Below are positions 1-64,000 of a DNA stretch of 64,000 bases, piece by piece (positions within the stretch are counted from its first letter, which is position 1; every line of letters begins with the position of its first letter). The stretch covers positions 744,001 to 808,000 of the forward strand of contig JAHLKI010000009.1 in assembly GCA_025602905.1 (NCBI GenBank), in the 5' to 3' direction. This stretch comes from Phlyctochytrium arcticum. Its lineage: Eukaryota > Chytridiomycota > Chytridiomycetes > Chytridiales > Chytridiaceae. Position numbers and translations under genes: made by a program. The notes under the pieces were generated by a model. It searched no databases. It was not told where the DNA came from and saw nothing but the letters and a program-made list of their open reading frames with translations.

Positions 1-1978
1 CTTCCCTATCACTGGGCATGCCGACAAAGGCATTATCTTGGGCTACTGGCGCCGGGATCACCCCGAGTTGCTGCAAGGAAAGGTACATTTCCTTACATAC
101 CTGAAAAATAAACTATGGTTGAGCAACTCCTCGTGGTATAGATAGAGATGCACGGTTTGCTCACCAGCTCTGCTGCGCGTCTCATCTCCTTTGCGGGGAT
201 TTCCTCCTTCTGAATACGTGCAACCAACTCCTTGACATTGTCCCGCATATCTTCCAACTGATGCGAAAATGCCTCATCCCATGGATTTTGACTTTCACCG
301 ACTGGTCGATCTGGATGGTTATCAACGGGACCAACATCACTGGGTGGGACCTCTTGCACTTTGCTTTCCCTCTTTTCCGCGGATCCAAGCTTGTCTTGTT
401 CCTCCGTCGTAACGTCACTGGGTGAAATCTCTTGCACTTTGCTTTCCCTGTTTTCCTCGGATCCAGGCTTGTCTTGCTTCTCCGTCGTAACATCACTGGG
501 TAAAATCTCTTGCACTTTGCTTTCCCTCTCCTCTACGGGTCCAAGATTGTTTTGCTCTTCTGCTTGGCCTGGTACTGCTATCGCCAACGGTTGCGTTTCT
601 CCAGGTACCTCTTCTTGCTTATTCTCCTTGGGCAAATCCTCTTCAAGTCTAGCTAGCTTAACCAGTGCCTGTAAATACGGAAAATGGTACAGAAAAAAAA
701 TATATTCTCACTCTAAGTAACTTCGAGTTCACCACAAAGCACCAAAAATGCGCGCCATACCGAGTCTCGTTCTTTGGTGATTCGGTCCAGCTCAGCCTTC
801 CACTCTTCCGGCGTCCGTTGCTCTAGTTCATAGTCCTGTGCGTTGCGGGATGAGGTACGACTGCGCTGACATTGAAGATCTTCCGCAAGTTTGTCGCGTG
901 TTTCGGTGAGTTGCTGAATGTGCAAAGTGGACATGGATATCTTTGAATCACGCTGTGAGAGTTCATCCTGTAATCTACAGACATGTATTGGCGTCAGAAA
1001 TTGGTAAGTTTCGTAAGCTAGTGAACATACCTGCGAATCTCTCGTCTCAACTCTTCAAGAGCGCCTTTTGCTTCTCTCACGGCTTTATCGAGCTCACTCT
1101 CCCGCCGTCGCTCCAACGCGACTTCTTGGCGCAATTCTCGGACTTCATCATCCAACTTGTGCACTCGAACTTCATATACCTCGCGCAACGCGTCAACTGC
1201 CCGATCCAACTCCAGTTTATGCTTCTTCTCCAAGTGCAACAGCTGGTCAAGATGCTCGGTCAGCGATTGAGTTTGAGCATGGAGGTTTTGCTCGAGCGCG
1301 ACCCGAGCAGTGCTGGTGCCTCTGATCTGCTGTCGGAGTGTAGCAACAGCCGTCAGACTTGACCTAACGATCAACGATTAGTACGCTAAATCGGTTGCTG
1401 CGCAATTTCCTGACTTACAAGTGATTTACTTTTTCGTTGAAATGAGATGGACCTTCTGAGTGTGAGAAATCCTTTTTCGCCTTGCTTGGCTCGTCCCGTT
1501 TGTCGGGTGTTTTGTCCTGGCGGCTAGTCCCTTCTTGCGGTTGCCCCGTGTAGTCCAAGCTGCTCCTATACATGTCTCGGACAACACCAGCCAGTGCATC
1601 TTGGCCATCACCCCCTGAGATATTCTTATCGGCTTTCTTTTGCTGATTTATACCGGAATCCTGGGGGGTATTGGTTGGCCTAGGAGGCGGAATTGGGGTG
1701 CCTCTCGCAGTAGGCGATGTCCCAGGTAAAGGTGGCACAGGAGTTGGTCGGGGCATCTCGTTGGGCGACTCGGGAGGTCCATCGTGCGGGCGGAGGACTT
1801 CAGAGCTTGGGGTATTTGCTGGATTCTCAGCCCAGCCAGGCGAGGGATATCCTTCCGGTGAGACTGGCGCATTCATCGGACTGACATTCTTGTTTGATGC
1901 TCGTTTTCGCGGTCGACTGCTGTCCTCGCGAGAACCACTGGGCGAACGGCGAAATATTCGTTTCAGGGTGTCGGTCAT
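1..1978 (-). CDS. Coiled-coil, Pro/Ser-rich hypothetical protein (partial, 3' end off the window)
   Basis: Five exons on the minus strand can be chained from an ATG at 1978. The first (to about 1428) encodes a basic N-terminus and a Pro-rich stretch. The second (about 1365-1031) is a heptad-rich coiled coil. The third (about 960-729) continues the coiled coil. The fourth (about 673-173) carries three near-identical 26-residue repeats. A fifth exon begins near 86 and runs off the window edge. Introns have GTAAGT-, GTATGT- and GTGAGC-type donors, with CAG or TAG acceptors. No catalytic domain was seen, so a scaffold or cytoskeletal role is only a guess from the coiled coil. The gene is cut by the window boundary. 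Confidence 0.6.
330..560 (-). repeat. Three tandem 78-bp (26-codon) repeats inside the coiled-coil gene
   Basis: The core CTTGCACTTTGCTTTCCCT begins at about 353, 431 and 509, exactly 78 bp apart. It encodes a repeated ESKVQE-x2-PSDV motif. The period is a multiple of three, so copy-number change keeps the frame. Confidence 0.85.
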
Positions 1979-2652
1979 GCCTCAACTCGCTCTAGAAAAG
2001 TTATATGTATGAAGACAAAGCCGTCAGGTGTGGAGGCAAGCGCTTGGGCCATCCTAGCATTTATACATTCATCAAAAGGTGTGGACAGGGCCCAAAGAGG
2101 GGCAGCTACATGCGAGAATGCCCAGGCACAACCCCGTTTTCGGGCTGGGCGACTGTCATCGCTTCTGAATTGACATCCAGTCTCAGTGACATGTCAAAGC
2201 TGGGTGCGCGTTCTCAGGTTTTTGATGCACATACAATGTGCCCATGCGAATGATTCCCTTGGATGAGAGAAGACATAACAATTCTGCGTTCGTAATTCTC
2301 CAGTCTGGAAAATATGCTTGAAAATTTAGAACGTCCAAACAGCCCGGGGTCCCAACATATGAAGATAACGTCCGTTTGTCCTGTTGGCCAACAATCTATA
2401 CCAAGACGCCGAAGTATAGACAATTAAAAAGCGAATGTGGATGAAGGAAATAGTAGATCCAAGTCTTCTGTATTGACGCTGCATGTATGTACCGCCGCTC
2501 GTCTGGAAATTTGAACTCCGGAGTCCGGTTGAAGCTGTGACGTCCGCTCTTTTGCAAGTTCGAAATTTATCATAAAGAGAACATTTCTTTGCAACCTTCC
2601 GCCGAAACTTAAAGATAGCACAACCTCTGTAAATAAGTCAAGCAACGTTGGG
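1979..2652. other. Divergent intergenic region
   Basis: It lies between the 5' ends of the coiled-coil gene (-) and the NAD kinase gene (+). No open frame with coding character was found. It presumably holds both promoters. Confidence 0.5.
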
Positions 2653-4885
2653 ATGTCCAACTCAACAGCGTGCCCGCTATCAAATGTCATTCAGCTAAAG
2701 TTGCTCCACGGAGGACGAACCAAGTATGCCTTTGTCAACGGTAAGTCAGACACTGTCACAACCAATCCTGCCTGGGTAAACGATATTGAATACATGTTTG
2801 TTCCATATAGATTCAGAGCTGTCTTTTATCAATGTGGTCAAGGTGTGTTCGTTCATTCATTTCTCGCAAAGATCTGAGAATAAACAAAAGACAGTCATTC
2901 GAACGCACGTTCAGTACATATGATCACCAAGTTTTCCGCATTGAATTCCATGATTGTACTCATTTCGTTGAACTCAATGGTATGCATCAACGATTCAATT
3001 TCACACTCTGTTCCCGTTTTTACTTACATGAGATGTTAGACGACATCAACCTCATGAATGTCCTTTGCGGCAGTATGTACGTCGTAGATAACTTCAGAAG
3101 GGCAGTTTTGCGATCCGTGCGTCTACCGTCAGCACCAGAAAACTCGGAAACAACAAGCATTTCGAGTATAATAGAAGCTTCAGTCGGGTACTAACTGCTG
3201 ATGTCTGCCACAGAGAGTCGTTTTGTAATCTGACCATTTTCGCTTCCAGGCTGTATGAAGAGTTGGCCAAAGTTCATCGCATGCGCCTACGCTTGGACCA
3301 CATCAAAACTATTCTTATTGTGACAAAGGTTAGTGGCTATTAACTAATAGTCGGGGCAATACTTATTCACAACGGGGCAATAGATTGGAGATCCACAATT
3401 GATTGATGTAACCAAAAGGGTTGGAAACTGGATCCGAAAACATTACCCACGTTTGATAGTCCGGATCCAGAAGTCTATGTTAAACGATATTGAGAAGGCG
3501 GATGGTTCTAGTACCGCAGGAAACCCAGATAGGGATGCTCATCAACAAGATATCCACACGGGCGGCATAAACGGAGATAGGTGTCCACGCGCGGACGGAA
3601 GTTTCGAATACTGGGATGAAGAGTGGGTACGACAAAACAGCGATGACATCAGCTTAGTTATCACTCTGGGAGGGGACGGTACTGTCTTGTACACCGGTAC
3701 GTTGTTTGATAAACTGTACCTATGCCCTGGCGTCAAAGGTTTGATGGAAAGTGCGCTGGAGAGGCGCAAGCTCGAGGAATCAATGACTTGCAAGCGCCCT
3801 TTTTTCTGTAGCGAAAATTGTTTTCCTATCCATGTCTGGCATAATCGCGCGTGCTTGTTACTAACCCCATCACTAATAGGGGGGCTATTTCAAAGATATG
3901 TGCCACCAGTGGTGTCATTTCACTTGGGCTCGTTAGGATTCCTCACCAATTTCATATTGCCGGAGTATGACCAAATCTTACCCGATCTTCTTGGCGGCAA
4001 GGGTCATCACGTAAACCTTCGACAACGTTTATGTTGCCAAGTTCGTAAATGGAAGGGTAGTAAACCTCCCACACCGCACGCCATCACTCGGTGTTCTCGA
4101 CATGATGTTGTAAGAAAAGATGGCGATCAGTGCGCTGCGGTCAAAGAGCAGTGGGAGACTAGCGACCCCGAGTACGGAACTCAAGTCATGAATGAAGTGG
4201 TTCTTGATCGAGTAAGTATTATAATTGATGCACATACTCATATTGGTGTTGTTAAGTACCCCATTATACTTGCAGGGCCCCAATCCCGGATTAATGATGC
4301 TCGAACTGTACGTCAAGTTCAAGAAAAGTTCCGGCAGCACTAATTGATTGTCATGTTTAGATACGCAGATGGTCTGTATTTAACAACAATTCAAGCCGAT
4401 GGACTGGTTATCGCCACGAGCACGGGTTCTACGGCGTATTCGGTGAGGGATACAATAACCTTGTAGACGTTTACAACTACTCATTTCTTCACTCCCAGTT
4501 GAGTGCAGGGGGATCACTTGTTCACCCTGACAAGAATGCCATTCTTATCACACCAATTTGCCCGCATACTCTTACATGCAGGCCGATGATCCTTCCAGGT
4601 AGAACTAAATTGAAGGTCGTGGTGTCTCCCAATAGTCGTTGGAATGCATGGGTAAGCGATATCAACGAATACTGGGCAATCGCAGAAAGTTAACGAATCA
4701 CATTCCAGGCATCTTTTGATGCACGCAGCCGAATGGAACTCGGCAAAGGGGATGGTGTCCTCATATCCGTTTCTCAATATCCCTTCTTGCAAATCTGTCG
4801 CGATGATCAGACTACAGACTGGTGTCGCTCACTTGTATCAAGCCTGCACTGGAACGAACGAGAGACCCAAAAGCCTCTTTTATGA
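2653..4885 (+). CDS. NAD(+) kinase (ATP-dependent), multi-exon
   Basis: The enzyme phosphorylates NAD to NADP. The signature GGDGTVLYT lies near 3670-3695. An intron follows, then LFQRYVPPVVSFHLGSLGFL, the conserved segment after the Gly-rich loop. The NE/D-type motif MNEVVLDR is near 4187, continuing as GPNPGLMMLELY after a short intron. Then come TGSTAYS (near 4424) and, across another intron, LSAGGSLVHPDKNAI with the ITPICPHTL strand. The frame ends at a TGA at 4883-4885. About eight exons are needed. Exon boundaries from 3200 onward are clear from GT-AG sites and family continuity. The first 500 bp, including the ATG at 2653, are less certain. The region between the N-terminal Rossmann strand (HIKTILIVTK) and GGDGT holds a variable insertion. 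Cytosolic versus mitochondrial location cannot be read. Confidence 0.9.
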
Positions 4886-5073
4886 GGAGCAACAAACAAT
4901 ACACGTGGTCAATAACTCGATTCAGTCGGAGAAGTGAGCACTTCAATTCTACACCTACAGTATATTAGAGTCGCGATCAGGTGTTTTGTTAACATCCTAT
5001 CTGCTAGTCTACTTGCACGCTAGCTACTTCTACGGATCTAGCATCAGGAATATCTTGCCTAAATCTACGATTA

Positions 5074-6527
5074 CTACTGTGAACTCCATGACTTTATCGT
5101 TTCGTAACCGCTCATGGCTACCATTGCCCCTGTATGCAATGTAATGTTCAAGTTCTGATCATTTCCACAGAAACTGTGGTGACGTACCTGGTATTGTTAC
5201 GAGTAATCTTAGTTTTAGGCCCTTGTAGAACCCTCCTATACCTTCCCTTTGATAGATACTTTGTACCAAGGACCAATATCCTTTCTGAATCAGTATCCTG
5301 TCAGATGGACATGATTTATCGAGCAACTGTTGTCGCACCCGCAGAATTTCCAGCGGATTGTTGGCGCATACTGAGCACATGCCTGCAAACCCGCCAGACA
5401 TGCTATTTACAATATAATCTTGCGCAGTACTGCTGGGATTGCGCGGCGAAAAACGACCGTAAATTGACGATACAAGACGATGAAAGTACGGTTTGCTGTG
5501 CTCATACGAGCCCCATTGCACGGCTGACGCTGGCGCGTAGGCTCCAATGTCTAATGCTCAATGTTATGTTTGATACATACCTCACAAACTTATCCATCAT
5601 GGGAACGTACATGCGAGATACCCGCGGTAAAAACCGCCTATGCCTTCAGCTTTCAAGAGTTTCCTCACCAAATCTGATGATTCAGATTAGTCGCCAGTGT
5701 GAATGCCTCCTGAACCCTCACTCTAGCATACCTATTGGACCGGCATGCAATCTAAAGTTCTCCTCAGTCATTTTTGCGCAGTAACGCGTAATTTGTTCGC
5801 TTACCGGCTATTGTGGGAAAACCCTTTTAGATTCTGTACTTGCAACCGCTGCGCAACAATATCTGCCGGAACATAGAAAAGTCCGGCGGATATTTCGGCA
5901 GTAGCCCCTATTATGAAATAAGAATGCTTCGAAGCGTGCTGTTCCTACTCAAGTATCATACCAGAGGCAAACCCGCGCAGAAATGGACTCTTATCCATTG
6001 CTGAGGACTGGCTGCACGCGTCTTGAGCTGTCTCGTAGGCGAGATAGTACATGGCTTGTCCCGGAAAAGAACCTAGGACCGAAGGCGGTAAACCTCGCCA
6101 GAAACGCGCAATTCCTGCATACTTGGTATGAGTGCGAGATATCCAGCAAGTGAAAGTATCGTTTCACCTTCTGTTCGGGCGATGTTCCATATTATCTTCA
6201 CCAAGCCTTGCGGGCGACCCAGTGGTACCTCCTAAACGCAAAAGGGCCGCTGCAGAGGTAAGTTCTTAACTCAGTGGCGTAGCGGAAACTCTAAATGACG
6301 GAAAAAATTACCCTTTGGGACATGATTACAGTCTTGACCGTATCAAGTGGGAAGAGACAAGAATCCAGGGCCAAAATGAATCCTGACCCATACAGAATAT
6401 ACTGCACTGAGTCCATATCGGACAAATTGATGCGTTCGGGTGCCGAGGTGCCATTATTCAAGAGTTCGACCTCTGGTACTGCTGGGAAAGATGGAAGAAA
6501 GTTTGCGCTGGGAGAGTCCACTGCCAT
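5074..6527 (-). CDS. Mitochondrial carrier (SLC25) family protein
   Basis: This is an inner-membrane solute carrier with three homologous repeats. Each carrier signature is visible: PLDTVK in exon 1 (ATG at 6527), PADIVAQR in a middle exon (about 5850-5890), and PLEILRVR near 5330. Matching RGL/RGY-type second halves are present: FWRGLPPSVLGSFPGQAMYY near 6100, GIGGFYRGYLA near 5630 and GIGGFYKGLKLRL near 5220. The last exon ends with a TAG at 5074-5076. At least six short introns are required. The splice just before the third-repeat lead-in (5640-5720) could not be settled. The middle signature resembles carriers of the SLC25A44 type, but the substrate is not determined. Confidence 0.85.
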
Positions 6528-6745
6528 TAGCTATGGCGTACTTAATCAAATTTGAGGTAAAAATGAACGAAACTACAAATTAACAGAAACTGAAGATATA
6601 CTTGCTGCGCCTGTCAGGGTCTGAGATCTATTTACAGGGATCACGTCAGCTGGTAGGAATGTTTACATACAGCATATAGCTCGCGATGCGCAATCGTGCG
6701 CAGCACATCTAACAGTCTAAGTACATAAATAGTCGCGGGCAAGCT

Positions 6746-9700
6746 TTAAGCGTTCTCTTTGACTGCCTCCGCGGAGGCCATCCTTTCCGCTGCTTTTTCC
6801 TCTGCCCTAGCTTCTGCGTCAGCCTGCTCCTGCTCAACAGCATCCATGACTCCAATGGTGTTGGCTACACTGATCTCCGACATGAGTCTGATTACTGCCC
6901 CTTCCACAGGCTTAAGCTGCATACTTTTCCGAGTGCGCCGGCCGCCCGGGAAGCCAGGGAAATAACTCTGGCGCCTTGACCCGCCTTCACTAGGTGGCAT
7001 TACGCTCCCACGGCGACCCCCCAGAGCCATGCTTGGACGTCGGAGACTAGACGCGGATGCATCACTTACGGGTGCTTCCATCTCTGGCTGAATTTCTCGC
7101 TCCCTCTCCCGGGCTTCCCGTTGCTTCTCCTTGTCCAACTCATATTTTCCATCCACACTTGGATACTCTTCCTCGCCAGGAATTTCCTGCCCTATGCTCC
7201 AGCATGATCTCGGAGCATTCAGGAGCAACTTGAACCAGTAAGGGTATTGCTCCTTCATGTCGCGTCGAATATTTGTAAATCGTCTCCAATATACACGCTT
7301 TTCGATGGGCATTTCAAGCTTGAGGAACCGATCAACATGCTTAGGCTTCAGATAGAAGTCTACTATTCGATGGAACACGGGATTGAGAAATCGGCGGTAT
7401 TGGGTAATATCTGCCATGCTGTCATTCGAACGTTCAACATCCGAATCCTGATCGCTATCCCAATCACCCTCTTCAGTGCGCTCCTTTCGTGTTTCTGGAA
7501 GAGGCTTTGGTCGATATTCACCGGTATCCGGAATACGCGCTAGTTCATCCACGCGCTCCAGTTGACGGAGAGCCAGAATAGTATTACGACCGGATCGCTT
7601 TAATTGTGCGCAGCGCTGGAACTGTTGCCGCACACGGTGCACCCGATAGAGACTGGTAGGAAAAATCAAATATCGTTTAGGTTAGCTACTTGTCACCTCA
7701 AACTGCAAGTCGTGAGGAAGGCATACCGTTGTGTGTAACGCACGACATCCCGGTAATGTTGTGCTCGCTTCCCTGCTAGCCAGATCCTCATTTGTCTGTG
7801 TTTATAATTGAGTCAACCCACTGTTGGTGTTGCATTGATATTGAGTTAAACTACTCACCCAACCATATTGGTGACCAACCAGTCAATGGAAACTGTTGCC
7901 CTGATAACCGCATCAATGTGGAAAGGTGGGCGATGAAGCACAACTTTGGGGATGACTTGTTCCTCAGTGGTATCCGGACTGCCATCTCCGAGCTGGAATT
8001 CCTCTCCATCACGAACATACTGAACAGATGGTGGTCTGACTATAGGTTCTCTCCCTCCCGAGCGACTGCGCTTGCGCTTTTTGCTTCGTTTCCGTTTCTT
8101 TCTCGTTTTGGGCTTATTAGCCGGGGCGGGCTCTGAAAAGCGCCTAGAGCGTCGTGCCCCCGATTCCTCGTTCACGAGATTTGGCTCGCTACGGAACGAA
8201 CCGTCGTCGAATAAGGCATTTGCTGGCTCTTCAGTATCGGACAAATCCGGGTTATCGTCATCACTCATCCCCGTCGCCAAACCACTGAAACGCTGCTGAC
8301 TTGGAAGACGACGGCTACGGAGATTTGCGAGTATGGATCCATCCTGCCTTCGTACAGTTCCGGAGGAGGAGCGTAGAATGCCACGCAGAACCCGTTGCTC
8401 TCCTCTTTCACTGTTGATGTAAGCTTGCTCGCCATCGGCGACAGCGTCCCCCCTGAACCTTTCCGCATTCTTTCCATTATTATGAACATCGGAAGCATCC
8501 TCTTGAGAGGGATAAGAGGATAAATTGTCGGTCGAAATATCGGATGCATACGAAAATCGAGAGGAGGAGCTATGCGCAGAACTCTTTCTCCGGTAACCTG
8601 AACTGGCGCTGCGTACATTTCGCCTGATGCTCTCTTCTACTTTCTTGGTATACTTCTCATAGTCCTGTTTGCGCGTGTTTCGGATGTACCAGCCTTCTGC
8701 TAGTTCTGCCTCCCTAGCTGCGCTCTCCTCCGATGGTATGGTCAAAATTCCTGCCGCGGAGGCGGGCCTCGAATAAACACTGCGGCCACAAGGACTGGAG
8801 GACCGTCGAGCGCATGTCTCCACAATTTCGCTAATCACGCGATCATCTTCCCGACTTTCTCCATTAGAGCCTTCGACGTAGACACTGACGGCTTCATCGG
8901 CTACTCCCTCACTCCACCCGCGTGATACGCCCATAATGCTCTGGGCAGGATGACGTCGGGCGGACTGGGCGCGAGACACTGCATGCATGGTTTCCATTGA
9001 TTCAAGAGAGGGCTTGGACTCCCGCACTGTTACTGAGGTGGGACGCAAGCTAATTCTACTGCCGTAGTACGGAGCGGGGGTTATCACCTTAGTGCTCGAA
9101 TTCTACAAATGCGTATGTTAAGATTTGAATCTGCAATGCGTAAAAATGTGACTTTTTGTAAAACTTACGATGATCTCAACAGCCGCCCGTTCTGTAGTCA
9201 CTTGCGAGTAAATGGATGCCAAGAAATCACGATCTTCCCACTTTTCTGGATTGTTTCGCATTGGACTACCTGACCGCTTTGTCGACGACGGGGCAGTGAG
9301 TGGACGATGTATATCCTCGGCAGCGAGCTGACCCACAAGGAGATGGTCTGTCACTGGTACTGGCAGCTCTGCATCCTGAGATGAGAGCCTCAAATTAGAA
9401 TCTAAAGGAACTCGACCTTCCATAGACCAGATAGATATAGCTGGGTGATTCTTGGAGGGCCGCTGGACCCTGTCATCGGCCGTGCGTGCGCGTTCTCTTT
9501 TCCATATATGGGGACTCTTTGCCCGCTCTAACCGCTCGTTTTCCGGGCCGGAATCCTCAAGACCAGCCTGGGGTTCTTCAGCCGTGGCAACTGGAAGTGG
9601 TTCATTCGATTCTGCCGCTAGGGCCGTCTTGCTTTCCACCCTATCATGGTGGTGTTGTCTACAATGCTCGCACATGAAGGAATCACCATCTTCAGGGATA

Positions 9701-12700
9701 TCACTGTAGCAAAGTTGGTCCAGAGGTGACTCCACCGCGCGTGACGGTGGCCGTGGGACACGTATGTGGACAGGATCCATAAGCTGTCTGCTAGGTGGGC
9801 GGGTAGGGATTCCTGGAGAAACACAAGGCATTTGTTCTTTTCTGCTGGTATATATAATTTTGCCAAGTCGAGTTGCCTCGTCCACCAGGGGATATTCCGC
9901 GGACTGATAGCCAAATAAGTCTTCAGTAGGAAGATTAGCATCCACGAACATTCGGTAGGTCCAAACCAGATCCCCCAGAATCTGACCGGAAGGAGGACGA
10001 TGAACTGGTCGTACATCTGGAGCGGCAGGCAGACTAAACATCTTAGGGAGCGCGACATGCTCATATTGTTTGTTCACATCGACCACGGAAGCAGCTGGGT
10101 TATGGCGCACGGCAAAAATGCTTGCAGTAGTTGGTCGGGATGAATCCGAAAGCGGCAGAGTACGCGTGGCCATCTTGTCGTACACTTCTTGTCGTGTTAA
10201 AGTTCGAAATCCAATGTTTTTCATCACGTTCAAGACCACATCCTTGTTAATGACGGATTCGGGTTGCGGAACTGCCGGGGGTTTGCTGCTATGTACAAGA
10301 TGGGCGGTAACGGGTCTCTGGGCAGCTGTGATGGGGCGAACAGGCTGTGGTAATGGTGGTCTGTGATTTTCCAAATCGGCTTGGAACGTGTTTATTGGTG
10401 CGGCTTTGCGCTTCACTTCCGGGCCACTTAGATCAATGGTGGAGACTTTCAGTGGCGTGACGTGCTGAATTATTTGCGGCGGGGGCAACATCAATTCTTT
10501 TTCGGTTTTCTGTTCTGGTTGCTTTATCCAGGGAGAAGCGTCGACTTGAGCCGTGACCAGCGCTGGTGCGGACTTTGCTTTTGTTTTCAACAATGAGCGA
10601 CCACTCGTCAGACTACGAGTTTTGCGAAGAGTCTTCCTAGTCTCCTCTGCTGGTCCATTGTCTTTCCGCACCTTTTTTGATTCGGAAATATCCTCATCTT
10701 CAGCCTCCGCACCCTGCACCACAGATTCATGTGCCCTTTCAGGTCGTGATTCCCACACATCACTGAGCGATAGGTAAACATCCTCCATTTCCGCTGCTGT
10801 TGATCTCTCATAATCTGCCGCAACCCGGCTGTTCCAATCTTGATCATATTCGTCCTCCCAGGGCTGGGGCGTAGAAGGGGAGAAGCACGTCGGAACAGCA
10901 ATCGATTCCCTCGGATCGCGGGCCCAGGTATCGACAGAATCAATCATACGTTGGCGATGTTGCTTTTGGGTTAATGGCTTTCGATCCTCAGTGATGCGCT
11001 TGGATAGCTCACTCGTGCTCACTGCACTTAGCAGTGGCGGGGTAATGATCTCCTTATGCAGTCCCTGAACCCGGCGGAGGTGTATTAGGTTATCTTCAGA
11101 ACCCCGCAGAAGAGGGATGTCAGAGGGTCGGCTCAGAGTCGGGCGGCGCGTCGCTTTCGCGGAACTGGTCCTCTGACTGGTCGTCCGTGGGCGTAACGCT
11201 TTTGAGGGCATTGGCGCGGGCTCTACCTTTTCCATTTTCGCGGACGGTATGGTCGCTACTCCTTCTGCTGCTGTCGAAGAGTCTTCAGTAGTATCGTGCT
11301 GAAGATGATGATCTTCTTTATGGCCATTAGCATACTCCGCAGTCGGCATCAGATCTGCCGTATCATGCTCCTCAGCAGTTAGACTGTTGAGAGTGGAAAC
11401 GCCGCTTTTATCGGAGGCACTGTCCAGAAACTGACTTGACTGAGTGCCCTCGGTGTTCTTTTGAAGTCCCAGTGGATCACGGGGGGCTTGATTATTCTGC
11501 CCACTGTGCATGTCAGAGTCGCTACCGAACTTGCCGAGTACTGAAGCATCTTCAATTTCAGTAGCAGTGCGCTCCTCGGTACCAGAATCTTCGAAAAGTC
11601 GGTTACTGAAAATCCTGGATGCTTTTGCTGCGCAACAGTAGTACCTTCAAATGACACAGCGTTGCCAGGCCCGCTACTCGAGTAGTGTCTGTTATCGTCT
11701 TTCAAACCATTCTCGAGTCTCCTACGATTTTCCTGCTCGGTTCTTATGGCACTTTCTTTCATGCGTTTACGATGCTCCGCCGCTTCCGTGTCTGCTAAAC
11801 GCTTCCGTTCGTCCGCTTCCTGTGCATCGGTTGATTGGCCCAGAGGTTGAGAAACTGGCGTCTGCTGCGAAAGCCGTGGTTGCTCTAAAGCTGAAGCTTG
11901 CCCCTCGTTTACCGATTGTGTCCTTTCATTGACCGATTGCCGCTGCAGCCAAGACCCATGACTGCTGCCATCTGGTTGAACGTAATCAGTCTCAGCTTCA
12001 GATTGATTCGGCTGTATAACAGTGGATAAGAGTTGGAATATCTGCGCCCCAGAGTGCTCCGACTGTACAGCATTGGATAATGGTTGTGATAACTGCGCCG
12101 TAGTATACTCCTCCGTGGGAATTGTCGACATCCCTGTAATATTGACATCTGAGAGTTCTTGACCTGAGACCTGAGAAGTTTCTCTCTGTACTTGTGTACC
12201 ACTGTCACTGTCAATGGGCAAGTAGCTGGGACTGGCAGCATGGAAATTCACCAAATCCGGAGGATCTTCTGTTGAGAGCATCTCAGCACTGGCGCGCGTC
12301 GTTCCTTGCAATCCCGATTGGCGGCTGGCTTGCATCTGGGCCTGCCGATCGTTGTATTCCGGGTTCGGTCTTGGAACTTTTCCCTGTAACTGACTGGTGG
12401 AAGAACCTTGGGTGGGCACGACCGACTCGACCATCTCTCCCCTTCGAATTCTCTCCATGTCAGGAAAATTGGGTCGCCAAGCTTGAAGTTTTTGATGCAT
12501 AGTATGAATGTCCGTGAATGTATCGGACGCATCCCGAAGTGAGCTTTGCAGGTCTTTGACGGAATCCAGGAAAAATGCCATGGGTTTATTCAGCTTCGGT
12601 GCCGCTGCTGATACTACGGGTATGATGGACGGAACAGTAATGGCATCGATACTTTTTTGCTTACTCAGTTTCTTACTTTTACCAGCCTTCTTTGTCGGTG

Positions 12701-13175
12701 TCTTGCGCGGTACACCGGTACTACTCCCCACTATAATATTTCGAGCACTTCCTGACAGTTGGTCCTGGCTGCTATTGATGCTTGACCGGCTCGCGGATTT
12801 CGTACCATACAGGATATTTGCGCGAGAGCCCTCCCGGTTCAGGACGGGTCGACTGGACGCTGAGCGTGTGGACGAAAGGCTTCGTGCCGAAACCGCACCC
12901 GAGAGATTTAATAGTTGATTAGAGCTGCGATTCGTTCGAGCTGTACCCAAATTATCCGTTGAGGAAGATCGCGCAGCAAGGTCTCCGAGCGAGCGCATGA
13001 GAGGACCTGCACCGGCCCGGGAGCTTGAGACAGGAAGCGGCCGAATAGCATTTGCATTCTGCTGTTGGTTTTGCGATATAGATCTCGAACTAACTTGGGT
13101 TCGGCGTCGATTTAGCGATGTTTGACTCTCTGGCTGCGCGGCTTCCCCTCGGGCGGAGTTATCCTGGGCACTCAT
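6746..13175 (-). CDS. Very large low-complexity hypothetical protein, multi-exon
   Basis: Long open frames on one strand are joined by small introns: 13175 to about 11600, about 11600-9160, 9118-7855, a small exon near 7800-7728, and 7660-6746. The ATG at 13175 (MSAQDNSARG) is the first Met. Ser/Arg/Pro-rich disordered sequence dominates. A basic KKRKRSKKRKRSRSGG run lies near 8060-8110. The best-conserved-looking part is C-terminal, near 7250-7450, with RFLNPVFHRIVDFYLKPKHV and an aromatic-rich helix. The junctions near 9090-9170, 7850 and 7680-7730 have clear GT-AG sites. The junction near 11540-11640 changes frame without an obvious intron, so this could be two genes or an indel. I do not recognise the protein. 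Confidence 0.6.
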
Positions 13176-13664
13176 GGTCCGCAAGGAAGCCGTTCAGGCT
13201 AATACAAGGTATAAGTGTTGGTAGTATACTGGTTACGAAACTGAGCAGACATGAATAAGTATTCTTGATACTAAGTGGACCATTCGAGTAAGTTTGGGCA
13301 TACCCACCGACCGGTTTGCGGGGTGCGAAGGATTAGATAATTATCTAGATGTTCTTTTCCAACCATCAATATAGTTAACCTTATATTTGAATCAAATAAT
13401 ATTTGTTCCATAAACTTTGTATGAGGAATGAATTGTCCACGCTCTACATCTACAGTGAGCGTCTCTACTCTACCGCAAATTCCAAGTATAAAATCGTCAA
13501 CCCGCTCGGCCACGACCAATACTTGTCATTGGGCAGAACAAATTAATTGAATGGTTATTTTCAAAGCTCGATAACATGATGCTAATTCTGAGAGAAAGGA
13601 GAGGGTGGCATGGAAAAAAAATCTAACGCAAAGCTATCCGCAAGAATCTTGGGGTGTGAACTAT
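13176..13664. other. AT-rich intergenic stretch
   Basis: A short minus-strand frame (13271-13519) lacks an ATG and has AT-rich codon use unlike its neighbours. No gene is called here. Confidence 0.4.
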
Positions 13665-14198
13665 CTATTCGTCCCAGTCTCCCCAAACATCATCGTCCAA
13701 ATGAATCTCGTCCACCAACACCTCTTTCCGGCCCAACTCTTCCCGTAGCCGTCGCGGGCACATCATCACCCCCATCTCATGATCAAACCCACGCGAGTTC
13801 AACAGAACCTCCTCATTGAAAACGAATCCTTTCTCGGAGCCGAGGGATGTCAGGTAGGGCAAGTTCCGGGTGAGATTCACATGGGTGACTGAAGACTGGG
13901 TATACGACAATCGGTTGCTGTGGTTGTAGGAAGGATCAGTCCTGTTGTATTTGCGAATCAGGTTTGAGTTGGATGAGGAAAATGCCGAGGATGATGATGA
14001 TGGGGGAAGGGATTGTTCAGATGATGATGATGGTGATGAGGACAAGCTGCGAGAATTGGTGATTGGGATGGGGTGAGAGCGAGAAGAGTACGACTGGGTC
14101 GACATGATTGATGCCCTGTGTGCCTTTACTCGTGTTGATGTTGAGTGCCCGGGTACGGACAGTAAATCAGAGCGTGTACTTGACTGGACCGAGTTCAC
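13665..14198 (-). CDS. Ser-rich hypothetical protein (177 aa)
   Basis: A single open frame with an ATG at 14198. The first half is almost all Ser with Arg/Thr and is probably disordered. The last 70 residues are more ordered, with hydrophobics followed by a strongly acidic tail ending DDDVWGDWDE. No family was recognised. It could be the last exon of a longer gene; no obvious upstream exon was seen. Confidence 0.4.
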   Translation of the reverse strand: MNSVQSSTRSDLLSVPGHSTSTRVKAHRASIMSTQSYSSRSHPIPITNSRSLSSSPSSSSEQSLPPSSSSSAFSSSNSNLIRKYNRTDPSYNHSNRLSYTQSSVTHVNLTRNLPYLTSLGSEKGFVFNEEVLLNSRGFDHEMGVMMCPRRLREELGRKEVLVDEIHLDDDVWGDWDE

Positions 14199-14572
14199 TT
14201 CTAAAGTACTTTGAATGCTACAAGTTACTCTAATAAAGAAACTCTACGACGCTACATACGGAAATAAACGGATTAAAACGAGCAGGTTATCTGGGATAGG
14301 TCTATCAATCCAAGATATGAGATTTTTCGCGTGACAAACCGGGCCGTTGCGTGATTCCGTCATGATCCTCAAAATTGAGGCTCAAAGCATTGAAATCATG
14401 TGACATTCTCTGAACCCATATAGAACTGAGAAGGTACACATGCATCGAGCCCAGGGTTGCAACTGAAGAGTGTGCACAATCATATGTGTATCTACAAGAG
14501 TGCATGCGAAAATGCAAAATAACTACATGCACAAATACGTGCAGAGACCGAAAATATACAAAATCAAATAAG

Positions 14573-15469
14573 TCAAAACCAATCCGGTTTGGAAGATCGA
14601 CTTCGGGAGCGTACGCCTCGACTCGCCAAATTGTCCGTACTGCTCGGTGGGGGAGGTATAGCCGTCCGACGCGTGCTCCGCACAATACTTGGTTCGCGTC
14701 GTCCTCTCATGCCCCCAACAGAGGTGGTGGTCCCCCGTTTCGAACCTTCACTTTCAGAGACGCTAGAGATGCTCGCCTCGCTATCTCCTTCTTCTTCTGC
14801 GCGGCGAACAACAGTGGCTGCTGGTCGGCGGACTGTTGCCGTTCGTTTGGTATTTGAGCGGACAAAAGAAGCTGTGGAAGTGGAGCGTTTGATTTCACTG
14901 GAAGTGGATCCAGATGGGCGAGGGAGTCGATCGGCAAGATCTGCCTCTGACGCGGCAGATTTTAAAGACGTCGGCAAAGTGCCAGCACTGTCCGCCTTTG
15001 TCTTCTTCGGAGATCCGCGTTCTGGTATGATCTCCACGTCCTCATATGTCGGTTTTGGGGTATCATCATCATCATCGACTGTACTCGTCAATGTACTTTT
15101 GGGGCTTGGCGAGTCACTAGGAGAGACTATAGTAGGTCCCGGGGTTGGAGATCCACTTTCGTAGCGGACATCAATGGCCGAATCATCACGAAGCAAACTT
15201 TTATCCACAACTTCATAGTCCATCCCAACCTCGTTGTTCTGGAACTCATCAATGCTGGGGTAGATAGATGGCTGCGCGATATCGCTGTTGACTGTGGCAC
15301 CATCCTCGGCACTTTCCGAAGCATGAACTGGGCTCATCGTTTCAACATTATTTGGGGTGTCAATGTCACGCTCGAGATCATCGCTTTCCTTCACTTCATG
15401 CGTCTCCACTGTATGTATGACCTCTTTTGTAAGCTCCTCGTCCACAAATATTGTTTCTGATGCCGCCAT
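14573..15469 (-). CDS. Acidic/Ser-Pro-rich hypothetical protein (298 aa)
   Basis: The open frame runs from an ATG at 15469 (MAASETIFVDEEL) to a stop at 14573. The N-terminal two thirds are acidic with many S/T-P sites. The C-terminal third is basic (RSRSRSSK near the end), so the molecule has a strong charge gradient. No domain is recognisable. A phosphoregulated disordered protein is a guess. Confidence 0.45.
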   Translation of the reverse strand: MAASETIFVDEELTKEVIHTVETHEVKESDDLERDIDTPNNVETMSPVHASESAEDGATVNSDIAQPSIYPSIDEFQNNEVGMDYEVVDKSLLRDDSAIDVRYESGSPTPGPTIVSPSDSPSPKSTLTSTVDDDDDTPKPTYEDVEIIPERGSPKKTKADSAGTLPTSLKSAASEADLADRLPRPSGSTSSEIKRSTSTASFVRSNTKRTATVRRPAATVVRRAEEEGDSEASISSVSESEGSKRGTTTSVGGMRGRREPSIVRSTRRTAIPPPPSSTDNLASRGVRSRSRSSKPDWF

Positions 15470-16335
15470 GGGGTCATGTATTTGCTAGAAGGAAATGTGA
15501 GCAACATATCATCTGGGCAGCGGAGAGCGGTTACGTACCGGTAATTGCGCAGAAACCCTTCGTACAACTGTCCTCACCCGGGTATGTACAATCGTCATTG
15601 CATCCGTTATCCTCTTTTCGACCTAGTAAATTAAAGTCAATAACCGTCAACTACAAGTCTCCCTCGTTGAGTGCAAGCATACATGTTCGATGTTCTTTCG
15701 TTTATGGGAGAGAACTGGATGTACAAATTGCTTGAAAACGGGCGTGGTAGCCCGTGTCCGAGCATAACATAGACTAAGGAGGAAAATGAGCTTGAAGTTG
15801 TAATAGAAGGGCACCCTAAGTGAATAAAAACAAATGAGTGTTCAGGTTTTGCAGTTCCCATGTTTTTGGCGAAACACACCAGAAAATAGTCCAGTCCAAA
15901 ATCGGTTCAAGTATCTCGAAAGCCGTCAAAGTGATCCAGAATGATGCCCACCTAATATGAAGACCAATACTTTTAGTGACGATCTTCTATGCGCAATTGA
16001 CCACAAGTGGTGCCTACCGTTGCCGTTTTGCGAGGTTTGGCCGTCCTTGTAGAGCTTTAAAGGTGGAATATGCACCCAATCCATAGCAAAGGATCCTAGC
16101 CAGGCCAATCAGCAGCATGATGCATGCAACTGTTCGTCCGTCGTCAAACTTTCTAAAGCCAGACAAAGACTTTCCCCAGACCTCAATTCAACGGGAAACG
16201 CCGGTGGCGGCGAGCGGTCGCGGCGGTCGTGCTGACAGTCTGACAGTCACGTGACAAAAGCGCGAAAGTGACCGAACCGATTTTGACGTTTTGAAAGATC
16301 CTAGACTGACCAAAGAAAGTATAACATAACCAACT
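15470..16335. other. Intergenic region
   Basis: No frame of convincing coding quality on either strand. The sequence just upstream of 16336 would hold the promoter of the poly-Pro gene. Confidence 0.4.
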
Positions 16336-17852
16336 ATGGGAACGCCGCACGGCCGCGGAGCTTCCACTCCAAGAAAAGTATCCCCTCTTGCCAGTCCCGC
16401 ACGAACGCATCCTTACGCGAGATCTCCGCGTGCTGTCGTGAGCGGAGGTGTTCCAAACCTCTCGGACATGGCCGTTTCACCCACTCGCCCAGCACCAGTC
16501 ACTTTGATGCGAACAAACTCCACTGGATCCATCATTGATTCAATAACTGGACTCTTCTCTGGAGTCAAGGAAACGGCTTCTTGGGGGGTACGCATATCTT
16601 TGTCAAACTTGCCAGCTGTCAAAATCTGATCTCTGATGTATGTTATAGGTCAGTCGCCTTTTCAGATCAGTCGGTCAACCCAAAACCCAGGCCCAACGTA
16701 TACGCCGTAGCACGACCACGACGCTTCAATCGCCATCTTCTCGCCTTCCGTCCCGTTTCAATAAACTAGCGTCATCCTCTGCCCCTCCACTCACACCGAC
16801 CCGACTCCGACCACAAAATGCCGGCATCATGAAGCGACGCGCAGCGGCCAGTTCGACGACGCGTCTTAACGATCGCGACGCCCGGCGAGCGCTGCAGGTC
16901 TTGATGGAACAAGAGGATTCAAGCGAGGAATCCGAGGAAGCTGTCGTGAAGGATCAGACTATCGCAAAGGGACCCGAATGTGTGGAACGTGCGGGCGACA
17001 AGCAGAATTTAGATGATGATCTTCCGGATATTCCAAAAGGGAGTCAAGCAGCAAGTAGCACCGTCAGTACGACAAGCTCAGATAGTAGTGGTGGGTGCCT
17101 CCCTTGCTTGATGACGCGGTGCCATTTTCTAAAAGCTTCTTATAGCGGCTATGCGCATTGCCATCCTGGAAAGAAAGATACAAGAACTGGAAGCTGCCTT
17201 TGAGCAAAAGATGACTCAAGCACTGTCAAGCATACCCGCCGCCCCACCACCACCACCCCCTCCCCCTCCACCATTCAAACCGCAGCTGACGCGAAAAACC
17301 TTGGTCCCTCCACGCACACCCCCAGTAAGTTTTTGATTAACATCATTTTAGTATCCTTCGATGAGCATAGTCTTATTCCTGTTATGTTTTTGTAGCCGCG
17401 ACGGGGACATGATCCACGCAATCTAACCCCCTCTAAACGCATGATGAACTCGCTGATGGACGAAATGAAGACGGTGCAGTTAAAGCGAACCAACATTCCA
17501 AAGTGAGTAGATTTGCTTCGGTACACTTTCCATGGGAGCTAATGGACATCTATAGATCACCCAATGGCACACTGCTTGTTCCAACAAAAGACCCTCTGAA
17601 TGAGGATTGCCATTCCATCATTGGTAATAACGTCTTTATGTGCCTAAAACCGGCGTGTATTGACTAACACGCTTATGCACAGCTCGGGAGCTTCGACGAA
17701 AGTTTGCTAATGTGAATTACCCAGAGCGGATAGATCGAGACTTGAAGAAGAAGAGAGATTCTGATGATGAAACCTTTGTGGAAGTCGTGACAAGTGACCC
17801 GCGATGTGAGATTGGTGGACTTGTGGGTGCGGATGAATGGAGCGATTCGTGA
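16336..17852 (+). CDS. Poly-proline protein with a short basic amphipathic motif, multi-exon
   Basis: The ATG at 16336 opens a Ser/Pro-rich exon (to about 16588). A second exon begins after TTATAG near 16649. A third (from about 17147) has a coiled coil, then a run of ten prolines. A fourth contains SKRMMNSLMDEMKTVQLKRT, and the last exons contain RELRRKFANVNYPERIDRDL and end with a TGA at 17850-17852. All junctions have consensus GT-AG sites. The poly-Pro followed by a short helix with LKRT, then SPNGTLL, loosely resembles WH2-like or mitochondrial-fission-regulator-type proteins. That comparison is inference, and the function is unknown. Confidence 0.6.
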
Positions 17853-18230
17853 GCGTGCAAAAGACCTGCTTTAGTTCCCACCACCGCCCAACTGTAATTT
17901 ATATTCGTTTTTGGGATGAAACATTTGATTTTTTGGCAGCTTTTCTTCGTCTATTTATTTTTCAATGTACATTTATTGGTTTTTCGCAGTGCTGCAGTGT
18001 TGCTGGATGATGGATCGAGTGCCGGGCAGTTTTTGACTTTCCGAAAATCTCCGAAGTGCCCCGAGATGTCTAACAGCGCGTCACAAAATCTGAGCCACGG
18101 CGGGAGACGGCGGCTCTGACGTCGCAAAATGTGCTCAAAGGATAAAAACCGGCGATCGCCCTCCGTTGCCCGGCGCCACAACATTTAGAAACACCTTTCA
18201 ACATTCCCACACAATCTACTTTGGACAATC

Positions 18231-18716
18231 ATGACTTCCGATCCATCTAACCCACTTCCGAAACCTGCCGATTCCTGGGCTTCGCACGCCAAGAAGGCAT
18301 TAGACATCTCCGCCGATGCCAAGCACGCCGGCACCGAAACCCCCGAGCATTTTGCGCGTGAAGCCAAGGAAGCCGAGACCGAGCACATCAACCAAGTCAT
18401 CAAGGCCGCCCAACAGGCCCGCGAAAAAGCCGTCCAGGAAACGCGTCAAGTCGCTGAGTCTACCATCAACGCTCTTAAAGGATTCGGTAATTGCTTGGAA
18501 GCGGCAACTGATGCTGCTGCGAGTGAGGCGGGAGCGGGTCCCTCTGATCGGGCTCTTGCCGCGAGGGATGAGTTGGAGCGGGAGCTGAGGGGTATGCAGG
18601 AAGCTCAATCGGCACCCGTTGCGGAATTCTTTAACCAGGGCAAGGATCCAGAGTTGATCCGGGCAGAGATGGAGAAGGCTATGCTGGAGGGAAGGGACCC
18701 AGAGTCTGTATTGTAG
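18231..18716 (+). CDS. Small Ala/Glu-rich helical hypothetical protein (161 aa)
   Basis: A single-exon frame with an ATG at 18231 and a stop at 18714-18716. It is hydrophilic and Ala/Glu/Lys-rich with repeated AREAKEAE- and KAAQQAREKAVQETR-like helices. The composition is reminiscent of LEA-type or apolipoprotein-like stress proteins (inference from composition only). It has no signal peptide or membrane segment. Coding quality is high. Confidence 0.6.
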   Translation: MTSDPSNPLPKPADSWASHAKKALDISADAKHAGTETPEHFAREAKEAETEHINQVIKAAQQAREKAVQETRQVAESTINALKGFGNCLEAATDAAASEAGAGPSDRALAARDELERELRGMQEAQSAPVAEFFNQGKDPELIRAEMEKAMLEGRDPESVL

Positions 18717-19616
18717 ATGAGCCCAGACATTTTTGCGCAGAAATGCGCGCGGGAACGAGGAGGACGATTGGGACCCCAGAATCTGTATATTGTACATGCC
18801 GTGCTCACATTTGTATATAAACTTGCAATGGTTTTCGAGATTTCTATCCAGTGCAAACCATCATTCCGAATTTCCGATGACTATCACTCAAACATGATAA
18901 ACAGTGTCTTCATCAGAGTGTCTTGCATTGCCTATGTTTTGCACTCGTAACCTCCCCCAACCAAATCTTATTCTTTCCCACACAATCCGCCAGTCATATC
19001 ATTTACAGCCGCCGGCCTACTTGGTGGCTGCTAACCATTACGCACCTTGTCAGTTAGTCGCTGCCAACCTTTCCGTACCTTGTCATCAGTTACCCCAATG
19101 CGAGCTTCCACTCAGCGTACCTCGCCCCCCGGGAAGCTATCCCAAAGCGCAACACGTACCCAAACCTGGCGAACGAAGACGACTCAAACTCGAAATTGAA
19201 AGATCATAATGGAGCGAAAGTCTCTCCTCAGGAAAATTGATTTTGAGCGAGAGTCCCTCCTCAGTAACTTGGAGCGAGAGTCTCCGCAGGAACAAACTGC
19301 CGACCAATACAAAGACTCTACTGTGATGGTCGGTATTCGTTGCCACATCCGGTATCATACTGGCACCATAATGTCATTATACAGCAGTTGTATCAAAATT
19401 CTGTTGTGAATGAAGCATAGATGGCCTTACTCTACTCCCCAGTATGATGATGGTCCTTGGGTTCCCATCCTCTGTTTCACCGCCTTGTCCGCGCTGGGTT
19501 GAATAACTACATATAAAAATCATCCATTCTGCATATATGATTTCCACTGGCGTATCGCTATACAATCACACGGTCTATGTCACGCGGGCGTATTGTGGAT
19601 ATATACACACACATTC
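18717..19616. other. Intergenic region with three imperfect short repeats
   Basis: No convincing gene. Between 19209 and 19290 a GAGCGARAGTC core recurs three times at about 30-45 bp spacing, with TCCTCAG following two of the copies. Confidence 0.4.
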
Positions 19617-21353
19617 TCAGGGTTCAGACACGACCCGTACATCCGCCATCGCACTCAGATCCAAATACTCTACTTCCGCACTAGGCGGTTCTACACAGTA
19701 ATCCTCATCGGGTGGTAAGTCAAATTTACCCAGTATGGGTTCTTCATCAGGGTGGATGATCTCATCTGGGTATACTTTTCGTTTCACAGTGAGTACGGAT
19801 TGTCGTGCATCGACTGCAATGACCACTGCTTCCTATTAAAAATGTTAGTGGATAGGTCTGGAAAGGTGGGAAGGAGAGGAATGGTACCTTGAAATCCGAT
19901 ATGACGGGACAGTAATTTGTATCCAATACTAGTTCTTTGAATGCGAGTGTTTGCCCCTGTTTGGGGATACCTCTTAAAAGCGGTAATGTTGCATAGTCTG
20001 GTCTCTTCTCAAGTGTAGGATCGTCATTTTTTGGCGGTTCAGCTGCAGGCTTGATGGTTGATGATGACTTTTGCCGTTGTTGTTGTTTTTGAGGAGTCTT
20101 CCGACGAGGAGAGTCGTTAAGATATACTTCTGTGAAAATGACTCTCGGTGGTAGTGGTGCGGCGGTTTCTGCTTCAATTTCTTCTCCAAACTTGACATGA
20201 ACGCGTTCTTTCGCCATCAATTTTCGGGTCTGTTTCTTTTTTTGCTTGCTGAGAGACAGGGGAGGGGCAATATTGTCCACGGCCGCGCTAGCAGACAATG
20301 TAGTCACTGTAGTCGTGCTGGCTTGGGGAGCAGCAGCAACATCCTTCCCGCTCTCGACTAAAGTTGCGGGTAAGATGTCTTTATCGGTTGGCGCCCCTTG
20401 CCCACCAGACCGATTATTTCTCTTCCGCTTCCCCTTTGGTTGTACGGATTCTCCGCTCTGAGGGGGGGCCACCGCGGGAGGTTCTTGGATGACTAAAGGT
20501 TCGGCTGGCTTAGATGTCGTGATTTTTGATTTGGGAGGGGGCACTGTGGAACTTTTACCACGGCTAGCTGAGGTTTTCTTTACCTCACCGTCATCAGAGT
20601 CGGCGTCGCTGCTACTTGACGATGAATCAGAATCATCACTGCTGGAATCTGATGACGAGCTTGAAGAAGACGAGGATGAGGAAGAGCTGTTGTCAGATTC
20701 CTTCTTATCGGATATTTTTGTCTCTGCCCGTGATTTGACCATCATCCTTTCAGGTCGACTTTTGCCCACAGACTTTGCGACTAAGCGTTCTCGTGGCCGA
20801 TATAGTACAGGAGGACTTTTTTCCACCGTCCGTGAGCGTTTCCGACCCTCCTTTGATATCGACCTATCAGGCTCTTCTTCATTTCCATCCTCCTCCACAG
20901 ACACATGTCGTTTTCGCTTGGCAACTGTTCAAGCATTAGGCAATTGAATGAACGTATCTCAAAAAAGGATTGCCGCACCTTTCACTACATACTCCTCCTC
21001 CTCCTCCTCTTCATCATTGCTATCATCTTCATCCAAACAACTCACACTGTAAACAAAACGAAATTTGACAATTAGTATGATGCAACAAACAAAAATGGGT
21101 AATTCTTGAATGCCGTTTACCTGATCAAATCCCCTTCTCGAATCACTCCCTTTGTAGATGAACTTGAAGATAATTTGAATCCATCAATGTCGAGTTTGAC
21201 GCTGATATCTCGGATTTTGAGATCTCGCCGGATATTGGCGATAAGGTGGCCAATGGTAGCATGGCGACCTTCCCAGAAGACTTCATACCACCTCCGCACG
21301 GGGGAAAGTGGGGGATTGGTTTGTAGGCGGATTCGGATGGAAGTTTCTGCCAT
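19617..21353 (-). CDS. COIL: Coilin (Cajal-body scaffold protein)
   Basis: Coilin organises Cajal bodies and snRNP maturation in the nucleus. The N-terminal domain starts at the ATG at 21353 (MAETSIRIRLQT) with WYEVFWEGRHATIGHLIANI, matching the ubiquitin-like coilin N-terminus. A small acidic exon (21046-20980) follows. A long central exon then encodes a poly-Ser/Asp tract, SKQKKKQTRKLMAKE and basic patches. The C-terminal Tudor-like domain begins at YATLPLLRGIPKQGQTLAFK (near 19950-20010) and continues across an intron at about 19885-19835 into the last exon, ending at 19617. Domain order (N-terminal domain, Ser/basic linker, Tudor-like end) is that of coilin. An upstream in-frame extension beyond 21353 has no ATG and was not used. 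Confidence 0.85.
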
Positions 21354-21505
21354 TTGGGGCCCGAGCTTTTTGGTGCTATAGAAAAGTTTGGGAGGCGAGT
21401 TTCCCACAAACTCAATTTGCAAGTCTTGAGGTGGCGCAGTCGAAGGTTTTGGGTCACATTTGGGACCATTGAAAATTAGAAGCCCTAAGAGACCTTTACC
21501 ATATT

Positions 21506-22707
21506 TTATGATTTATTCAACATCAAAGCACTGCGCTTCAGGATGGGTAATATTTTGCTGAACCATCGTTCGCTATAAATAATAGGCTTTGTCGTGAATG
21601 AGCTCAGATACCAGTAGCGCGGTTTGCACTTTAGATCTGGGATTTCCTCGATCGTCCGGGCAGCCCATTCGCAAATCTCTGCCTTGTCTGTCATATCGGG
21701 CGGTGGTCGAATAGCAGGATGTTTGCTGAGACGGGGAAACAGCATGCATCCGGATAAGCGATGGGGGTCATGATCATTGAGGTAGTCCACCATATCTTCA
21801 TACTGAATAAAGCGGCACTATGAGAAAATGTTAGGTTAGGTCAGAAGTAATAAGGTTGGCCAGACGAACAGTGTGCAATCGAGCTTCCGTAAGTCCCAGT
21901 ACCGCCATTTGGATTTGCACCTATTCATGATATAAGACCAAATCTAACATGGTGACAGCTGATCCTACCTGCACCCAATAATGTACTTCGGGGGCCTCAT
22001 TCTCCAGTTCATCAGCAAGAAGGGGTCGATAGGGGCACTTGATCTCGACCACAATCCCAGTGTCACGCTCGACGGCGTCCACACTGGCGCCTAGCCAATC
22101 GTACTCTTGATGCACGAGCAGACCAAATTCCTCGAGAGGGGCCTGATAGTACTGCTCATAATGTTGCATTGCTACTGGCTCAAAACTATCATGTATTTCA
22201 ACTATTTCGTTGCGCTTACAGTTGTTGCTTTGGCCTCTGCATACCTGATACCCCATCGAGTGGACGGCGTGGATTTCCGTTTCTTCTCATCCGGGTTGAG
22301 CTTTTGCCCCATCACGTCCGTCTTGCTCTTAAAAGGACTTAACTGGCCGTGGGTGCCATAGTGGTGGAAATCTGGATCAATGCCATACTCCTCATGATAC
22401 TCTTTGAGTGTTTCTGGGGTGTTGCAGAGGAATGAAGCGACTTCTGATGCCTTCTCCTTACGAATGAGAAAAGCTCCCGTCTATGAGTTGCTCTCGCATG
22501 TTGCAAACCGACCGTTATCAGCTTCATACGGGAGGTATGCCATTCTGCGCTTCTTTGGGCAATGTGCTCGCGCGATCTCAGTTCTTCCAAGCGGCGTTGC
22601 ACTTGGTTTTCTGCGGTGCCCGCCGTTGAGACTGCGCGCCGCTGGAGAAAGGCACCCAGCAGCCTGGGCGTCCTACGGGTATTATATATCCTGAGCCTGG
22701 GCAGCAT
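21506..22707 (-). CDS. YqaJ/lambda-exonuclease-type nuclease with mitochondrial-like leader
   Basis: A predicted DNA exonuclease of the PD-(D/E)XK YqaJ group. The ATG at 22707 begins an Arg/Leu-rich leader (MLPRLRIYNTRRTPRLLG) typical of mitochondrial import. Then comes QRSAEWHTSRMKLI, the family's N-terminal motif. After an intron, a helical region contains NTPETLKEYHEEYGI. The catalytic core DWLGASVDAV then EIKCP lies near 22030-22100, followed by VHYWVQVQIQMAVLGL across an intron near 21965-21915, the conserved Q-containing helix. The last exon ends at 21506 with aromatic-rich sequence. Four or five exons are needed; the splice near 22200-22250 is the least certain. A role in mtDNA turnover is inference from the leader. 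Confidence 0.75.
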
Positions 22708-22948
22708 CTTTTGAAAGCAACGCGTGAAACCGGGTGTCAGAGCGGAGAGACTGGCCCAAAGTCTTCCGGAAAGTTCCGGTCACGGGCCTCTGTGCAACTG
22801 ACGTCAGGCGAAACGAGAGCGTTCTTTGACTTTCCGTGGCGAGATCGTCTCTGATTCATTCAATCCTACTCTTTGATCTTTGCGCCAGAGACATCTCACC
22901 AGAGCAGAACAGACATTAGCAACAGACAATATCAGAAAGACTCAAGCA

Positions 22949-25670
22949 ATGACAGCCTCAGAAGTCTCACCCACCTCGTCGAGCGGCGACAAGTCGCGGC
23001 TGATTGTAGTGTCAAACAGGCTGCCCGTGACAATCACAAAAAAGGATGAAGGCTGGAACTTTGCCATGAGTTCAGGAGGCCTGGTGTCGGCCTTGTCGGG
23101 GCTGAAGAAGGAGATGAAGTTTACTTGGATTGGATGGCCGGGTATGTTTCATTTGGTGGTGGCAGTTGCGTTTTGTCCTCCTTGCTGACTAGTTCATATT
23201 CGTATTTTAAAGGCCTGGATGTACCCAAGGAACAACAAGAGGATATGAAACAGCAGCTTATTGACCAACATTCTTGTTTACCAGTCTTTGTGAGCGATGA
23301 ACTGGCCGACATGCACTACAATGGGTTCTCCAACAGGTATACCTCGTATTGACACAATGTCGACGTTCGCTCACGAATCTCAATCGGCGGGATGTAGCAT
23401 ATTATGGCCTCTCTTTCATTATCATCCTGGAGAAATCAACTTTAATGAAGATCACTGGGAGGCATATCAGAAAGTGAACCAGGCATTCGCTGATGCCGTG
23501 GCAGACATGGCAGAGCACGGTGACACAGTTTGGGTGCAAGACTATCACCTGATGCTATTGCCTACGATGCTCAGGGAACGGCTCATTGAACGCAATCTGA
23601 AGGATGTAAAAATTGGATTCTTCTTACACACCCCCTTTCCATCCAGTGAGATTTACAGGTAAGCTACAGAATTCTCGATAAACTGATGGCGAATCATTAA
23701 ATTATGGAATGGCTATCTAGAATTTTGCCAGTACGCAAGCAAATTCTACTGGGTGTATTGAACTGTGACTTAATTGGATTTCATACGTACGATTACGCGC
23801 GTCATTTCCTGAGCTCTTGTACACGAATTCTGGGACTACACACCATGCCGAATGGCGTAGAATTTGAAGGGCGGGTAGTGCATGTTGGGACATTTCCGAT
23901 TGGAATTGACACTGAAAAGTTTGCCGAGGTAGGTACTGCCCAAAGTCACACTTTGGTGTAAATGTTACTAAAGCTTTGCGCTGCGTACAGGGATTACAAA
24001 CTGAAAACATTCGTAACCGTATTGCTCGCTTGCGCGAAAAATTCAAGGGTGTTAAACTGATTGTTGGCGTTGATCGGCTGGATTACATCAAGGGCGTCCC
24101 GCAAAAGTTGCATGCTTTTGAACTCTTCCTCAACGAGCATCCCGAATGGATCGAAAAGGTTGTTTTGGTTCAAGTCGCAGTTCCCTCGCGTCAAGATGTC
24201 GAAGAGTACCAGACACTGCAGCGCGTTGTGAATGAATTAGTCGGTCGAATCAATGGCAAATTCGGTACTGTCGAGTATACACCGATCCACTTTATGCACA
24301 AGTCTGTGCCATTTGATGAACTAGTGTCCCTGTATGCCGTTGCTGACGCTTGCCTGGTATCCTCCACCCGTGACGGAATGAACCTGGTTTCGTATGAGTA
24401 CATTGTATCCCAGCAAGACCGGCATGGAGTGCTCATCCTGAGTGAATTCGCCGGGGCCGCTCAAAGTCTGAACGGTTCCATTATCGTCAACCCCTGGAAC
24501 ACGGAAGAGCTTGCCCAGGCTATCCATACTGCCGTGACCATGCCGGACGATATCCGAAAAAACAACCACGGAAAGCTTTACCGATACGTTACCAAATATA
24601 CCGCGGCCTACTGGGGATTGACTTTTGTCAAAGAGCTGCAGAGAGTCATTGAAGAGTATGATCCACGAAAGTTGCCTAGATTGGAATTCGACATGGTTAC
24701 AACCCGTTTCAACAAGGCCCAAAAGAAAAAGATTATTTTCTTGGACTATGATGGCACTCTGACCACGACGCACAAGCTCCCTGAATTTGCCAAACCCTCA
24801 TCTGCTGTTTTGGATGCTTTGAAGCGGCTTTCATCTCAACCGGATGTGTATGTATATATTCTCTCTGGCCGGTCCCGCATGCATCTCGATCTTTGGTTTT
24901 CCGAGACGGGGGTTGGATTGTCTGCCGAGCACGGCTGCTTCTACCGGCATCCATTGAAACTCGGTGAAGATTTTGCGGATCCGGATGAAGAAGACGACGA
25001 AATGACGGAAGCTTCCACAGAGTCATTAGATGAGATTGACCGCACAGGCAAACGTACAACTGACAAGGCACATGAAATACTTCGTCGCCGCGTCAACAAT
25101 GGGTGGTTGGCTCTGGTCGACCAAGTGGATTCGTCTTGGCGCGACACAATACGTCCGCTCTTCCAGCATTATACCGAGCGCACTCCCGGAAGTTTTATTG
25201 AAGAAAAGGAAATCAACTTGACGTGGCATTACCGTAACGCTGATCCAGAATTTGGTAGTTGGCAGTCTGCGGAATTGCAAGTCAACCTCGAGAAAATCCT
25301 CAGTCATATGGCCGTTTCGGTAAGTGACGTCGTTGTATTTCTATATAGTCCCACAACCGTAGCTCACACTCGTACTCTCTAGATCATTCTCGGCAACAAG
25401 ACGCTGGAGCTCCGACCTTCCATGGTCGACAAAGGCACCGCCGCCCGCGCTATTCTGAAAGACCTTGGCGCCCCCGAAGAGTCGGATTACTGTCTATGCG
25501 TTGGGGACGGCAAAACCGATGAAGTTGTTTTCCAGCTTTTGCAGAATGAGTATGAAGGGACGGATCAACTCATTACCGCAACTGTGGGAAAGAAGCAGAC
25601 CGAGGCGTCGTATTACGTCGAGACTGTTAAACATGTCGAACGGCTTATCAGCAAGTTGTCGACTCTTTGA
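22949..25670 (+). CDS. Bifunctional trehalose-6-phosphate synthase / phosphatase
   Basis: The ATG at 22949 opens a GT20 glycosyltransferase domain making trehalose-6-phosphate from UDP-glucose and glucose-6-P: SNRLPVT near 23020, GWPG before intron 1, FHYHPGEINF near 23420, VWVQDYHLMLLP near 23535, and VDRLDYIKG near 24075. DGMNLVSYEY is near 24375. From about 24735 a HAD phosphatase domain follows, with the nucleophile motif FLDYDGTLT, then LSGRSR, and in the last exon CVGDGKTDEVVF. About six introns with clear sites. The second acidic position of the usual GDD-x2-D phosphatase motif is Gly here (GDG), so phosphatase activity may be altered. An acidic insertion (DPDEEDDEMTEAS) lies in the cap region. 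Confidence 0.9.
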
Positions 25671-25913
25671 GTTTCTCTATTCAGCTACCGCTTGTATATT
25701 TTACATTTTATTTTTTATTTTCGATCAACCCCAGACATATTCCTTCCCATTAGTTTTTGAAAAATGTATAGTGCAAGTCTCTTTCAGTTCGACCATCTGA
25801 AGACTAGTGAAACGGTGATGATGCTCCCTGGTAGAGCGCTCGCTTACATCTATTCAGGATTTATTTCGTGCAATACAGCACTTGCATGCCATTCAGCTGA
25901 TAGCGGCGCTGCC

Positions 25914-25967
25914 TTGAACGACATCCCACCTCTCAAACTCCCCTTTGAGAAGTGGGATGTCGTTCAA
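25914..25967. other. Near-perfect 24-bp inverted repeat (hairpin), 6-nt loop
   Basis: Arms 25914-25937 and 25944-25967 pair with one mismatch. The arms begin TTGAACGACATCCCAC. The 6-nt loop is CTCCCC. Such a stem is far longer than expected by chance and is not inside any called gene. Confidence 0.85.
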
Positions 25968-26059
25968 CCAGCTCACAACCTTGTCCCTCCTTCTGACTTT
26001 GCTGCTGGCGAGCGAGGGGGTTCTTGTGCAGGCGGTCCGTGAGGCCGAGCGTCACGGGT

Positions 26060-26089
26060 GCCTACTTTGTTCTGATGCTCAAAGTAGGC
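26060..26089. other. Perfect 10-bp hairpin, 10-nt loop
   Basis: GCCTACTTTG at 26060-26069 pairs with CAAAGTAGGC at 26080-26089. It lies about 90 bp after the long hairpin, and GAGGC (26041) / GCCTC (near 26098) could close an outer stem. Confidence 0.7.
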
Positions 26090-26152
26090 CACGAACCGCC
26101 TCCATGAGTAACCGGTGATATAAATGTCGGAGCACAATCTCCAATTTTACAG

Positions 26153-26535
26153 CTACTCCTTGAGGACCGGGTACGAGTAGCAGACGCGGACATAGCTTGC
26201 GTCACTGAAGAGGTCGTCGCGATTAGTTGACAAACTGCATAGGCCGTCAAACAAGGGAGTTTTTTTCACCAAAGGAAGGAACTGATTCCGCATTGCTTCA
26301 TCCGAGGACTTTTGTTCAATGTTTGAGGTGATCACGCAGACTTGAGCTTCCCTTTGACGGGACTCTGACCTGACCACCAAAACGGGGTGGCCTTCAACGC
26401 CGGGGTTTTCGGCGTCGTCATGAAAGGTTGACGTAGCTGCACTGGGAACACATTCACTCGCCGTTGGCGAGCTATATAAAGATGGCTGCGATCCCGTCGC
26501 AATGGATCCCTGAGGAAGATAGTATATGTTTCCCA
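26153..26535 (-). CDS. Possible last exon of a small hypothetical protein
   Basis: An open frame following a TTGCAG acceptor, with VEGHPVLVV and AQVCVITSN strands and a helical end. The GHPV...ITS pattern is reminiscent of small fungal proteins of unknown function. No start exon was found, so confidence is low. Confidence 0.3.
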
Positions 26536-27363
26536 CTGCAATGTGTCGTCGTGACAAGCTGGGCTTTATGATAATGAACTGCTTGTGTTTTGGGGATAAG
26601 AGAACATACGAGATCAACGCACAACTCAGCAAAGGTGCATTTTTGCAGGGCCTCAGTGGATCAACGCACAACTTACTCAGCAACGGGGCTTTCAAGAGCG
26701 CTTCTCGCTTCTGTGGGGATCGTCTGGGGATCGTCTCGGGCGAGGCCCCGGCGAGGTATAATTTTGGTTGGAAGTCAAACGTCCTTCGACTGTGCCACGC
26801 CGTCCCGCCACGTGACCGGCCGCTCTGGCGTCACTCTGCGGACCAACAAGATCCTTTTCTGCGCTGAGCCCCGTCAAAAAGTGTTTTTCCAGGTGCATTT
26901 CACACCTTTTTTTTGTGAACGGAATCCACATTTTTCCTTCTTTCCTCATACTGGACGGCATCCGCGGCGGTCGGGTATCTGGACCCTTTGCCGTGACTTT
27001 CGATTAGCAACCGGGATCTCGCCGCTCGCTGTGGGGTAGTTACTTTGGTGGCGGACTTTGAGCACAACGCACATCAAGACAAGGCTTGAGTTACTTTCAC
27101 GGCCATTGTCCTTTTCTCTGGGTTTCATTGTCGAGCGTCATCCCATTTATTGTTCAATGTAAGATCTGATCTCTCTTTGGAATGCACCGGAAACTCGAAT
27201 TTTGATTGTTTTGATTTCTACAGCGATCGTACTCGGTTGTATTCTCTTGTCAGCCTCATTTCCGCATTTCTTATACCTTGAAGAGATTCATTTATTTCAT
27301 CCGTTTCGCCGCACAACCCAAAACGAAAAATACTCATTAAATAACAAATAAGTTTTTTACTCG

Positions 27364-30300
27364 ATGGAAAACCGTGGATCTTGGGGAAAGCAGCCGCGTC
27401 CTTTGGGAAACGATCAATGGGCACCCACTCCTCCTGCATCCCCTGCGTCACCCGCTGCACCCTCATCCACTTGGGGTGTTCCCAATCAGAGTCATGTTGG
27501 AACTGGATGGTCCACCTCGAATAATGGCCCACCGGTGGATTGGACTCCCCCAACCCGCTCTGTTGCCCCAGTGGGCGAGTCATGGAACAGCTCTGCTTAT
27601 GCATCTGCTCCCACCCACAATGCATTAGGTCATAGCCGAGCAAACTCCTGGGGTCAACAAGGGGGAATTCCTCCCCCCGGTCTTCGAAGAGAAGGGTGGG
27701 ATTCTGCCCCTAGTTGGAACGCGCGAGGTGGTGGTGATAGTGCTTCGAACTGGGCCAACACACCTGGGACATCAGTGGCCCCAAAGCCTTATAGCCAGCC
27801 TTGGAACCCTCCTGCTCGTCAATCCTTCGACAAACCAACGTGGGGTGCACCCCCACAACCAACAGCGCCTCCAACGCACCCAAATGCTTCAGGTTGGAGT
27901 CCGGCCGGTTGGGATCCTTTGCCCCCGGTTAGACCCGCTGACGTTCCCATACCTGCTGTTGCCCCAAATCCCCTCCCCACCCCAGGATGGGATGGCCGAC
28001 GCCCTGTAGTTGCGGGCTCAGTCCCATCCCCGCAGAGACCGCCAGCTTCCGGATCTCATCCCACTTCTTCATATGCACCGTCGACAAGGGGTCCGAACAA
28101 CAACACGCCCGAAATCTCTTTCAGTGGTCGTGGCTTGCGGCGAAGCTCAGGGTCGCGTACCAATTTGCAGCAATCTCAGCAATATCAGAGCGGACCTTCA
28201 TCCGGTCGAACCGGCCAAGTAGATCGAATCTCGGACCCGCGCCGCGACCTTAGAAAGTCAAAGTCTGCGTTTGCTTTGGCTGAGCCAACCAAGCTTTTCC
28301 CTAACGACAATTCGGGTGACCGCCGTCCTCTAGGTAGGAATGACTATTCGGACCGAGGTGCTGACAATCGCAATGGTCAACAGCCACGCCAAGGGTATCC
28401 AAACAACAACATGGCTCGGCGAAGCTTTTCAAACTTGCGGGACCCCCGTCATCAGCAATCTACTGAGGCGCCGGCAGATGGTCAAAACTCCGAAGATGGC
28501 AACCGTCGCACATTGTCCAAGCCTTCAAGTCGTCTATTCATTCGTCAGACGGGTATTGCAAACAGTCCCATGGGTGCGGCAGAAAACAGCGATAGCAATG
28601 CGCTGGCCTTGAAGAAAAAGAAGTCAATCCGCCAGATAAATCCAAATGGCAGCCAGGACAACGCGGCATGTACCTCTGGAGTCAATATTTATGGATTTCC
28701 CAAGTGGGTTCGCGTCCCTCAAATCATCGAGGTGTTTGCCGAATTTGGACCTATTGTGAATGTTGGAATTGATAACGTCGGGGTTTCTGCGCGCCCGAAT
28801 CCGCAGCAGGGTGCCTATGCGTATGTCAACTACGAGACTGCTGATGCAGCGGCTAAAGCTGTCAAGGCCATCAAGGGCAAAAGAGTCTTGGACATGGATC
28901 GCCCGTTGGAGCTGCGTGTGTATTACGAACAAGCGGATGCGAGTGAGATTGTACGTGCAGATAGTAAAGTCCCTATCAAGGCTGGTACCAGTGACCATAC
29001 ATCTGCTTCCACCAGTGCGTCACAGGAAGATCTTCGTACCTTACATCTGGGTAATATTCCCATGAACACCGACAAGAGTGAGATTGAAAAGGTTTATTCT
29101 GTGTATGGCGAGATCAAGCGCTTACATATTGTGGCACGACCCAAGGACAGACCCGCCTATGCATTTGTATCTTTCCAAACACAGGAAGCCGCAAAGGCCG
29201 CTTTCACTGGAACCAATGGTCAAAAGCTTTTCAATCCTGCCGAACCTCTAAAGATTGGCTACGCCCGCATTGTGGCGAAGAGAGAACGGCGGTTCACGAC
29301 TGATTGCAGTTGGGACAAGGAAAAGTCTGAGACCTCCACCACCACAGCCGAAGCTCGCAAGCCAAAGCAAAAGCCGCAAGGTCAAAGAGCTGCGCGTCAT
29401 ACTGTGCACGTTCGTGAAATACCAACTGGCATGGATGTGGAAGCGTTTCTGGCGAAACTCTCTGAGCATGGTCCTATCAAGGCTCATCTTATTTTGAACA
29501 AGGAAACTGCGACCGGTGAGAAGGGTCTCCAATACGGACTTGTAGTTTACCAGCAAGCTGACGATGCGGCAAAAGCTGTTGCTGGCAAAACATTCGGTGC
29601 TGCCTTCCCCCGTCAGCGATGCATTCACGTCACATGCCTGCCTGAGAATGTGACCGAAGCAGATCTTCGCAAGTTCCTGGATGAATGTGGAGAAATCAAT
29701 AATGTGGACATTATCGCCACCCCTGCCGCCGCCGCCGACTCTTCTCAGAAAAGCGCGGTCGGAGTTGTTAACTTTGCCCGTGGAGATGGAGCTGCCAAAG
29801 CGATGGTCAAATGCCAAGGTACCTCCTTCCCAGGATCTGACAAATTGATCAACGCCAGCTACGCGCCTCCCGTCAAGAGAAGCAAAGACCGAGCCGTTGA
29901 GGACAAGTCCAAAACGGATGGTGACGTGACGCAAAACGCTGATCAGGACAATGTCAAGAAAGAAAATGATGACCATGATCGTCACAACGACGAGGATGAA
30001 CAGTCAGAGGACTCGGGCTCAGACCTTGATGAAGAGCACGAGCATGCTGAACCCCTCGAAGTCAAAAAAGAGGAGGCTGCTGTTCGTGATGTCAGTGTTG
30101 CCCCAATAGCCGCGGCAGCCGAACAGTCAGCAACGAACGCAAACGTTGACCAAATTGCCAATCTTGGGCCTAGCGACAATCTGGATGACGAGTTTATCCC
30201 CGAAGAAGAGGAAATTAAGTTGGAGGACTTGGTCGCCATGACTGCTGATTTGGCACTTGATGGAGCCCAAGCGAAGGGTTCCCCAGAACAGGTGCAAACG

Positions 30301-30792
30301 GATGAAGAGGCAGGGTCTGAGGTCTCTACCACTTTTGATGAGACTATCGTTCCCATACCCATCGAGGCAGAGTTTGAGGAGAAGGCTGTTCCAGCGCAAA
30401 CTAATGAACAAGTTACGACGGACGAGCCTGCCGTGTCTTCCGTAACCAAGGCTGTTGAGGCCGACCCACAGACACCTCCGGCTGCGGAGAATGTAACTCT
30501 GGCGGCAGAAAGTCTCGATGAGCCCGTATCTACCCCACCCGCCGATGTCACCGAGCAGGTGAAACCCTCCATTGAAATCGCCGAGCCTGTCACTTTAAAT
30601 AATGGACCCCGATCGGAGGAACCTACTGCTCCCGTCACGTCGAACGATCAGAAGTCCGCAGATGCCACCGCCGCTTCAGTCGTCCCATCTGTTCAGGAGG
30701 CTGACATCCCCGTCGATGCCAAGAACCCCTCCGAAGAATCCCTCAAGCAAGAGGCTACTCCAGTACCTGCCCCAGCTGCAGCCATTATCTAA
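27364..30792 (+). CDS. Four-RRM RNA-binding protein, single 3.4-kb exon (1142 aa)
   Basis: The ATG at 27364 is the first in frame. Residues 1-430 are a disordered Trp/Pro/Ser/Gly-rich region with repeated SWG/GWD-type Trp motifs. Four RNA-recognition motifs follow: about 437-525 (GVNIYGFPKWVRV and GAYAYVNYE), 557-640 (RTLHLGNIPMNT and PAYAFVSF), 677-750 (HTVHVREIP and YGLVVY) and 751-840 (CIHVTCLPENVTE and VGVVNF). The C-terminal 300 residues are strongly acidic (EDSGSDLDEEHEHAE). The RNP1/RNP2 cores support RNA binding in mRNA metabolism, but I cannot name an orthologue. No intron across 3.4 kb is unusual for this window. Confidence 0.85.
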   Translation: MENRGSWGKQPRPLGNDQWAPTPPASPASPAAPSSTWGVPNQSHVGTGWSTSNNGPPVDWTPPTRSVAPVGESWNSSAYASAPTHNALGHSRANSWGQQGGIPPPGLRREGWDSAPSWNARGGGDSASNWANTPGTSVAPKPYSQPWNPPARQSFDKPTWGAPPQPTAPPTHPNASGWSPAGWDPLPPVRPADVPIPAVAPNPLPTPGWDGRRPVVAGSVPSPQRPPASGSHPTSSYAPSTRGPNNNTPEISFSGRGLRRSSGSRTNLQQSQQYQSGPSSGRTGQVDRISDPRRDLRKSKSAFALAEPTKLFPNDNSGDRRPLGRNDYSDRGADNRNGQQPRQGYPNNNMARRSFSNLRDPRHQQSTEAPADGQNSEDGNRRTLSKPSSRLFIRQTGIANSPMGAAENSDSNALALKKKKSIRQINPNGSQDNAACTSGVNIYGFPKWVRVPQIIEVFAEFGPIVNVGIDNVGVSARPNPQQGAYAYVNYETADAAAKAVKAIKGKRVLDMDRPLELRVYYEQADASEIVRADSKVPIKAGTSDHTSASTSASQEDLRTLHLGNIPMNTDKSEIEKVYSVYGEIKRLHIVARPKDRPAYAFVSFQTQEAAKAAFTGTNGQKLFNPAEPLKIGYARIVAKRERRFTTDCSWDKEKSETSTTTAEARKPKQKPQGQRAARHTVHVREIPTGMDVEAFLAKLSEHGPIKAHLILNKETATGEKGLQYGLVVYQQADDAAKAVAGKTFGAAFPRQRCIHVTCLPENVTEADLRKFLDECGEINNVDIIATPAAAADSSQKSAVGVVNFARGDGAAKAMVKCQGTSFPGSDKLINASYAPPVKRSKDRAVEDKSKTDGDVTQNADQDNVKKENDDHDRHNDEDEQSEDSGSDLDEEHEHAEPLEVKKEEAAVRDVSVAPIAAAAEQSATNANVDQIANLGPSDNLDDEFIPEEEEIKLEDLVAMTADLALDGAQAKGSPEQVQTDEEAGSEVSTTFDETIVPIPIEAEFEEKAVPAQTNEQVTTDEPAVSSVTKAVEADPQTPPAAENVTLAAESLDEPVSTPPADVTEQVKPSIEIAEPVTLNNGPRSEEPTAPVTSNDQKSADATAASVVPSVQEADIPVDAKNPSEESLKQEATPVPAPAAAII

Positions 30793-31426
30793 CCCGCAAT
30801 CGCACACACACGATCAAGATTTATTTACACCCGCCCCCTCTTGATTCTTTCCTTTTTTTTGCATCTAGTTTTCACACCCCTTCAACCGTTGTATTTTGCA
30901 TATATTCCCCCCTTGCCTTGTTTTGCAACTTATATTACACGCACCCTCTTCTTCTTAGCCATGCAGGCTATCCTTGGTAGCCGGTTGTGCTTCGCATATT
31001 CCGCCATCCTCTAGCATTTTTGTACTCGAGTTTCACAATAGACTTTGAAAACCCATTTCTTGATCCGTTGCGCAAGTGAATACATCAGAAGAAAAGTCCA
31101 GGAGAAAAGTCTCTAATGTAATGTGAATATGACCAGCGTAAAACTGGCCAGGAGTAATCTAAGTAATTTCCAATGCACACTAATTACTGACTTCGGTGTA
31201 GCTGCGGCTGTAATTTTGTGGTCTCCCATCACCAGCGACAGTCGAGTTCAAGTGAATATATATACTTGAGACCAAGACTAAGTAAAAACTAAACAGTAAT
31301 TAGGTTACTTTGCGGAGTAATGCTGCCTCCGCAATAACACAGGGTGTGTAGGATGGGTTGGGTTCTATGTACATAATCTAAAAAGTAAGCTACACGAATT
31401 AAGAAAAAAGCGGAATGAGCTGTTCA
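30793..31426. other. Convergent intergenic region
   Basis: Between the ends of the RRM gene (+) and the receptor gene (-). AT-rich, with pyrimidine tracts after the RRM stop that fit a 3' UTR. No gene seen. Confidence 0.5.
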
Positions 31427-32996
31427 TTATGAAGATGAGGATGACGGACGTCTTTCGGATGGAGGCGGCGGAGACAAGGGTATAGGAATAGGAGAAGGCG
31501 TTCGGAGCACCGAGTAAGGAACTTCTGGTTGTTGGGATGATGAACGGGAGCGTGAAGATGGTGGTAGGCTTGACGATGGGTAATTGTCGGGTCGAGATAT
31601 TAATAATGATGGACGGTGGGGAGATGCCATCGAAGATGATCGTGGCTTGCTCGAGGGGGAGGCGTGTATTTGAACGGGTTTTTTTCTGAGCAACTCGCGG
31701 CCTCTACAATGCGATCGTGTGCCAGACTTGACACTGGGTGCCGGTGGAGTAACTTTGGGATTTGTAGTCCCGGTCCAGAAAGGCAGGCTAATCGAACTTT
31801 GATCACTCCGTAAACCACCCGACTGAGCTGATTTTGCATCCCAGCTGGTCTCGGCATCCCACCCTGCGGCAACGAATAGTTGCATTTGGCGTTGTGCGCG
31901 GCGTTTTTCGAATGGTAATGTGATCCAAGTGGGGAGGCATCCATCGCAGAGAAGATAATGGAAACCGTTTATGATCCCGCCGAGGTGAAATGAAACAAAT
32001 ATGAGGATAATAAATGAGGGTGGTATGCGGGTTCCTGGGCCCTCAAGGAGCGGTTTATATAATGGGACTCCAGCAATAGACTAATATCGGATATGAGCTT
32101 TGAGGACGAGAGGTTGTAGGCACAATCACTTACCTTGACGGAATATATAACAATGTACAGAGTAATTCGCCATGCCGCATTGTTGACGTCGGTTTGTGCC
32201 AGCACTAGCCGATCTCCCTGCACTCGGACTGCAAGGACCTTGTCTAGATCTTTACTTGTCCGCCATATCACACGCAATACAGGCAAGCAGAATCCGGTCG
32301 TGATTGCTATGCCAAATACAACAGCAGTGATGCCCAATCTGGCAAGTATCGAGATGGCCGGGTTGGTGTCGTCGATAAAGCAACTGGAATCAAAAAGTAT
32401 CGATCAGAAATCCGAACAACAATGGAATGAAAAATGGGTACCCACAGAAATAAACCAGTAGATCCAAAGTAACCGCGACTTGCAGCGAGGGTAACACCGA
32501 AAGCGGGTAAGCCGAGAGAGATTACCAGCAGAATCCAATCGTGTTTACCCCATCTGACACTCCAGTGCCTGCATACACGTGCGTAGGTAAAGATGGCAAG
32601 AAGGGGCATCAAACAATACTCAAATGCGGCAAAGAAACTGAATGATGCCCCGATCACTGAACATGCTCGAAGATGCAGATTGTGACCGTACACGAGGGAA
32701 TGTAGGGCTGTGAGGAGAAACGATGCCATGATAAACGACTCTCCGACAGCAATGTAGAAAGGTATGCGCTGGGACAAAGCCAGCCGCTTTTGGCGACGCC
32801 GGACAATCACATAGGTGCGATAAAAGATGGCGAGCAGGAAGCCAAAGTGAACAGGTCCCAGAATCAACGTCGCAAGGTACACCCGCAGATACTTTTGATG
32901 GAAGTAGTCGTGATTCAGGTCATGTTGGTGTGAGTGGGCGCTCTCTCCAGTCGCCGCCGTGGCATTTAGGAAACTCTCGAAAGCGTATGGTGACAT
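31427..32996 (-). CDS. Seven-transmembrane GPCR-like receptor
   Basis: The ATG at 32996 gives a short extracellular N-terminus. TM helices follow: YLATLILGPVHFGFLLAIFY, then IPFYIAVGESFIMASFLLTAL, FFAAFEYCLMPLLAIFTYA and WILLVISLGLPAFGVTLA in the first exon. After an intron near 32450-32385 come ITAVVFGIAITTGFCLPVL, WRITLYIVIYSV and FIILIFVSFHLGGIINGFHY. The cytosolic tail (about 150 aa) is Ser/Pro/Arg-rich with a poly-Ser end, as expected for a phosphorylated tail. Introns near 32135-32030 and 32450 are inferred. Ligand and G-protein are unknown. Head-to-head with the F-box gene at 33360. Confidence 0.75.
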
Positions 32997-33359
32997 GGCG
33001 ATGGAAAGTGAGCGCCCTTCGTGGCGAAGAGCATGGCAAGACTACTGTTTTTGTCTGGAAAACCAAATGCTGGACGAAAATACTAAGGAAAAAACAGGAG
33101 ATCTCTTTGCTGCCGCTTCGTGTTCGTACCGGTATTACATTTTTGAAGGCAGTCGGATCCAGGAGCCAAGCCACCCTCATAAACTCCTCCAGGATTTGCC
33201 GAAATTTGAAATTTCCCAACCGCCGCAATTCATCCTCTGGGTATAAGCAGCCTTCAAACATCGATCAAGTGGAATACATCAAGACAGAAGACAAAGTCAA
33301 GGGAGGGATACTCTAGTTGAGCGACTATCAATTTGTGAGCCGCGGAAACGGGCAGGGCG
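32997..33359. other. Divergent promoter region
   Basis: 363 bp between the starts of the receptor gene (-) and the F-box/ankyrin-like gene (+). No coding frame of its own is supported. Confidence 0.5.
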
Positions 33360-34592
33360 ATGCGTGCAGTGGAGAGCAGTCAACCGAGAATCGCATGGAC
33401 GCTTTGCACCCTCCCTTCTGAACTACACGCCCACATCTTTACCTACATTGGTCACCCACAAGCACTTACGGAGACTTGCCAGCTGTTCTATTGTCTTGGA
33501 CAACAATCTGCGGTACGGCGAGCGTGGACCCATTTGCAAGCCGAAGAACTCGAACAACGATGGGTAGATGATTTGGGCCGAAAGGAGGGAACGGGCAACA
33601 TTGCTGCCACAGAGTTGCAAGGTGGAGAAGCTCAAACACTATGGAGGGACTGGGCGAGTGGGCGACAGGCTGGTGTCGTCGGGGAACCGCTGCCTGCGGA
33701 ATCTTCTCGAGAGCAGGGTATAACGATTCCACCAAGCTCGGCGGAAGCACATCAAGCTTCACCGCAGTCTTCAGAATCTCAGGATCAGAGTCAGATGGCC
33801 GACTCTTCATCGGGATCCGCTCAATGCCGTGCAACTACCCATCCCATTCCCTACTCACCCGTTCAAATCTATCAATACCACAACCATCCTCCACCTCCTC
33901 CTCCCAAGTCTTCTATCCCGACTGCGTCTGGAGGAGTTCCGCGTCTTTTTCGTTCCGACTTATCAACACTAGTCTATTTCCTTAACGTTCGTCGAGAACT
34001 GCTTCATCCGCTTCTACATACCCATCTCTTCAAACGATTCGTTATGACCAAACAACCTGAGGCCCTTCTCAGCCTCCTTACCCTAGGCGCCACAAAGCGA
34101 TCTCTGGCTCCTTCAGCAAGCACCGTGGAAGCGCTGTTCCTTATGGCGGTCGTGTCTGGGGACACGCAAACCGTTGCCCATCTTGTCACGTACCGCCCTC
34201 GCGCCATCGAGCGCAGATTTCATCTTGCGGGAATATTGGCCACCCGCTATGGTCGGGTTGACCTGGTCCGCTTTTTCTGTGAGAAAACCGATTGGGACCC
34301 AATGGGTCAGCCAAATGCTATTGATATAGCCTGCGGAGCGACCGAGCCGAATCTGCAGATAGTGGAAATCTTTGTTCGATGGATGGCCAATCGTGAAGCG
34401 ACATCGCCATCCCCAGCATCCGCAATTCCCAGCGACATCAGTACTGCCCCTTCTTCACCTACCTCTACTTCACATGATACCCAAACGTCAAGCATCCGCA
34501 AATATCCTACACTTCCCAGCAGATTGGCCACATTGGCCCAAGCGAACCCCCAAGTCGCTTCTCTTTTGTTTGAATGTGGACTTGTTCGCTAG
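33360..34592 (+). CDS. F-box and ankyrin-like repeat protein (410 aa)
   Basis: A single exon with an ATG at 33360. Residues 17-46 (LPSELHAHIFTYIGHPQALT) fit an F-box, suggesting a substrate adaptor of an SCF ubiquitin ligase. A disordered linker contains a Pro run (HPPPPPPK). Residues 220-345 form helix pairs typical of degenerate ankyrin repeats: LLSLLTLGATKRSLAPS, FLMAVVSGDTQTVAHLV, LAGILATRYGRVDLVRFF. The C-terminus (ATLAQANPQVASLLFECGL) is another such helix. The target is unknown. Its stop lies about 60 bp from the end of the Fanzor-associated element. Confidence 0.7.
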   Translation: MRAVESSQPRIAWTLCTLPSELHAHIFTYIGHPQALTETCQLFYCLGQQSAVRRAWTHLQAEELEQRWVDDLGRKEGTGNIAATELQGGEAQTLWRDWASGRQAGVVGEPLPAESSREQGITIPPSSAEAHQASPQSSESQDQSQMADSSSGSAQCRATTHPIPYSPVQIYQYHNHPPPPPPKSSIPTASGGVPRLFRSDLSTLVYFLNVRRELLHPLLHTHLFKRFVMTKQPEALLSLLTLGATKRSLAPSASTVEALFLMAVVSGDTQTVAHLVTYRPRAIERRFHLAGILATRYGRVDLVRFFCEKTDWDPMGQPNAIDIACGATEPNLQIVEIFVRWMANREATSPSPASAIPSDISTAPSSPTSTSHDTQTSSIRKYPTLPSRLATLAQANPQVASLLFECGLVR

Positions 34593-34669
34593 TCCACCTT
34601 TACATCCAACCAACGCACAACCGCGCATTCGTACTTTGCTTCAGGATTCTAATTGTACAAGCTGGCAAA

Positions 34670-34686
34670 CCCGAGCTTTGCTCGGG
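34670..34686. repeat. Inverted repeat (hairpin), Helitron-3'-end-like
   Basis: CCCGAGC TTT GCTCGGG on the plus strand, perfect 7-bp arms. GC-rich hairpins just inside the terminus are usual in Helitrons. Confidence 0.8.
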
Positions 34687-34700
34687 ATACAAACTTTGTA

Positions 34701-34723
34701 ATTCGAGATGACAAATCTCGAAT
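34701..34723. repeat. Inverted repeat (hairpin) near Fanzor element end
   Basis: ATTCGAGAT GACAA ATCTCGAAT on the plus strand, perfect 9-bp arms. Confidence 0.85.
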
Positions 34724-34799
34724 ACCAATAGCGACAGAGCGTGAACTCTGCCGGATACACTATCCTACGTCTATATAAAACTATATACAAAAGACATCA

Positions 34800-36936
34800 C
34801 TAACCACGGGCAAAGGGCGCTGGCCGGCCGTTCCCGGCTAACATGGACCGGACGATGAATGCCATGTTTGCGGTACTGAGCTTGTCTCGGTTGTGATATC
34901 TTGTCGGAACTCCCAGGGTCGCGTCGTTCGTCCAGAGGGCTTGTGTGCATTGGAGGTTGGTACAACCTAGCAAGCCATGAACGTTTTCGTCGTGTCCTTG
35001 GGCCCGTCGCCAGGGCCGTGAGCTTGGCCGAGACTTGAAGTCCTTGTCGACTGGGTGGTGGCAGAGGGAGCAGCGGCTGGACGTCCGGAACTCGTCCAGA
35101 AGAAAGCACCTGATGCCATGCCGCTTGAATGTGTTCCTCCACCCCGACGTCTTGGTGGACTCTTGGAATCGCATGGTCCGTCCAGCGTCGTTCCAGTCGC
35201 CCATCACAACCACCAAGTCATGTCCGTATCTTGCCCGCATACGGTTGATGAACTGGGATTCCGACCGTTGCCTCAATGTAAACGCTCGGAATCGTGACCG
35301 CCGATGGAATCGCAAATGGTAGAATGCTTTCAATTCCGTACGGTGGGCACCCTTGTAGGCAAGGTATTCGGAAAACCGGTCCACGTCCATCGACTTGTGG
35401 GTGGGGATGGCGGACTCCAATCCTTCGATACCATGTTCCCGTCGCAACTCACGCAGTTGACTCCTCGTCGCCCTCGTCTTGGTCTCGTGAGCGCGCTGGT
35501 TGGCCGTGTATCGCATAGTGGTGTCGTGGTTAAGATCCCGGCAAAAGAGCAAGTCTCTTTTATTGGGGTCAATCACCACGACATTGGCGGCCGCGCGCAC
35601 TTGGTCCAAGTGGTGCTCGACGTAGGTTGCTTGGACTCGTCGGAGCAACTCACTTTTCGAGACGCGAGGGGTCCTGTGTCCATATCTTGTACCCGGGACC
35701 TTGAGGTGTACAGACACGCCGTGACCGTCGGTTGCGATGGAGCCGTCAAACTCGAGACCTGTGGATGGCTGGGGTAGAAACGCCTTCGTGTCGAGGCGAA
35801 AGCATTGACTCCACAGATCGTGTTTGCGCTCCGAGGTCAGCGTGCCCATTTGTCTCAAGGACATTCCCAGGATATGGAGACACAGAATCTTGGTGTCGAT
35901 ACGAACATACGACTAAATGTCCGTCTTGCGTAGTGGTATCGCGGTGAAGACGGGATAGTCGTACTGTTCGTATAGGGCAGCGAGGCGACAATAGGCTTGC
36001 AGGTAGTCGAGTGGCTGCACGACGACATCGTAGGCGAGGCCCTCTTGACTCTATACCGCCCTGGGCGGCAGGACCGACCATACTTCTTCGACCAACAACT
36101 TCTCGTGGTCTTCCAACTCAGCAAATTCGTCCTCGGTGGGGATCGCTTCGAAAGTGGCGAACGTCTTGATCCACCGCACTCGCGCGTAGAACCATTCCAA
36201 TAGCTCCGGCTCGTTGAGGTTCTTCAGGAATCGCGAGAGTTCCTTGACGTCGAGTCGTTTGTTGATGTACCGCATCACCATTTTGTAAAAGTTTTCTTGG
36301 ATGTTGACTTTCAAATTGGTGAGGATGCTTTCGCCCACATAGTGCGCCGATTGTTGATCATTGGGGAGGTTTGGTGCCTGGAAATTGGCGATGGCTTGGT
36401 AGCCAGGAATCCAGGCCTCATATCGGCTCTTGATCACTTGTGCAGCCGGCGATGACGGGCGGTACGCGTCTCCCTTGTTGAGAAGATGAAAAATGGCGAA
36501 TACATCTTCTGGGGACGGCGCAACAAAGTCGTGACTCCAAATTTGCTGGGTGTAATAGTGTCGGAGGAAGAAGGTCGTGTGCTGGGCCAGATCGTGGACG
36601 GTGGCGATGTACTCCAGCAGCCGAGCCAGCCATACTGGTGCGAGGGGGTGCTGGTGCCGAAAGACTTTGGCAAAGGATATCTTTCGACAGGTGTGGCGCT
36701 TGGTAGGAGGGGTTCCGATGGAGGGAGGGCCAGATGGCGGTGTTGAGGATGGCCCTGGGTCCTTGTGGGTGGGAGTAGGATGGTCGTCGCGTATTGGAGG
36801 TCTCTACATGGACATAGATAGGAAATGTCAGATGGGCTATCCAAAAGTCATCGCATGCTAAACACACTGTGCATACCTTTGGCGGGCGACCAAGAGACGA
36901 AGACGGTGGCCCGCCAGCGGCCCGCTTGGGGGGCAT
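34800..36936 (-). CDS. Fanzor1-type RNA-guided endonuclease (TnpB homologue), two in-frame TAG codons
   Basis: Eukaryotic TnpB relatives cut DNA guided by an RNA encoded at the element's 3' end. Exon 1 is 36936-36877 (MPPKRAAGGPPSSSLGRPPK), intron 36876-36804 (73 nt, GTATGC...TAG), exon 2 36803-34800 (exactly 668 codons with stop). Counting codons: RuvC-I Asp in VVVIDPNKRDLL (about 432), GDW at 555-557, LDEFRTS (about 589-595) supplying the Fanzor-type alternative Glu, zinc ligands CSLC (598-601) and CTNLQC (634-639), RuvC-III Asp in NRDKLSTANM (660). The D / TS / C4 zinc finger / RD order is the Fanzor hallmark. TAG codons at 271 (36053-36051) and 317 (35915-35913) interrupt an otherwise continuous frame. 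The N-terminus is basic, which could serve as a nuclear localisation signal. Codons look more G/C-ending than in neighbouring genes. Confidence 0.85.
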
Positions 36937-37070
36937 GGCGGGGGGCGGCGGTTGTATCGACGATCGGTGATGAGAGGGGAAGATGTGCATTGATCGTAAA
37001 GTTTTGGTTCGAAGGAATGGGGCTAATCTGTTGCGGGAGATAAATGGGGGATGGAGTGGGTCGGGGCGGT

Positions 37071-37078
37071 ATTTATAT
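37071..37078 (-). promoter_or_regulatory. TATA-like box upstream of the Fanzor gene
   Basis: The minus strand reads GCATATAAATACC about 135 bp before the Fanzor ATG, followed by a GC-rich leader. The distance fits a TATA box with a short 5' UTR; function not demonstrated. Confidence 0.3.
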
Positions 37079-37337
37079 GCGAGGGCATCCCAGCGCCGCC
37101 CAGCAGTCCGCAGCGGAGTTTAGCTGCGGCGACCTTACGAAACAAGGTTGTTTGACTCTCAGATGCTGCCGGACGCGCCAGAGACCGGAAGAGACCCCAA
37201 TTGACTGTCTTTACGGAGGATTCAATCCTCCGGGTGCATTGTCAGTGCATTGTCTTCTTTGTAATTTAGTCGTTGCCCTCGGACTGTTGGCAGTACTCAA
37301 CAGCCGTCGGCTGAAGACATCTTCCCATCCATGAAGA

Positions 37338-37360
37338 TGCCACTTTCGAGCTTTTCTGAC
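37338..37360 (+). repeat. Dispersed repeat copy 1 (TGCCACTTTCGAGCTTTTC core)
   Basis: The 23-bp sequence here recurs exactly in inverted orientation at 50961-50983, and 19 bp of it recur at 37732-37750. Weaker similarity extends about 30 bp further. Copies 1 and 2 bracket the Helitron helicase fragment. Confidence 0.8.
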
Positions 37361-37425
37361 GGCGGTCGTATCTATTATATCTTACATAGCGGTTGGCACG
37401 CCTCGCTTCGCAGCGCGCATCGACT

Positions 37426-37737
37426 TTACATAGGAGAACGATGAGGAACGCGCATAACACTTGTCACATTCAAAACTTCTTTATATACAACGTTTCTCCT
37501 CAAGTCGTCGTCCTTGACGATGACTGGAACTTCAAACAAGAACTTGAGACCTGCTCTTGAATCAGACCGCGAGCCAGCAACGTACAGTTGTCCGTGGGCA
37601 AAGACGGGATTGGGTAGGTAGACGCCCACTTTCGACATTGTCTGGCCCTGGCTTTTGGTGATTGTCATGCCATACGCGAGTCTGATGGGAAATTGCTTAC
37701 TGGCACTTACTGCCACCATACAACATGGCTTTGCCAC
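37426..37737 (-). pseudogene. Helitron helicase C-terminal fragment
   Basis: The frame reads [20 protein letters not shown], then [20 protein letters not shown] and ends near [11 protein letters not shown], the standard end of the Pif1-like helicase of Helitron Rep/Hel proteins (helicase motifs V-VI). Everything upstream (Rep domain, Walker A) is absent; the residues before FPIRL do not look like helicase. The first residue called is a GTG, so this is a truncated relic. Confidence 0.85.
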
Positions 37738-37750
37738 TTTCGAGCTTTTC
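37732..37750 (+). repeat. Dispersed repeat copy 2
   Basis: TGCCACTTTCGAGCTTTTC, direct orientation relative to the copy at 37338. Confidence 0.8.
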
Positions 37751-37957
37751 GGGCCATTCTAATTGTATATACAGAGTGTTTATTCTTCAATTCCAAACAA
37801 TAGAGAAAGAATCGAACAAATTAAGTAGTAAATAAGTGTCAACTGACAAAGCGAGCGCATTGCGCAGATCAAGTAAAAAGTATGGTACAGGAAGTAGCTA
37901 ATGGCTTGTGATTGCTTGCGTGCCAAAAACTTGTGAAGAGTGGTATCTGATAGGCGT

Positions 37958-39131
37958 CTAGAATCGTTCCTTCATGCGCGATGAAATGGTTCGGAGTTTG
38001 GAATAGACCTTGCCAGGGGTGGCTCCCAAAATCAGGGCGACGACAGCATCTCGTGCGATTCGAATGTTGGCAAAGGAGCCCAGAATGTGAATCTTGGTGT
38101 CGGCAATGACGACACGGGTGCGAGATGTATTTTCGATAGCGTACTTGGTTTTACCGTCCTTGCCGACAATGCGACCAATGGCACGAGACAGATTATCTCC
38201 GGCGAGGGTCTTCACGTCCTTGATTTCAAAAGTGTCGAGGTAAAGATCGTCCAATCGTAACAGAGCAATAGCATCATTGATGTCAAAACCGAGGCAAAAT
38301 GCCTTGACGAAATCAGCGCCCTTCTGAAGAGCACCTGCATCTTCAGTTTGCTTGCAAGATCGGATTTCCACGGCTCTTGATTTGACGTTCATACGCACTT
38401 GGAGCTTCATGTGCTCAACAAGAGGTGAGTAAATTTTGATCCATTCGCTTTGGAGGGGGGTCATACGGTGAGGAGGAACTGGTATCTTTCGGAAGTCGCG
38501 GGCGCCGGCCTGATAGTAACAGAAGATGAAAGAAAATTGATAAGTATGCTACTCAGAAACATCTCATCAATGCGTTCAGCTCCGTTCCGTTCGGATGTGT
38601 GGTCAGTTATAGTGTTTAGCATCAATGGCAATCCGGTTAGGATCTGTATATTTGCCAGCATCCAAGTTGAATCGCTTCAGGGCTTGACTCTATATGGGTT
38701 CATCACTCCACACACCCCAAATTCAGTTGGGCGAACCAGTCCTGAACCCATCCAGCAGAAATTGAACATGCGACGCTACTCACCATTGCTGAGGGTTTCA
38801 ACTTCTTGAACTTGGGCTTGGGAGCCTGATCCGCGCCATCAACCTGCATGGCCTCAGAGACATCTTCCAAGCTTATCAATGGGGGTAGCGGGGGATTTGT
38901 TGTTGCTGTGGATGTTGGGGAAGATGCAGGGGTGGCGGAGAGGGCAGGTAATGTGGTTGTAGATGGGGATGTGGGGGATGAAGGGGATGTTGAGTCGGGA
39001 GCAGATGCAAAGGATGTGAGAGGGGTAACAGTTTGAGCCTTTTCTGATTTTGAGCGCTTTTTCTTGGCGGCCGAGACTGGAGATGACTTTGGACGGTCAA
39101 CAGCCATGCCATTTGTTGGTAGACGACCCAT
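37958..39131 (-). CDS. PNO1: PNO1/Dim2, KH-domain 40S ribosome assembly factor
   Basis: PNO1 binds the 3' end of 18S pre-rRNA and helps Nob1 cleavage in nuclear and cytoplasmic pre-40S particles. Exon 1 (39131 to about 38785) holds a disordered Ser/Thr/Pro N-terminus ending KPKFKKLKPSAM. After an intron of about 275 nt, exon 2 starts AGARDFRKIPVPPHRMTPLQ. The two KH-like folds follow, including FDINDAIALLRLDDLYLDTFEIKDV and GRIVGKDGKTKYAIENTSRTRVV (GxxG-type loop), then KIHILGSFANIRIARDAVV. The protein ends RMKERF with TAG, matching the family. A clear single-copy housekeeping gene. Confidence 0.93.
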
Positions 39132-39351
39132 CTTGTGGAATAGCTGGATTGCGTTGAAAAAGATGGACGAGTCGAGAGAACTCTGCTTTTGTAGGAGCTC
39201 GCAAAAAACATTTCAGCAGAGTGGCGCATTCGGGACGTGGCTTATGCGCCACAACCGCTGCGCAAACGCGTCGAGTATAGCTTCGCGCATCACGCGAATT
39301 TCCAATGGCAAAATACAGTATGCAGACCGCCCTTGGGGGTCTAGTATAATG

Positions 39352-40366
39352 TTAGACATTTTGCACACATGATTTTTCTTCATTCTCTCCAACAGACGCG
39401 ATCATTTTGTTTAGGGTGCCATCGCTGACCTTGAGAGAGGTTATGACAGGCTCGGGATTGGCGTCCAACGATGCATGACCGAGAACAAGAGTACCGTGCT
39501 CTGCAAGCACGTTCTTCGCAAGAGCCAGACTTGCGTATCGAACAGGCTTGATATCAAACGATTCCATGCCGGGGTCAATGAGCATGACCACGTCTGCACG
39601 GGGGAGGTGTCCATCTCTGACTTCCAACTGCAGCTCTTCCTTGCTGCCATAGAATCGGACGATGACGCGGTTGTCAGCCATGTAATCATTGAAGATGCGT
39701 CCCATAGTTTGAATGTGCGCTGTGGTTCCGAGGTGATATTCTTCGTTATAGCCGAAAGCAAGTTCCCTTTCGAAAGCGGCCTCGTCGTTACGAATTAAAG
39801 CCGCGATAGCCAACAGGCGACCGATCATGGAAAAGATAATGTTCGCCTCCTTGGGTAAACGTTTGTCGCGGAGTAAGCGGCTGAGAAGGACTGACTCGGT
39901 AAACAATGCGCCTGTGGCATAGAATACAAGATGGATGGTGTCGGATCGGCAACCGGTTGCTGCATCAATGACGAGATTCTCAACCTTTGCTCGGGCCTGG
40001 GGAAACTTGAGTCGGTGAAACGGACAATTCCCAGTGGCGCATTCGTGCAAAGGAGTGAAGAGATTGATTCCCAACCACTGTGGGAGACTTCCGGTGACAG
40101 AGTGAGGAATCCATCGGAAAAGAAAATGTTTCACTTGGGTCCGCCATAGTGGATAGACGACGGGGAAAAGTTTGGGCATGAAAAAGGAAGAAGTCCATAT
40201 CTCCTCCTTGTTGGAAAGTCCGAGGAGGAGAAGAGCTGAGAACGCCGATCGCGGTTTGGTGGCCAGGAAGTGCCTAGCCACCGCAGGTGGCCGGCGTAGG
40301 TTTCAGGCTGAAACCATTTCCAGGTGTAGCCTCGGCGAGGAACGGAATGGTGTATTGGTGGCTCAT
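39352..40366 (-). CDS. Hypothetical protein with Rossmann-like C-terminus; 5' end frameshifted or misread
   Basis: A long frame (40281-39352) has no ATG before residue 35 (ATG at 40179). A better start may be the ATG at 40366 (MSHQYTIPFLAEATPG), whose frame runs to about 40282 and would join the long frame if one base were removed near 40280. The body has hydrophobic strand/helix alternation: HLVFYATGALFTESVLLSRLL, IFSMIGRLLAIAAL, and RADVVMLIDPGMESFDIKP, which resembles a nucleotide/SAM-fold strand. No family recognised. Element A begins only 75 bp upstream, so the promoter may have been displaced. Confidence 0.5.
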
Positions 40367-40440
40367 GTTTGATGGAAGTCAATACAGAATTAGAAACAGA
40401 GCGTGCCTTTTTGTTGACGGGATGGAGCGGGATGGTCTGC

Positions 40441-43400
40441 CTCAGCGCAACCCGATTTTTTCCCGCCACTTTTACGTAAGCGACGGGAAAGACTCATTAA
40501 TTTTGCGAAGGATAACTTTCGGAATGCAAGGGACTCCAGAATGACCACAAAACATTTTCTTGTTCATAGGTAAAAAATTGTAGCTTATATGCTCAGGATT
40601 GATCGCAGCCAGTACGCCGCATTAAAGTGTCAGATGATGAAAATATTGGGACATTATGGACATCGATCTTTTGCTGCGCAATCTCACAAGGTATCAGAAG
40701 ACGCGACATACGGGGCGCCAGAGCAGCTATCGACTTGCTTCTCATATATGTTAATCTTCAGAATATATGAAATGCGTTACTGTGTGTGCGCGGAAGTAGC
40801 GATGATTATATCGGAGAAAGCAGGCCACTCTACCTTCTATGTCGCGTGCAGGTACTTTGTCGATGTTCTTACAGAAAAACGTCATAGACTTACGCGCGAT
40901 CGTTGCGTACATCGACGAGCAATTGCAAGCATCAACGATACAACCACAAGATGCAAGATTCAAGTCATTGATGGATGTTGTCGTCAGAAAGTCGCGAATT
41001 TTTACTGCGCGCGCAGTAGACGTTTCTTTCTGGTTGGTGACATCGGCAAGAGGAGCCCGTGAGGTGGGTTTTGGGACGACCTGAAACTCAGAGATATCAA
41101 TTTGGTTCCCGAGCCGTGCGAACGTCTGTCGACGGAGCTGCAAAGGGACTAGCGTTTCTCGAATGGTTGCCAACACCCTCCTCTCTGGTTCTTGATCTTT
41201 CAATGCCTGTTGCTGTGGTCCAGAAAGGTCGTTGGCCAGACTAGGCAGGGGTGTGGGCAGTGTGTCAGATGGCAAAGGACCCTGAATGTTGGAGTCCGTG
41301 CTCTGTGTCAAATTGTAGTGGGGGAGTTCAGTTGCGGAGTATGGCAACTTCCCAATCTTCCCCTCAATCTCGAAAGAGAATGTGAACAGGGTGGAAAACA
41401 TCGCGCGAAGGTGTGACACCATTCCAGGTACGACATTTTCCATTGCCTGTTCAAAAGGAGTTGATCGGGCAGCCACACTGGCCACGCCGTCTTTAATTGT
41501 GAAGGAAGCGGCCTGCCCACGCAGCTCTTTCTCTCGTTCTGTCATTGCAAGCAACTGCGCGAGAGTGCCGTCCTCTTTCATGGCGGTAATCATCAAGGCT
41601 TTGCGATGAACCTGATCCCTGGAGTCTTGAAAGCGGATTACTGCGCCTAGTATTGAATGGAAAATTTCCAAGGCTTCGCTCGAGAAGGTAGAGAGTAGTG
41701 CTTCAACTTCTTCCGGAAGTAGTTTGCATATTTTCTCAATTAGACCCAGCATAAAAAGGGAGACATTGACGTAGTGTTTCTTCTCCAACCGAACATACAG
41801 TCGGAAAAGGCGGACCAGGCAGTTTCGGATAGTGGCAAAATCGGCACTTGCTAGAAGGTACGGCGCATCGACAGCAAGGGGAATGGCTTCCTCAAACATC
41901 CAAATGATGGACTCAACCATCGCCTTCTTTGCTGGGGTTGCCTTTGGGTTGGACGCTACAGCTGACTTGAATGCGCCCAGCAACTCTGTGCGGCATTCTT
42001 GCCACGACTGCATAGCCAAAGCCAGCATCGCCGTCCTTCTCTTTGCTCGCATCTTAATGGGAGTGGTATTCTCCGCTTCGGGATAGCCCGCAATCCAGAG
42101 AGGATGGATGATGCACCAGGCATGAATGATTGATTACAGCTTCCTGCGCATTAAGAGAAGTATGCATCAAATCAGGGACACATAAAATGTGGGGCTTCAA
42201 GGCTGCAAATCTTGGTGAATTGAGCATTTTGTTTGCATACATCCAAACGTAAAAATCTCCGCAGAGGACAAACGACTTATCGAAAACACCGTCGGTACGT
42301 GGGTACGCGACCTTGGCTAGAAATGCAAATATGTTTCCTAAGATAGGTCGCAAGTCCTCTGGGGTCTTTAGGGAGTTGTCATCGCTACCGATGACATGAA
42401 AATCCTTCTGAGAGCCTGCCTTCGTGGCGATACTGTATGCGTACATTCGCTCTGATAGGACTTTTCCGTTTCGAACTTCAGCATAGGTCTCTGTGGGCGA
42501 AACCACAACCTCTGAAACCCACCCTAGATCACCATGTATGACATCAAAAGCAGTTTTGCCAAAGGAAGGGGGGAGTGGCGACAATGAAGGGTGGATTTTA
42601 ACCGCGTAATTTGCGGTGGTATGTGCCGTTGTGAACTTCCCAGGAGCATTCCCAGTGGCTGGTAGCGCCCTAATATGGGTCCAGTGGAAGTCATCAATAG
42701 TGACAACCAGGAGAGGGTTGTGAGCATTGATGTCCCGAATAAGTTGCTCCCGGTGCCTAGCAAAGTGATCGTTTGCTCTCCCGATAGACTTCGATGGATG
42801 AAAACAAATTCCCAGACGCGACAAATGCCGTTGATCAGAATAGGAAATATCTCGCAGATTTTCGCCCAAGTACCGCTTGATATAAGTGACTTTTTTGTCC
42901 ATGATTGCTGCATCGTAGCAAATAGAAAAGATGATGGCTCTTTTCTGGCGGTCGTTGTATACGACCGAGTGCGCAGCTGAAAGGCAAAAGACCGATGCTT
43001 TCAATTCATACAACTCTGGATACTGCTCAACGAACTCGTCCATTTGGATAAAGGGGTTTGCTGCGAACGGTCTAGCACACAATCCCTGCAAGGCCTTGCG
43101 ATAGTCCGCAAGCGATGCGCTGCCTTCCGGAGGAGTTGTTTGTAGGGGCATATTGATTGTCATTGCCTCAATATTTTCGGCGTTATCAAAATCAGTGATC
43201 ATGAAGATTGAATCGCCCTGCTGAGGCGGAGCTGGGGGTGGACTAGCATGGGTAACAGAAGTGTCCTGGAAGAAGCCCACCTTCCGCCAACATGATCGAC
43301 AGGGTTCGCAAAGCCATATATCTGAGGCCCCTTCCCCAAGCTGGAACGAAAGACCAAGCAGCTGCAGGCGATCAACCTCCGGGCGTCGAATGTGATAGAA

Positions 43401-43882
43401 TTTCGAGATAGTCTTGATGCCACAATTCGCACAACCAGGTTTATAGTACTCTTTGTTGCCCTTTTTTCCTGGGATGGTGTTGAACCAGACAGCGTGATTC
43501 GCATCTTGTCGCTTCGATGGTGTATCAAGAAGAATGGGAGGAACAAGGGAAAGTGTTTGCAAGACGTAGCAAAAGACTGTAACGAAGATCTTCACGACAT
43601 CAATCTTACCTTTCTTTTCGGCGGCATGCTCGCAATTGCGCGTTAGAGATCTACAGTTTGGTTGTTAAAATGAGACAAAGAAGGCACTATCGGAGCGGAC
43701 AGCACTAGGTTGTCTTCTATGTGCTTCAATGAGAGAGAATGTAGAGCTGGTTGGCTACACAATTGAAGACGGGGGAAAAATACACAAATGGAAAGCTCGA
43801 CATGACCAGAGAATCGGATCTGATTATGTAAGACTTTGCATGACTGTGCCACTCTTCAATTGAATTCTCGGGTTGCGCTGAG
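40441..43882 (-). mobile_element. DNA transposon element A (family A/B, unassigned superfamily)
   Basis: It is flanked by an 8-bp target duplication TGGTCTGC (40433-40440 and 43883-43890). Termini are inverted: CTCAGCGCAACCCGA at the left, its reverse complement at the right (15 bp perfect). Size 3442 bp. It encodes one DDE-like protein on the minus strand. Boundaries are exact from duplication plus termini. Confidence 0.92.
40751..43627 (-). pseudogene. Element A transposase-like protein (frameshifted)
   Basis: Exon 1 is 43627-43610 (MPPKRK). The intron ends at ATCGAAG, and exon 2 begins RQDANHAVWF. An N-terminal zinc-binding region follows: PGCANCG and CEPCRSCW. RNase-H-like acidic motifs are LLVVTIDDFHW (near 42690) and FVLCGDFYVWMYA (near 42255), then PDLMHTSLNAQEAV. 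Near 42121-42135 the frame breaks by one base. The matching sequence (WCIIHPLWIAGYPEAENT) continues in the next frame to a stop at 40751. Element B has the same segment uninterrupted, so this copy is probably inactive. A role as transposase is inferred from position, termini and acidic motifs. Confidence 0.8.
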
Positions 43883-43968
43883 TGGTCTGCCCATCGTCCA
43901 AGTCACGTTACTTTTCACATACCACAAGTCCGAAAACCAGATATGGGTTAGGGACGCGGGTGCGTTGG

Positions 43969-44056
43969 GGAGCGCCTCGAATGCACGGTGCCGATCGCTA
44001 AAATGCGGGGTTCTCCCACTGGGGGACGCGCTATATCCTTTTTAGGACAACTTTTT
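43969..44056 (+). repeat. MULE left terminal inverted repeat
   Basis: Starts GGAGCGCCTCGAATGCACGG and ends near TAGGACAACTTTTT. Near identical to the reverse complement of the right end. Confidence 0.9.
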
Positions 44057-44591
44057 CGTTGGTGTTCGCATTGCGACCTTTTGTGCTCCCACGTGCGGAT
44101 GAACCACGGCTTCAGCACTGTCCTTGGCCATCGCAACTTTTTCGTTTAACAACTTTTGTTTATACTCCATTAGCAATCGCTCTCAAATGTGTGCTATGCA
44201 TCCGGATCACACTTTCCCATATAAACCACATGTGAACAGAGTACTGACTGAACCAAATGTGAACACTCGCATTGTAAAACGAAAAGAAATCATTGTAGTA
44301 ACTGAATTGCAGTGTATTGAAAAAAGGCGAACTAGATAGTGACGCAAAACCGTTGAAATGTAAACAAAGAACTAGCCTAGTGGTACATGTCGACGCTTGC
44401 TGTTCTGAAAATGAAAGGTTAATAGTAAAGGCATCTGCCAAATCATACCACGTCCGAATCCTTGTCCGAGATGTGGCTCAGCGCTGTTTGGCAACCAAAA
44501 CTCCGCTCCGGCCGTCCGATTGCCACTCAGGTTCGCCCCATTCTTCTGAATCGAAGAACCTGTCCAACACCAACACAACACAACACCCGAA

Positions 44592-46901
44592 ATGGAAGCC
44601 GCCAATTCTGCAGACACAGCTATCGCACGCCCCAGCGCAAGACGGCCAACAGAGGTTGCCACTGTGGTCGGGTTGACCCCCGAACAGGCAATCGTTCTTC
44701 CCAGTAGCCTGGCCGCCCCTCAAGCTGCTTTGGCAAATGCTATCATCGCGCAAGCCGCATCCCGCCACGCTCCATGGTTTCCTCAAGCTGCGCCGGATGT
44801 TGAATTTGCCACGATGGAAAAGGGGATTGACGGTGTTCATCAGTACGCGCTTTCCGAGGGATTTGCTGTTTCTGAGAAGAAAAAGGAACACTGGGGCAAT
44901 CCGAAAATTGTTCGTATGGTGATCTTTCATTGTTGTCAGGGTGGGTCGCCTCCAGCAAACATTCCAAACTCGAAGAGAAAGCGGGAGAGTAAGAAGGTCG
45001 GTTGCACCTACAGAGTCCGTTTAAGCTTGGTTGGAGAAGTTTGGAGGATTGTGAAATTTGGCGACGGGCACGACCAGCACATCAACCATCCAAAGAGGAA
45101 CACCGCAGAGCTTGCCAGTCTGCCTGCAGCAAGAAGGGCCACCCAAAAACTTGCAGATGGTGTCATTCTCGCCAAGATTATTGATATGTACGCTGATGCC
45201 CGTAGTCCCGGTGAAATAGTTCAGTCGCTTGCTGATGACAATCCGGACAGACCGATCCTGATCGTTGCTCGGGATGTCTCCAACATTGTCGCCCGAATGC
45301 AGAGAAAAGAGCTTGGAACTATGACGATGATGGAGGCGCTGTTGACGAGAATGAAACAAAATCATTTGGTGGCGGACTTCACACTGAACGCCGACCGTAC
45401 CGTACGTCGTTTGTTTTGGTCAGCCGATGGTAATCCAAACGTTAGGAAGTACGCGGATGTGGTAATTATTGATGCCACTTACCAAACCAACAAGTACAAG
45501 ATGCCAATGATGCATGCTGTTGGATTCACGGCTACCAACAACACATTCTCCATTGCATTTGGAATTGTTGAGCAGGAAGAATGCGGCGACTATGTTTGGT
45601 TCCTACAGTTGTTGACGCAAGTTTTGGGCAGGGCACCTGACATTGTAGTAACCGACCACGAAAAAGCGTTGATAGGAGCCTTGAAAGGAGTTTGGCCCCA
45701 GACGAAGAGACTCCTTTGCCGGTGGCATATCCTTCTCAACATCAAATCCAACTGCCACAAATACTTTGTGACAGCGTCTGATGATAACTTGGAAGCATAT
45801 ACATGGGCCAAATTCGAAAAGGACTGGAAGTATATGTTGGAGCAGCCGACAGAAGCCCTCTTCAAACAAGCCTGGAGCGAGATTGCGAAACTTGTTAGCC
45901 CAGAAACAATTAACTACATCACATCCAACAAGTTACCTTTCAAGGAACATTTCGCCGGCTTCTCTACCAACCAACTCAAACACTGCAGACATACGGAGAC
46001 ATCCATTGTCGAGAGCCAACATCGGCGGATCAAACAAAACCTGAAGTCTTCCGTCGGAACTCTTGCCCACACGTACAAGAAGATATCCTTGACGGTAGCA
46101 AGCATGCAGAAGAAATCCGAGATTCGGTACAATAACGAGATCAACGGCATTGTCACCACCTTCAACGTCATGTTCTTGCCGCTTCAGCAAATTGTTTCCA
46201 GATTTGCGATCAACCTGACATCGAAATCTTGGAAGAGCGTGACGGCAGCAATCGACGATGGTGATGTGGAGTGCCGGTGCACAATTCGCAAAGTTTATGG
46301 TGTGCCGTGCGGCCATGAAGTCATGAGTATCCTCGAGAAGAAGGAGCAGCTCAGCAACCGGCAGTTTGACGCGCGATGGTACTTAGTCGATGAACCCCAA
46401 GACAACACAATTGCTCCAGACATTGCCGGCGCTAGAGAACCGCAGCAAAAGCAAGGCATTGGAAGACCACGAAACCAGTGGCAAGAACCCCGCATTCACA
46501 GTAGTGGCGAGGATCTTGGTCTTGCTGGAGATGCTGAAGATGGCGAAGACGACCTGAGCGCGCCAGGAGACCAGCCAATTCCGGAGTCCGACCCGGAAGA
46601 CGAGGACGAGATGATTGACTTGAGTGGGGAGGACGATCTCATGGCTGATTTGCGTGCACTGTGCGCCAGTGTTGAGAATATGGAGATGGGGGCGGGTGAG
46701 GACGCGTCTAGTCTTGGTTTGGACTTGACAAAGCCTCCCACGAAGCGTCGGTGCACAGGGTGCGGATCAGTACGACCATGTTCTGAAGCAGTGTGGGAAG
46801 GTTCGGAAGGCAGCTCCCAAGCCCAAGACTACTGGACGAGGTCGAGGAGGACGCAGAGGACGAGGTCGCGATGGTGGTTCTACGCGTGCGTGAAGTGTTG
46901 A
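44592..46901 (+). CDS. MULE transposase (FAR1-like zinc finger, DDE, SWIM), C-terminus frameshifted
   Basis: A single exon, 769 aa. Residues about 75-166 form a FAR1/WRKY-GCM1-like DNA-binding domain (FHCC ... CTYRV ... HDQHINH). The MULE DDE core follows: Asp in VVIIDATYQTNKYK (about 293), Asp in VVTDHEKAL (about 353), Glu in SIVESQHRRIK (about 473). A SWIM zinc finger, CRCTIRKVYGVPCGHE, starts about 560. An acidic stretch comes next. At about 46766 the frame appears to slip: KRRCTGCG continues better in the next frame as QYDHVLKQCGKVRK plus a GRGRGG-rich tail, which would complete a CCHC-type knuckle. It lies centrally between the TIRs. Confidence 0.9.
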   Translation: MEAANSADTAIARPSARRPTEVATVVGLTPEQAIVLPSSLAAPQAALANAIIAQAASRHAPWFPQAAPDVEFATMEKGIDGVHQYALSEGFAVSEKKKEHWGNPKIVRMVIFHCCQGGSPPANIPNSKRKRESKKVGCTYRVRLSLVGEVWRIVKFGDGHDQHINHPKRNTAELASLPAARRATQKLADGVILAKIIDMYADARSPGEIVQSLADDNPDRPILIVARDVSNIVARMQRKELGTMTMMEALLTRMKQNHLVADFTLNADRTVRRLFWSADGNPNVRKYADVVIIDATYQTNKYKMPMMHAVGFTATNNTFSIAFGIVEQEECGDYVWFLQLLTQVLGRAPDIVVTDHEKALIGALKGVWPQTKRLLCRWHILLNIKSNCHKYFVTASDDNLEAYTWAKFEKDWKYMLEQPTEALFKQAWSEIAKLVSPETINYITSNKLPFKEHFAGFSTNQLKHCRHTETSIVESQHRRIKQNLKSSVGTLAHTYKKISLTVASMQKKSEIRYNNEINGIVTTFNVMFLPLQQIVSRFAINLTSKSWKSVTAAIDDGDVECRCTIRKVYGVPCGHEVMSILEKKEQLSNRQFDARWYLVDEPQDNTIAPDIAGAREPQQKQGIGRPRNQWQEPRIHSSGEDLGLAGDAEDGEDDLSAPGDQPIPESDPEDEDEMIDLSGEDDLMADLRALCASVENMEMGAGEDASSLGLDLTKPPTKRRCTGCGSVRPCSEAVWEGSEGSSQAQDYWTRSRRTQRTRSRWWFYACVKC

Positions 46902-47194
46902 CGTCCGTAATAAACATTCGTTGCTATGGCAATCTGTCTTTTTTTGTTGCTGTCTTGTTTCTCTTTGACCACCTGTTCTATTTATTGTCATAATTTTTCA
47001 TTCTCAATGTTATCATAATCGTTGTTGGGTGTGTCTGGCAAAAATCTGTCGAATTGTGGACATTGTGAAAAGTGTATGAACATAAACAAACATTGTTACG
47101 GGGAAAAGTTGTTAAACGTACGACGCCCAGATGAAGAACTAGGTCCGAAACCGTGGTTTAGAGGCTCTGGGAGCACATCTGGCAGCACAAAGAC

Positions 47195-47265
47195 AAAAAG
47201 TTGTCCTAAAAAGGATATAGCGCGTCCCCCAGTGGGAGAACCCCGCATTTTAGCGATCGGCACCG
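47195..47265 (-). repeat. MULE right terminal inverted repeat, inner part
   Basis: The reverse complement matches the left TIR to CGGTGCCG. The outer 18 bp lie at 50833-50850 beyond element B. Confidence 0.9.
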
Positions 47266-50200
47266 CTCAGCGCAACCCGACTTTTACTATAGGGAGGCAC
47301 AGTCATTGTGGCATTAAGTAAGCAGATCCGACCTCGCCGTTTTACTGTACGTTATTGCAAAACATTTGTTCACCATCTGTCCATTTCCACGCGATCTTTT
47401 CAACTATACACCTCCAGTAAACTTTCAAACCTCACCTCAGCCGGTATTAGAAGGAGGCTGTGTGACTTTATCTGAACCTCTCTCACAGGATCTTTAGAAT
47501 TACGACGCGCAAGTGACAGGATGCCGCCCAAAAGAAAGGTGAGATGGGCATCTTCATGATCTCGAAAACAAGCCTTTATCCGGCTGTAGGAGTCAGTTCA
47601 CTCATTCTTTTACTTCTTCTTATTACAACCATTATAGCGCCAGGTCTCAGACGGACTTAGCTGGTACGATCAGGTACCCGGTAAGAGGGGTAACAAATAT
47701 GGCTATAACCCTGGATGCATCGGCTGCGGGACCAAGAGCTCAACCCGATTTCACAAGTTCATTTGGGCTGAACTTGACAGCCGTCGGGCGGCACGTTTGA
47801 GGCCCCAGGTTGGACCAGGAGCTGCTGATCCGTATGCTTGCAATGCGTGTCGAACCCGCTGGTACAAAGCAGGGATCATTCGACAGCCCGCCGTCAGGCC
47901 CATCATCCCTGCTCAACCCAATGAGGTTGCGGCCATTCAGGAAGCCAGCATCAGTACCGACAATGTGGTGGATGCAGCAGTGAACGCTCAAGTCAGTGAC
48001 GACAACGTTGTCGATGCGGGGCGAATGGCAGTGTCATCTTGATGACGGACTTCGAGCTTCCGGAACCTGAAGGCGATGATGTTGATATTTCTGAAACATC
48101 AGGACCATCTCCTGCGACTCTTGCTGATTTTCACCAAGAAATGCGCAACTTCATTGCTCATCCGTTCGGAGGAAATCCGTTCGTCGAGATGGACGAATTT
48201 GTCGCTCAGTATCCCCGCCTATATGAGCTCAAGTCACTCATGGTCGGACATGACGAAAGCCGGTATTCTGTTCTCTACAACGATCGAATGAAGCGGCACT
48301 TGATCTTTGCCATATGCTATGAGGGACAGTGTATGGACCGGAAGACTGATTACGTCAAACGATATATCGGATCTGTCTTCATCACGGGATCCCACACAGA
48401 CCAACGGCTTCTTTCACGGGTGAATCTGGGCTATCATCCGTCAAAATCGATTACGCGGATGAACAACATGATCATGACGGCCCACGAGCGCGTTGTGAAA
48501 GATATTTTGGAGAATGACCCACTCTTGGTCGTCACCATTGATGACTTCCATTGGTGTCAAGTCCGCCCTGTACCAGATGCCGCAAACGCACCCGGAAAGT
48601 TTACGAGTGCGAGGACCACCGCCAACTATGCGGTAAAGCTTCACAGGGAACTGCCACCTCTTCCTCCTGCAATCACCGATGTTCTAGCTTCTGTGTTGCA
48701 GGACACAACATGGATTCCCTCAGTCCTGTGTGCTCCCGCAACGCAGACGTATGCGGAACTACGTAACGGTGAAGTTTTGTCCAAAAAAATGTACGCCTAC
48801 AGTATGGCTACCAAGGCCGGATCGCAAGAGGATTTCCACATTATCGGCAGCGACAACAAGCCTATGAAGTCCGCTCTCGATTTGGAACCAGTGATGGACA
48901 ATATCGAGACATTCTTGGCGAAAGTCAACTATCCTGACAAAGACGGTTCATTTAGTAAGTCTGTGGTTTTGGCCGGCGATTACTATGTTTGGATGTACGC
49001 TAGCAAATTGCTGCGATCAGCCAAGTATAGTAATCTCAGGCCTCACGTCCTACCGGTCCCGGACAATATGCATATAGCCCTGAACATACAGGAGGCAGTC
49101 CTTGTCCATGGTTGGACAATCATACACCGGCTGTGGGTTGCCGGGTATCCGGACGTGGAAAACACAGCTCCCATCAACATGCGGCCAAAGCGCAGGACGG
49201 CAATGTTGGCCCTCTCTATGACCGCTTGGCAAGAGTGCCGTAAGGAAGTCTTGCGTTCCTACAAGGCGGCGGCATCCAGCAATATAAAGGCAACACCTGT
49301 CCGCAAGGCGATGGTGGATTCGATCATCTCGCTTTTCGAAGATCACATTCCTCTTGCGGTGGATTGTCCGTATTTACTGTCTAGTGGGGATCTCGAACAG
49401 ATCAAGATGTGCCTCAAGCGGCTGTTCCCGTTGTTCACTCTTTTGGGAAAGAAAAACTACGTGAACATTGTCCTCTACCAGCTTGGTCTCTTAGAAAAGC
49501 TTCCCTCCCACCTACCAAAAGATGTTGCAATGGCTTTCCTTTTCTCCACTTTCTCAAGTGAGGATTTGGAAGTATTTCACTCCATCCTCCGGGCCGCCAT
49601 CCGCTTTCAAGATACTAATGCGCAGGTCTCAAGAAAGGCAATGTTGATAACCGCCATGAGGGGTGAGTCTGCCATCAAGCAGCTTGCGGCTATGACAGAA
49701 AGGGAGTTGGCGCTACGTGGACAACCAGTTTCGCCAATCAAAGTCGAGCCAGGTACCTCTGGTCCGGCCCGTACTCCCGCCCTATCCCCGCTAGAAAAGG
49801 CAGCCGATGATGTCGTCCCGAGGATGGTTGCGTATCTCAAGGACCTGTTCTCCACCCTTTCTCAGTTCACTTTTGACGTCGTTGGACAACATGATAAGAT
49901 TCCATATGCGTCTGCTCTGCCGCATTACAACCTGATTCTCCGCCCTCCAGCTCCAGCCCCACCCGTCACCAACCCTGTACTCTCTTCCGGGTCAGCTACA
50001 ACCAACAAAGAGAACACTACGGTAAACCTCCCTCCAGCCAGCGCAGAAAAGATCCCCGTGGTAGTCTTAGCTACCATCCGGGAGTCACTTCTGCCTTTGC
50101 CGCTGCGCCGTCAACCCTTCGTAAATCTCGGCAACCACATCGATGTTGAAGGGTTTCAAAGTGTTCCAATGCCGGTCGCGAAGACCCCTCTTGCTGACAT

Positions 50201-50824
50201 TACGAATGGGCCATCTCCCAGTAAGGCCAAAAAAGTCACAGTGCGAGATTTCTTAAAATCAGACTCGCTGAAGCAAGATCTGACCGCTTGCGGTTGCGTG
50301 ATCTTCAACTGCCAATGTACAGTAATGTACCAGTGGATTGCAACCAAGTCCCTGAAGCATTTTTCAAACAACATTGACAAGGAACTTGTGCGTGATGATG
50401 AAGGTAATTAAGCCAGAGGTACCGCTCAGTGTCTCGCGAGTTGCGTCCTTTTCCCGGCTATGAGCGATTAACAACCTTCTTTCAAACACTATTTAGAATC
50501 ATCAGTTTCAACATCAACTCAGTAGCTCGTGTATCTCACCATGCTTACGCATTTCACGTACCCCATCAAATTCTTAGATGCGCTTAGACTGTTGGTTTTT
50601 CGGGTCAAACTCTATCCTTTATATAGTCTGAGGTAGCGGCCATGTTTTCCTTAGCTTCTTAGATATGTTTCCTTCATTCTCGTTTACTCGGTTTCGTTAT
50701 TTTATATCAAGTTTGGGTGAAATTGGGTCACTTTCAGGTATCCCTTCATTCTCGCGGAAATGGTTCGGGCTGTCGGACATTGCTTATGTAAATTTTTGGC
50801 GCCAAAATCTTGGGTTGCGCTGAG
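47266..50824 (+). mobile_element. DNA transposon element B, inserted in the MULE's right TIR
   Basis: An 8-bp target duplication CGGCACCG (47258-47265 and 50825-50832), itself part of the MULE TIR. Termini are CTCAGCGCAACCC inverted (13 bp), as in element A. 3559 bp, same family as A, opposite orientation. Confidence 0.93.
47521..50411 (+). CDS. Element B transposase-like protein
   Basis: Exon 1 is 47521-47538 (MPPKRK), intron 47539-47637, exon 2 from 47638 (RQVSDGLSWY) with zinc ligands PGCIGCG and CNACRTRW. This frame stops at 48042. The main 790-codon frame, open from 48039, continues the protein (ILMTDFELPE aligns with IFMITDFDNAE of element A), so a small indel or unseen intron lies near 48030. 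The core has VVTIDDFHW, VVLAGDYYVWMYA, and PDNMHIALNIQEAV running without break into HGWTIIHRLWVAGYP. The C-terminal half is helical, with a Cys-rich end (CGCVIFNCQC). It is more intact than element A's copy. No named superfamily recognised. Confidence 0.75.
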
Positions 50825-50859
50825 CGGCACCGTGCATTCGAGGCGCTCTCGTGCGTTGG

Positions 50860-52883
50860 CTGCGAGGGGAGGAAGAATTTGGATTTATGGGAAAAGAGAA
50901 GTGGCGAAGCATAATACCACGTGACTTATGTAATCTATTATATAAATAAAAACGATCAAAGTCAGAAAAGCTCGAAAGTGGCACAGTTTTGGAAGAGAGG
51001 GGGCAAAGTCATAAATTATTTTATTATAGTGGCACAGTTGGTTTTGGACACTATGCCCTTCCTTTGTTCTAAATGACTTTCATCCACATATACAGTAGTA
51101 GAGGAAAAAACAAGAGAATAAGCAGTCAATTTATCTAAAGCACAAATGCTTGCCTGTACTGTATATATATAAGAAGTGGACAGTGGCCCCTTGAGCCGGT
51201 TGCGGCACTGGGGCCCCTGGCTGAACGCTGCGCGCTACTGTATACGTGCATGTAGACCTACCAGATGGTTCAATGGGTATTCCTTTTAAGATTGGGACAT
51301 CTTACGCGCATCACAAAGTGCCAGTTAGATTGATGTGACTCCAATGCCATTTACTTCCTACCTAAAGAAGAAACAGCACCAAATGTGTCTCTTCCAGGAA
51401 TGACCCTTTCTTAGCCGCCAACCCATTCCTACCTTGGAGCGAACGTCTGGCCCTCTTTGCCATTCGACTGTAATACTGTATTGGCTGATCATTGAGAAGG
51501 ATCAATCAATGTGCTAAAGTTGGAAGTACAAAATGTATTATACAGTAAATTTTGCAGTAGTCATTGCACCAAAATGCCGTGTCATTTCATATGAACAATG
51601 TTGTGGCAGAGATAAGACATTTTTTGCTCTTGCCAGTGCTGGCTCTTTAGGAAAGGAAAACAGGAACAGACAGGCCTACAACAGGATGACTAGATGCTTT
51701 TGAAAGCGTACAATATGTTGTAGGTGACAGTTCCTGGATTCTCTTCTTCAAAACAAACCCAGACTGCCATTTTATACGATTTCACACAATAGGGACACTG
51801 GCTAAACTAAGAAATATACAAAACTTTGCACGCTTGCATTGGGTCACTAACATAAAATTTCCCACGATCCAATTACTAAGGCGCGATTTTGGCTTGGCAG
51901 ATTTCTTGAACTACCGAAGTCAGCTTCTTCGCGGATTCAATGCCCCGGTGCACACGTTAGATAAAGGTCCGAACTAATATGTTGGCCAACCCCATTTGCA
52001 CCATAAAACCCCATGAGATGCGCTTGGTGAGTTGCTCCAATAGAAATGCTTTACCATTGGAGATGATGCGGCATATAAATGTACGAACCTGTTGGTGGCA
52101 CTGTTGCTAGCTTGGGCGGTGATTTTTGGTACATGCTGCCTTCCACACTTGGGCGAGACAACCTTAGTCTTATTAACTTGACGGAGTAGTACGCACAACT
52201 ATAGGCTCAAATTTGCAAATGCTCATGTAGTTTTTGTGAGGGAATTTCACAAGTGCCTAATTCAGCTGAGCATTGGATATCTACCCACGCCCAATAATGA
52301 ATACAATCATAATGTTTTTGAAAGTGACTGGACTACCATCGGTTCTAAACTGTTGGTTCAGGTTGAGGGTCCTTCAATGGTCTGGGAGAGAATCAAACTT
52401 TTGTATGAACCGCCAATTTTGAAAGAATTCCATTCAAATCTCGACATACTTACCTCGAAGAAGACAATGGGATTATTGTCAGTGAAATGATTTTAGCAGT
52501 TACATTCTACCATGTCTTCAGCAAGGACAAATTGGCAAATTAAGACAATTCTCAGAACCATACTCAACTTTTAGATATTGTCACCGGTCTCTGTGAAGAT
52601 GAGCAGTATTCAGGGTCAAGATATTCAACATGCACATCCATTACCTATGCAATTACTATTCACAAGTTGTATGGGCAAGCAAGGAAGGGATCGGTGTATA
52701 TCATACCTACATTTTTGCCAGATCTCTTGAATGTCATTCACTGAGCGGACACTTCTTCTCCGATACATTTCCATTTTGTTATTTTTGTCTCTTCACCTCC
52801 TGCTTCACCTCATTTGGTGGAGATCAAAATTAAAATTCTTCCCTACATTGTACCCGAGCGAAGCGAGGGTTTACCCTCTCGTT
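50860..52883. other. Gene-poor AT-rich region with repeat traces
   Basis: No gene of coding quality. Contains the inverted dispersed repeat (50961-50983), AGTGGCACAGTT twice (50977 and 51031), and an imperfect hairpin near 52853-52880 next to the end of the following gene. It is probably decayed transposon sequence. Confidence 0.5.
50961..50983 (-). repeat. Dispersed repeat copy 3 (inverted)
   Basis: Exact 23-bp reverse complement of 37338-37360, with similar AT-rich sequence continuing to about 50930. It is followed by AGTGGCACAGTT, itself repeated at 51031. Confidence 0.8.
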
Positions 52884-53852
52884 TTACAATACAGTAATAG
52901 ACCCAAAGTGACGCGCTTCTCGCATGAACATTTCTGCAGGATCCTCCTCAGTCATGATAACATCATTCAGGTCGTCCGAAAATATTACATGCACTTGCTC
53001 TAGCCGATGCTCCCGCGCGGCAAGGAAGTCTTGTGGGCTAAACCCAGATACTTGAGACCAGTCATCGTCGTCCTGTTCTGTAGCGACATCACTTTGCTGA
53101 GATGGTCCATAGTCGATACCGGCCACCTCGTGAGCCCATCGTTGGATTGCTGACGAACAGGAGTATCTGGGTGCAGGGCGACGTTTACCGGTCGCGGAAG
53201 CTGCCATTCCACCGCTTGGGAAATCCATATCGTATTGTGTTTCAGTCGGAGGCGTGGTAGATTTTCGGTTGTCTTGACTGTGGTGTTCTTCTTCCATGTT
53301 GTCACCCTCCTGCTCCTGCTCACTATCCTTGTCGTCATGATTCTCTTCGTCCGCAATTCCATCCGCACCAGGGATATCCATCAAGGCCAATTTGTCGATG
53401 AGATCATCCAACCGCGCTCGTTCTTCCGGTGATGAGACGATGGGTACTGGGTGCAGAGCTTTCTTTGTGCTAGTCATAGTGACTTGAATGGCAGGATAGA
53501 GGCAAATGTACGCGGGATTACGATCCCAACCGTTCACCGTCTGCAAGGCTGTGTGTTCGTTATGTGACGGAATTGGGGCAAGGGCGAGGAACCGATTTCT
53601 CTTCTCGGGATGGTCGTAGAATTGAGTCGTTATGTCCCTTCCACCGAAGGCAGTACAGAAATGAACTGAGAACATGTTTCCATAACGGCCCCGAACGTAG
53701 CAAAGGCGGGATTCACGGGAGACAGTGTCTCCATGATCAGACTGTCGCGAAGGTTGAGAATATGACGCAGTCGACACACCACTAGGGATGGCCACGATAG
53801 CTTTGCAGAAGGTTCCCGGTTGTGGAATGAAGGTTTGGGTCTGTTTCGGCAT
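52884..53852 (-). CDS. Acidic hypothetical protein (322 aa)
   Basis: The ATG at 53852 (MPKQTQTFIPQ) opens one exon to a stop at 52884. The first 130 residues look folded: LCYVRGRYGNMFSVHFCTAF and NRFLALAPIPSHNE. The middle is a highly acidic linker (DDKDSEQEQEGDNMEEEHH). The C-terminal part contains CSSAIQRWAHEVAGIDYGP and VHVIFSDDLNDVIM. No family recognised. It sits among transposon debris, so it could be cargo or a lineage-specific gene. Confidence 0.5.
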   Translation of the reverse strand: MPKQTQTFIPQPGTFCKAIVAIPSGVSTASYSQPSRQSDHGDTVSRESRLCYVRGRYGNMFSVHFCTAFGGRDITTQFYDHPEKRNRFLALAPIPSHNEHTALQTVNGWDRNPAYICLYPAIQVTMTSTKKALHPVPIVSSPEERARLDDLIDKLALMDIPGADGIADEENHDDKDSEQEQEGDNMEEEHHSQDNRKSTTPPTETQYDMDFPSGGMAASATGKRRPAPRYSCSSAIQRWAHEVAGIDYGPSQQSDVATEQDDDDWSQVSGFSPQDFLAAREHRLEQVHVIFSDDLNDVIMTEEDPAEMFMREARHFGSITVL

Positions 53853-54684
53853 CTTGCAGTGTTCGGTTGTGAGCGGGACTTGGGGAGTTGAGGGTTATGA
53901 GATATGAGGTGAATTGTAACCTTCTCTTCTCTTCTGGCCGAGGATAGAGTGGTTCCATTCATTGTAGGTGCACTGCTGGGTCGTGAGATGAGAAGAAACG
54001 TGCTGTTTGATTGGGTTAGGGTTATGAACAGCTAGCTGTTTGATTGCCACGCAGTGAACTTTCTTTATATGAGCGCAGCCTCTTTCCAAACGCCGTAACG
54101 ATGACATGAAGCTGGCGATAGAAATGTTTTACAATTGTACAGGTCTGTATGTATCTATCCGATAAGCAAGGGGCGCCAAGTATCAACGGCGTGCTCGTCC
54201 CTTTGCCAAGCGGCGAGTTCGTCATGATGGTTGAGATAATTAGGTAACTGAATTGTTGTTCTGGTGATCCAGAATTGGTCATCGGCGGAGGCGATGTGTT
54301 GAGCGATATTGTGATTGAAATCGTGAGCGTTATCCTTGAGGGTATAGGCAAGGGGTTGAGAGTGAAGAAGGACTAGTGCTGTGAAAGATACCGGTTTAAC
54401 GGTCAGTCGCAGGTTAAATGGTCCGGGTTGGTAAGTTGAATAGCGTCGTACTCGACGAATACTGGTCAGAAGGAAGGGCTACCTTCAGTCAATGCTCGTA
54501 AAGATGGTTAAACAATACTATTATTATACACACTTCGTTCCTGTCCAGCGAGGTCCGTGGCTCAGGGAAGCGTAACCTCTAATCTACGGAGGTGCATCTA
54601 AACTAAGTACAGGGCAGGTGCGCAGTCAACAGTCAATACCTAATTAAGACAGTGCTTGGAGGCGAACCGCGAAAGCGGGCCCTT
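53853..54684. other. Intergenic region
   Basis: Only short minus-strand frames without domain character. No gene supported. Confidence 0.4.
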
Positions 54685-55083
54685 TCACAGTGCAGGCCAG
54701 GCAGGGTATGGGTCAGCGTAAGCGTCCTTGATATAGGTGCGAGCATTGGCAATGGAACCGGTGCAGGTGATCTCGTCGGTAGCGTAGTCAAGGTAGCCGT
54801 TTTCGTGAAGGAACTGTGCGGTATGGTAGGTTGGGCGATATGAGGGTCGGAAAATGGTAACCGTCCATGTCCAGACGCGTTTTGTAGGAGGAGTATAAAG
54901 GAGGGTGTGTAGTTGCCTGGATGGGTGCGATCGATGTGAGCGTAAAGGCAAGCGTGATAGGTAGTAGGTGTGCCGATCGGTTGCGCGATCGGTGAACTTT
55001 GACGCTGAGGCAAGTTTCTCGTAGGAAGTGGGGTCGAGATAGTGGCAGATGCGTTGATAAACTTCTAGCGGGAGGCGGTGGAC
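54685..55083 (-). CDS. F-box protein, last exon
   Basis: After a CATCGTAG acceptor at 55084 the minus strand reads VHRLPLEVYQRICHYLDPTS, an F-box start. It continues for about 130 residues with WTWTVTIFRPSYRPTYHTAQ and a tail ending DPYPAWPAL. The upstream exon probably lies at 55160-55220 (…KLDDSQ joins in frame) but its start was not found. A likely SCF adaptor by F-box homology; partial model. Confidence 0.5.
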   Translation of the reverse strand, partial: VHRLPLEVYQRICHYLDPTSYEKLASASKFTDRATDRHTYYLSRLPLRSHRSHPSRQLHTLLYTPPTKRVWTWTVTIFRPSYRPTYHTAQFLHENGYLDYATDEITCTGSIANARTYIKDAYADPYPAWPAL

Positions 55084-58000
55084 CTACGATGATGTAAAGG
55101 ATTAGAATGCGGGACGAAAGAAAAGATTAGAATGTTGGACGTAAGAAAATACGCAAGGTAGAGCGAACCTGGGAGTCGTCCAATTTTGGAGCAAGGGAAA
55201 AATTTGCTCAGAGGTATTGGGGCATTGGGCATATCATTATTTGGGGGGTCGTGCGGGCCTAGTCTCGTTAGTTGCGGCGTGGGAGCCGCCGAGCCAGCGA
55301 ATGCCCTATGCAGCGGGAGGCAGTACTTTTTTTGTGGTACAAATCTCAAAGTAGACCAGAAATCTCGACATCGGGAGCTCGGTGGTATTAGGTAGAAATG
55401 TAGTTGGAACATGGCCATCTTTCAAAAGGAGACTTGTTCTGTGGGCAGCGTGAAAAGGCCTACTATTGACTGATGGACGCGTCTCAAACAATGGCCAAGT
55501 GTAAAAGATGGAGAGCATAGTATGGCCAAAGAATTTCGTTGGTATATAGCGCAAAGTGTATTGTATATGTTCAAGTGTATTTACAAGGGTATGAAAAAAT
55601 GCAAAGAGAATGAAAGCTGAAGTCTTCCCGGCCCTTGCGCGCCCTCATCGAGCCCCTCCGGCTCTCAGACGACACATGCACTGCCATCCCGAGCACAGTA
55701 CAGCACTGCGCGCCACCACGCGCAGCGTCAGTCCGTTTCTGCCACGCACCTACACTACAGAGAACAACCCACACTCACCTAAGAAAGCCCTCCTGATCCA
55801 GTCCTGATCCAGTCTTGATGTTGGGGTGCTGAATGGGGTGCTGAATGGGGTGCTGAATGGGGTGCTGAATGGGGTGCTGAATGGGGTGCTGAATGGGGTG
55901 CTGAATGGGGTGCTGAATGGGGTGCTGAATGGGGTGCTGAACGGGGTGCTGATTGAGGGGGGTGCTGGTTGAAGGTGAGATGAGGCGAAGGATAGACGTA
56001 AGGGACGGCGAGGTGAACGGAACTGAGAAAAGTGAAGGTGAAGAAGGGAAGGATTTGGCGGTTAGCACAAGAAAAACCAATCACAAAATGAGACGGGAGA
56101 AGTATACTTACAAGGCAGGAAATGGAACTGGAAGCGGGTGGGCGAGATGAAGAAAAAAGCAAGAGGGAAACCGGGGGAAGGCCGGCTTTTATAGCCCGAG
56201 GGTGTAACTGCGGCGTGGGGTGTGATTGGCTGAAAGTTCCATCAGGCCATCCGGGCCATCCCTTGCGCAGGAAATTCTAGGAAACTGTGTGCTACGCGTC
56301 GCCGCAGGGTCGACGCGTAGGGCCCGATTTCCATCTTGACTTCGTAAAGAAGTTTTTCGTTGGGGGATACGTGGACGGTTGGGACTGTCCGAGAGTAAAA
56401 ATGAATGTACTAGTTTTGTTGAGGAGTGATTCTCTTGGGTGCAGTGAACCGGTTGTGATGAGCTGCCGTTGTGGTTTTGGTGGTATTCTGAATACCAACG
56501 GGGTTAGACTAAGGTTAACAGTCCGCCAAATGGTATAACCAGGAAACGTCGGCATGGTATGAAATAGAAGGTGTTGTGAGCAGATCGACCTATGTATTTC
56601 CGTCCAGAGGGTCTTGTTGTCTGGTCTTGCTCGGCGAAAAATCGCGTCTAGATCTGGCTTTGCCCCTGGCAAGTTCTTCAAGTTCAAAGTATCTTCCTTC
56701 CCAAAAAACCTCGCGACTTCACACCTTGAATACCCGAAGAGAATCGACACAGCGGCAAACAGATAGCTGCATTATGGTGCTGGTCCTGGAGCTGCGCAGG
56801 TTGTCCATCGTGGAACAAGGTGCCGGTGGTCGGTTATTGAGTTTCGGGTATGCTAGTCGTCGTGTTTACCACGTTTGGTTGTTCTCTGACCTCTGAAAAT
56901 AGATTCAAACAGACCTGCCACCTCAAACTTGAGCAACCAGCAGCCTACCTACTAGTACTGGTCAAGAAACAGCCTCCTGAAAGTCTTTCCCACACCTCCT
57001 ACGTTCAAAAACAACCGTTGTTTACGCCCGAAAAACAGCGCACATTCCAGCAACGCTCGTTGTTTACAACAGCAAGCGGCAAACCAGTCCCACTAGAGCC
57101 CCCGATTGGACCCGAGCATAAGGCCATTAGGTCTCAAACGGACTGGCCAACAATATGCTGCTATTGCCCCAACCCGCCGCTACATAGCAGGAAGACCGAT
57201 ATTCGTTGGCAAACTTTGTGAAAGGAGACAGAAGCTTACGAGCAATTTAGAACCTACGACCCTCCATTCCCACGCATCAAATCGTCCTAATCTGGTCCTC
57301 CGTCTCGTCCATGATGTCTTTCACCATCTGACAAACGGATCGTTGTCCATCTTCCATCGGATAACTTACCTTGAGGCCCAGGTCACCTCCATGCATGCCA
57401 CCTGATACTACCGGATCCTTATAATTATTCCAAAGCCTGGCATGTCCGAATTTGCTTCATCAACAAAGTCACCGATTCCCCTGCCTATGGCGACAAAAAC
57501 ATACCACCCGCTGCAAAAAACCCTGCGCCGCTCTCAGATCGTGTCGTATCCACAACTTACCAATTACCGAGGGGGGCAAAGGGTGAGCCGGAAGGAAGCC
57601 TCAATGTGGGAACATCGTGCGATACTGAAAGATTTTAGGTCGCACTCCATGGTCGCAGAGGTGGCAGCGTATTGTACTTGAAGAGCCGGAGGAGCCCACC
57701 AATGGGTACAGACGACCGTCGAAGACATCTACATGACTTTCTTTGGTATACTCCATTGACTTTACATGATTTTCCCAGTCACATATATATCACCCGATGA
57801 CTGTATGTTTTTCCTACAATTCAAACTACGTCAATGTCACTACACTGGTCATGATGCATATACAGTTCGCCATTTACGATATATCTCTCCAGCGCTTGGT
57901 CGCTCGGGCCACTTCCACGCGTGAGTACCTCGCGTCGAACATATACTATACATTGGTGCGCAGCACAGACGTAAACAGGTTCTCTACTCCCAAGAATGAT

Positions 58001-58326
58001 ACCAAGTGCAGGTTCCCCTTCAAAGTCATGTACTCTGCAATCAGATCTGCAATACGCATCGCGACCATGAGTAGTACACATAAAAATATATATACACGAA
58101 CATGACAGATAGCAGGCTAGCCGGTCTTCATCCTCAAGATCTTGGCAGTTTGTATTCTCATTCCTTGACGATCCCATTCTGCCATTGCACCTACACTCTC
58201 ATGTGCACATTTGTATACTAAAAAATACGAATTAGACGTCAAATTTCTAGAACATGCATTATGTACAAATGAGCACGGGTAAACGGCAGATGAATCCATA
58301 TAAGCTGGTGGGATCCCACACTTGCG
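55084..58326. other. Gene-poor region with a 12-bp minisatellite
   Basis: Apart from the presumed upstream F-box exon and the minisatellite there are only weak frames. One minus-strand frame (56292-56750) lacks an ATG, starting at a GTG, and has no recognised domain. Confidence 0.4.
55823..55954. repeat. Minisatellite, 11 copies of GGGGTGCTGAAT
   Basis: Nine perfect consecutive 12-bp units from 55823, then one ending AAC and one ending ATT, with a degenerate continuation. The period is a multiple of three, so two frames stay open across it and create apparent ORFs. Confidence 0.95.
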
Positions 58327-60661
58327 CTATGATGCATCGGACTCAATATGCACCTCCAGCACCTTGCCTAAATCCATGATTTGTCCAGACTCTCTATCTG
58401 CCAGTTGAAGCATATCGATTGAGTGAATCATTCCTTTGATGGCAACAAAATGCAAATTGACGGTTTGACAGGTGTTATGATTGAGAGGGCTGGAACCATT
58501 CTGGTTAGCAGAGTGTTGCACAGTACAATTATAAATGAATCCGAACGCACCTGAGCTGTACAGTGTTTTCTAGACACACCAGCGATGCTTCGCGCTTCTC
58601 CATATTGTAATATGTCCGTAGAAAGTCCTCATCGTCCATATGAAGGTTGATCGCACTATCTGCATTCCTAGAAAATAGATCAAGTCAGGGGGAAATCAAA
58701 GGAAGCTTGCCATTTAAACCTACCTCAAAGATTCAATCTCTTCTTCTTCAGGTCTTTCAGATTTTGCCGGGATGATGATGCTCAAATGTCGTGCTCGGGA
58801 CGACTGATTCACGAAAAAGGCCTGCACTGTAAAGATTTGTCGAAGTCGCACTTTTGACATAACTATGCAAAAGGCGTTAGTCAAAACGCGCATTCACGAC
58901 GACAAAGCAATACAAATCAATTACCCGAGAAGGAAACTTGCAAGTCTTTCTCGACATTCTCACTAACAATTCGTATTTCTTTCGGTGTGCCAGTTTTTCT
59001 TCCATAGAGCGGTGCAACATTCAGCATAGTGCGGCTTTCGGGATTATTTCCAAACAATAGTTGTGTAAAGTACTTTGCGGTAATCAATTGTCCGCGAGCA
59101 CCAGGATGATTTGTCCTCACTTTAACAACCAGCGATAAGATCCGTTTTATTCGAGACAGTTTAGAACCGTTGAGATTTGGAACAGAAGACGAGAGTGGGC
59201 GGGTAGGAGTCTCTGATCCTGAAAATGGTCCTTCATCGACCCCTCGGAAGGTTTCATCAAGCAGAGTTACATTGTGGAGCAGATTAACCTCATCCATCGA
59301 CTTTAGCTAAAGAAAATTTGTTAGCTCTGGATTCGCGAAACATTATCACTATTCAAACCTACAAGAAGATCATCTGCGTTCGCGCTAGTGGTGCCGCTGA
59401 TTATGGCGTTTGTCATGTCAGCCTTCACAGACTCTATTGATATTTGTGCAGGGATGCTGGTCTTGTTCTCAAGTGCCAATGACATCAACAAGTTATCCAG
59501 GCCCGCGTCCACTATGCTCAAAGTCAGATTGACAACTGGACGGACTACCAATCCGTTGACGATGATCCGGGCAGAGGGCAGGTGTTGTGAGGAGGAGAGT
59601 CGTTTAATGTGATGGGTCATACTATGCGTAGGTAAACGGTTTGCGTTAAAGTATGGATCTGAATGAACGTTTAGCTCATCTCCTGCGTCAGGTCCAACGG
59701 GTAGGTCTTGTACCATCAGCTAGTCCAGTGAGTAGATTAGGGGTATCAAAGTCTTCAGGATCGCACATCTCAGGGCCTTCCACGGAAAAATGCCGCTTCG
59801 TTGATTTTGGCACAATGCTTATGCGCAACGTGGCAAAGGCATCCTCCCGAGACCGTGCTTTCGTAAAGGCTGAAATAATGATTCCCACAAAATCAGCGCC
59901 AGGAATGTTGGTAGGAATCCTGATATTTACCTAATGGAACTTGGAAGGGAAACAAGCAGCATTTCTGCTCCGATAATATGATGGGCTCACGACCACTGAG
60001 GTCGGGTACATACGTATAACTGTATATGATATCCTCTGGTTTAAAGTCTGGGGAATCTTTCAAAGGTACAGACGAAGAAGATAACGGGGACCTCCCCCCA
60101 GAAGACGGAATTTTGAAGCCGGTTCCTCTCCGATTCTGCTTTGGGCTTGCCAAATAGCCTGCAGCGTGAGGTGTCGGTGCTTTACCCCCTCGACGAGCGG
60201 CGACAGGCGGACCAGTAGTCGCCGCGCGATTGCGATGCGGGAAAGGATTCAGATGATGAAGCGCAGGAGGAGGTGCTGGTAGCCCTCCTCCAGTTGTAGA
60301 TGAGGCAGAAGTCGGATGTCCAATTTCATTGCCATCGCCGATGATCGCTGTGAGCTGAATGTCCAGTCCATGCTCGGCAATGTCCTTCATCATATCATGC
60401 GTGACTTTGGGAGCACTCGACGCCTGAGAAGGCCGAAAGAGCAAATACGCTGAAAGTAATTCATCTATTGCCGGGCAAAAGCTGGGATCAGTGACATCGT
60501 GTTGTCACTGGCGCGGGACGCCAAGTTTCAAACGAACCGTAAAACCCCAGTGGACGCTGCGGCGCGTTCAGGATATCTAAAGGCTCGGAGGAATCTGTCG
60601 CGGGAAATAGGATGTCAAAGTGTGCATCGGATATCAGCGATTCCACTACAGAATAGTGCAT
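58327..60661 (-). CDS. TRS65: TRAPPII subunit Trs65-like protein, multi-exon
   Basis: Trs65 belongs to the TRAPPII tethering complex and Rab GEF at the late Golgi. The ATG at 60661 begins MHYSVVESLISDAHFDILFP. An intron near 60540-60470 leads to DELLSAYLLFRPSQ. A Pro/Gly-rich disordered insertion follows, then several short exons with beta-rich sequence. These include DIIYSYTYVPDLSGREPIIL, DEVNLLHNVTLLDETFRGVD, and RLRQIFTVQAFFVNQSSRARHLSI. The last exon has HNTCQTVNLHFVAIKGMIHSIDMLQL and VLEVHIESD. The final Ig-like strand pattern matches the Trs65 C-terminal domain; this family call is from memory of the pattern and is moderately sure. About eight introns. Confidence 0.65.
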
Positions 60662-60921
60662 GGCAGCGCTGAGATCCTTTTCGGAGGTCTGCGCGTAGTA
60701 CGCCGCGTACTGGCCGGCATGATGGGACCCAAATGGCGCAGCTGCTTACGCGCGAAGTCTAACTCAAATTCAAGCAGTTGGCGAGAAATTCGCGTCGCAC
60801 TTTCTGTATGAGACTGAATACCTCGGCTCACAGTCGACTAGGTATTGAAAGCAACGACAAACGACCTCGGCCCCAAGGTGCTCCTGAATAGTATTTTGGC
60901 GAATGGCGACCCTCTGATACG
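60662..60921. other. Divergent intergenic region
   Basis: 260 bp between the Trs65-like start (-) and the next start (+). No frame of its own; presumed shared promoter region. Confidence 0.4.
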
Positions 60922-61806
60922 ATGTTGCTGCCAACCCTCTTTGCGCCATTTCTCAATCAGCCTACGGAAAAGTTACCCAAGATAAATTCTCACGGAAAGA
61001 AACGAAGGCGATCAACCTCGCCTGGGAACGTAGAGCATTTATCGGATAGTACACCTTGTTCAGCTCGAACCTATGCCAGTCTGAAAGCAGCTCGGGCTGC
61101 AGAGTCGTTTGCACGAGTGGACGGTTGTGAGAATGTTGACCCTGAGCTACCACACCGCAAACGCAGAAATTGCACCCTGACCAATGAAGAATTGAGCATT
61201 GCCTTTGATCCAGACTCTGTGTGGGAACCTGTGCATACCATTGCGACCAATACCAGCGTCAGTACTGGTTATTTGGACCCCAGCGAACGTCACAGTGCCC
61301 CACCTATTCACTGGGACGCAAGTATTACCCAGGTGGATGTTGCGCGCGAGGCAGCTCAATCAACATTGCAGTCAATTGCCCCTCCAGATAACAGAGATAG
61401 CCCTGATCAGTATAGGACGGAATTTTCGAAGGCGCCATTGGAGCCGGCAACACCCATCGCACATACTCAGAAGGACCCTGTCCCTGTTCTCTCACCTATC
61501 CGCATATCACTCCGCTCAAACTCAGTGAATACGTGGCGCGATCCTCCAGCGTCAATACCCGAAACAACAGAGCAGAAGAACATTGACCAGGAGGAGTCAT
61601 TTGACAGTAACAACCAGAGTCATGCATATACCCACATAAACACGTACCTGCACCAAATTCATGACTTGCGTATAAATCAGCATGCGAAGGTTGACCGAAT
61701 ACCAGCATTAGCTTCAGAACCTGACCCCGAACCCGGTCATTGTCCTGATTACGCAGAAATAAACGACTTGCTCAAGAGACTGCATCTGGAGCGCCGGGGC
61801 GGCTAG
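60922..61806 (+). CDS. Hypothetical protein (294 aa), disordered
   Basis: A single exon with an ATG at 60922. A basic cluster (HGKKRRRSTSPG) near residue 28 could be a nuclear localisation signal. The rest is polar with many S/T-P sites. A C-terminal short helix (YAEINDLLKRLHLERRGG) looks like a small interaction motif. No family recognised. Confidence 0.5.
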   Translation: MLLPTLFAPFLNQPTEKLPKINSHGKKRRRSTSPGNVEHLSDSTPCSARTYASLKAARAAESFARVDGCENVDPELPHRKRRNCTLTNEELSIAFDPDSVWEPVHTIATNTSVSTGYLDPSERHSAPPIHWDASITQVDVAREAAQSTLQSIAPPDNRDSPDQYRTEFSKAPLEPATPIAHTQKDPVPVLSPIRISLRSNSVNTWRDPPASIPETTEQKNIDQEESFDSNNQSHAYTHINTYLHQIHDLRINQHAKVDRIPALASEPDPEPGHCPDYAEINDLLKRLHLERRGG

Positions 61807-62044
61807 TCTTCTCATAAAGCTGTGCGGCATCCTTCGATCCATACCCCCTGTACATACTTTTTCAATTACTTTTAATATCTGAGCAAGCTTCTTGTAGTCC
61901 ATTGTAGCCATGTGCCATTGCATTTGATAGTTTAAGGTAAGAATTAAATACATATGTTTCAAGATTCAGGCGAGATTCGATTTCAGGTAGCAGTATCAAA
62001 CTCATTAGAACGGGCAGCTATCACTGTTGTTCGGAGCGCCTTGC

Positions 62045-63610
62045 TTAGCCTTCTTCGGAAGGGCAAAGAAGATTTTTGAATACTTGGAGACGCTCCCTCC
62101 CTTGCAGGTCTCGACATCGCACTGCCCGATTCGACATCGAGTGGTGCATAACCGCGCATATTCCTGGGAGGATGTAGCTTCTTTTCAACATTTGCATCAT
62201 GCTGAGTATCATGTCTATGATGGGTTGGGGATTGGAGCAGTTGGGGCAGCCTAAAAACGTGTATGGTAAGCCTTGGCAATTTATCTCATGCAGGAGGACG
62301 GCGACATACCGGGTATACCGACCCGTTTTACCGCCCCGAGTACTTTTCCTTGTTGTGCAGCGACTCGGTACTCGAAGCGGCAAAGACGGCAAGGCAACAG
62401 CCAAGTGGGAGTCATCTGTAACGTCAATCAGTGAATTTGCTGATGGGGTATGTTCTATACGCGGTTGCAAACGCGCGGGATGGGCAGGCACTGCTGGTGG
62501 AAGAAAAGGAATGGGTGCAGTGCGTGGAGGTGGAGGAATGTGCACTGGCAACGCAGAAAAGAATACAGGCGGTGCGACCTTGGGTGTAGTAATTACTCGG
62601 GAGCCAGTAATGATGGCTGTATGAGGAGTTCTTGGCTTATGGGCATAACTTGATACATGTGATGAATTCTCCGCACGGTGGGGACCGTGCCATGCTGCAT
62701 ACGATTTGTCTGCTGGGGGGTCTATTGTCAATCCCAGTCGTCCTGTTGGTCTATCCAGTACGCGTTCTGTGCCCGCCACAGGCTGGTAGAAGTCATCAAG
62801 TGATTCAAGCGATCCTGCTTGGAGATATGGCAGCATCCATTGCCGCCCATCCCGGGTATAGGGTCGGTCAGGAGATTCGTATGAATCTTCCGAATATATG
62901 GGTATAGCATCTGCGGTCGGGATGAGACTGGGTCGTATTGGGCTGTGATGTCGGAGAGGATGCTCCGGCCAAGGTGGATTTGCAATTGGGGGATGTACTG
63001 GGGTCTGCGGGGGAGGAAATGGGTATGACGGAGGATGGGCAACTATTTGCAAAGCTGGCATATGACTGATGGCAGGCAGTGGGTCACTGATTTCCCTAGA
63101 TGAGCTTATTCGCGCTTGTTGGGGACGGTGATTCTGGTCGTCAATCTGTGTATCATCATCCTTGCGGGTTCTCCTTGCCAGAAGGGACTGTAGTAGTGTT
63201 CCCGCTTTAGGTATAGGTGTTGATGGGAAAGAATCTAACAGATGACCGTGAGGGGACCCACCACCAGTTAGTCTGTTTTGCTGGTCTCGTTTCTGCGCTT
63301 GCGATAGCAGACGATCTTCCTGGTTTTTGGCAACAAGTCGCGCAGCTTGAGCAAGCTGCACTGTCATGAGCGTGCCATGCCCCGCATTTCCTGGCGGTAC
63401 ATATCCAGTGGGTATAACAGATTCTGTCGTTCCATGTTCATCAAATTTCCGAACACTGGACCGACGTCGTCGCGAGTTCTGCTTGGACGTCAGACGACTG
63501 GGTGGGGGGATTCGGGATTTTGTGGAGAACTGAGTGTTTGAAGGAAGCTCATCTACCCTTTCATCGGCTTCCGCCAAGGCATTGTCGGGATTATAAGCAG
63601 CACTACTCAT
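62045..63610 (-). CDS. Pro/Arg-rich hypothetical protein
   Basis: An open frame of 521 codons from an ATG at 63610 (MSSAAYNPDNALAEADERVD). Ser/Arg-rich start, then a long Pro/His-rich disordered region (PSYPFPPPQTPVHPP). Near the 3' end a GTATGT donor after TGRYTR (about 62310) and a TTTTTAG acceptor (about 62253) could remove a short intron. The downstream sequence then contains CPNCSNPQPIIDMILSMMQML and two further Cys (CAV and CRDLQG), a possible zinc-binding end. The ORF stays open with or without splicing. Function unknown. Confidence 0.5.
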   Translation of the reverse strand: MSSAAYNPDNALAEADERVDELPSNTQFSTKSRIPPPSRLTSKQNSRRRRSSVRKFDEHGTTESVIPTGYVPPGNAGHGTLMTVQLAQAARLVAKNQEDRLLSQAQKRDQQNRLTGGGSPHGHLLDSFPSTPIPKAGTLLQSLLARRTRKDDDTQIDDQNHRPQQARISSSREISDPLPAISHMPALQIVAHPPSYPFPPPQTPVHPPIANPPWPEHPLRHHSPIRPSLIPTADAIPIYSEDSYESPDRPYTRDGRQWMLPYLQAGSLESLDDFYQPVAGTERVLDRPTGRLGLTIDPPADKSYAAWHGPHRAENSSHVSSYAHKPRTPHTAIITGSRVITTPKVAPPVFFSALPVHIPPPPRTAPIPFLPPAVPAHPARLQPRIEHTPSANSLIDVTDDSHLAVALPSLPLRVPSRCTTRKSTRGGKTGRYTRYVAVLLHEINCQGLPYTFLGCPNCSNPQPIIDMILSMMQMLKRSYILPGICAVMHHSMSNRAVRCRDLQGRERLQVFKNLLCPSEEG

Positions 63611-64000
63611 CAGACTAAGACCAAGAGCACTTCTTTCGCTGATGTGACGGCCTCATTCACTTGAGAGGAATGGTGCACCGAGAACTTCGAAAAGACATGG
63701 AATGATTGAAAGCAAAAAAAACGTCCTGCCTGTCCAGTCTTCGGTAATGGTGAAAGTTAAGTATGGTTGACTGGACTGGACTTCGGACTGGAAAAGTGTC
63801 CGTAAATAAACCCTGTCATTTCTTCACTTGGGTCGGTCCAAGCTTGCATAGAAGCCGATCCAACCCAGGAGGACTATGCCCGAAATCAAGCTCCGCTTGC
63901 TGATGTCAGCAGGCCTTAATGAAATTGTTGCTATGGTGACCCGCCATAGGGAGAACCACCATGCAACGTTGTGAGACCTTGTCAGCTTGTCAACGCACAC

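What the first reader, a model, noticed from the sequence alone, without database searches (positions are those of the whole stretch)
34800..36936. Fanzor1 RNA-guided-nuclease gene in a fungal genome
The gene has the diagnostic order RuvC-I IDPNKRDL, then GDW, LDEFRTS, CxxC/CxxxxC zinc finger and NRDKLST, with one 73-nt intron and a basic N-terminus. Fanzors are the eukaryotic TnpB relatives shown to be programmable DNA nucleases. The N-terminal third has an elongated basic/Pro-rich leader before the bridge region.
Basis: partly seen in the sequence, partly recalled or inferred. Interest (0 to 1): 0.85.

Follow-up and report, generated by a model that had tools for sequence, protein, structure and literature searches.

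The report
Broken fungal Fanzor on Helitron-like transposon
A chytrid fungus carries a decayed copy of a Fanzor gene, a eukaryotic relative of CRISPR enzymes, on a Helitron-like jumping element that sits next to a short DNA motif resembling the one a close relative of the enzyme needs for cutting.

The parts
34658..37755 (-). Fanzor element, window copy (3,098 bp; lacks the first 37 bp of the full-length element)
   Evidence: End-to-end alignment with L021, L022, L023; full-length element 3,133 bp in L022
36877..36936 (-). Fanzor1 exon 1 (MPPKR...)
36804..36876 (-). 73-nt GT-AG intron
34800..36803 (-). Fanzor1 exon 2, broken by two in-frame TAG codons (36051-36053, 35913-35915); stop codon at 34800-34802
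35568..35570 (-). codon of catalytic D (IDPNKRD), aligned with SpuFz1 D383
35091..35093 (-). codon of catalytic E (LLDEFRTS), aligned with SpuFz1 E541
34884..34886 (-). codon of catalytic D (NRDKLST), aligned with SpuFz1 D606
34658..34777 (-). predicted guide-RNA scaffold region and Helitron-like 3' end (hairpin, then CTTG)
   Evidence: fold -45.7 kcal/mol, z -5.57; no covariation; no Rfam match
34646..34657 (-). 3' copy of the 12-bp direct repeat TACAATTAGAAT; start of the putative guide
37756..37767 (-). 5' copy of the 12-bp direct repeat, preceded by GTATA
37426..37755 (-). fragment resembling the C-terminal part of Helitron helicases, inside the element
   Evidence: protein search of own genome, 75% over residues 20-75 at C4:983696; Pfam gives only a sub-threshold helicase hit

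Best explanation
The locus is a young but decayed copy of a SpuFz1-clade Fanzor1 carried by a non-autonomous Helitron-like element, very probably in Phlyctochytrium arcticum. Shown: family and fold, conserved triad, two disabling stops, near-identical copies with sharp ends, no terminal inverted repeats, 5'-TC and 3' hairpin-CTTG ends like those of a Fanzor-free element nearby, NATA before every intact 5' end seen, and a 5' truncation with a 12-bp direct repeat. Inferred: a Helitron RepHel protein moves the element in trans, sometimes from the 3' end alone (one-ended). An intact Fanzor1 elsewhere in the genome binds the RNA from a copy's 3' end, whose guide is the right flank; it cuts the uninserted site, where NATA serves as TAM, and repair copies the element back or into the homologous chromosome. 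My odds: Fanzor1 descent and decay above 0.95, Helitron-like carrier about 0.75, guide-and-TAM homing about 0.4; the figure below is for the first two together with some form of trans movement.
Against: The 3' tetranucleotide is CTTG, not the CTRR of canonical Helitrons. No empty site was found. In full-length copies ATA and TA cannot be told from element ends. L025, also 5'-truncated, shows no clear direct repeat. The one Fanzor-free element with both ends read sits at GTAA^TTTT, not ATA^TA, and its 3' end is not checked by a second copy. N133 of SpuFz1, which contacts a T of the TAM that NATA keeps, is H here. No covariation in the 3' RNA, and its middle hairpin is partly broken in L028. No RNA or cleavage data.
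Confidence: 0.7

Rival explanations
1. The carrier is a TA-duplicating cut-and-paste element like SPu-1 of S. punctatus; TA on both sides is its target duplication and no Helitron is involved.
For: 5' flanks end in TA and 3' flanks begin with TA in the full-length copies; SPu-1 of the closest studied relative has putative TA duplications (section 5 of PMC3627910).
Against: No terminal inverted repeats, whereas SPu-1 has 33-bp ones; ends shared with a Helitron-like element; the 12-bp repeat of the truncated window copy does not fit a 2-bp duplication.
Confidence: 0.15
2. The motif NATA^TA is only the carrier's insertion preference; its likeness to the SpuFz1 TAM is coincidence and Fanzor plays no part in spread.
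For: Insertion motifs of Helitron-like carriers exist without Fanzor (TTTT in Chlamydomonas); all near-full copies of this subfamily are broken.
Against: Read-through of conserved triads in several P. arcticum lineages, and long open frames in subfamily 2 (724 codons in L010, L014, L015); the Fanzor-free element read here does not sit at ATA^TA (one case).
Confidence: 0.45
3. The window copy arose by reverse transcription of an RNA (5' truncation plus target duplication, as for LINE-type insertion).
For: 3' end exact, 5' end short by 37 bp, 12-bp direct repeat.
Against: The intron is still present and no A-tail is seen at the 3' junction; the same target ATA^TA as the full-length copies.
Confidence: 0.07
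4. The gene is functional because TAG is read as an amino acid in this genome.
For: Both stops are TAG.
Against: The stops are absent from the four sister copies that cover them; other matches in this genome hold TAA and TGA as well as TAG; the neighbouring open frame 33339-34592 ends in TAG.
Confidence: 0.02

Closest known systems
SpuFz1 and the SPu-1 element, Spizellomyces punctatus
   Same: Closest protein with a solved structure, same fold, conserved D-E-D and N385, guide-RNA position just after the gene, ATA shared with the CATA TAM
   Different: SPu-1 has 30-33-bp inverted repeats and putative TA duplications; here no inverted repeats and Helitron-like ends; intron present; R96, N133 and R291 replaced
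CRe-1, 2, 3 Fanzor1 elements, Chlamydomonas reinhardtii (Helitron2)
   Same: Non-autonomous Helitron carrier, exact 3' ends, 5'-truncated copies with 7-19-bp duplications at the same target as full copies (section 8)
   Different: Target TTTT there, ATA^TA here; Helitron2 5' hairpin and asymmetric repeats not shown here; different Fanzor1 lineage (inferred, CRe proteins were not compared)
P0002, hypothetical protein DFS34DRAFT_639215, Phlyctochytrium arcticum
   Different: Variable 5' element ends; the annotated protein lacks a zinc-finger loop

Membership tests
Fanzor1 | RuvC D-E-D with TS-x-x-C4 zinc finger and RD | tested here: met
   Motifs in order; alignment with SpuFz1 D383, E541, D606
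Fanzor1 | Fold of solved Fanzor1 proteins | tested here: met
Fanzor1 | Encoded in a non-IS607 eukaryotic transposon | tested here: met
   Repeated element with sharp ends; its transposase was not identified
Fanzor1 | Guide RNA at the 3' end | tested here: inconclusive
   Strong fold, no covariation, no Rfam match, no RNA data
Fanzor1 | RNA-guided DNA cleavage | not testable with these tools
   This copy is broken; a bench assay of an intact relative is needed
SPu-1-type element | About 30-bp terminal inverted repeats | tested here: not met
   Best end-to-end inverted match no better than shuffles at 40, 60 and 100 bp (fractions 0.69, 0.35, 0.24)
Helitron (Helitron1) | 5'-TC start, inserted between A and T | tested here: met
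   5 of 5 intact 5' ends read A|TC; 14 of 15 3' flanks begin T
Helitron (Helitron1) | 3' hairpin followed by CTRR | tested here: not met
   Hairpin 12 nt from the end is there, but the last four bases are CTTG; so I call it Helitron-like, not Helitron1
Helitron2 | 5' hairpin with asymmetric terminal inverted repeats | tested here: inconclusive
   Only a weak 5' hairpin (-5.8 kcal/mol) and no clear paired repeats; no dedicated search was made
Helitron | RepHel protein with related ends in the genome | tested here: inconclusive
   101 Helitron_like_N matches and a RepHel frame in L045, but none was tied to these ends

The most novel reading that the evidence does not exclude
A SpuFz1-clade Fanzor rides a Helitron-like (HUH, single-strand) carrier in P. 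arcticum and a TA-duplicating inverted-repeat carrier in S. punctatus, with the same ATA beside the insertion in both. Carrier target, Fanzor TAM and the end of the guide-RNA scaffold would coincide, a eukaryotic counterpart of the IS200/IS605 TnpA-TnpB arrangement. One-ended, 5'-truncated copies keep only the guide-RNA end and could act as trans-acting ghost guides.
Probability: 0.3. Interest if true: 0.72.

Novelty: new member of a known kind. Interest (0 to 1): 0.4.

Why it matters
What Fanzors do for their carriers is open. Saito et al. [quoted passage not shown] A relative of SpuFz1 on a Helitron-like carrier whose insertion motif resembles the SpuFz1 TAM would make that idea testable. 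The window locus by itself is a dead copy and ordinary.

Tried and rejected
TAG read-through: the stops are private to this copy and TAG ends the neighbouring frame. SPu-1-like carrier: no inverted repeats. Rfam: no match for window 34300-38300 or L028 4600-5000. Covariation: 0 of 39 pairs, 4 sequences. Pfam and NCBIfam: only TnpB/Cas12f-type hits below their cut-offs. Empty sites among held loci: flanks match only their own places; the rest of the genome was not searched for them. The 5' ends of subfamily 2 (L029-L034) were not settled: they vary upstream and run out of the fetched DNA. No convincing target duplication in L025, L031 or L033. VIA-align 2 re-ranks Foldseek's matches only. The number of further remnants of the L038 group was not obtained, because the genome search stopped answering. 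The count of synonymous and non-synonymous changes used a majority sequence with one extra base near the gene's end; repeated without it, same totals.

Full report
Observation. The gene is on the minus strand, 36936 to 34800, with the motifs in the stated order and one 73-nt GT-AG intron. Exon 2 carries two in-frame TAG codons, 36051-36053 and 35913-35915. The three pieces between stops each match SpuFz1 of Spizellomyces punctatus: E 7e-106 (34800-35912), 9.4e-35 (36051-36803) and 9.6e-9 (35916-36050). Parasitella Fanzor is next for the first piece (5.2e-32). Pfam and NCBIfam give only hits below their cut-offs.

Copies. The genome has 62 stretches that match the C-terminal piece (71 candidates scored; many are fragments of one copy). 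L021, L022 and L023 align with the window copy at 99.4-99.5% over the 3.1 kb; L024, L025 and L026 are deleted or truncated members. Neither stop of the window copy is in the four other copies that cover the places. In the spliced reading the window copy has two stops, L021 and L023 one each, and L022 has a net 1-nt loss that shifts the frame, though its unspliced frame is open for 711 codons; L026 has none in the part it keeps. The majority frame of exon 2 is open. Changes from it over seven copies are 26 non-synonymous and 5 synonymous (84%), against 76% of all possible single changes, so there is no sign of selection on the protein after insertion. A tree of 38 rows puts this subfamily beside a second one of the same genome (100/99), SpuFz1 with its paralogues in another clade, and other rows of this genome in at least two further groups; several long branches are flagged as unsure. 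The organism is inferred: P0002 is named Phlyctochytrium arcticum, its longest contig is 120575 bases like C48, and its row is identical to locus L015 on C48. NCBI places the species in Chytridiales.

Carrier. Intact 5' ends (L021, L022, L023, L024, L026; 5 of 5) read NATA|TCTATACTA (GATA four times, CATA once); the 3' end is CTTG, then TA. There are no inverted repeats beyond chance. The subterminal AAAAGCTCGAAAGTGGCA and a 3' hairpin followed by TTTRCC and CTYG recur on a Fanzor-free element at 50934-52881 in the window; L030 holds 1,151 bp of a 98.8% identical copy starting at the same place; the 3' end has no second copy to check it. The Fanzor element contains a piece that resembles the tail of Helitron helicases (37426-37755); Pfam alone gives it only a sub-threshold helicase hit. 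Older copies L028 and L046 align only from about element base 424-429, without that piece, so the young subfamily seems to have gained a new 5' end. The genome has 101 Helitron_like_N matches (110 candidates scored). 3' flanks begin with TA in 14 of 15: 7 of 7 in this subfamily (window, L021-L025, L028), 5 of 6 in subfamily 2 (not L029), 2 of 2 for L036 and L037; the end was placed by eye in L030 and L031. L026 and L027 were left out because their 3' ends are missing. In the L038 group it is 2 of 3 (not L039), with the end placed by eye. The P of 4e-8 is for 12 of 13, computed before L036 and L037 were added.

One-ended insertion. The window copy lacks the first 37 bp and has TACAATTAGAAT on both sides, the 5' copy following GTATA. 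A second remnant in the window, 31084-31236, holds the last codons and 3' region of the L038 group, with TATTCACTTG on both sides; its 5' repeat follows GTATATA and is 12 bases away from the remnant. A direct repeat of 10 bp or more turned up in 17 of 200,000 random pairs of stretches, and ATA^TA makes up 1.6% of A^T sites in the window. In these two copies the element's own 5' end is gone, so ATA there is target sequence. The same pattern, with another target, was described in Chlamydomonas (PMC3627910, section 8). Against it: L025 is 5'-truncated and shows no clear repeat.

Guide RNA. The 120 nt before the end fold at -45.7 kcal/mol, z -5.57, 0 of 200 shuffles as low. SpuFz1's 75-nt scaffold lies in the same place and its transcripts run 14-15 nt into the flank (PMC10432273, section 7). 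Covariation is absent (0 of 39 pairs, 4 sequences) and two pairs of the middle hairpin are broken in L028; Rfam has no match.

Mechanism. Shown: a decayed Fanzor1 on an element with these ends and sites. Inferred: movement in trans by a Helitron RepHel, guide taken from the right flank, NATA as TAM. SpuFz1 uses CATA, so target motif and TAM would coincide. That the motif is only the carrier's preference stays open; the single Fanzor-free element read here sits at GTAA^TTTT.

Literature. Searches for Fanzor with transposon (60 papers, 30 listed), with Helitron (4), with chytrid (1), a four-term search (5 papers with at least three terms) and one for Phlyctochytrium arcticum (4) listed no report of this element; most subscription papers are not held, and supplements were not read. 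Seen: passages and sections 5 and 8 of PMC3627910; passages and section 7 of PMC10432273; passages of PMC10711439 and PMC11423790. CTRR as the canonical Helitron end is from the PMC3627910 passages.

Noticed in passing
window 31084-31236 (-): Remnant of another Fanzor group (97% like the 3' end of L038/L039): last codons plus 3' region, with a 10-bp direct repeat TATTCACTTG at ATA^TA; a possible ghost guide-RNA locus.
   Followed up: partly
window 50934-52881 (+): Fanzor-free, non-autonomous Helitron-like element with ends resembling those of the Fanzor element; partial second copy in L030.
   Followed up: partly
L022:4274-6409 (-): Sister copy whose retained intron and net 1-nt loss together leave one open unspliced frame of 711 codons.
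   Followed up: no
L031:389-1002 and L033 (sense 1021-1634): Two subfamily 2 copies share an upstream stretch, with a frame that looks like part of a MULE-type transposase (recalled likeness, not searched), while L029, L032 and L034 share a different one.
   Followed up: no
L031:5290-5370 and P0002: In subfamily 2 the zinc-finger loop (RPHSRPWRR in relatives) is missing from the annotated protein, seemingly spliced out.
   Followed up: no
window 37958-38548 (-): PNO1-type KH-domain gene (KH_PNO1_2nd, 9e-47) about 200 bp from the insertion.
   Followed up: no
L036:3714-4038: A 160-bp tandem duplication (92.8%) starts just after the 3' end of the L036 Fanzor element.
   Followed up: no
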